Below, piece after piece: positions 1 to 32,976 of a DNA stretch of 32,976 bases (position 1 is the stretch's first letter; each line of letters begins with the position of its first letter). The stretch comes from a bacterium (GTDB taxonomy: Bacteria; Oederibacteriota; JAAXVQ01; JAUVAV01), in assembly GCA_023139775.1 (NCBI GenBank), contig JAGLMY010000066.1, positions 1 through 32,976 of the forward strand, given 5' to 3'. The notes beneath the pieces were generated by a model. It had not been told where the DNA came from. It did no database searches and worked only from the letters and a program-made list of their open reading frames with translations. The translations under genes and the position numbers were made by a program.

Positions 1-47
1 GGTAATGTTGCAATATGAGTTACAAACTGCCAGGAGGAGAATTAAGC

Positions 48-332
48 GTGAATAAAGTTGATTTGGCTCGGAAGTTGTGCCGTTGTTTTGGTTTTGCCCA
101 GTGCGAAGGAAATGTTATCGTTGATCATATTATAACGACCTTGGCCAACGAATTGGAACAAGGCCGTCGCATTGAATTACGTGGTTTGGGAACATTCGGT
201 ACCCGCCAACGCAAACCAAGTTTAGGACGTGTGGTGAAAACCGGCGAACCGGTTTCAGTTCCCGCCTTACGTCGTGTCTACTTCCGGCCCGGACGAGAAC
301 TCAAAGAAATCGCTTCGAGAAAATCATCCTAA
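48..332 (+). CDS. HU/IHF-family nucleoid DNA-binding protein
   Basis: Small basic histone-like protein of 94 residues, expected to bend or wrap DNA as a dimer in the nucleoid. The GLGTF turn, the TGEPVSVPA segment and the closing FRPGRELKE follow the HU/IHF fold in order. I place the start at GTG 48 because AGGAGGAG lies at 32-39. The upstream in-frame ATG at 15 has no such site and would add residues the family lacks. One oddity is in the DNA-contacting arm: HU and IHF usually carry RNPxTGE, with an intercalating proline, whereas this protein reads RVVKTGE, so the kinking residue appears replaced by valine. The helicase gene follows after 3 nt, suggesting cotranscription. The family call is firm; HU versus IHF is not decided. 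Confidence 0.9.
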   Translation: MNKVDLARKLCRCFGFAQCEGNVIVDHIITTLANELEQGRRIELRGLGTFGTRQRKPSLGRVVKTGEPVSVPALRRVYFRPGRELKEIASRKSS

Positions 333-335
333 CGC

Positions 336-2597
336 ATGACTGCCAAAGGTTTTTCAATAAGCGAATTAAATCCTCCCCAACGGGAGGCTGTGGAATATGG
401 ACCAGGTCCGCTTTTGGTGTTGGCCGGCGCGGGGTCCGGGAAAACACGCGTCATTACCTATCGCATAGCGCATCTGATTAGTCACCACAACCTAGCACCT
501 GCGGCCATTATAGCTGTGACCTTTACCAATAAAGCAGCCGGCGAAATGCGCGACCGCATTAAGCAAATCTTGGGAAATGTCATTGCCAAGCAGATTTGGA
601 TCGGCACTTTTCATGCGTTGTGTCTGCGCATTCTCAAAAAAGAGATTCCGTACGAATTCACCATCTACGATGAGGAAGAATCCAAACGGCTGCTCAAAGA
701 GTGTCAGCGCGAATTGAACATTGATGAGAAACAGCTCAAAGTGGTTCAACTGGGGTATCGTATTGAAGGCTCCAAGCATGAATTGATTGGTCCGGATGAG
801 TATGAAAAAACCGCAGTGGATTTTACCAGCCGACAAGTGGCCAAAGTGTACCATTTGTACCAGAAAAAATTAGTGCGCAATAAAGCGTATGATTTTGGTG
901 ATCTCATTATGAGTACGGTTCGCTTGTTTCAGGAGCAGCCGGAACTACATAAAAAATACCGTGATCAATTCAAATATGTTCTGGTGGACGAATACCAAGA
1001 CATTAACCACTGTCAGTATTTCTGGATTCGGCAATTGGCCGGTGAACAAGGAAATCTTACAGTGGTGGGAGACGATGATCAGAGCATTTATCAATTCCGG
1101 GGAGCGGATCTGCGCAATATACTGGAATTTGAACGGGATTACCCCAAAGCCAAAGTGATCAAACTGGAGCAGAACTATCGGTCAACACAAAACATATTGG
1201 CCGCGGCCGGCGCTGTGGTAGGAAACAACAGCGGACGCAAAGCGAAGACCTTGTGGACTGAAAACGAGACTGGTCTGCCGCTGCAGTATTTTCGAGGAGA
1301 AACCGAAGCAGAAGAAGCCGCTTTTGTGGTTAGGGAAATTCTCCAGGATGTGTACGATAAAAATATTAGACGCTTAACCGATTGTGTTATTCTGTATCGT
1401 ACCAATGCCCAGTCCCGTCCTTTTGAAGATGCCTTGCGTAGGGAACGGATTCCCTATCGTATTGTGGGCGGCATGAAATTTTATGACCGCATGGAGATCA
1501 AGGACATTCTGGCGTATCTCAAAGTGATAATGAATCCGGCGGATGAACTATCCTTGGACCGTATTGTCAATACGCCACCCCGCGGGATAGGCGCCGGGAC
1601 CATCAGCAAGGTACGTAAAATTGCCAGTGAGCAAGGGAGTACCATGCTGGAAGCCATGGCCGGCATGGCCCAAGACGGGCAGGGGCTTACGGATCGGGCG
1701 CGACAGGCAGTGACGGCTTTTTCCAATCTCATGCAGGGATTAAAGTCGCGAGTGAGTCAGACGGATTTGGCCCGATACTTGGCGACCGTGATCACGGAGA
1801 CCGGTTATTTGGCAATGTGGCAGAAGGCTCCGCACGATGAGGGCGCTTCACGGCTGGAAAATTTGAATGAGTTGATTAAAGCGGCGGATGAATTTTCCCG
1901 GACCGGGGACAACACTTTGGGAGGATTTTTAGAACAGATTGCTTTGGTCTCCAGTTGGGATGAGGCAGACAGCAAAGATAATGACCAGGTAACATTGATG
2001 ACCTTTCATTCGGCCAAGGGACTGGAATTTCCTCTGGTTTTTATGGTGGGTATGGAAGAGGGCCTCTTTCCGCACAGCAACGCCTTGCAAGATGAACATG
2101 GCTTGGCAGAAGAACGACGCTTGTGTTATGTTGGAATTACCCGGGCCCGGGAGCGATTGATCCTGACCGGGACAGCCACGCGTAGTTCTTTTGGCAATCG
2201 TATTTACAATTCCGAATCCAGATTTTTGCATGAGATTCCGGGCAGACTTTTTATGGGACAGATACCGTTGTGTCATCAGACGGCACAACAAACCGCGGAT
2301 GCCCGTGGTTTGTGGAGGGGTAAACAATACCAGGTTTCAGCCGATACTTTATCCAACGAACACAACGAACATTTTTCGGAGGACGTCTGTCCGGATCTGG
2401 ATGACGAATTAGGACTGGTGGTCGGTCAACGCGTTTCACATGCCAAGTACGGCTCTGGAACGATTGTTGGGAAACAGGGAGTGGGCGAGGATTTAAAATT
2501 AGAGGTTGCTTTTACCCGGCACGGAAGAAAGCAAATGCTGGCACGTTTTGCCGCCTTGCAGCCGACAAGTGGAAAAAGCAGAGCCAAAGGAGTGTGA
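336..2597 (+). CDS. pcrA: PcrA/UvrD-type superfamily 1A DNA helicase
   Basis: ATP-dependent 3'-5' DNA helicase for repair and replication-fork maintenance, 753 residues, normal for the family. Visible in order: Q motif LNPPQREAV (Gln15), Walker A GAGSGKT (residues 31-37), motif II VDEYQD (Asp218-Glu219), motif III GDDDQSIYQFRGAD, motif IV NYRST, motif V MTFHSAKGLEFPLVF, and motif VI ERRLCYVGITRAR. The last 50 or so residues (GQRVSHAKYGSGTIVG onward) match the C-terminal Tudor-like domain of PcrA, which contacts RNA polymerase in Bacillus. That favours PcrA/UvrD over Rep. It starts 3 nt after the HU-like gene, and the STAS gene follows after 8 nt, so the four genes 48-3469 are probably one transcript. 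Confidence 0.95.
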   Translation: MTAKGFSISELNPPQREAVEYGPGPLLVLAGAGSGKTRVITYRIAHLISHHNLAPAAIIAVTFTNKAAGEMRDRIKQILGNVIAKQIWIGTFHALCLRILKKEIPYEFTIYDEEESKRLLKECQRELNIDEKQLKVVQLGYRIEGSKHELIGPDEYEKTAVDFTSRQVAKVYHLYQKKLVRNKAYDFGDLIMSTVRLFQEQPELHKKYRDQFKYVLVDEYQDINHCQYFWIRQLAGEQGNLTVVGDDDQSIYQFRGADLRNILEFERDYPKAKVIKLEQNYRSTQNILAAAGAVVGNNSGRKAKTLWTENETGLPLQYFRGETEAEEAAFVVREILQDVYDKNIRRLTDCVILYRTNAQSRPFEDALRRERIPYRIVGGMKFYDRMEIKDILAYLKVIMNPADELSLDRIVNTPPRGIGAGTISKVRKIASEQGSTMLEAMAGMAQDGQGLTDRARQAVTAFSNLMQGLKSRVSQTDLARYLATVITETGYLAMWQKAPHDEGASRLENLNELIKAADEFSRTGDNTLGGFLEQIALVSSWDEADSKDNDQVTLMTFHSAKGLEFPLVFMVGMEEGLFPHSNALQDEHGLAEERRLCYVGITRARERLILTGTATRSSFGNRIYNSESRFLHEIPGRLFMGQIPLCHQTAQQTADARGLWRGKQYQVSADTLSNEHNEHFSEDVCPDLDDELGLVVGQRVSHAKYGSGTIVGKQGVGEDLKLEVAFTRHGRKQMLARFAALQPTSGKSRAKGV

Positions 2598-2605
2598 AGT
2601 GAGCT

Positions 2606-2971
2606 ATGGCTGAATTCCGGATTGTTACACGTCCCATCGAGAAGCGCAATACGATATTGTTGGAGATTAGCGGCTGGGTGGATCTGGCCAGTTCCTTGTT
2701 ATGGGAGAAAACCATGCGTGGATATACCAAGACCGGGGAAGAATGTATGGTGCTGGATTTGAAGTATATGGAATATATCAATACCCGCGGCTTGGGTTCG
2801 ATTCTGGTAGTACAAAAATATCTGGATGATCACGGTGGCAGCTTGATTCTGGTTGGTCCGACGGAACGGGTACAACAGAGTATTGAGATCACCGGGGTGA
2901 GTCGTGTCATCCCAACCTATGAGACGCTGGAAGAGGCGCTGCAGGAAAATTCGGATCTGAAACAGAGGTAA
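2606..2971 (+). CDS. STAS-domain anti-sigma factor antagonist (SpoIIAA/RsbV-like)
   Basis: Single STAS domain of 121 residues. In this family the unphosphorylated protein binds the anti-sigma kinase and frees a sigma factor; phosphorylation at one Ser switches it off. The signature loop is present as YINTRGLGSILV, but where SpoIIAA and RsbV have D-S-S/x-G-L, this protein has N59-T60-R61-G62-L63. The phosphoacceptor position is thus Thr rather than Ser, and the preceding Asp is Asn. It may be a Thr-phosphorylated variant, or a switch that is never phosphorylated. The downstream gene, 3 nt away, encodes the expected partner kinase. No sigma factor or PP2C phosphatase gene is visible nearby, so the target is unknown. 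Confidence 0.85.
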   Translation: MAEFRIVTRPIEKRNTILLEISGWVDLASSLLWEKTMRGYTKTGEECMVLDLKYMEYINTRGLGSILVVQKYLDDHGGSLILVGPTERVQQSIEITGVSRVIPTYETLEEALQENSDLKQR

Positions 2972-2974
2972 AGC

Positions 2975-3469
2975 ATGTCACTGCCTGAACTATTTATTAA
3001 AATTCCGAGTTCGTCGAAAATTTTGCACAAACTGCGTGAGCAAATACGGAAATTTGCCGCTAGTTTAAAATTATCAAACATCCAGATTGATAATGTGGAG
3101 TTGGCTGTGGATGAAGCAGTCTCCAATGTTATTAGGCACGCGTATCCCAGGCGCAGTGATGGTTTGATTCAGGTGCGCGCCTGGCAAGACCTCGGCAAAT
3201 TAGTGGTTGCGGTCCGGGATTACGGCAAGGGGTATACACCCAAACCTGTGAATTTAGCTACCATCCGAAAAGTCAGGGAAGAACTTTCCCGTGGTGGAAT
3301 GGGAAGATATTTAATGAAACAATGTATGGATTCGGTACAATATATTTCCTTGCCGTACCAATATAATGAAACCCGCATGATAATAAAAATCTCACCCCAA
3401 GTAATAAATAGACCCAAGGAATACCCGGACTTTAGTCCGGGGTTACCTGAATACTCCGCACTTCAGTGA
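2975..3469 (+). CDS. Anti-sigma regulatory factor, RsbW/SpoIIAB-like Ser/Thr kinase (HATPase_c)
   Basis: GHKL-type ATPase fold protein of 164 residues, expected to hold a sigma factor or phosphorylate the STAS antagonist encoded just upstream. The N box is ELAVDEAVSNVIRHAY (Glu47, Asn51), the G1 box is DYGKG (residues 82-86), and the G2 box is RGGMGRYLM (106-114). The family fold ends near RMIIKI, about residue 138. The last 25 or so residues are an added tail whose DNA contains a perfect 8-bp hairpin (CCCGGACT, TT, AGTCCGGG at 3424-3441). The tail looks like repeat DNA that became coding when it landed at the gene end. Start ATG follows the STAS stop by 3 nt. Confidence 0.88.
   Translation: MSLPELFIKIPSSSKILHKLREQIRKFAASLKLSNIQIDNVELAVDEAVSNVIRHAYPRRSDGLIQVRAWQDLGKLVVAVRDYGKGYTPKPVNLATIRKVREELSRGGMGRYLMKQCMDSVQYISLPYQYNETRMIIKISPQVINRPKEYPDFSPGLPEYSALQ
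3424..3441. repeat. Perfect palindrome inside the 3' end of the RsbW-like gene
   Basis: CCCGGACT at 3424-3431 and AGTCCGGG at 3434-3441 form an 8-bp stem with a 2-nt gap, 26 nt before the stop codon. It lies entirely within the non-conserved C-terminal extension, consistent with a REP-type palindrome taken into the reading frame. No T-run follows, so it is not a classical terminator. Confidence 0.7.
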
Positions 3470-3769
3470 ATGTTTAAAAAGTAAAAAGTCACTTCCGCAA
3501 CAGAAACTAACTACAGCAAAAGTACGATTGCCGGATTTTTTGCAACTAAGAAAAGTAAAAGCAGCCACCAGAAGAAAACTGATCTCTAGAAGAAATTAGT
3601 TGATTTATAAGAGTTTTTGGTTAAATTTGTTTGAAATATAAATGGAACATCCGTTGTAGGGGCGTAGTGTTGATAGTACGCCCAAATAAAATATTTTAAA
3701 AATCGCTTAGGAAAGTGAAATGGGATTCAGAGGGCCCTTGAATTATATAGGGTGTTCCCGGAACGCCGG
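3470..3769. other. Intergenic spacer between convergent genes, with one degenerate palindrome
   Basis: AT-rich spacer between the plus-strand anti-sigma gene and the 3' end of the minus-strand protease. I see no ORF or RNA gene. At 3656-3683 GTAGGGGCGTA is followed by TACGCCC, a 7-bp stem that is a decayed copy of the dispersed GTAGGGGCG palindrome family. No convincing terminator was found for either gene. Confidence 0.6.
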
Positions 3770-6700
3770 TTATTTAACCACCGCCACGTTTAAGGTGTCT
3801 TTTATCTTGCAATCAACCAAGACCTGAACAATGTAGATACCAGCAGCCATTGAGGAGCAGTCCCAGACAATCACATCAGTTCCCGAGTTTAACCAAGGAT
3901 GTATTAGCTGTGCCACCCACTCGCCTGAATAATTGTAGATATTAATCTTTACTGCACCAGGTGCACTTAAATTTAACCTAAAACGCATTTGGTTCCGGGC
4001 GGGTTGAGGATAAATAATAATGGGATTCTTTTTCTCATCAGTGGGTGAAGCAGTGGCGGTTTCAACAGGCGTTAAAGTCAATGTCATTATCGCAGGTGTT
4101 GAAGAAATGGATGCTATGGCGGTTATTGAAGGAAATAGCGGTTCAGGCGTTAATGTTACGGTTCTGGTTGAAGTAGATGATGATGTTGGTTGAACAGAAA
4201 AGGTTGGTGTTGGCGTCGGGGTATAGGTTTCTGTCCAAGTTAGGGTCATGGTGCCGGATGGCGTCACTAAAGGTGTTAGGGTGTGTGTCGCTAGGCTGGT
4301 GGGTGTTGTTGATGATGTAGCTAAGGCAGTCAAGGTTGGCGTCATCGTGAGGGTGCTGGTCATGGTGATGCTTATGGTTGAAGTAGGCGAAGCAGTCAGG
4401 GGTAGCTCAGGCGTAGCTGTATCTGTGATCGTGTGCGTCATTTGAGGCGTCACCGTATAAGTTAAGGTTGATGTGGCTGTAGCGGTCATGGTTGGGGTGT
4501 GGGTTGCTGATAATAGTGCTGTAGGTGAAGGTGTAACAGAAAAGGTTGACGAGGGTACAACCGTGCTGCTGGGCGTTATTGTCAGGGTTGAGGTAGATGT
4601 AGGCGTAGCCGTGGGAGAAGGGGAACCTGTGCCTGTTACTGTGGCTGTCACAATACCGGCGTTCTGTTCATCCATGCCAATGTCCCAGGGTGAACTTCGC
4701 CATTGACCGTCAATGTCCGTGTCAAAGGGCCATATGAGATCATTACTCAAATTAGTGCCCTGATCTTTGGCAGTAGTATCATCACCGGCCAAATGAAAAT
4801 CTTCACTACCTGTATTTATAAAGCTGACAACAGTGCTAAGTCCTGATTGATAAGAAGGGGAGAGGCCGGTTGTATCACCGGCGATATCCGAAATATTATA
4901 ATCAGCTGCAACATCAAAAGTGCCAATATAACCATCACCACAGGCTTGGGTGATATTATTTTTTAATAAAGCTTGACCACTAAATAGCACCAACCCCTGT
5001 TCACAATTATAAAGCGTCTGATTATAAATAGTGCTGTTATAGTCAGCATCATCGAGCAAGATGGCTGTTGGGGTACTAGAACCCTGTTTTTCAAAATCAT
5101 AAAAAAGATTGTTCCATAGTTTTAAGGTGCCAGTGCCACCATTAACAAGATAAAGACCACAATGATCGGATTTATTGGTCCTGATGCCTTTTATAATTGA
5201 ACCGGACAATCGAAATTCACCAACGCCGGGATTATTGATGTTGACGACGACTTGCCCAGTACCGGATACACTGGTCAAGGCCAATTGCATGCCTTCCAGA
5301 TAAAGGTGATCAACAGCCACATTAATGGCGGTGCTATTGGCTACCTCCAGTGCATAAGCTGAAGCATTATCATAAACACCGTTATGGCGTTGACTGATAC
5401 CCACTTCATCAGCAGCGTTGGGTGTGAAAATTCGAATAAAACATTGGCTGCTGGTGATCCAGCCGCTGAACGTCACTGGTGTAGTATCAACAGCATCAGC
5501 ATAGCAGGCCAGATGCCAGATTTGATAATTAGCCGCCAGATCATCTCCTCCGGACCAGGTATCAAAATTTTGAACAGCCGGATCAATACCCGCATTCTCT
5601 GAACCTTCTTCAGCAGCCAAAAGGGAAGTGTAGGCTCGATAAATGGACCAGTCTTCATCATTAGTCACGGTCGATAGCGGTAAGCCGCCGGCTGCGTTTT
5701 TAACCATGTATTGCGTACTACTCAGGCGCTGATGAACAAAAGCGATTTGATCAATACTAGTATTGTTATCAGCATCATACTGAAGTGCATCCCCGAGCCC
5801 AATTTGATCCGGCAAGGGTGAAGAAAAGGTGGCAATTGAGCCTGTAATATTGAGGCTAAATCCAGCAGTGCCATGGGCCAGGGCCGTTGTTTGTGCAGGC
5901 CCAAGGGAGCGATAGATTGGAAGAATTGGTATTGGTGTGGGTGTGCACGTAGATGTCACTGTGACCGTGCTGGTATGAATAGCTGTTGGTGTCGGTGAAA
6001 CCACTGGTGACACGGTTGAAGTTGGAGAGATGGTGGCTGTCATGGTGATGCTAGGGGTATGAGTGGGCGAACCCTCAGGTGTAGAAGTGGCCGTTGGGGT
6101 AGAGAGAACAATAGTGGTAGCACCGGTAATAATTAAAGAGACGGTTTGCCGACCACCGGACAAAGTTCCTTTATGAGTAATGCGGAGCGTATAGTTACCG
6201 CTAACCGGGGATTGGATCCAAACTTGTTCAATGTTATCCAAGGTGTTGTCGCCAGGAACAGCAGCCAGGGTTGGTTGCATGCCATCTAATGTCCAAGGAT
6301 AATAAATTTGCTGATTACTATTTCTAATGAGCCGCAAATCTAAATCATTAACCAACATGGGGGTGATAGGATTTAGCTGGGAAGCTAATGGCGGACCGGC
6401 AGGATCATTCCAGACCATGGTTGCTTTCAGAGGACTCAGCCCATCACTGGACAAAGTTAGTACAATTTCTTGATCGTTAAATAAATCATGATCTTCAATC
6501 CGCTTGGCCGTGGTGGTATCTTCAGTAATTAATTGTGCTGCGCTTGCAGTATTAAATAATCCCCAACCAAAGGTATAATCCGGTCCATCAGCAATGCCGG
6601 CTTCATCAGCAGTATGAATCACCAAGGTTTTTAAGGCAGAGGCTAAGAGCGAATCATTGCTGTGGGTATTCTGGTAATGTTGTTGGAGCAGGATTAAGGA

Positions 6701-7909
6701 GCCCGTGACGCTGGGGGTGGACATGGAGGTGCCACTGGAAAAAGCATAAGCAGTGTCTGACGTATTGTAGCTGGAATATAAACTGATACCATTGGCCACA
6801 AGATCAGGTTTTATCCGGCCGTCATCAGTAGGACCGAAATTGCTAAAGGCGGCAATCACCACATCAGTGGGATCTGTATAGCCACCGGCGATGTCATTAA
6901 CCGCACCAACACATAAGTTGTTTTTAGCCGCAGATGCAGGGCCAATGGTATTGTAATCTCCATCCGGATTGCGGGTGACCGTACTTACTACCCAAGTACC
7001 ATCAAAAACCCAATGCTCACCACCAGGATCTGGGCCATCGTTAGTTCGGTCATTGCCTGCAGATTTGATAATGAGGTAATAGGGTGCATCATTGGCAATC
7101 CGATCAATAGCACGAGCTTTATAATTATAAAAGCCAAATTTATAATCTTCAGTCTCGCTGATGGCAGGATAGCCGTACCAATACCAGGAGGGGGTTGCGC
7201 TGCTGTCGTAGCGCCAGCCGCGGGCTGTGCCATAGGAATGATTAGAAAGCAAAAGTCCACCGGACGCTTCGGTGGCCATTTCAGCTAGATCATTGGTCCA
7301 GTCGTAAGAAACCAATTGACTCTCATAAGCCATACCCTTGGCCAGGGAGACGACTCCACTGGCCAGGATAGTGCCTGCCACGTGGGTGGAATGATAATTT
7401 GAGGCTGCACCATCGCCCAAGGTAATACGTCCTGCCAATTCTTGATGGGTGGATAAGGCACTACCGGCATCCCATTCAGCAATGGTTATCCCTGAACCAG
7501 TCAAGCTCAAGCCGGCACTACCGCCTGGCCAGACCAAGTCAGTGACAATGGTCTTGGCTGCTGTTGCATTATCAGTCATCAAGTAAATCGGCTGCGCTGC
7601 TTGATTAAATCCAACCAACTCCAAGGTACTCTGGTGTGTTACCATTTTCCCGTCTTTGTCGATTTTTTCATATCGGCTTAATTGTCGTCGCTTTTCACCC
7701 GTTCGAGCTAAATACGCCTGGATTTTTAAATGATCTTGATCATGCTGTTGTTGGTGTTGAGCAGCCAGTACTTGCAGATGGCCTTGATTGGTTTTGGCGA
7801 GAATTTTATTTTGAGCAGAAGCAGCAGAGACAGGATTTAAGACAAAAATGGATAATAAGAAGGCGACACCCCAGAAGAGCATTAGATTTTTAATACCTAG
7901 GCGAGTCAT
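3770..7909 (-). CDS. Secreted subtilisin-family (S8) protease with beta-helix, Thr/Pro/Ser linkers and FlgD/Por-tail-like C-terminus
   Basis: Giant exported protease of 1379 residues. An N-terminal hydrophobic signal (about residues 8-29) ends near VSAASA. The S8 domain shows the catalytic triad Asp147 (IAEWDAG), His173 (YHSTHVAGT) and Ser395 (SSGTSMSTP), with oxyanion Asn286 in SAGND. A beta-sandwich with NDLDL and YTLRITHKG (about 490-600) follows, then a Thr/Ser/Pro linker (602-662). Next comes a long Gly/Asn-rich region likely to form a parallel beta-helix (about 670-1085), then a second, longer Thr/Ser/Pro linker (about 1090-1290). The final 85 residues (IIYPQPARNQ ... AAGIYIVQV) resemble FlgD-Ig or type IX secretion sorting tails. 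It probably acts outside the cell or on its surface. No neighbour shares its strand. Substrate unknown. Confidence 0.92.
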   Translation of the reverse strand: MTRLGIKNLMLFWGVAFLLSIFVLNPVSAASAQNKILAKTNQGHLQVLAAQHQQQHDQDHLKIQAYLARTGEKRRQLSRYEKIDKDGKMVTHQSTLELVGFNQAAQPIYLMTDNATAAKTIVTDLVWPGGSAGLSLTGSGITIAEWDAGSALSTHQELAGRITLGDGAASNYHSTHVAGTILASGVVSLAKGMAYESQLVSYDWTNDLAEMATEASGGLLLSNHSYGTARGWRYDSSATPSWYWYGYPAISETEDYKFGFYNYKARAIDRIANDAPYYLIIKSAGNDRTNDGPDPGGEHWVFDGTWVVSTVTRNPDGDYNTIGPASAAKNNLCVGAVNDIAGGYTDPTDVVIAAFSNFGPTDDGRIKPDLVANGISLYSSYNTSDTAYAFSSGTSMSTPSVTGSLILLQQHYQNTHSNDSLLASALKTLVIHTADEAGIADGPDYTFGWGLFNTASAAQLITEDTTTAKRIEDHDLFNDQEIVLTLSSDGLSPLKATMVWNDPAGPPLASQLNPITPMLVNDLDLRLIRNSNQQIYYPWTLDGMQPTLAAVPGDNTLDNIEQVWIQSPVSGNYTLRITHKGTLSGGRQTVSLIITGATTIVLSTPTATSTPEGSPTHTPSITMTATISPTSTVSPVVSPTPTAIHTSTVTVTSTCTPTPIPILPIYRSLGPAQTTALAHGTAGFSLNITGSIATFSSPLPDQIGLGDALQYDADNNTSIDQIAFVHQRLSSTQYMVKNAAGGLPLSTVTNDEDWSIYRAYTSLLAAEEGSENAGIDPAVQNFDTWSGGDDLAANYQIWHLACYADAVDTTPVTFSGWITSSQCFIRIFTPNAADEVGISQRHNGVYDNASAYALEVANSTAINVAVDHLYLEGMQLALTSVSGTGQVVVNINNPGVGEFRLSGSIIKGIRTNKSDHCGLYLVNGGTGTLKLWNNLFYDFEKQGSSTPTAILLDDADYNSTIYNQTLYNCEQGLVLFSGQALLKNNITQACGDGYIGTFDVAADYNISDIAGDTTGLSPSYQSGLSTVVSFINTGSEDFHLAGDDTTAKDQGTNLSNDLIWPFDTDIDGQWRSSPWDIGMDEQNAGIVTATVTGTGSPSPTATPTSTSTLTITPSSTVVPSSTFSVTPSPTALLSATHTPTMTATATSTLTYTVTPQMTHTITDTATPELPLTASPTSTISITMTSTLTMTPTLTALATSSTTPTSLATHTLTPLVTPSGTMTLTWTETYTPTPTPTFSVQPTSSSTSTRTVTLTPEPLFPSITAIASISSTPAIMTLTLTPVETATASPTDEKKNPIIIYPQPARNQMRFRLNLSAPGAVKINIYNYSGEWVAQLIHPWLNSGTDVIVWDCSSMAAGIYIVQVLVDCKIKDTLNVAVVK

Positions 7910-8075
7910 ACATATACCATAGATTCAATTCCCAGCCTAAACATAGTTAGGAAGATGCCTGTTGTTATCGCCAAAGCAGCGTTAATATTTAGGGCCTGAG
8001 CAAATAAGGCGTTAGGTCATACCGCAGGTAAATCCTTATCATTACCTAACCCGGACATGCCGGAACCAAAAAATC

Positions 8076-8144
8076 TTTGACAGGATTAACAGGATGCACA
8101 GGATTTTATAAAAAAATCATGCCAATCCTGTTATCCTGTCAAAA
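8076..8144. repeat. Inverted repeat of the TTTGACAGGATTAACAGGAT type
   Basis: The left arm TTTGACAGGATTAACAGGAT (8076-8095) is matched in reverse complement by the right arm (8124-8144) with a single-base gap; the loop is about 28 nt. Repeats of this kind are widespread in environmental genomes. It is noncoding here and not followed by a T-tract. Confidence 0.75.
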
Positions 8145-8252
8145 GAATTTCTTTGCGTCTTCTTGTGCCCGCTTTTTGGGTATGCGGTGAATAATTTTCT
8201 TGTCAAAAAAGCAAGAATTTAAAACGTAAGTTATTAATATTAAGGTGGAGGA

Positions 8253-8272
8253 TTGCAAGACCTGACCCCTTT
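8253..8272. repeat. Possible relic of an IS200-like/REP transposase flank
   Basis: The stretch TTGCAAGACCTGACCCCTTT resembles the GGGGTCAGGTCTTGC motif that, from memory, often flanks Y1 (IS200-like/REP-associated) transposase genes. No transposase ORF is present. Identification is by recollection only. Confidence 0.35.
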
Positions 8273-8343
8273 TATGTTCCTTCACTAAAAATTTATGAAA
8301 ATTAGGACAATAATGATATTAGCATAAAGCTATCAGGATACTA

Positions 8344-8373
8344 TTGATTTTTTCCTCGTAAGAAGCGTATACT
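8344..8373 (+). promoter_or_regulatory. Sigma-70-type promoter for rtcB
   Basis: TTGATT (8344-8349) and TATACT (8368-8373) are separated by 18 nt. A start near 8380 would give a leader of about 18 nt carrying the GGAG ribosome site just before ATG 8398. Confidence 0.6.
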
Positions 8374-8397
8374 TGGTAAAAATATTCCGGAGATATC

Positions 8398-9864
8398 ATG
8401 ACAGTCCAATATACGAATTGGTCGGAAATTATTGAGCCCATAACAGCCTACAAGTGGCGCTTGGCCAAACGCCTTCAGGCCGGTATGCTGGTGGATGGAG
8501 TTATTTATGCTTCGGAAAGGCTTCTGGCAGACGTGTTTCGCGATCAGGCCTTACAGCAGGTTATGAATGTCGCTCACTTACCCGGCATTGTGGGCAATGC
8601 CCTGGCTATGCCGGACATCCATTGGGGTTATGGTTTTCCTATTGGCGGTGTGGCTGCTTTTGATGTGGAGCAGGGTGTTATATCTCCGGGTGGTGTGGGC
8701 TATGATATTAATTGTGGTGTCCGGCTGCTCCGTACTGAGGTAGAAGCCAAGGACGTGAAAAAACGGCTGACCGAACTTGTGACTATGCTCTATCAAAATG
8801 TTCCGGCTGGAGTTGGAAGCGAGGGAAGGATACGCTTAAACCATAAAGAACTTAAGCAGGTGTTGGAACAAGGATCTCACTGGGCCGTGTATCATGGCTA
8901 TGGTTGGAAAGAGGATTTGGATCGTACGGAAGACTGCGGGCAAATGCAGGAGGCTGACAGCAGTGTGCTTAGCCCACGGGCCCTGGAACGCGGCACTACG
9001 CAATTGGGAACCCTGGGTTCCGGCAATCATTTTTTAGAAGTGCAGGAGGTGGATGAAATTTATGCGCCTGAAGAAGCCCGGGTGTTTGGTCTGAAAAAAG
9101 GCCAAGTGACGGTCATGATCCATTGCGGCTCCCGCGGTCTGGGCTATCAAGTCTGTGATGATTTTCTTAAGGTATTGCATACGGCTTCTTATAAATACGG
9201 GATCCGTTTGCCGGATAAACAATTGGTTTGCGCACCCATACAATCGCCCGATGGGCAGGACTATTTGCGAGCCATGGCCGGGGCTGCCAATTATGCCTGG
9301 GTCAACCGCCAATGCATTATGCATTGGGTACGCGAGGTGTTTGAACGTGTCTTTTCTCAGTCTGCCGAACGTTTGGGAATGCATTTGGTGTATGACGTGG
9401 CTCATAATATAGCCAAACTGGAAACCCACGAGGTGAACGGTAAAACCAAAAAAGTATGTGTGCACCGCAAAGGCGCTACCCGTGCTTTTGCGCCCGGGCA
9501 TCCGGAAGTCACAGAACAGTATCGGTCGGTAGGACAACCAGTGTTTATTCCAGGCAGTATGGGAACCGCCTCCTATGTTTGTGTGGGAACCGGGAAAGCC
9601 ATGCAGGAAACATTTGGTTCTACAGCACATGGAGCCGGTCGTGTGCTTTCCCGGCAAGCAGCGATTCGACAGACTCGCGGACGCTCGATTGCTCAAGAAT
9701 TGGAAGCACAAGGCATTCAGGTCATGGCCGGAAAGCGGGGAACCCTGGCGGAAGAAGCGCCGGAAGCGTACAAATCCATTGATCAGGTTATCGAGGCTGT
9801 GCAGCAAGCCGGGTTATCTAAAAAAGTAGCCCGTTTAAAACCCTTGGGAGTGGTTAAGGGATGA
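8398..9864 (+). CDS. rtcB: RtcB-type RNA ligase
   Basis: GTP- and Mn-dependent RNA ligase that joins 2',3'-cyclic phosphate (or 3'-phosphate) and 5'-OH ends, used in RNA repair or tRNA splicing. The 488-residue length matches the family. Metal and catalytic residues align with those of Pyrococcus RtcB: Asp103 and Cys106 in GYDINCGVR, His211 in GSGNHFLEV, His242 in IHCGSRGLG, His336 in YDVAHNIAK, and the guanylylated His411 in STAHGAGR. Start ATG 8398 has GGAG about 8 nt upstream. It is monocistronic, with its own predicted promoter. Neither RtcA nor an archease cofactor gene is adjacent. All active-site residues are intact, so it is probably functional. Confidence 0.96.
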   Translation: MTVQYTNWSEIIEPITAYKWRLAKRLQAGMLVDGVIYASERLLADVFRDQALQQVMNVAHLPGIVGNALAMPDIHWGYGFPIGGVAAFDVEQGVISPGGVGYDINCGVRLLRTEVEAKDVKKRLTELVTMLYQNVPAGVGSEGRIRLNHKELKQVLEQGSHWAVYHGYGWKEDLDRTEDCGQMQEADSSVLSPRALERGTTQLGTLGSGNHFLEVQEVDEIYAPEEARVFGLKKGQVTVMIHCGSRGLGYQVCDDFLKVLHTASYKYGIRLPDKQLVCAPIQSPDGQDYLRAMAGAANYAWVNRQCIMHWVREVFERVFSQSAERLGMHLVYDVAHNIAKLETHEVNGKTKKVCVHRKGATRAFAPGHPEVTEQYRSVGQPVFIPGSMGTASYVCVGTGKAMQETFGSTAHGAGRVLSRQAAIRQTRGRSIAQELEAQGIQVMAGKRGTLAEEAPEAYKSIDQVIEAVQQAGLSKKVARLKPLGVVKG

Positions 9865-10001
9865 AATCGCTTTTTTTTAGTTGCTCTTTTAGGGAATTAT
9901 TATTATAAAGAAATATGTATTGCTGACGAAACTAAGCAGTAATCAACATAGCGTGAATCAGAGCGGATGAGTTTTACCTACGGCAACCCAAGGAGGGGAA
10001 A

Positions 10002-11423
10002 ATGCAACGATTATTGGTATTACTATTTGGCGCGGTTTTATTATTCACATCCGGGTGTACGCTGGTAGTGCACAAGCAGGCTTATCCCAGTAAGACCAGA
10101 GTCTATTATAAACCAACTCCGTATCCAACCTATCAATACACAGCAGAACCTACGCCTGAATATTCCTCACAACAGGAAACAACAGTTATTCACGTGGCCC
10201 CGGAACCAGTGGTAGAGGTCATTGTGACAACCCAAGGACCGGATCAGGTCTATATTGAACCGGAAATCATTGAGGAGACTATTATTATTCCCGGTTTCTG
10301 GCGGCCCAGAGCGCGCGTGGGATTTGAATGGGTGAATGGGTTTTGGCAAGGAACCATCTATATTCCCGGTTTTTGGCGGCCAATAAAAAAACATCGTACT
10401 GGTCAGGTCTGGGTTCGCGGTTTCTGGCATCATGGCCATTGGGTTAAAGGCCGTTGGCGTCCGGCCGGACGTACAGGTTATGTCTGGGTTCCCGGCCATT
10501 GGAACCGGCGAGGAGAGTGGAGCAGTGGACACTGGAAACCCAAACGTACCAGAAGGAACTATGTTTGGGTGCAGGGGTACTGGGGTCTGCAGGGCAAATG
10601 GATAGCCGGTCACTGGCGTCTGCATAGCAAAGCAAACCATTTCTGGATATCCGGACGGTACAATCATCGTGGTGTATGGATAAAAGGATATTGGAGAAAA
10701 ACATCACCTGGCAAAGTATGGGCCAAAGGATATTGGAATCCGCATGGAGAGTGGGTACAGGGCCATTGGAGAGAGAAAAAACGTTCCGGATTTAAGTATA
10801 GTAAAGGACATTACAGCCGGCAGGGCCGCTGGATTCAGGGCCATTGGCAACCTGAAAAGCTTAAGTCTAAGTACGGAACCGGAACTTATGGACAGCCTAG
10901 CGGTCGTTCTAAAATCAAGGAGACCGTGGAATGTCAAGAGGGTCTGAAATATGATACAAAACCGGTTAGATCGGATTCCGGCAGATCAAAGATTAAAGAA
11001 ACCGTGGAACGCCGGGAAGGTTTGAAATATTATCAGGAACCTGAGCCAAAACCACAACCGCGGTATCAGCGTAAACATAAAAAAAGCAAGCTGAAAAAAG
11101 TTGTGATTACTGAGCCAAAACCACAACCACAGCATAAGCGTATACATAAAAAAAGCAGGCTGAAAAAAGTCGTGGTTACTGAACAAGACGAAAAAACAAA
11201 GGTTGTGGTTAAAGAAAAATCAGGCCGTAAACACAAATCAAAATCTAAAGCCCGGAGCAGAGCACGCTATCAGGATGAAGAAGATGACGAAGAAGATGAT
11301 GAAATAAAAAAGCAGAAACATCCGAATTACCAAAAAGGCAAGGAAAAAACCAAAGTGATCATCAAAAAAGAGATAAAAAAAGGTAAAAAGTCAAAGATAA
11401 AAAAAGTGATCATCAAAAAATAA
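10002..11423 (+). CDS. Lipoprotein with 15 WxxGxW motifs (YXWGXW family) and a Lys-rich tail
   Basis: Probable surface or periplasmic lipoprotein of 473 residues; function unknown. The signal peptide ends in lipobox FTSGC with Cys19 as the lipidation site. From about residue 96 to 290 there are 15 tandem motifs of the WxxGxW kind (for example WVNGFW, WVRGFW, WVPGHW, WIAGHW, WIKGYW), roughly two per 25-residue unit, with two decayed copies (WISGRY, YSKGHY). This matches the YXWGXW repeat family. A duplicated SGRSKIKETVE segment follows, then a strongly basic tail with KPQP repeats, an acidic DEEDDEEDDE patch and Lys-rich VIIKK endings. The tail may bind polyanions such as nucleic acid or acidic polysaccharide; that is inference. 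AGGAGG at 9991-9996 sets the start. The collagen-like lipoprotein follows after 11 nt. Confidence 0.88.
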   Translation: MQRLLVLLFGAVLLFTSGCTLVVHKQAYPSKTRVYYKPTPYPTYQYTAEPTPEYSSQQETTVIHVAPEPVVEVIVTTQGPDQVYIEPEIIEETIIIPGFWRPRARVGFEWVNGFWQGTIYIPGFWRPIKKHRTGQVWVRGFWHHGHWVKGRWRPAGRTGYVWVPGHWNRRGEWSSGHWKPKRTRRNYVWVQGYWGLQGKWIAGHWRLHSKANHFWISGRYNHRGVWIKGYWRKTSPGKVWAKGYWNPHGEWVQGHWREKKRSGFKYSKGHYSRQGRWIQGHWQPEKLKSKYGTGTYGQPSGRSKIKETVECQEGLKYDTKPVRSDSGRSKIKETVERREGLKYYQEPEPKPQPRYQRKHKKSKLKKVVITEPKPQPQHKRIHKKSRLKKVVVTEQDEKTKVVVKEKSGRKHKSKSKARSRARYQDEEDDEEDDEIKKQKHPNYQKGKEKTKVIIKKEIKKGKKSKIKKVIIKK

Positions 11424-11434
11424 GGGGGGGAAGC

Positions 11435-11875
11435 ATGAGAAAGATAAGTATTCTTGTATTAGCCGTACTGATTATATCCATGACCATGGCAACAGGATGT
11501 CGCGGACCGGAAGGACCGGCAGGGCCAATCGGCCTGACAGGAGAAACAGGAGCAACAGGACCGGCAGGGCCGGGAGAGCAGACTACGTATTTATTCCGGG
11601 TGGCCCCAACATTAGCGAGTGGAACGTATGATGCTTCGTGTCCTGCCATTACTGCCAACAATACAACAGGTCTGTATTCGACCGTTACGTGTTACATTGC
11701 ATTTGACGGTTACACGGATGCTCTTATGCTGCCTTTAGAGGATATTGAGGGAGATATGACAACAACGGATTATTTTTTCTCGATTGATGCAGGGCAGGTA
11801 ACACTGGCTTGGCTTAATAGCGCGACCACAGTTCCAGCAGCGTTTGATTTGGTGGTAACTGTAGTTAATCCGTAA
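11435..11875 (+). CDS. Small lipoprotein with a collagen-like Gly-X-Y stretch
   Basis: Predicted lipoprotein of 146 residues; signal peptide with lipobox MATGC, so Cys22 would be lipidated. Immediately after the lipid anchor come eight uninterrupted Gly-X-Y triplets (GPEGPAGPIGLTGETGATGPAGPG). A globular domain of about 115 residues follows, with two Cys (in ASCPAIT and VTCYIAF) that could form a disulfide and a predicted beta-rich pattern. The layout suggests a short trimeric stalk holding a head domain off the membrane. Bacterial collagen-like proteins are usually surface or spore-coat structures. A G-rich ribosome site (about 11423-11431) lies just before the ATG. It sits 11 nt after the WxxGxW lipoprotein gene and ends at a strong terminator, so the two probably form an operon. 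No specific function recognised. Confidence 0.85.
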   Translation: MRKISILVLAVLIISMTMATGCRGPEGPAGPIGLTGETGATGPAGPGEQTTYLFRVAPTLASGTYDASCPAITANNTTGLYSTVTCYIAFDGYTDALMLPLEDIEGDMTTTDYFFSIDAGQVTLAWLNSATTVPAAFDLVVTVVNP

Positions 11876-11905
11876 ACCTAGGAATATATATAAACCAATA
11901 TGTTG

Positions 11906-11936
11906 GGGGCGACTACTGTAGTCGCCCCTTTTTTAT
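11906..11936 (+). terminator. Rho-independent terminator after the lipoprotein pair
   Basis: The 10-bp perfect stem GGGGCGACTA / TAGTCGCCCC (11906-11915 and 11919-11928) with a CTG loop is followed directly by TTTTTTATTTT. The stem also belongs to the dispersed GGGGCGA palindrome family, so a repeat appears to serve as the terminator. Confidence 0.88.
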
Positions 11937-11965
11937 TTTGTGCAATTTCTATTTCGGTTCTAGGT

Positions 11966-12195
11966 GTAACATGTCAGTGAACTGCAGTTAAACAAAGGTT
12001 GTCATTCCCGAACGGTTTAATCGGCCCCGACCGGAAAAGATATATAGGGACGCTTTCGGCAGGAATCTGGTTTTTTAAAACCGTATCCCCGATACAAGCA
12101 TTCGGGGATGACAGGATGGGGGCTACCATCAGGGGTGACGAACAAAAAAACGCATGCCTGACCTGTTACAAAAAAACAGTTCACTGATATATTAC
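11966..12195. mobile_element. IS66-like MITE, copy A (230 bp)
   Basis: Left end GTAACATGTCAGTGAACT (11966) and right end AGTTCACTGATATATTAC (ending 12195) are imperfect 18-bp inverted repeats. The first 45 bp match the inverted right end of copy B (27929-28129) at about 40 of 45 positions. The interior holds GTCATTCCCGAA ... TTCGGGGATGAC, a different palindrome family, and a second internal end-like motif (TGACCTGTTAC at 12159-12169). No transposase is encoded. GTAA termini are, as I recall, typical of the IS66 family; that link is inference. No clear target duplication was seen for this copy. Confidence 0.7.
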
Positions 12196-12281
12196 TCTGT
12201 AGCCATCTTTTTACTGGTTTGAAATTAACCGCTATGCTATATTGAAGCTCGTTTTTATGAAAAAATGGAGGAACCTTCAAC

Positions 12282-12572
12282 GTGCCGGAAATCACGGATA
12301 AAACTGTTGAAAAAATAGCCCGGTTGGCCAATTTGCAATTGGCGCCGGATGAGAGTGGACGTTTTTCCGAACAATTAGAAAAAATCTTGGGGTACATGCA
12401 TAAATTGAACCAGTTGGATACCACCAATGTTCCGCAAACTGCGCAGGCCCGGCAAGGCCGGAATATTTGGCGGGCAGATGTGGTGGTTCCTGGTCTGGAG
12501 CGAGAGGCTGTCTTGGCTGAGGCTCCGGATGTACAGGACTATGGATTTCGTGTCCCTCGCATTATTGAATAA
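12282..12572 (+). CDS. gatC: Asp/Glu-tRNA amidotransferase subunit C
   Basis: Small scaffold subunit (96 residues) of GatCAB, the complex that converts Glu-tRNA(Gln) and/or Asp-tRNA(Asn) to the amidated forms. GatC wraps between GatA and GatB. The sequence carries the usual N-terminal helix ITDKTVEKIARLANLQL, the GYMHKLNQLDT region and the extended C-terminal segment with R-x-D-x-V. The start is GTG 12282, supported by GGAGG at 12267-12271. gatA begins 20 nt after the stop, and gatB is two genes further on. MITE copy A ends 86 nt upstream, so the gatC promoter must lie in 12196-12265 or within the element. Confidence 0.93.
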   Translation: MPEITDKTVEKIARLANLQLAPDESGRFSEQLEKILGYMHKLNQLDTTNVPQTAQARQGRNIWRADVVVPGLEREAVLAEAPDVQDYGFRVPRIIE

Positions 12573-12592
12573 ACTGGAAAAAGGTTTAAACA

Positions 12593-14047
12593 ATGCGCGA
12601 ATTATCAGCCAAACAAATTCATGAAAAAATTATTGCCAAAGAAATAACTGCCACAGCGGTTTGCGAAGCAGCGTTGCAACGCATCCACAGCACAGATTCC
12701 CAGGTGAAAGCGTTTCTGGCCGTGGATGAACAAGGAGCACTAGCAGCAGCCAAAGCTGTGGATCGAAAACTGGCAAAAAATGAACCGGTGGGTCCTCTGG
12801 CTGGAGTGCCCATCGCCTTAAAAGACAATTTGTGCACAAAGGGATTTCCCACCACCTGTGCTTCTAAAATATTGGCAGGTTGGAAACCGCCTTACCAAGC
12901 AACTGTGGTGGAGCGAGTTCGCGCTGCGGACGCCGTGCCTGTGGGCAAGGTCAATATGGATGAGTTTGCCATGGGCTCTTCCTGTGAAAATTCCGCTTTT
13001 TTTCCGAGTAATAATCCCTGGAATCAGGAATGTGTAAGCGGTGGATCTTCAGGCGGTTCAGCGGTAGCAGTAGCTTCCGGGATGGTCCCTTTGGCTTTAG
13101 GTTCAGATACAGGAGGATCCATACGACAACCCGCATCTTTGTGTGGTATCGTGGGCATAAAACCAACGTATGGCCGGGTATCTCGCTATGGCTTGATTGC
13201 GTATGCCAGTTCATTGGATCAGATCGGACCTTTAGCCCAGTCGGTTGAGGATGCGGCCATGCTGTTGCAGGTGATTGCCGGGTGTGATCAGAAGGACTCA
13301 ACCTGCACGGATATGGCGGTTCCCAACTATACCGAGCAGATGCAATCGGGAATTAAAGGGTTGACCATTGGTCTGCCGCAAGAGTATTTTAGTGAAGGTC
13401 TGGATCCGGAAGTTAAAGCTGCAGTGGAACAGGCCAAGCAGGTGTTGCAGGATGCAGGGGCCCGCTTGGTGGAAGTGACGCTTCCACACACAGAGTATAG
13501 TCTGGCTACGTATTATTTGATTGCCACTGCCGAGGCTTCCTCAAATTTGGCCCGTTACGATGGAGTGCAATATGGTTTGCGGGCTGAAGCGGACAATCTT
13601 ATAGCTATGTATAAGGCTACCCGGGCGCAAGGTTTTGGCGCGGAGGTAAAACGGCGTATTATGTTAGGCACATACGCGCTTTCGGCTGGATACTATGATG
13701 CGTATTATAAAAAAGCCCTGCAAGTCAGGACCCTGATTCAGCGAGATTTTACTGAAGCATTTAATAAATGTGATATAATACTCACTCCTACCTCGCCGAC
13801 CGTTGCTTTTCGTCGGGGTGAGAAAACAGAAGATCCTCTGGCCATGTATCTCTCGGACATTTATACTATTTCCGCGAATTTGACCGGATTGCCGGGGATC
13901 TCGATTCCCTGCGGATTCAATTCCGAAGGTTTGCCGATAGGATTACAGCTTATTGGCAAAGTTTTTGATGAACAAATGTTATTACGGACAGCCCAAACAT
14001 ATCAATCCCATACGGATTGGCATACTAAGCGTCCGATCCTGGCATAA
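12593..14047 (+). CDS. gatA: Asp/Glu-tRNA amidotransferase subunit A (amidase)
   Basis: Glutaminase subunit of GatCAB: it hydrolyses glutamine and channels ammonia to GatB. The 484-residue length is typical. The amidase-signature Ser-cisSer-Lys triad is visible as Lys77 (GVPIALKDN), Ser152 (in GGSSGGSAVAVASG) and Ser176 (GSDTGGSIRQP), matching Lys79/Ser154/Ser178 of the Staphylococcus enzyme. The family motifs CGIVGIKPTYGRVSRYG and GLPGISIPCG are present. Start ATG 12593 has an AAAAAGG site about 9 nt upstream. It lies between gatC and a small zinc-ribbon gene, and all read the same way. No sign of decay. Confidence 0.96.
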   Translation: MRELSAKQIHEKIIAKEITATAVCEAALQRIHSTDSQVKAFLAVDEQGALAAAKAVDRKLAKNEPVGPLAGVPIALKDNLCTKGFPTTCASKILAGWKPPYQATVVERVRAADAVPVGKVNMDEFAMGSSCENSAFFPSNNPWNQECVSGGSSGGSAVAVASGMVPLALGSDTGGSIRQPASLCGIVGIKPTYGRVSRYGLIAYASSLDQIGPLAQSVEDAAMLLQVIAGCDQKDSTCTDMAVPNYTEQMQSGIKGLTIGLPQEYFSEGLDPEVKAAVEQAKQVLQDAGARLVEVTLPHTEYSLATYYLIATAEASSNLARYDGVQYGLRAEADNLIAMYKATRAQGFGAEVKRRIMLGTYALSAGYYDAYYKKALQVRTLIQRDFTEAFNKCDIILTPTSPTVAFRRGEKTEDPLAMYLSDIYTISANLTGLPGISIPCGFNSEGLPIGLQLIGKVFDEQMLLRTAQTYQSHTDWHTKRPILA

Positions 14048-14071
14048 TTGTTTAAATGGAGGCAATGAATT

Positions 14072-14353
14072 ATGATTTGCAAAAAGTGCAGTAATCGCAA
14101 GAGTTTTCAAGCGCTCATTACATATTATGAGCCGGTTGAAATTTGGGAATTCCCGGAAGGTAGTCCCATGGTACGCTACAACCAACCTGAGACCGGTGAT
14201 TTGGAAATCAAGTTGTCCTGCCCGGTGTGCAACAGTGAGGACATTGATCATGAAGGGTATGACATCCGCACTTTTGTCGAGAGTCCGTTGCAGCGTTTAG
14301 ATGGCGACAAATGGGAAGCTAAAGTTCAAGAGTGTGAAGCCAAAAAAGCGTAA
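14072..14353 (+). CDS. Small two-CxxC zinc-ribbon-like protein, unknown function
   Basis: A 93-residue protein I do not recognise as a named family. It has two CxxC knuckles, Cys3-Cys6 (CKKC) and Cys50-Cys53 (CPVC), a spacing fit for one Zn-ribbon. Between them is an aromatic and acidic segment (YYEPVEIWEFPEG); a charged C-terminus ends ECEAKKA. GGAGG at 14058-14062, 9 nt before ATG, argues that it is really translated. It lies 24 nt after gatA and about 80 nt before gatB, within what should be one transcript, so a role near tRNA or the GatCAB complex is possible but purely positional. It could equally be a passenger. Confidence 0.8.
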   Translation: MICKKCSNRKSFQALITYYEPVEIWEFPEGSPMVRYNQPETGDLEIKLSCPVCNSEDIDHEGYDIRTFVESPLQRLDGDKWEAKVQECEAKKA

Positions 14354-14434
14354 GTGCCGGCTGTCTCCGGTTTGGTCGAATCGGCTGAGACCGATCCGGA
14401 GCGCAGGTGGTGTCAGTGCAAAGGAATAAGAAGC

Positions 14435-15907
14435 ATGAGCCAGGATTATGAAATTGTTATTGGACTGGAAGTTCACGTCGAGCTGTCTACAGCCTCTAAA
14501 ATATTTTGTGGTTGTCCCACCACCTTTGGCGCGGAACCGAATACCCAGGTTTGCCCAGTGTGCTTAGGTTTGCCCGGAACTTTGCCGGTGTTGAATCAAC
14601 AGGTATTAACCTTTGCCATACGCGCGGCGTTAGCCTGTAATTGCCAAATCGCGCAGCACACCAAATTCGATCGTAAAAATTATTTCTATCCGGATCTTCC
14701 CAAAGCCTATCAAATATCTCAGTACGATATGCCATTGGCAGAACACGGTAGTATCAGCATTGATACTACTCAAGGCGAAAAAAGCATTGGTATCACGCGT
14801 GTGCACCTGGAAGAGGACGCCGGAAAATTGGTGCATCAAAGTCAGGGTGGTCAAATCGGGACTGCCGCCAGTTCTCTGGCAGATTACAACCGGACCGGTG
14901 TTCCATTAATTGAAATTGTCAGTGAACCGGATCTGCGCAGCGCGGATGAGGCGTACGCCTATCTGACAGCACTCAAAGAGATTTTGCTCTATACCAAAGT
15001 CTCTGACTGCAATATGGAAGAAGGTTCCCTGCGTTGCGACGCGAATATTTCCGTGCGTCCGCGGGGACAAGAGGCCTTGGGCACCAAAGCTGAGTTGAAA
15101 AACATGAATTCTTTTAAAAATATTCGGGACGCTATTGAGTACGAAGCTAAACGCCAGATCCGTGTGCTGGAAGAAGGCGGTAAAGTGGAGCAAGAGACCC
15201 GTTTGTGGGACGCGGACAAAGGGACCTCGCACTCCATGCGCAGTAAAGAAGAAGCGCATGATTACCGGTATTTTCCTGAACCGGATCTGCCCGTAGTATA
15301 CCTTTCTGAGAAAATGATTGCAGATCAGCAACAACAGCTGCCGGAAATGCCACAGGCACGTCGTCACCGTTTCCAAAAGGAGTATGGATTAAGTGAGTAC
15401 GACGCCGGGGTCTGTACCATGTCGCCGGCCATGGCGGAGTATTTTGAAGATGCCGCTAAAAAGGCTGTGTCTGCCAAGGTTTCGGCCAAAACAGTGTGCA
15501 ATTGGATTACAGTTGAATTACAGGGCAAGTTAAAGGCAGACGGAAAAGAGATAAGTAATTCACCGATAGCCTCCGGGCAGATGGCCGAGTTAACGAGACT
15601 GATTGAACGTGGTAAAATTTCCGGTAAAATGGGCAAAGATGTATTTGCTGATATGTATGTGACAGGTAAGGATCCGGAAGTCATTGTTCAGGAAAAAGGG
15701 TTGTCGCAGATATCCAACAGCGATGAAATTTTGAAAATGGTAGCAGCGATTATCGCAGCGAATCCGAATCCGGTAGCTGAATACAAAAGCGGCAAGACCC
15801 AAACCATCGGTTTTTTGGTCGGTCAAGTCATGAAAGCATCACAAGGACAAGCGAATCCCAAATTAGTCAATCAAATCCTGCGTGATTGTCTGGATAAAAA
15901 TATATAG
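14435..15907 (+). CDS. gatB: Asp/Glu-tRNA amidotransferase subunit B
   Basis: tRNA-binding kinase and transamidase subunit of GatCAB, 490 residues. It activates the misacylated carboxylate with ATP and accepts ammonia from GatA. Landmarks: GLEVHVELST at the N-terminus, the Cys-rich FCGCPTTFG and CPVCLGLPGTLP, FDRKNYFYPDLPKAYQISQ, HLEEDAGKLVH and TGVPLIEIVSEPD, then the helical and YqeY-like C-terminal tail. I use ATG 14435, preceded by AAGGA (14421-14425). An in-frame GTG at 14354 would add 27 residues with no family counterpart. The 81-nt gap upstream contains a weak CTCCGG/CCGGAG stem. Presence of GatCAB suggests that glutaminyl- and/or asparaginyl-tRNA is made indirectly. Confidence 0.96.
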   Translation: MSQDYEIVIGLEVHVELSTASKIFCGCPTTFGAEPNTQVCPVCLGLPGTLPVLNQQVLTFAIRAALACNCQIAQHTKFDRKNYFYPDLPKAYQISQYDMPLAEHGSISIDTTQGEKSIGITRVHLEEDAGKLVHQSQGGQIGTAASSLADYNRTGVPLIEIVSEPDLRSADEAYAYLTALKEILLYTKVSDCNMEEGSLRCDANISVRPRGQEALGTKAELKNMNSFKNIRDAIEYEAKRQIRVLEEGGKVEQETRLWDADKGTSHSMRSKEEAHDYRYFPEPDLPVVYLSEKMIADQQQQLPEMPQARRHRFQKEYGLSEYDAGVCTMSPAMAEYFEDAAKKAVSAKVSAKTVCNWITVELQGKLKADGKEISNSPIASGQMAELTRLIERGKISGKMGKDVFADMYVTGKDPEVIVQEKGLSQISNSDEILKMVAAIIAANPNPVAEYKSGKTQTIGFLVGQVMKASQGQANPKLVNQILRDCLDKNI

Positions 15908-15908
15908 T

Positions 15909-15931
15909 ACGGGCGCACTGCGTGCGCCCGT
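15909..15931. repeat. GTACGGGCGCAC palindrome after gatB
   Basis: The 10-bp perfect stem ACGGGCGCAC / GTGCGCCCGT has a TGC loop and starts 2 nt after the gatB stop. On the plus strand it is followed by AAAAAA, not T, so it is not a normal terminator for gatB, although the hairpin could still protect the 3' end of the mRNA. It is a relative of the GTAGGGGCG repeat family. Confidence 0.75.
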
Positions 15932-15976
15932 AAAAAATAAAATCAAAAGTCGAAATGTAATTCCGTAGGGACGATC

Positions 15977-16005
15977 TTTACTTGTGCCTGTATTTTGGGT
16001 ATGAT
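15977..16005 (+). promoter_or_regulatory. Candidate promoter for the RNA methyltransferase gene, inside a repeat
   Basis: TTTACT (15977-15982) and TATGAT (16000-16005) are 17 nt apart. They lie between the arms of a GTAGGGACGAT ... ATCGTCC inverted repeat (15969-15975 and 16004-16010). A start near 16012 gives a short leader containing AGGGGG and the TTG codon at 16036. Confidence 0.5.
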
Positions 16006-16035
16006 CGTCCGGATAAACCGAGGGGGTCCCACCGT

Positions 16036-17421
16036 TTGAGTATTGACTCACCTGCCACGCTTCTTGCGATAGACCAGGAGTTGGAACTGCTCATCTATGC
16101 CTTGGCCTATGGCGGCGAGGGAATTGCCAAGCATAAAGGGATGGTGATATTTGTAGCCAACACCTTTACCGGTGATCAGGTTCGCGTTCGGATTCAGCAG
16201 GTAAAGAAAAAATTTGCTCGTGCCCGGCTGGTGAGGCTTCTCCAGCCTTCCCCGGAACGGGTGGATTCCGTTTGTCCGCAGTCCGGAACCTGTGGCGGCT
16301 GCTCATGGTTAAATTTGAATTATCCGGCCCAACTCAAAGCCAAACACAGTTTTGTGGCAAACACGCTTTCACATGTGGGTCGGCTGAAAAGTGTGTGCGT
16401 TTTGCCGCCTATTAAATCAACTCCGTCCCTAGGGTACCGGCACAAGATACAAATACCGGTCCAAACCTGCGGGCAAGCACTGCAGGCTGGTTTTTACGCA
16501 CGCCAAACTCATACAGTTGTGCCTTTTGAGGAGTGTCCGGTCCAACCGGCGCTGGGAAATCGCATACTCAAACAGACATTGATATTAGCACGGACGTTTG
16601 GTTATACCGGATATGATGAAACCCAACATCAGGGTCAATTACGCCATTTGGTTATTCGCTTGGGCGCGAAAACCAAAGAAGCCATGTTGATTCTGGTGAC
16701 AACCACCCCGGATATTCCGCGGGTCCGGGAATTTGCCGAGGCCATACGCCGGGTAATTCCGGAATTGGTCGGTGTGGTACAAAATATAAACGCCGAAGTA
16801 ACCAATGTGATAATGGGTCCGCAGTACAAAATTTTGGCGGGTCGTGCTTTTTTGCACGAAGAGATCCATGGTCTGAAGTACCGCATTTCCGCTGAGTCTT
16901 TTTTTCAGGTCAATCCATATCAAATGCCTGTGCTGGCAGAAACAGTTATACAGGCTGCTGCGTTGACAATGCGGGATACAGTTGTGGATTTGTTCTGCGG
17001 TGTGGGATTTTTAAGTCTGGAACTGGCCAAACAGGCCAAGCGTGTGTTTGGCATTGAGTCTACACTCAAGGCGATTGAGGACGCACACGCCAACAAACAT
17101 CTGAACGGTATAACGAATGTTGATTTTTATGCTCAGGATGCCGCGCAAGGTCTGCGGCAATTATGGCGCAAAGGCGTGCAACCGGATCTGATTGTACTTG
17201 ACCCTCCGCGCAAAGGCTGTACCCCGGATATGCTGCAACAGTTGCTCGAATGCCGGTCGAAAAAAATGGTCTATGTTTCGTGCAATCCGGTAACGCTGGC
17301 GCGTGATCTGGCCGGGTTGATCCAGGGTGGATACCAGGTGAAAGAAGTACAACCAGTGGATATGTTTCCGCATACGTATCACGTGGAGAGTGTGGTGGGT
17401 TTGGTGAGAAAAATACCGTAG
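16036..17421 (+). CDS. 23S rRNA (uracil-5)-methyltransferase, RlmD/RlmCD-like (TrmA/RumA family)
   Basis: SAM-dependent RNA m5U methyltransferase, 461 residues from the start chosen here. It begins with a TRAM-like RNA-binding domain (ALAYGGEGIAKHKGMVIFV ... GDQVRVRI). A 4Fe-4S cluster site follows (Cys80, Cys86, Cys89 in CPQSGTCGGC, and Cys167 in ECPVQP), then the Rossmann methylase: VDLFCGVGFLSLELA, LDPPRKGC, and nucleophile Cys416 in VSCNPVTLARD. Start TTG 16036 is chosen because AGGGGG (16021-16026) is well spaced and a promoter lies just upstream; TTG 15982 is the alternative. The exact target (U1939, U747 or another) cannot be read from sequence. The TAG stop is supplied by the first base pairs of a dispersed repeat. 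Confidence 0.92.
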   Translation: MSIDSPATLLAIDQELELLIYALAYGGEGIAKHKGMVIFVANTFTGDQVRVRIQQVKKKFARARLVRLLQPSPERVDSVCPQSGTCGGCSWLNLNYPAQLKAKHSFVANTLSHVGRLKSVCVLPPIKSTPSLGYRHKIQIPVQTCGQALQAGFYARQTHTVVPFEECPVQPALGNRILKQTLILARTFGYTGYDETQHQGQLRHLVIRLGAKTKEAMLILVTTTPDIPRVREFAEAIRRVIPELVGVVQNINAEVTNVIMGPQYKILAGRAFLHEEIHGLKYRISAESFFQVNPYQMPVLAETVIQAAALTMRDTVVDLFCGVGFLSLELAKQAKRVFGIESTLKAIEDAHANKHLNGITNVDFYAQDAAQGLRQLWRKGVQPDLIVLDPPRKGCTPDMLQQLLECRSKKMVYVSCNPVTLARDLAGLIQGGYQVKEVQPVDMFPHTYHVESVVGLVRKIP

Positions 17422-17489
17422 GGGCGGGTTCCAAACCCGCCCACAAATTGAATAAATACATTCCGTAGGGGCGAGGTGCCCTCGCCCAC
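17417..17489. repeat. Two tandem CCGTAGGGGCG hairpin repeats between the methyltransferase gene and polA
   Basis: Unit 1 has stem GGGCGGGTT / AACCCGCCC (17422-17430, 17434-17442). Unit 2 has stem GGGCGAGG / CCTCGCCC (17469-17476, 17480-17487). Both start CCGTAGGGGCG and end CGCCCACAAATT; loops are 3 nt. The arms differ but pair perfectly, so pairing has been conserved while the sequence changed. No T-run follows. Confidence 0.88.
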
Positions 17490-17542
17490 AAATTATGCTT
17501 TCGTGTTTTTAATCCCGGTAAATGCCTTTAAAGGAGTCGTTT

Positions 17543-20113
17543 ATGAAAAAAAAACTCATGCTAGTCGACGGTACGGCTCAATTATACCGCGCCTTTTATG
17601 GCATTAAACCACTCACGGATCCGCAGGGACGTCCGGTGAACGCGGTATATGGATTTGCCCTCAGTCTGTTGAACCTCATGGAAAAATATTCCCCCACGCA
17701 TATGGTGGTGGTGTTTGATCGGCCGGAACCAACGCATCGGCATAAAGTGTATCCTCAATACAAAGCAAAACGTGAAGCCATTCCGGAAGACTTGAAATCT
17801 CAAATTCCTTTGGTTAAAGAGTTGGTACAAGCTTTTCAACTTCAGATCTGTGAAAAAGCCGGATTCGAAGCGGATGATCTGATTGGTACCTTGGCCCAAA
17901 AAGCAGCGCAGGAAAAGCTTGAGACCTTGATATTCAGTAATGATAAGGATTTATTCCAATTGGTCGAAAAAAGCGTGCATATGCTGCGTCCCCGGAGAGG
18001 TGGCAAAGGAGAATATGAAGAACTGGATCCGGCCGGTGTGGAACGTGTTTTTGGCGTGCGGCCGGATCAGGTGGTGGATATGTTGGCTTTGATGGGAGAC
18101 GCTTCTGATAATATACCCGGGATACCTGGTGTGGGTGAAAAAACCGCCCGGGACTTGATTACCACCTATGGCTCCTTAGATGGAATCTATCAATCTTTGG
18201 ACAAAATTACCAGAGCCAAAGTCAAAGAAAAACTGGAAACCCATCAGAGGTCAGCTCAGCAGGCGCGTGATTTGATTATAATTCCATTGGACGTACCAAC
18301 GGAATTGGAATGGGAAACGTGTCTGGTTCCGGCACCTTTACCCAATACGGCCTATTCCTTTATGGCCGATCTGGGATTTAAACGTCTCCTCATGAATCAA
18401 ACTGTGGCTGTAGCTCAACCGGTTGCCGGCTGGGCTCAAAGCTTGAACACTACTTCGGACCTGCAGGCCTTGGTGAGTAAAGTTAGGGAACAGAAAAGAA
18501 TTGCGGTTGAAGTGAGTGCGCAAGGTATTGCGCTCGCCGTACAACCACGTGAAGCGCTATGGATTCCTTTGTCCGGAACCGATGTGGTTACCGTATTACG
18601 TCAGGGTTCATCCTGGGTGGCCCTGCTTTCTGATCCGGACATTGCCAAAATTGGCTATGATTTAAAACCTTTGGTTGTAGCCATGCATAATGCCAAACTC
18701 AAATGGCAAGGACCATTAGAGGACTTGCACTTAGCAGCCCATTTACTGGATCTGCCCGCCAACCGGCCGGGGGATTTTATAGCACGCGTATTGGGAGGTC
18801 CACCACCGGAAGCGCATCCGGAATTTGCCGCCTGTGCTCTGTATCTGATTGCCAATTCTATGCGAGCCCGTTTGAAAACAGTGGATGCGCAAAAAATATA
18901 TCACGAGCTGGAATTGCCGCTCCTGCCCGTGTTGGCGGCAATGGAGGCCCACGGCATTGCCGTGGACAGCAAAGCCCTGGCCAAGATGTCCGAACAGATG
19001 GGAAGGGAAATTGTGGCGCTGGAAAAAGAAGCGCAGGACCTGGCCGGCGTGGAATTCAATCTGCGTTCTCCTCAGCAATTGGCAGAAGTGCTTTTTGAGC
19101 GCTTGGGATTATCACCCGGAAAAAAGACCAAGACCGGACGTTCCACCAGTGTGGAAGTTTTAGAAACCCTGGCCGCAGCGCACCCCTTGCCCCGGAAAAT
19201 ACTTGAATACCGGCAATTGCAAAAACTCAAATCCACCTATGTGGATGTATTGCCCGGTTTACTCAGTCCTGAGGATAATCGCATTCACACTACCTTTCAT
19301 CAAGTGGGCGCTGTGACCGGGCGTTTGTCTTCCTCAGACCCCAATTTACAAAACATACCGATTCGTACCCAGCGCGGTCGTCTGTTGCGTCAAATGTTTG
19401 TGCCGGGTGATTCGCAGCAGGCTTTGTTGTCAGCCGACTATTCTCAGATAGAGCTGCGTCTGTTAGCGCATTTGGCGGAAGATGATCAGATGATTGCCGA
19501 TTTTGCTGAAGGATTGGATATCCATACGGCCACAGCCACGGATATTTTTCAGGTTCCGGTTTCTGAGGTTACGCCTGAGATGCGGCGTCAGGCCAAAACA
19601 TGCAATTTTGGCATTGCGTATGGTGTGAGTCCTTTTGGCTTGGCACGGCAATTGCGTATTTCCAATTATCAAGCCAAGGAATTTATCGATGGTTTTTTCA
19701 ATCGCTATCCCAAAGTTCGCGGCTATCTGGATACTCTGATGGAACAGGCACGGGAGCTGGGGTATGTGCAGACCTTTTTAGGCAGACGACGGTATTTGCC
19801 GGATATACATTCTGCCAACCGAAACATCCGGGAAGCTGCCGAGCGTATGGCGATCAACACACCGATACAAGGATCGGCAGCAGACATTATTAAACAAGCC
19901 ATGCTAGAAATTGATAAAACCCTGCGCGCTGATAATTGGCAAGCCAAAATGATTTTACAAGTGCATGATGAATTGCTGTTTGAAGGACCGGAAACCGAGA
20001 TGCCGGCCTTGCAGGACATGGTCGTCACACGGATGAGTCAGGTCTATTCCCTGAAAGTGGCGCTGGTCGTGGAAGCGGCCTGGGGTAAAAATTGGATGGA
20101 AGCGCATGCTTAA
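17543..20113 (+). CDS. polA: DNA polymerase I
   Basis: Repair and Okazaki-processing polymerase, 856 residues. The N-terminal 5' nuclease domain shows LMLVDGTAQLYRAFY, VFDRPEPTHRHKVYPQYKA, GFEADDLIGTLA, SNDKDLFQLV and GDASDNIPGIPGVGEKTA. The middle 3'-5' exonuclease-like domain has lost its acidic residues: where active enzymes have FDTET, this one has VEVSAQ, so proofreading is probably absent, as in Taq and Bst polymerases. The polymerase domain has motif A LLSADYSQIELRLLAHL, motif B RRQAKTCNFGIAYG and motif C LQVHDELLFE. Start ATG 17543 is preferred because AAAGGAG sits just before it; ATG 17522 lies upstream of that site. polA and coaE are often close; here an island of about 2.7 kb separates them. 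Confidence 0.97.
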   Translation: MKKKLMLVDGTAQLYRAFYGIKPLTDPQGRPVNAVYGFALSLLNLMEKYSPTHMVVVFDRPEPTHRHKVYPQYKAKREAIPEDLKSQIPLVKELVQAFQLQICEKAGFEADDLIGTLAQKAAQEKLETLIFSNDKDLFQLVEKSVHMLRPRRGGKGEYEELDPAGVERVFGVRPDQVVDMLALMGDASDNIPGIPGVGEKTARDLITTYGSLDGIYQSLDKITRAKVKEKLETHQRSAQQARDLIIIPLDVPTELEWETCLVPAPLPNTAYSFMADLGFKRLLMNQTVAVAQPVAGWAQSLNTTSDLQALVSKVREQKRIAVEVSAQGIALAVQPREALWIPLSGTDVVTVLRQGSSWVALLSDPDIAKIGYDLKPLVVAMHNAKLKWQGPLEDLHLAAHLLDLPANRPGDFIARVLGGPPPEAHPEFAACALYLIANSMRARLKTVDAQKIYHELELPLLPVLAAMEAHGIAVDSKALAKMSEQMGREIVALEKEAQDLAGVEFNLRSPQQLAEVLFERLGLSPGKKTKTGRSTSVEVLETLAAAHPLPRKILEYRQLQKLKSTYVDVLPGLLSPEDNRIHTTFHQVGAVTGRLSSSDPNLQNIPIRTQRGRLLRQMFVPGDSQQALLSADYSQIELRLLAHLAEDDQMIADFAEGLDIHTATATDIFQVPVSEVTPEMRRQAKTCNFGIAYGVSPFGLARQLRISNYQAKEFIDGFFNRYPKVRGYLDTLMEQARELGYVQTFLGRRRYLPDIHSANRNIREAAERMAINTPIQGSAADIIKQAMLEIDKTLRADNWQAKMILQVHDELLFEGPETEMPALQDMVVTRMSQVYSLKVALVVEAAWGKNWMEAHA

Positions 20114-20376
20114 AGTTTTTTTAGGCTTGATCGCTTCTTGTCTTTGGCATCAAGGAATATTTTGCAGCGTTCTATCCCCCGCACTATAACGTGATACAAA
20201 ATTCCAGGTATGTCTATTCGCGGCTGTCGTGGCATATTTCTTTCGATAGCTTTTTCTCGATTTCCTTTCATTCTTTTTTTGTTTTTTTACTTTTTCAAGG
20301 GTGCCCCTAGTCATAAAATCATGAACGTCCCGTATCCCACGTATTCTTGTCATACCCGCGTGTAGTAAGCGGGTAT

Positions 20377-20546
20377 CTAGGAGCCTGTCGGACTTAGGCA
20401 CCAAAGCGGATTTTAAGCACTCTTCCCCCTTTGAAAAAGGGGGATTGAGGGGGATTTTGAACAGATAGTTGTGCGTTTTTTCAATAAATCCCCCCTGCCC
20501 CCCTTTACAAAAGGGGGAAAAAGACTAAAGTCCGACAGGCTCCTAG
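20377..20546. mobile_element. Non-autonomous element with perfect 19-bp terminal inverted repeats
   Basis: The left end CTAGGAGCCTGTCGGACTT (20377-20395) is exactly matched in reverse complement at 20528-20546. The outer CTAG is itself a palindrome, so it could be a 4-bp target duplication around 15-bp repeats. The 132-bp interior carries the CCCCCTTTGAAAAAGGGGG type repeat and its partner GCCCCCCTTTACAAAAGGGGG. No ORF is inside. It abuts other hairpin repeats on both sides. Confidence 0.8.
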
Positions 20547-20593
20547 AGGGCGTATTGCAATACGTCCTTAGGATTTAAAACCAAAGCCTCTGG

Positions 20594-20618
20594 ATTCCCG
20601 ACAAGAGCATTCGGGAAT
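20594..20618. repeat. ATTCCCGA/TCGGGAAT hairpin repeat
   Basis: ATTCCCGA (20594-20601) pairs perfectly with TCGGGAAT (20611-20618); the 9-nt loop includes AAGAGC. Relatives of this sequence, GTCATTCCCGAA and TTCGGGGATGAC, lie inside MITE copy A. Confidence 0.75.
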
Positions 20619-20770
20619 GACAACCGAAAAAACCGCCTAAATGCTCAAGCTCCTAGTTACCTTCAGGACTTAAGCGGAGATGTTTTTGACCGATAATAAA
20701 GGCATGGAAATATCTCACTTAAATATTTCCGCAAAAAATTATTTTATGGAAGTTGCTTAAGGAGAGACAT

Positions 20771-21068
20771 ATGGCTTCAACGACTGCATTCAAAGTAGAC
20801 GGGCCTCATGAAATAAGTTACGAAAAAGGTAATGGTAACGGGAAACGTATTGAAGAATCTGCTGAATTTGAATTTTGGAAAGAACATCCTTCACTGAAGG
20901 ATAGCGTGGGGTGTTATGTAACAGGGTAAAGATAAAATCAGCAGACCATATGTTTCCGGGTTATTTGACAAAGCACAGCACTTCACTGATATGTTACGAG
21001 TGTTGAAATCTAATGGTGGTCATCCTGGTAAAATTGCTATACAATTTAAAAAAATGTTTGACATTTGA
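20771..21068 (+). pseudogene. Broken small gene, interrupted near codon 50
   Basis: ATG 20771 has a strong AAGGAGA site 6-13 nt upstream and reads MASTTAFKVDGPHEISYEKG and onward for 52 codons, to a TAA at 20927-20929. The last residues, GCYVTG, recall the GCYVFG/A segment of a hypothetical nuclease-like family I know only loosely. The reading frame is cut where MITE-like copy C begins (20918). A second frame runs open from 20922 to TGA 21066-21068, ending HPGKIAIQFKKMFDI, which could be the original C-terminus out of frame. The middle of the gene is missing. Product identity is uncertain; the broken state is well supported. Confidence 0.55.
20918..20997. mobile_element. IS66-like MITE relative, copy C (80 bp)
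   Basis: The right 37 bp (20961-20997) match the left 37 bp of copy D (28573-28609) in reverse complement with one mismatch. A central 19-nt segment (20935-20953) is identical to copy D (28608-28626) but on the same strand, so the core is inverted relative to the end. The left end begins GTAACAGG and then diverges, so this boundary is less certain. Confidence 0.6.
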
Positions 21069-21148
21069 TCCAACTTGAAAGCGGCGTATTGATAACAAAA
21101 ATCATTTATTCGAACTGATAGGAATTTGCTTTCCAGAATATGATATAG

Positions 21149-21364
21149 TTCCCCAATAGGCGTTTTCAGCTGAAGCAATACAGATCATTATTCCCTAAAA
21201 CCGAAATAGAAAAAAGTTATTGCGAGCGACTACCAGCGGGGTGGCAAGTATATCGTTGGTGCAGCGTCCTGTTCCCATTTTATAAACCAATTACACTTGC
21301 ACAAAAAATTAAACAGTCCTATAATATGAACACTTTTAATAAAGATGTAGTCTTTTTATACTAA
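21149..21364 (+). pseudogene. Gene remnant, frame open without a start, overlapping direct repeat copy 1
   Basis: A frame without stops encodes about 71 residues with a protein-like composition (for example ERLPAGWQVYRW and PFYKPITLAQKIKQ) but has no start codon with a ribosome site and no upstream coding. It ends at TAA 21362-21364. Its last third is shared with the remnant at 22481-22642. I do not recognise the parent protein. Confidence 0.4.
21277..21345. repeat. 69-bp direct repeat, copy 1
   Basis: Matches 22480-22548 at about 64 of 69 positions, same orientation, 1203 bp apart. The two copies bracket the methyltransferase remnant and the whole MntA/HepT module. Confidence 0.85.
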
Positions 21365-21491
21365 AAAAAACCGCAAACTGGAATTGAAAATGCCATTTCA
21401 GGAATGCAAAGCTGGTCGGCACAAAGTCGCCGTGAAAGTGGTGGATATTTTCGGGAATGAGACTATGAAGATTATTGAGGTTAGAGTATGA
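21351..21491 (+). pseudogene. 3' remnant of a DNA methyltransferase gene
   Basis: The frame ending at TGA 21489-21491 reads ...GRHKVAVKVVDIFGNETMKI and then IEVRV. From memory this is the characteristic last 30 residues of adenine-specific (type III Mod-like) DNA methyltransferases, whose C-termini commonly read KVAVKVVDIFGNDT. The catalytic parts (DPPY, FxGxG) are absent from the window, and a stop lies just upstream at 21348-21350. It is therefore a relic of a restriction-modification gene, with the toxin-antitoxin pair 100 nt downstream. Confidence 0.6.
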
Positions 21492-21591
21492 GTTGTGTTA
21501 TAGGATAAGATTTCTCGCTGCGCCCGCAATGACAGACTAAGTGTTATGTCATGATAAATAGTATATGGATTGCCAAAGGTGAAAGGGAAAG

Positions 21592-22005
21592 ATGATAGAT
21601 ACAGAAAAGATTATACAAATCATTTTAAAACACTACCCCGACGTACAGGCGATATACTTTTTCGGTTCATACGGAACAGAAAACGAATGGCCGGACAGTG
21701 ATGTGGATATTGCTTTGCTGTTCACACCGCAAAAAGCGGAGAAGGCCGGTTCTTTGACCAGGAGCGATTTATACTTTGAGCTTGATAGGAGCTTGAAAAA
21801 GCAAGTGGATCTGGTCAATCTTCGCGCGGTTAATACGGTTTTTCAAAAAGAAATCATTATGGCTGACCGTAGAATATACTGTCAGGATGAACGCGCGGCT
21901 GATGAATTTGAAATGCTGACTATTTCGAAATATCAGAAATTGAATGAGGAAAGAAAGGAAATCATAGAAAATGCCGTAAAGGACGGGAGGTTTATAGCAG
22001 CATGA
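21592..22005 (+). CDS. mntA: MntA-like nucleotidyltransferase antitoxin
   Basis: Minimal nucleotidyltransferase of 137 residues. The catalytic signature GSX10DXD is exact: Gly25-Ser26 in FFGSYG, then Asp37 and Asp39 in PDSDVDIALLF. In characterised HEPN/MNT systems this enzyme transfers AMP to the HepT toxin and so silences it. Its stop overlaps the start of the next gene by 4 nt (ATGA), as usual for these pairs. AAAGGGAAAG lies just before the ATG. Beyond the core, about residue 95 onward, is a helical Lys/Glu-rich tail that may serve dimerisation. The pair sits in a repeat-rich island with a methyltransferase relic, a setting typical of mobile defence modules. Confidence 0.9.
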   Translation: MIDTEKIIQIILKHYPDVQAIYFFGSYGTENEWPDSDVDIALLFTPQKAEKAGSLTRSDLYFELDRSLKKQVDLVNLRAVNTVFQKEIIMADRRIYCQDERAADEFEMLTISKYQKLNEERKEIIENAVKDGRFIAA

Positions 22006-22412
22006 ATGATATCTTGTTGAACAAAAAGGAAAGTATTGAACACTGTATCAAGCAGATTCGCGTTTACTATGCGCTGCATAAGGATACTCCTTTTGAGAAG
22101 GATTATCTAAAGCAGGATGCCATAGCGATTAATTTGCAGAGGGTTTGTGAACTGGCGATTGATATGGCAAATCATATTATAAAAATCAAGAAACTGGGTC
22201 TGCCCAAGGAGAGCAAGGAGAGTTTTGAGCTGTTGGAAAAAAGCGGCATTATACCTGAGGAACTGGCAGATAATCTGGGGAAAATGGTTGGATTCCGCAA
22301 TGTATTGATTCATGAATATAAAAAAATCGATCTCAAGCTGATGGTTGATGTGATTGAAAATCACCTGGATGATTTAGTGAAATTTACGAATATGGTTCTG
22401 GAAGTTTCTTAG
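22002..22412 (+). CDS. hepT: HepT-like HEPN ribonuclease toxin (DUF86)
   Basis: All-helical HEPN-domain protein of 136 residues, expected to be an RNase toxin active as a dimer. The active-site motif Rx4HxY is present as R99-N-V-L-I-H104-E-Y106. Tyr106 is the residue that antitoxins of this class modify with AMP in studied examples. Other conserved parts are the QDAIAINLQRVCELAIDMANHI helix and the GFRNVLIHEY helix near the C-terminus. It is translationally coupled to the MntA-like gene by a 4-nt overlap, and a perfect hairpin terminator follows 12 nt after the stop. Both motifs are intact, so the pair is likely functional. Confidence 0.9.
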   Translation: MNDILLNKKESIEHCIKQIRVYYALHKDTPFEKDYLKQDAIAINLQRVCELAIDMANHIIKIKKLGLPKESKESFELLEKSGIIPEELADNLGKMVGFRNVLIHEYKKIDLKLMVDVIENHLDDLVKFTNMVLEVS

Positions 22413-22423
22413 CTTCTCAGGGC

Positions 22424-22457
22424 AAAAATGCCACAGGCGTTAGCCGGTGGCATTTTT
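22424..22457 (+). terminator. Terminator of the mntA-hepT pair, probably bidirectional
   Basis: AAAAATGCCAC (22424-22434) pairs perfectly with GTGGCATTTTT (22447-22457), an 11-bp stem with a 12-nt loop; the T-run is part of the stem. The matching A-run at the left would serve the opposite strand. Confidence 0.85.
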
Positions 22458-22479
22458 ACTTACTTGTATTTTATAAGGT

Positions 22480-22548
22480 ATTTTATAAACCAATTACACT
22501 TGCACAAAAAAATAAACAGCCCTATAATATAAACACTTTCAATAAAAA
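22480..22548. repeat. 69-bp direct repeat, copy 2
   Basis: Second copy of the repeat at 21277-21345, same orientation, about 64 of 69 identical. It begins 22 nt after the toxin-antitoxin terminator. Confidence 0.85.
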
Positions 22549-22642
22549 TAATGAGATTGATTACTACTTGATATTTACTAATAGAAAGCCTGCTGGAAAA
22601 CAAGATAGTAAAATCGAAAAAATCATTGAGAACATAAAATAA
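22481..22642 (+). pseudogene. C-terminal gene remnant
   Basis: The frame reads FYKPITLAQKNKQPYNINTF and on to ...KIEKIIENIK, stop TAA 22640-22642, with no start codon or ribosome site. It shares its first 23 codons with the remnant at 21149-21364. It probably represents the original 3' end of the gene into or beside which the toxin-antitoxin block moved. Family not recognised. The bases from 22643 to 22792 hold nothing else I can identify. Confidence 0.45.
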
Positions 22643-22792
22643 TGGCTGGTTTGATAACTGATTTTTAGTTCCATCAGAGCCCAGGTTTCTGTTGGACGGG
22701 GACGGGAAATATGATAAAAGAAATAATTATACAAACCATTTTCAGAGGGCTGAGCCCGGTAGGTGTTCTAGTGAAACTCTCAAATAAACTCC

Positions 22793-23515
22793 ATGGTTAA
22801 AAAACAGCAAGCGCCTGTCATTGTCGTAACCGGAGGAACCGGTTCTGGCAAAAGTACTGTGGCCGCGGTATTCAAAAAACTGGGGGCGCGGATTATTGAT
22901 GTGGACTGTTTTGCGCGTCGTCTTCTGAAACCCGGCACGCTTTCCTGGCATGAAATTTTATGGGAATTCTGCGGGGCCAAACTACATCACAAGAAAAACA
23001 TAAAAAAGTCGTTTGTGTCTGAAGATTTTGTGGATTTACATAATAATTCTTTGCCGGAATTACCGTGGGTAATTACGGTAGCCGGAGCGATTCGCCGGGA
23101 TAAACTCGGTGCTACGGTGTTTGCCAATCCGCAGGCGCTGGACGTGCTTAATAAAATTATGCACACACGTTTACGTAAGTTGTTGGATGCGAAAATAGCG
23201 CTGCATCGCAAACTGAGTCGAAAACCGTTGGTTTTGGATATGGCCGTTTATCCTGCCCGCGCGTTTCGCGGGCTGGGTGATGCGGTACTTTGGGTACGGG
23301 CACCAGGAGGATTGCGGGTTCAGCGCTTGGCTGACAGCAGACGTTTGAACATGGATGAGGCCAGTGCCCGGGTTACGGTCCAGTGGCGGGACGAAGAGTA
23401 CGAGAAAGTGGCTGATTTCATTCTGCCCAATTTAGGTTCTGACATGGATGTGAAGAAAGGGGCGCAGGAATTGTGGGCGCGTTTGCTTTCCCAAAGCAGT
23501 GGGGGATGCAAATAA
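22793..23515 (+). CDS. coaE: Dephospho-CoA kinase
   Basis: Last enzyme of coenzyme A synthesis: ATP-dependent 3'-phosphorylation of dephospho-CoA in the cytoplasm. The 240 residues are slightly longer than the usual 200 or so. P-loop GGTGSGKST (residues 14-22), the substrate-binding DVDCFARRLL (family DADxxAR), RRDKLGATVFANPQALDVLNKIMH and the lid-like VLWVRAPGGLRVQRL are recognisable. HPxV, often seen after the last helix, is degenerate here (MHTRL). The ribosome site before ATG 22793 is weak, perhaps because the upstream DNA was replaced by the island. Its stop overlaps the start of the first diguanylate cyclase by 1 nt, giving a coaE-dgc-dgc operon. Confidence 0.88.
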   Translation: MVKKQQAPVIVVTGGTGSGKSTVAAVFKKLGARIIDVDCFARRLLKPGTLSWHEILWEFCGAKLHHKKNIKKSFVSEDFVDLHNNSLPELPWVITVAGAIRRDKLGATVFANPQALDVLNKIMHTRLRKLLDAKIALHRKLSRKPLVLDMAVYPARAFRGLGDAVLWVRAPGGLRVQRLADSRRLNMDEASARVTVQWRDEEYEKVADFILPNLGSDMDVKKGAQELWARLLSQSSGGCK

Positions 23516-24936
23516 TGTTGAATTACTTTAAACAACATTCCAAGCAACGCTGGGTGTTGCCGGCCGCAGTGATCGGTGCTTATCCGGGGTTGGTAGTATT
23601 GGTTATGATCACTAATCAATTGGAATGGCTATCTTTAGCTGTATTGATTCCTATTGTTGGAATATTGGGTATCCGACCGGCTGTAGGGAACAGCCTGATG
23701 GCTTTTACGATTCTGTTTTTTTGGGTTGCCGGTCTACGTGAGGTTGATCAGGCAGTCCGCTCGGGGATGTGGTTTCATGTTCCGGTGGTGGTGTTGACTT
23801 GGGTTTTTTGTTTCATTTATCAGCACCGCACGCATGAAAAAGAATTGGGATATGAGAGCGCATTTTCTGATATCGAGGAGCGGCTGATTCTGATTCGTGA
23901 ACAGTACAAAACCGATCTGGTGGTCAATGTATCCAATCAGAAAAAAAATCAAAAATATTCTCTTTTGAATCGTGTTTCCCGTGTGCTGGGTTCACAATTG
24001 CAGCTCGACAAACTGGCCGATAAAATTATGCGGGAAGTGAGGGAAATTATCGGCGCGGAAGGGGGACACTATCTGTTGGTTATGAAATTCCCGGACAAAA
24101 GTGAACCGTTGATTCGTGGCATTACAGAAGAGCAGGAATTTAAAAAAATCACGGAAGATCAGTACGGTGCCTGGACTACACAACATCGTTCGACTTTGTT
24201 GGTGACTGACACCAATAATGATTTTCGTTTTAAATCGTTAGGACCCCAGGCTTTGGTACGAAGTCTTATGTTGGCTCCCATGCAGTCCGAGGGACATCTA
24301 ATCGGTGTTTTGCGGGCTGAGAGCCCAAGGCCGGATATTTTCAGCCAAGACGATGTCCGCTTATTTACTATTATTGCTGATTTGGCCGGTGTGTCCGCAG
24401 AAAACGCCAGGCTTTACCAATATGCGCAGGAACTGGCCATGACTGATGGCTTGACGGGCCTTTACTTACGACGTTTTTTTAATCAGCGATTTGAAGAGGA
24501 ATTGAGCCGTTATCGTGAACATGGGACTTCCTTCTCTCTCTTGATTTTGGATTTAGATCATTTTAAACGGATCAATGATCGTATGGGTCATCTGGCCGGA
24601 GACCAAATACTGGCGCAATTGGGTGAGCGCCTACGAGCGGAAGCACGGGTTGCTGATTTGCTGTGTCGCTTTGGCGGGGAAGAATTTGCCGTTATTCTAT
24701 CCAACACCAATGTGGAAGGTGCTTTGGTCATGGCAGAGCGCATTCGTTCACACATTGCGCAACATGAATTTATAGCCGCGGGAACTTCTTTGCACATAAC
24801 CATTAGTGTTGGTGTTGGAGAATGCCCTCGTCATGGTGTGGAAATGAACGAATTGGTACGAGTAACCGATGCTGCGTTGTATCAGGCCAAGCGCAGCGGT
24901 CGTAATCGCGTCATATTGGCAGGGGGGGCGGCATGA
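23515..24936 (+). CDS. Membrane GAF-GGDEF diguanylate cyclase, with I-site
   Basis: Predicted to make cyclic di-GMP from two GTP. The 473 residues start with three or four membrane segments (about residues 13-105), then a coiled linker, a GAF sensor domain (about 160-305, SRVLGSQLQLDKLADKIM onward) and a GGDEF domain. The active site reads GGEEF (387-391). Five residues upstream is RVAD (378-381), a match to the RxxD product-inhibition site, so feedback control by c-di-GMP is likely. Start ATG 23515 overlaps the coaE stop and is preceded by GGGGGA; the ATG at 23473 inside coaE is less likely. It overlaps the next, paralogous cyclase gene by 4 nt. Confidence 0.9.
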   Translation: MLNYFKQHSKQRWVLPAAVIGAYPGLVVLVMITNQLEWLSLAVLIPIVGILGIRPAVGNSLMAFTILFFWVAGLREVDQAVRSGMWFHVPVVVLTWVFCFIYQHRTHEKELGYESAFSDIEERLILIREQYKTDLVVNVSNQKKNQKYSLLNRVSRVLGSQLQLDKLADKIMREVREIIGAEGGHYLLVMKFPDKSEPLIRGITEEQEFKKITEDQYGAWTTQHRSTLLVTDTNNDFRFKSLGPQALVRSLMLAPMQSEGHLIGVLRAESPRPDIFSQDDVRLFTIIADLAGVSAENARLYQYAQELAMTDGLTGLYLRRFFNQRFEEELSRYREHGTSFSLLILDLDHFKRINDRMGHLAGDQILAQLGERLRAEARVADLLCRFGGEEFAVILSNTNVEGALVMAERIRSHIAQHEFIAAGTSLHITISVGVGECPRHGVEMNELVRVTDAALYQAKRSGRNRVILAGGAA

Positions 24937-26366
24937 CGCGCAAACAGAAACATTACGGGGTTTTAATCGCCGGCTATATTCTGGTCTTAAGTCTAATGCT
25001 GCTGAGTCAGGGGGCGGAAGTAATTGGTAAATTTTCTTTATTATTACTGCCTTTAGTTTTATTGGCCGGAATATTGGAAGAAAATTTTGGAGCTATGGTC
25101 TTTACGGTGCTGGCCACGTTTGCCATTGTGGGTGCTTATCTCATCCAATGGATTCCACAAGCTCCTGCTGTCACGCAGGTGGTTTGTTTGGGTTGTCTTT
25201 ATGGTGTGGTGGCGTTATATAACAAAGATCGTGATTTGGGATACAAGCTGTTTCGACGGCGTATGGACCCCAAAGACAAAGAACTATTGAAGGTGGAGCG
25301 CAAAGCCTTTGTGATCCGGCGGCAGATTGAGGGATATAATAAGCGTCTGAAAGCCTTGATCAAACTCTATGAAGTTGCCAAAAAGCTGTCTGGTATTTTG
25401 AAATTGGAAAGTATGTTGGATGAGGCACGTTTGGAAGTAGCGCAGGTTCTGCCGCATCATTTTAGCGCCCAGTCTGATGAAGATGTACGCTTAGCGTTTT
25501 ATATTCCGGAGGAAGAATCCAGTGATTTTCAACGGGCGGAAACACAGGAACACGAAATATCCGATGAGGGATTTCCTGATGTTCTTCAAACCGAGAACCT
25601 GCGAATCTGGTTGGGAGAGACTTTTAGTTCTTTGCGCATAAAGGAAATGACCTCTGATCCGCGTTTTCACAGCTTGTGTCAGGCCATGCCGTTTCGGTCC
25701 ATGTTGATTATTCCATTGGTTATGCATGAAATTGTGATTGGTATCATGGCCTTGGGCTCTAACCAGCCGGGATCTTTTTCTCCCCAGGATTTTAAGCAGA
25801 CCGAAGTTTTGGGAAAACAGATTGTATTTGCCTTGCGCAAAGCCTTGTTGTATCGGAAGGTACAAACCCTTTCCTTTACCGACAGTCAGACGGGGTTGTA
25901 CGTTCACCGTTTCTTCCAGGACCGGTTGCGGGAAGAATTGCATCGGGCAGAGCGCTACCACCAGCCGCTCTCGTTGATTATGCTGGATATGGATCACTTT
26001 AAAAATATCAACGACAAATACGGGCATCAAGTCGGTGATGCGGTTTTGGTGGAGAGTGCGGCGAGAATTAAGGAAATGGCGGGGGAAATAGCACTGGTGG
26101 CGAGATATGGGGGTGAAGAATTTGCCGTCCTGCTGCCCAACACAACCAAGGCGGGAGCCGAACAGGTGGCGCGATCCATCAATACTTTTTTAAAATCCTC
26201 ACCCATTGATGTGGGCGAGTTAAAATTGAACCTGACCATTTCGGGTGGGGTAAGTATGTATCCGGACGACGCGTACTCCAGAGAAGCCTTGATTACCACC
26301 GCGGACACGGCTTTGTATCAGGCCAAACGGAATGGCCGTGATTTGGTCCGAGTGTATGAATCGTAA
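24933..26366 (+). CDS. Membrane GAF-GGDEF diguanylate cyclase, without I-site
   Basis: Paralogue of the preceding gene with the same layout over 477 residues: two to four N-terminal membrane segments (about 8-95), a basic and helical linker (YKLFRRRMDPKDKELLKVER), a GAF domain (about 140-310) and a GGDEF domain with the active signature GGEEF (393-397). The I-site position reads GEIA (384-387) instead of RxxD, so product inhibition at this site should be lost. The GAF domain is more divergent than in its partner, suggesting a different signal. ATGA overlap with the upstream gene implies translational coupling and a fixed ratio. The operon ends 13 nt before the rho promoter. Confidence 0.9.
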   Translation: MTRKQKHYGVLIAGYILVLSLMLLSQGAEVIGKFSLLLLPLVLLAGILEENFGAMVFTVLATFAIVGAYLIQWIPQAPAVTQVVCLGCLYGVVALYNKDRDLGYKLFRRRMDPKDKELLKVERKAFVIRRQIEGYNKRLKALIKLYEVAKKLSGILKLESMLDEARLEVAQVLPHHFSAQSDEDVRLAFYIPEEESSDFQRAETQEHEISDEGFPDVLQTENLRIWLGETFSSLRIKEMTSDPRFHSLCQAMPFRSMLIIPLVMHEIVIGIMALGSNQPGSFSPQDFKQTEVLGKQIVFALRKALLYRKVQTLSFTDSQTGLYVHRFFQDRLREELHRAERYHQPLSLIMLDMDHFKNINDKYGHQVGDAVLVESAARIKEMAGEIALVARYGGEEFAVLLPNTTKAGAEQVARSINTFLKSSPIDVGELKLNLTISGGVSMYPDDAYSREALITTADTALYQAKRNGRDLVRVYES

Positions 26367-26379
26367 AGCAAAAAATGAA

Positions 26380-26408
26380 TTGACAGAATTTTAAAGCTTG
26401 GCTATACT
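26380..26408 (+). promoter_or_regulatory. Near-consensus sigma-70 promoter for rho
   Basis: TTGACA (26380-26385), 17-nt spacer, TATACT (26403-26408). This is the best promoter match in the window. Transcription from about 26415 leaves a leader of roughly 245 nt before the rho ATG. Confidence 0.85.
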
Positions 26409-26659
26409 CATTTTTGTCTACCAAGACGGAACGATGCTATGCACCTATCGTGCCGTTACCCCGCAATTTTTGGATTCCATTCTCTAGGCGATAAACAGTT
26501 GGAGTGGTTTAGATAGTGTGATAAAAAAGTAAACCTTTGAAAAGGTGTTGCCGTTACTTAAAATATAACCAACCTTAATAATAGTCCGATCACTGGATCA
26601 AAAATATTTTCATCTAGCGATACCTGTAGATTAATTCTCCCAGCGAGAAAGGAAATCGT
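26409..26659 (+). promoter_or_regulatory. Long structured 5' leader of rho
   Basis: There is no ORF with a ribosome site. Two stem-loops are visible. One is ACGGAACGAT / ATCGTGCCGT (26426-26435, 26447-26456; 9 of 10 pairs), right at the transcript start. The other is a two-part hairpin with outer AAGTAA/TTACTT (26527-26532, 26554-26559) and inner ACCTTT/AAAGGT. In E. coli rho is autoregulated by attenuation in its leader, so a comparable role is plausible, but no mechanism can be read here. Confidence 0.5.
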
Positions 26660-27907
26660 ATGAACATTACAGAACTGAAACATAAAAGCATCTCTGATTT
26701 AAACAGCTTGGCGAAGAAGCTAAAGCTGGCGAATGTGTCCGGCTTGAAAACACAAGAACTAATATTTAAGATCATTGAAGCCCAATCTTCGAAAAATGGT
26801 GAGATTACGGCTGAAGGTGTGCTGGAAGTTCTTCCGGACGGATTCGGTTTCATGCGTTCGCCGGATTACAATTACCTGCCCGGACCGGATGACATCTATG
26901 TGTCTCCTTCGCAGATTCGACGCTTTGATTTACGCACAGGTGATACCATTACCGGTCAGGTGCGGCCTCCCAAAGAAGGCGAACGTTATTTTGCCCTGCT
27001 GAAAGTCGAGAAAATCAATTTTGATACGCCCGAGAAACAGGCGGATAAAATTCTATTTGATAATTTAACCCCGATTCATCCCGTGGAAAAAATCAAATTG
27101 GAACACACCAAAGGAGATATCAGCAGCCGGATTATGGATCTGTTGATTCCAATCGGAAAAGGGCAACGAGGACTGATTGTTGCTCCACCGCGAACCGGCA
27201 AGACCATCTTATTGCAGAAAATTGCCAATGCCATTACTGAAAACAACCCGGATATATGGTTAATTGTCTTGCTCATTGATGAGCGTCCGGAAGAAGTCAC
27301 GGACATGCAGCGTTCGGTCAAAGGTGAGGTTGTCTCTTCTACCTTTGATGAACCTGCGGATAGGCACGTGCAGGTAGCGGACATGGTTATTGAAAAAGCT
27401 AAACGCTTGGTTGAGCATAAACGGGATGTGGTTATTCTCCTGGATTCCATCACTCGTCTGGGACGGGCGCACAATACCATTATACCCTCTTCCGGCAAGA
27501 TTTTGTCTGGTGGTGTGGATTCTACTGCTCTGCAGCGACCGAAACGGTTTTTTGGCGCAGCCCGGGCGTTGGAAGAAGGCGGCAGCTTAACCATCATCGC
27601 CACCGCGCTGGTGGATACAGGCAGCCGCATGGATGAGGTTATTTTTGAGGAATTTAAGGGTACTGGTAATATGGAATTATGCTTGGACCGCAAGTTGGTG
27701 GAAAAACGTGTTTTTCCGGCTATTGATATTCAACGCTCCGGAACCCGTAAAGAGGAACTTTTAATTCCGCCGGATGATTTAGCTCGAATCTGGTTGCTGA
27801 GAAAAGTCTTGAATCCGATATCAGTGGTCGAAGTTATGGAATTATTGTTGGACAAAATGGGAAAAACCAAAAATAATAAGGCTTTTCTCGATGCTATGAA
27901 TACCTGA
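26660..27907 (+). CDS. rho: Transcription termination factor Rho
   Basis: Hexameric RNA-dependent ATPase that ends transcription; 415 residues, the compact form without a long N-terminal insertion. The N-terminal helical domain ([19 protein letters not shown]) leads into the cold-shock-like RNA-binding domain ([20 protein letters not shown]). The ATPase core shows Walker A APPRTGKT (residues 175-182), Walker [18 protein letters not shown], the Q/R-loop region and the GTRKEELLI segment. Start ATG 26660 follows AAAGGAAA. Order rho-rpmE-prfA-prmC is conserved in many bacteria. Repeat elements lie in the spacer before rpmE. Confidence 0.97.
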
Positions 27908-27928
27908 TTTAACCTGCGAAATATTTGG

Positions 27929-28129
27929 GTAACATGTCAGTGAACTAATGAAACCAAAATTAGCCGCCGATGAACGCAGATAGACGCAGATAATTTTAAT
28001 CGTAGGGGCACCCCTTGCGGGTGCCCTTCAAATTAAAACCAGGGCAGGGGCAAGCCCTGCCCCTACGGGAATATAAAAATCCTGCGGGTATGGCAGCCTT
28101 TGTTTAACTGTAGTTCACTGACATATTAC
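27929..28129. mobile_element. IS66-like MITE, copy B (201 bp), with nested repeats
   Basis: The ends GTAACATGTCAGTGAACT (27929) and AGTTCACTGACATATTAC (ending 28129) are 18-bp inverted repeats with one mismatch. The right 45 bp match the inverted left end of copy A. Inside are a CCGCCGATGAACGC segment (27964-27991, 26 of 28 identical to 29809-29836) and two GTAGGGGC hairpins in opposite orientation (28003-28027, 28041-28067). No ORF. It occupies most of the rho-rpmE spacer. Confidence 0.72.
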
Positions 28130-28190
28130 TATTTTTGTTGGAAATTTCTTGCTTATTCATAGGCGGTATGATAGGATACGCACCTTAAAA

Positions 28191-28218
28191 GTAGGGGTGA
28201 CCTGCAGGTCACCCCTAC
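28191..28218. repeat. 28-bp perfect palindrome before rpmE
   Basis: GTAGGGGTGACCTG and its exact reverse complement are joined with no loop. It begins 60 nt before the rpmE start and would lie in or just upstream of the rpmE leader. Same family as the copy at 31398-31433, with T for C at one position in each arm, so pairing is kept. Confidence 0.9.
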
Positions 28219-28250
28219 AAATTACGTAGATTTACCTGGAGGAAAGACAA

Positions 28251-28460
28251 GTGAAACCAAAGATTCATCCGAAATACGAGGCAACCACCTTTGCCTGTGC
28301 CTGTGGCAGTGTATTTGAAACCCGTTCGACCATTCCACCCAAAACACGTGTGGAAATCTGTTCTGCGTGTCATCCGTTTTTTACCGGCACACAGAAATTA
28401 GTCGACACGGCTGGGCGTGTTGAGAAGTTTCGCCGTCGTTACAAAATTAAAGAATCCTAG
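28251..28460 (+). CDS. rpmE: Ribosomal protein L31, zinc-binding (C+) form
   Basis: Large-subunit protein L31, 69 residues. Four Cys at positions 16, 18, 37 and 40 (FACACGS and EICSACHPF) are the canonical zinc site, so this is the C+ type that doubles as a zinc reserve in Bacillus. The family motif [20 protein letters not shown] is intact. Start is GTG 28251, supported by GGAGG about 10 nt upstream. It is flanked on both sides by mobile repeats (MITE copies B and D), which separate it from rho and prfA. Confidence 0.95.
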
Positions 28461-28479
28461 CACGCTGCTTAAGTTTAAT

Positions 28480-28537
28480 AAAACTCACCGTTGTTCTATG
28501 TTCCTCTGGGAGCGCAGACCGGTGAGTTTTGTATTTT
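28480..28537 (+). terminator. Probable terminator after rpmE
   Basis: AAAACTCACCG (28480-28490) pairs perfectly with CGGTGAGTTTT (28520-28530). The 29-nt loop may fold further (TCTG ... CAGA). A T-rich stretch (GTATTTTA) follows. The large loop makes this less certain than the other terminators in the window. Confidence 0.55.
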
Positions 28538-28572
28538 AAAGCACAGGTGCCAACAGGAGTGTTCAGTTTTTT

Positions 28573-28651
28573 GTAACATATTAGTGAAGTGCTGTGCTTT
28601 GTCAAATAAATCAGCAGACCATATGTCTTTCTCGCTTCACTGACCTGTTAC
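28573..28651. mobile_element. IS66-like MITE, copy D (79 bp) with an 8-bp target duplication
   Basis: The ends GTAACATATTAGTGAAG (28573) and CTTCACTGACCTGTTAC (ending 28651) are inverted repeats with 3 mismatches in 17. The direct repeat AGTTTTTT immediately flanks both sides (28565-28572 and 28652-28659), as expected of a transposition footprint. From memory, 8-bp duplications and GTAA ends are both typical of IS66. It lies 55 nt upstream of the prfA ATG and may influence prfA expression. Confidence 0.75.
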
Positions 28652-28706
28652 AGTTTTTTAAAACCAGACCGCAAAAATCAAACCAATTACATTGAGTGTG
28701 GTAATC

Positions 28707-29765
28707 ATGTGGGATAAATTAAAGCAGATCGAAGAAAAATATAAGCGTTTGGAAGAAGACATGTCTAATCCGGAACTGATCAATGATCAGGAAAAGTACC
28801 GGAAAGTTGTGCAAGCGCATTCGGCGTTGACCGAGGTCGTCGAAGCGATTCAACGCCATCGTAAACTGACCGGTGAACGCGACGATGCCAAAGAGCTGGC
28901 TGTGGGAGAAGGTGAGTTGGCGGAATTGGCTCAGGAGGAAGTGGCAGAGTTAAGCGAAAAGGTGGCTGCCACTGAATCGGATCTAAAGCAGTTGCTCATC
29001 GCCCGTGATCCGCATGACGGAAAAAATGTTTTTGTGGAAATCAGGGCTGGTACCGGCGGGGACGAAGCGGGATTGTTTTCTGCGGATCTGTACCGTATGT
29101 ACGGACGTTATGCGGAAGCCAAAGGCTGGAAAGTCAGTGTAATTGACGGAAATGTCACGGAATTAGGTGGTTATAAGGAAATAGTTTTCCAGATTACAGG
29201 CAAAGAAGTATATCGGTTTATGAAATTTGAGGCCGGCGTACATCGCGTGCAGCGTGTGCCTAAGACTGAAGCGTCCGGCCGAATTCACACCTCGGCTGTG
29301 ACAGTTGCTGTCTTGCCGGAAGCAGACGAAGTGGATGCTGCCATTAATCCGGCAGAACTGCGAATAGATATTTTCTGTTCTTCCGGGCCGGGCGGTCAGA
29401 GTGTGAATACCACTTATTCTGCAATTCGGATTACCCATCTGCCAACCGGCATTGTGGTTCAATGTCAGGATGAACGTTCGCAGACCAAAAACAAGGCCAA
29501 GGCTATGAAAGTGTTGCACGCTCGTCTGCAAAAGAAAATGGAAGAAGAACAAGCCGAAAATTTAGCGGCTGACCGCAAATCTCAGGTTGGGAGCGGAGAT
29601 CGCAGTGAGAAGATCCGTACTTATAATTTCCCCCAAAACCGAGTGACTGATCACCGTGTTGGCATTTCACTGTATAATCTGGAAGCTTTTATGAACGGTG
29701 ATATTGAGGGACTGATTCGCAAACTGCAAGAAGCTGACCAGGCGGACAAACTCGCGGCAGAATAA
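28707..29765 (+). CDS. prfA: Peptide chain release factor 1
   Basis: Class I release factor for UAA and UAG, 352 residues from ATG 28707. The codon-recognition tripeptide PxT is PKT at residues 185-187 (HRVQRVPKTEASGRIHTS), which identifies RF1 rather than RF2 (SPF). The catalytic GGQ is at 229-231 (SSGPGGQSVNT). The gene for PrmC, the enzyme that methylates this Gln, lies about 0.8 kb downstream. The start MWDKLKQIEEKY aligns with family N-termini; the in-frame TTG at 28692 would add five residues. The ribosome site is poor (GTGTGG), perhaps because the upstream region was disturbed by MITE copy D. Confidence 0.96.
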   Translation: MWDKLKQIEEKYKRLEEDMSNPELINDQEKYRKVVQAHSALTEVVEAIQRHRKLTGERDDAKELAVGEGELAELAQEEVAELSEKVAATESDLKQLLIARDPHDGKNVFVEIRAGTGGDEAGLFSADLYRMYGRYAEAKGWKVSVIDGNVTELGGYKEIVFQITGKEVYRFMKFEAGVHRVQRVPKTEASGRIHTSAVTVAVLPEADEVDAAINPAELRIDIFCSSGPGGQSVNTTYSAIRITHLPTGIVVQCQDERSQTKNKAKAMKVLHARLQKKMEEEQAENLAADRKSQVGSGDRSEKIRTYNFPQNRVTDHRVGISLYNLEAFMNGDIEGLIRKLQEADQADKLAAE

Positions 29766-29808
29766 TATCTTAATTCTCAAATTCTTTCCAAAAGGGAAAG
29801 AAAATTAA

Positions 29809-29896
29809 CCGCCGATGAACGCAAATAAACGCAGATATTTTTAGCTTAATGGATATAAATGATTTTTAATTTGCGTATATCGGCGTGTATCGGCGG
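29809..29896. repeat. CCGCCGATGAACGC inverted repeat after prfA
   Basis: The left arm (29809-29836) starts CCGCCGATGAACGC. The right arm (29869-29896) is its approximate reverse complement, with about 22 of 28 positions pairing. The left arm is nearly identical to a single arm found inside MITE copy B. It lies between the convergent prfA and DUF1284 genes. No T-tract. Confidence 0.75.
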
Positions 29897-29922
29897 CTAA
29901 ATTTGATTCCGGCTTGTCCGGG

Positions 29923-30351
29923 TTAAGAATCCAGGTTGAAGTGTTTGCGCAAATTGCGATAACCTTCAGCGCAGGTGCCGAGCGGTTGCCACTCGCAGCC
30001 AACGCAGATTTGCATAAACTCTTTTTCGGAAAGATTAGCAATACGTTCGTTAATTTCAGGTAAGGGATAAGGGTACCCGGGTTTAAGTTTGAGTGTTCGA
30101 AGAGTGCGGTGGTCCAATTCCGCGGCAGCACGACCTCGGATGCCTAATTTTTCCGGGGAGCATTCGTATTCATGATGAGGACAGCTCCGGCAGATATTAT
30201 CCAAACCCGGTTTGACAATGATGGTTTTTACCCGGCCGGATTTAATGATACGTGAGATACGGGCCATCTCGCTGATGAACTCCGGCGAGTAGCCATACCC
30301 GATAAAACCCAAACGGCAGAGAATATGATGTGGACGTAAAATCAGAGTCAT
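29923..30351 (-). CDS. DUF1284 family protein, Cys-rich
   Basis: Protein of 142 residues of the DUF1284 family; no biochemical role is known to me. It opens with the family hallmark LRPHHILCRLGFIGYGYSPEF and has two Cys groups, DNICRSCPHHEYEC and ICVGCEWQPLGTC, that could bind a metal or Fe-S cluster. I place the start at 30351 so that the protein begins MTLILRPHH, as relatives do; an ATG at 30369 is possible, and the longer frame to 30435 is unlikely. It is the only minus-strand gene between prfA and prmC and interrupts that conserved pair. Its 3' end faces the prfA inverted repeat. Confidence 0.85.
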   Translation of the reverse strand: MTLILRPHHILCRLGFIGYGYSPEFISEMARISRIIKSGRVKTIIVKPGLDNICRSCPHHEYECSPEKLGIRGRAAAELDHRTLRTLKLKPGYPYPLPEINERIANLSEKEFMQICVGCEWQPLGTCAEGYRNLRKHFNLDS

Positions 30352-30533
30352 GCTATCACTCGCTTTCATTGACCTGTGAATCGGTTCTCGTTTTCTAATA
30401 TAATCCAGGCATTGGCATGGAAAAAGCGAAAGCAAGAAGTAGGATAGGTCTGAAAAAGCATTAGTTTAAAAAAATCACATGAGCTATGTTAAATTATGAA
30501 TCACTTAAAGTCAATCAAAATGGATTCTAAAAA

Positions 30534-31397
30534 ATGAAAAAAACAATCTCACTTAATGAACTCTATACCTGGGCAAAGGCAAAATTGAAACTGGCTCAAA
30601 TTGAAGTACCGGATAAAACGGCCGGATATTTGCTGGCTGAAATTCTCAAATTACCGAAGTCCAAATTAGTCACGCAGCCGGATTTTACCATTAGTGAGCA
30701 GCACAGCAAAAAAATCAAAACAGCAGTAAGCTCTCGTTGCCGGCATGTTCCCCTGCAGTACATTCTGGGTACAGAGGATTTTTGGAGTATGTCCCTGCGT
30801 GTGGGCAAAGGGGTTCTGATTCCACGTCCGGAAACAGAGCTTATACTCGAGGAAACCAGACGCTGTGTGCAAAGTCAATCTTCGCCCGGTCCGATTGCGG
30901 ATTTAGGAACCGGTTCCGGGAATTTGGCCTTAGCACTGAGCAAGGAATACCCAAGGAAAACAATTTATGCCGTGGATACTTCAGCTGCGGCATTGAGATG
31001 GGCCAGAATGAACCGGACCCGGGTAAGAAGGAAAAACGTGCGATTTTACCAAGGGAACGCAGAACAACCGCTGCCGCAAAAAGTGCGAGGTACTTTTTCC
31101 TTGGTAGTCTCGAATCCGCCGTATATTCCGAGCACAGATTTAAAAATCCTGCAACCTGAAGTGCAGCATGAACCTCGACAAGCGCTGGATGGGGGAAAAG
31201 ACGGGCTGAAATTGGTCCGGAAAATGATTCGAGCTGCGCAGATATTACTTCGGCCAAACGGTTTGTTTATATGTGAGTTGGGAATTGGACAAGCCGAACA
31301 AGTGATTTGTCTCATGGGAGCCGGAGGTTTTGGTATCCAAAATGTTGTGCACGATTGGCAAAAAATAGAGCGTGTGATCACTGCGAAGAAAAGATGA
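30534..31397 (+). CDS. prmC: Release factor glutamine methyltransferase
   Basis: SAM-dependent N5-methyltransferase for the Gln of the GGQ motif in RF1 and RF2, 287 residues. It has the N-terminal helical release-factor-binding domain, then PLQYILGTEDFWSM and VLIPRPETELI, the SAM motif DLGTGSGN (123-130), and the catalytic NPPY at 194-197 (VVSNPPYIPSTD). Start ATG 30534 has only a weak GGA site. The substrate gene prfA is just upstream, separated by the opposing DUF1284 gene, so prmC probably needs its own promoter in 30352-30533. A 36-bp perfect palindrome begins at the base after the stop codon. Confidence 0.95.
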   Translation: MKKTISLNELYTWAKAKLKLAQIEVPDKTAGYLLAEILKLPKSKLVTQPDFTISEQHSKKIKTAVSSRCRHVPLQYILGTEDFWSMSLRVGKGVLIPRPETELILEETRRCVQSQSSPGPIADLGTGSGNLALALSKEYPRKTIYAVDTSAAALRWARMNRTRVRRKNVRFYQGNAEQPLPQKVRGTFSLVVSNPPYIPSTDLKILQPEVQHEPRQALDGGKDGLKLVRKMIRAAQILLRPNGLFICELGIGQAEQVICLMGAGGFGIQNVVHDWQKIERVITAKKR

Positions 31398-31433
31398 ATA
31401 AGTAGGGGCGACCTGCAGGTCGCCCCTACTTAT
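31398..31433. repeat. 36-bp perfect palindrome directly after prmC
   Basis: ATAAGTAGGGGCGACCTG is followed at once by its exact reverse complement. It starts immediately after the prmC TGA (31395-31397). No T-run follows, so any effect on the transcript would come from the hairpin itself. Longest and cleanest member of the GTAGGGGCG family here. Confidence 0.92.
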
Positions 31434-31566
31434 AATCCTGCCTGAAGCCAAAAAACCAGGGCAAAAAAATTAAAAAAATCTAATTTTTTCCATTAAGGTT
31501 TATACTGGGATTCCGAAGATATACTTATAAATAATAGTATATATATATCATACGCAGGAGAGCATG

Positions 31567-32751
31567 ATGCGCTTACGATTTCTTTTCTCGACGGTTGCCT
31601 GCTTATTACTTGTCCTGGAAGTAAATCACACATTTGCATTTGAAAAACGAATCGGCGCGCGTCCCATGGGTATGGGCTATGCGTTTGTAGCCTTAGCCGA
31701 TGATATTAATGCCATCAATTATAATCCTGCGGGATTGGCTTTGTTGTTAGAGACCGAAGGGTCTTTGGGATATGCCAATCTTTATCCGGGTCTGGACGAT
31801 GGTTTGATTCAGGAAAATCATTTGGTCTTTGCCCAACCCCTTAAAAATGTCGGCACCATCGGACTGGCTTGGAATAATCGCAGTGTCTATGGAATTTATC
31901 ATGAGAACGAATTGATTGCCGGATATGGCCGGAAAATTCCTGAATTACCGTTGTGGGCGGGAATCAATCTGAAGTTGTTTTATCTGGATTATACCGATGA
32001 ACAGAGTCTTGCCTTGAATTCTTATTTTGATCGAGCTTCTGAAAAAATTCAGGTGGGTTTGGATTTGGGAGTGCTGTACGAAATACTTCAGGAAACAGAG
32101 CAGCAGCCTCGGTTGCGTACCGGTTTGATGATTATTAATCTGACAGAACCGGATGTAGGAGTAAGTGTACAGGCCAATGAGGCTATTGATATACGCTTGG
32201 GTGTAAGTGCGGTATACCAGGAATGGGATGCGGATATTGATCTGGTGTATTCGGATTCAGAAGCACGGGTGCATTTGGGGGTTGAGAAATGGTGGTTGGA
32301 TAAGCAATGGGCAAGCCGCTTGGGTATAATCGGCGGCCACGGCACAGGTTTTACTTGGACAGTAGGTGGTAGTTTTGCTTTTGATTTGAATGTGTCCAAA
32401 GTACGTATTAATTATGCTTTTAATTATTCTTTTGGCGGAATACAAGAAACCGGTGGAGCACATCGCATTTCTTTTGATTTTATCCCTTTTAACAAAAGCG
32501 CAGAGCAAAAGGTGAAAAAAATACGTTTCTATCTGCTCAAGCGCCTCAAGCGCTATTTTAAATTGGTTAAAATAATTAAAATTATAAAGAGAAATGCCAA
32601 AGCCGGGTCAGCAGAAAAAGTGGCAAAAATCGAAGCTATCATGCATGATGCGGTCGGCAAATTAATATTGGAGCGGGATATTATCGGGTTTTTAAGAAAG
32701 ATTGAGGATGCAGAAAACGAAGTAAGATTATTAAGGCGAAGAAAAAAATAG
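31567..32751 (+). CDS. PorV/UPF0164-like outer-membrane beta-barrel protein with a basic C-terminal tail
   Basis: Predicted outer-membrane protein of 394 residues with a signal peptide ending near HTFAF. The mature N-terminus, GARPMGMGYAFVALADDINA followed by INYNPAGLAL, is the hallmark of PorV/UPF0164 (FadL-superfamily) barrels, some of which serve type IX secretion. Alternating strands continue to about residue 315 (RISFDFIPFN). The last 75 or so residues are different: strongly basic and helical (KKIRFYLLKRLKRYFKLVKI, then ILERDIIGFLRKIEDAENE), probably coiled coil, perhaps periplasmic. AGGAG at 31556-31560 fits ATG 31567 better than the adjacent ATG 31564. The next gene begins 19 nt later and is a TPT-rich secreted protein. 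Confidence 0.82.
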   Translation: MRLRFLFSTVACLLLVLEVNHTFAFEKRIGARPMGMGYAFVALADDINAINYNPAGLALLLETEGSLGYANLYPGLDDGLIQENHLVFAQPLKNVGTIGLAWNNRSVYGIYHENELIAGYGRKIPELPLWAGINLKLFYLDYTDEQSLALNSYFDRASEKIQVGLDLGVLYEILQETEQQPRLRTGLMIINLTEPDVGVSVQANEAIDIRLGVSAVYQEWDADIDLVYSDSEARVHLGVEKWWLDKQWASRLGIIGGHGTGFTWTVGGSFAFDLNVSKVRINYAFNYSFGGIQETGGAHRISFDFIPFNKSAEQKVKKIRFYLLKRLKRYFKLVKIIKIIKRNAKAGSAEKVAKIEAIMHDAVGKLILERDIIGFLRKIEDAENEVRLLRRRKK

Positions 32752-32770
32752 CCATAGTGGACATGTGTAA

Positions 32771-32976
32771 ATGAAACGACGCGGATGCTTCATCACAATT
32801 GGGTGTATGTTCTTGATCAGTGTCTGGACGGGTGTAGGCGAGGCTGAATCTCCTACTTGTACACCGACGTATACCTCAACCTATACCCATACACCGACCC
32901 ATACTCCGACGTACACAGCCACAGCAACGGATACGCCGACTTTAACGACCACCCCTACAAATACACCGACGTATAC
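32771..32976 (+). CDS. Partial gene: secreted Thr/Pro-rich (TPT) protein, runs off the window
   Basis: An open frame from ATG 32771 reaches the window edge (68 complete codons). After a basic start (MKRRGC) comes a hydrophobic signal segment (FITIGCMFLISVWTGVG), and from about residue 27 a low-complexity Thr/Pro/Tyr run (TPTYTSTYTHTPTHTPTY and onward). The same kind of linker separates domains in the big protease at 3770-7909. The folded part lies beyond the window. The ribosome site is weak (AGTGGA about 10 nt upstream). The gene may be coupled to the barrel protein upstream. Confidence 0.7.
   Translation, partial: MKRRGCFITIGCMFLISVWTGVGEAESPTCTPTYTSTYTHTPTHTPTYTATATDTPTLTTTPTNTPTY

Follow-up and report, generated by a model that had tools for sequence, protein, structure and literature searches.

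GTAG-tagged REP hairpins of an FCPU426 genome, probably spread and kept by several co-resident RAYT transposases

Short palindromes recur at gene boundaries along a 32,976-nucleotide stretch of DNA that very probably belongs to FCPU426 (the window, meaning the whole stretch analyzed), and they raise the question of whether they form a family maintained as hairpins and, if so, what moves them. The original prediction listed eleven such places with a common start, treated them as a single family whose arms vary yet still pair, and proposed that the hairpin is under selection or is copied, as in REP/RAYT systems. Our analysis, based on sequence comparison, favors with a probability of about 0.87 the interpretation that they are GTAG-tagged REPs which several RAYT/TnpAREP transposases of the subclass-2.4 type, resident in the same genome, spread and maintain as hairpins. 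The features of the window on which this rests are the following:

3656-3683, + strand: degenerate REP, GTAG and GGGCGTA stem, 7-bp outer stem with a 10-nt interior
11906-11928, + strand: untagged hairpin followed by T6, terminator-like, left out of the REP count
15907-15929, + strand: REP with a GTAC tag and GGGCGCAC stem, loop TGC
15965-16010, + strand: doubtful REP remnant, GTAG and GGACGATC, 22-nt loop, fold z -2.6
17418-17442, + strand: canonical REP, GTAG and GGGCGGGTT stem, loop CCA, perfect hairpin
17465-17487, + strand: canonical REP, GTAG and GGGCGAGG stem, loop TGC, perfect hairpin between the methyltransferase ORF and polA
20547-20568: untagged imperfect hairpin without GTAG, left out of the REP count
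27929-28129: MITE-like element with ends GTAACATGTCAGTGAA...TTCACTGACATATTAC, the REP pair 28002-28066 nested inside
28002-28026, + strand: canonical REP, GTAG and GGGCACCC stem, loop CTTGC, perfect hairpin
28042-28066, - strand: canonical REP, GTAG and GGGCAGGG stem, loop CTTGC, perfect hairpin
28191-28218: double-foot REP GTAGGGGTGACCTGCAGGTCACCCCTAC, perfect, GTAG-tagged
31402-31429: double-foot REP GTAGGGGCGACCTGCAGGTCGCCCCTAC, core of the 36-bp palindrome 31398-31433 (fold z -9.6), perfect, GTAG-tagged

The list of eleven places stood in part, as it comprises six perfect GTAG hairpins, one with GTAC and two that are weak or decayed; the places at 11906 and 20548 are untagged. On the + strand GTAGGGGCG occurs at only four of the eleven (3656, 17418, 17465 and 31402), and the weak hairpin at 15965-16010 reads GTAGGGAC. 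The notion of a single family has to be divided, since two REP classes were mixed in it, the canonical one (tag, then GGGC stem) and a symmetric 28-bp double-foot class (GTAG...CTAC), together with the terminator-like and the untagged hairpin. The perfect 28- and 36-bp palindromes were verified at 28191-28218 and 31398-31433; the latter adds four symmetric bases on each side of its double-foot core (ATAA/TTAT), and the two double-foot copies are one compensated pair apart. One terminator was among the predicted settings, and the hairpin at 11906-11928 does look like one. The 36-bp palindrome begins directly 3' of the prmC stop codon (31395-31397), and the 28-bp one lies 5' of a small ORF starting with GTG at 28251, which we take to be rpmE. 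The canonical copies at 28002-28026 (left) and 28042-28066 (right) form a head-to-head, REPIN-like pair with GTAG outermost. The methyltransferase ORF (15982-17421) ends on the TAG contained in the tag of 17418-17442, 15907-15929 overlaps the final base of the gatB stop codon, and 3656-3683 sits between converging genes.

The genome-wide count that the original prediction called for revealed a high copy number, with 162 occurrences of CGTAGGGGCG vs 9 of the reversed pattern. The canonical pattern gave 427 matches vs 42, with double-foot elements scored on both strands, and the double-foot pattern 201 elements vs 2. Within 357,395 bp of the genome there were 179 perfect hairpins (stem of 8 or more, loop of 2-8), whereas three second-order Markov controls gave 38-41. 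Of the 256 tetranucleotide tags at the hairpin outer edge, GTAG was the commonest. A larger sample of 378,603 bp, made up of contigs with CGTAGGGGCG or Y1/RAYT matches so that its density is not that of the genome, yielded, after merging, 112 GT[AG]G hairpins; of these 83 are canonical and 29 double-foot, and the tag is GTAG in 109 and GTGG in 3. Raw matches numbered 138 for GTAG and 1-9 for the other tetranucleotides tried; the 126 obtained with TAGG are GTAG read in a shifted frame. The claim that the arms vary yet pair was borne out at 107 GTAGGG[GA]C sites anchored solely on the constant GGGC/GCCC (147 occurrences, 40 without the constant partner arm): stem positions 5 to 8 were paired in 99, 99, 100 and 96 of them, above the shuffle maxima of 75, 52, 51 and 47. 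The ATAA...TTAT around the 31398 copy hinted at a palindromic target for the double-foot REPs. Over 29 elements, symmetric extension summed to no more than with shuffled flanks (p=0.28), and the idea was dropped; only the number of extensions of 3 bp or more (4 of the 29, p=0.03) leans toward such a target.

A search of the genome with Pfam Y1_Tnp gave six matches. The full-length Y1 genes found first in this way (L001, L002 and L003) were discarded as movers, as no GTAG hairpin adjoins any of them; the one nearest L001 lies about 600 bp downstream, within another apparent ORF. A double-foot REP at 2727-2754 of L001 is placed in an apparent ORF downstream of the RAYT-like gene and is seemingly read in frame. 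The genes associated with the REPs are those of the L005 type. The L005 ORF is flanked on either side by GTAGAGACGCGAT palindromes and contains a further one in frame. When its protein was used as a query, 21 of the 45 phylum genomes gave matches; this genome gave 17, many being only halves or fragments. Six RAYT ORFs of this genome are intact (L005, L012, L013, L024, L138 and L139), and all six bear tagged hairpins both in their flanks and, in frame, inside the gene, the two sets being similar in type; in L139 the internal copies are GTAC-tagged and the flanks partly different. The RAYT-type Y1 transposase that the original prediction said to look for is therefore present in six intact copies, each with its own hairpins, which supports hairpin copying as in REP/RAYT systems.

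We dissected 28 RAYTs with both halves intact from genomes G000, G012, G014, G015, G016, G018, G030, G034, G040 and G044; ORFs without one half or broken by stops, the split L176 and about 20 L005-search matches without a fetched stretch were left out, while L156 and L174, 98% alike, were each counted. The HUH histidines H83 and H85, W146 and Y167 were invariant in all 25 RAYTs that were aligned. Strict NH[IFV]H was present in 14 of the 28, WQ in 22 and YIxxNP in 23, with NHLH, DHIH and NHKH as HuH variants, and the HuH-to-Y distance, in RAYTs with both motifs, had a median of 85 aa (range 64-150). L005 cleared Pfam Y1_Tnp (39.8 vs 23), stayed below the cut-off of 80 of NCBIfam NF047646 (REP-associated tyrosine transposase) with 73.4 in two stretches, and had as best PDB sequence match 4er8, named TnpArep, with a weak E of 0.026; L001 scored 84.6 with NF047646, though without an adjacent REP.

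Over the 45 phylum genomes, REP counts correlated with RAYT matches (Spearman 0.63 and 0.64). Twelve genomes had both, 9 RAYT only, 2 were REP-rich only and 22 had neither; the REP-rich G021 (137 canonical, 26 double-foot) and G029 (57 and 3) had no L005-like RAYT at E<=0.001. Among 12 further genomes, reached through named loci, five matched, namely three FCPU426, one Chloroflexi MAG (G048) and one Bacteroidetes MAG (G049). From these came five near full-length RAYTs, with an internal GTAG hairpin in L180 and L181 and none internal in L184 and L188; in L185 our script placed the hairpin in the core, with the linker boundary unclear.

The relationship between the RAYT genes and the REPs was closer than adjacency. 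Counting the GTAC tag as well, 24 of the 28 intact RAYTs had a REP within 700 bp, the arrangement of a REPtron (a Y1 HUH gene flanked by its presumed REP type), and 21 carried, besides flanking copies, one or two in-frame internal REPs. All of these lay in the linker that joins the HUH half to the tyrosine half, the conserved halves of the 28 being free of REPs, and some genes held whole head-to-head pairs. Flanking REPs without internal ones were found in L144, L170 and L175, and neither, by the definition used for the set, in L148, L155, L156 and L174, although in L156 and L174 tags are present but imperfectly placed. The similarity between internal stems and those of the gene's own flank was 0.910, above all permutations (0.559, with a maximum of 0.727 in 20,000). 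The own flank was the best match in 16 of the 21 with ties allowed and strictly the best in 7; in L145 and L172 the internal type disagrees with the flanking one. No RAYT could be tied specifically to the two double-foot copies of the window.

What is kept inside these genes may not be the peptide. Of 29 internal hairpins, 8 are reversed and 21 are in the sense orientation, 16 in phase 0 and 5 in phase 1, and phase 2, in which the tag would be read as TAG, is not used by any of the 21; the use of two phases argues against the encoded peptide being what is kept. The genes L138 and L143 resemble orthologues and come from different genera; they share 75% nucleotide identity (71% in the codon-guided alignment, 55% at third positions), and their longest exact run is the internal REP palindrome, of 31 nt, followed by one of 18. 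This suggests that in at least this pair the hairpin, not the peptide, is kept. The same picture could come from replacement by copying other genomic REPs, and among the 43 exact copies in the genome the GGAATGGTC variant carried by L138 is indeed found three more times; this also weakens the notion that internal REPs stand apart from the mobile pool as unique variants. In the other three RAYT pairs examined the longest exact run was not the internal REP. Between L024 and L147 one internal stem pair is changed on both arms, and both changes alter amino acids. Of note, an in-frame palindrome in the linker of the L143 RAYT is nested, a REP lying within an outer partial REP copy, and has a stem of 31 bp. 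It is conceivable, even if we hold it rather doubtful, that the internal REP is a working cis element, each RAYT keeping its own REP type as a DNA or mRNA hairpin to which the enzyme would bind, limiting its own expression or marking its own gene. In its favor are the type match with the flanks, the two reading phases, the head-to-head pairs inside some genes and the comparisons of L138 with L143 and of L024 with L147.

The placement of the hairpins bears on the possibility that they are intrinsic terminators or gene-end RNA signals under selection for expression, with the nearness of RAYT genes being incidental. As predicted, they lie at gene boundaries: with gene calls from a simple codon-usage script rather than a standard gene finder, 78 of the 112 were intergenic vs 15.4% of the bases of the sample, and the 34 genic ones include those internal to RAYTs. 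Their position relative to stops, also singled out in the original prediction, showed a modest 3'-end bias, with 37 of 57 hairpins in same-direction gene pairs nearer the 3' end (p=0.017). Moreover, 28 of 57 were within 60 bp of a stop vs 20.6 expected, a value as high in 15 of 2000 random placements; this would suit terminators, as does the hairpin at 11906. Nevertheless, T-runs next to the REP sides were at background (15 of 224, 6.7%, vs 6.1% of intergenic 8-mers); the profile of an intrinsic terminator, a GC hairpin with a T-run directly after it, suits 11906 alone, and no Rfam family matched in the window. Nor would one expect of terminators that the GTAG foot is constant, that copies are symmetric or paired head to head, or that some lie in frame within RAYT genes. 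We consider a terminator or RNA-signal origin very unlikely. Six genes, one of them the ORF of the window ending at 17421, use the TAG of the tag as their stop codon.

It could also be argued that the REP family is decayed or passive and owes its movement to an unrelated element, such as the MITE around 28002-28066 or IS transposases, the RAYT genes being merely frequent targets. This would accommodate the REP pair within the MITE-like element and the occurrence of REPs in other genes too (the 34 genic cases just mentioned and the one at 2727-2754 of L001). However, only one of seven copies of the MITE carries the pair, the other six being REP-free, and random targeting would not be expected to match internal and flanking types in each RAYT nor to restrict the insertions to the linker, though tolerance of the linker explains part of the latter. 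We regard this explanation as improbable, and continue with the view that the RAYTs themselves spread the REPs. In relatives, the rho-prfA interval holds a different REP type in L027 and L032 and no REP in L029, L030 and L031; the prmC 3' end lacks a GTAG REP in L028, L029, L031 and L032, although in L029 a hairpin with a GTAC tag follows some 60 nt downstream. Such different or absent REPs at the same gene boundaries may be read as indirect signs of movement.

Other repeats were observed in the window. MITE-like elements, with ends GTAACA..TCAGTGAA / TTCACTGA..TGTTAC, occupy 11966-12195, 27929-28129 and 28573-28651, with an unpaired end at 20997; their inner-end pattern had 32 matches in the genome vs 0 in the control, and since several are at contig ends a longer parent element may exist. 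A GCCGCCGATGAACGCAGATAGACGCAGAT-like dispersed repeat is found around rho and prfA (27947-27998, 29792-29843 and, inverted, 29869-29908), an inverted repeat of CCCCCTTT..AAAGGGGG units at 20423-20519, with a similar unit at 116-134 of L002, and a further dispersed family in inverted orientation, with CATTCCCGAA / TTCGGGAATG, at 11997-12024 and 20598-20625. In addition, a 70-nt direct repeat (21277-21346 and 22480-22549, 93% identical) brackets a Pol-beta nucleotidyltransferase ORF (21592-22005) and the next ORF.

By analogy with other TnpAREPs, the HUH tyrosine enzyme would bind the single-stranded hairpin through its GTAG foot, cut near it and rejoin it elsewhere, the substrate strand probably being the lagging-strand template; this single-strand mechanism is borrowed from published work on TnpAREPs, including the available text of PMC8266576. 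Copies at 3' ends and in leaders would mostly be tolerated passengers.

As far as the accessible text of the relevant reports goes, the system is of a known kind. Subclass 2.4 TnpAREPs, cross-listed with Bertels's group 4, were described as having canonical and double-foot REPs, in-frame REPs between HuH and Y, a long and variable HuH-to-Y distance (median 88 aa) and the motifs NH[IFV]H, WQ and YIxNNP, and as being scattered over phyla (Quentin et al. 2018, PMC6006769). The RAYTs studied here seem to resemble this subclass in their canonical long REPs with a GC-rich stem base, GTAG...CTAC double-foot elements, variable linker, HuH-to-Y distance and in-frame REPs, here in 21 of 28, with WQ and YIxNNP-like motifs in part of the set. 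The in-gene REPs are therefore no novelty, and the same report considered that such an insert probably has little effect on the protein. In a similar way, the hairpins have the traits of the GTAG REP superfamily, namely the tag at the foot (one end) of a short perfect stem, high copy number, complementary stem variants, head-to-head dimers, a mainly intergenic location with 3'-end preference, and TAG stops provided by the tag (Di Nocera et al. 2013, PMC3733652), so the case fits both descriptions. A hairpin with a GTAG guide beside an HUH-Y1 enzyme is also shared with the E. coli TnpAREP/REP system and the Stenotrophomonas REPtron, whereas the E. coli REPs have a bulged stem and the RAYTs studied here have a linker with REPs inside (PMC8266576).

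The host differs from those of these reports, as FCPU426 does not occur in the main text of PMC6006769 and is not among the phyla named in the text of PMC3733652 available to us. The RF1 relatives with the highest identity are MAGs of candidate division FCPU426 and of neighbors named Firestonebacteria and Goldiibacteriota. A literature search with GTAGGGGCG gave only unrelated titles among the matches listed, longer REP words gave none, and no report was found of REP/RAYT systems with in-gene REPs in this candidate phylum. The presence of several RAYTs per genome and the match between internal and flanking types, measured here, go beyond the account of subclass 2.4 in the text of PMC6006769. 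Less expected are this matching and the finding that in one orthologous pair no conserved stretch is longer than the internal REP; we did not find the matching or the conservation of an internal REP between genera stated in the accessible text of PMC6006769, PMC3733652 or PMC8266576.

In summary, our work adds a little-studied candidate phylum to those in which REP/RAYT systems with in-gene REPs occur. Several RAYTs with distinct, matched REP types in one genome represent a natural set for studying how an enzyme chooses its hairpin and, if the internal REPs were functional, RAYTs would gain a built-in site of self-recognition.
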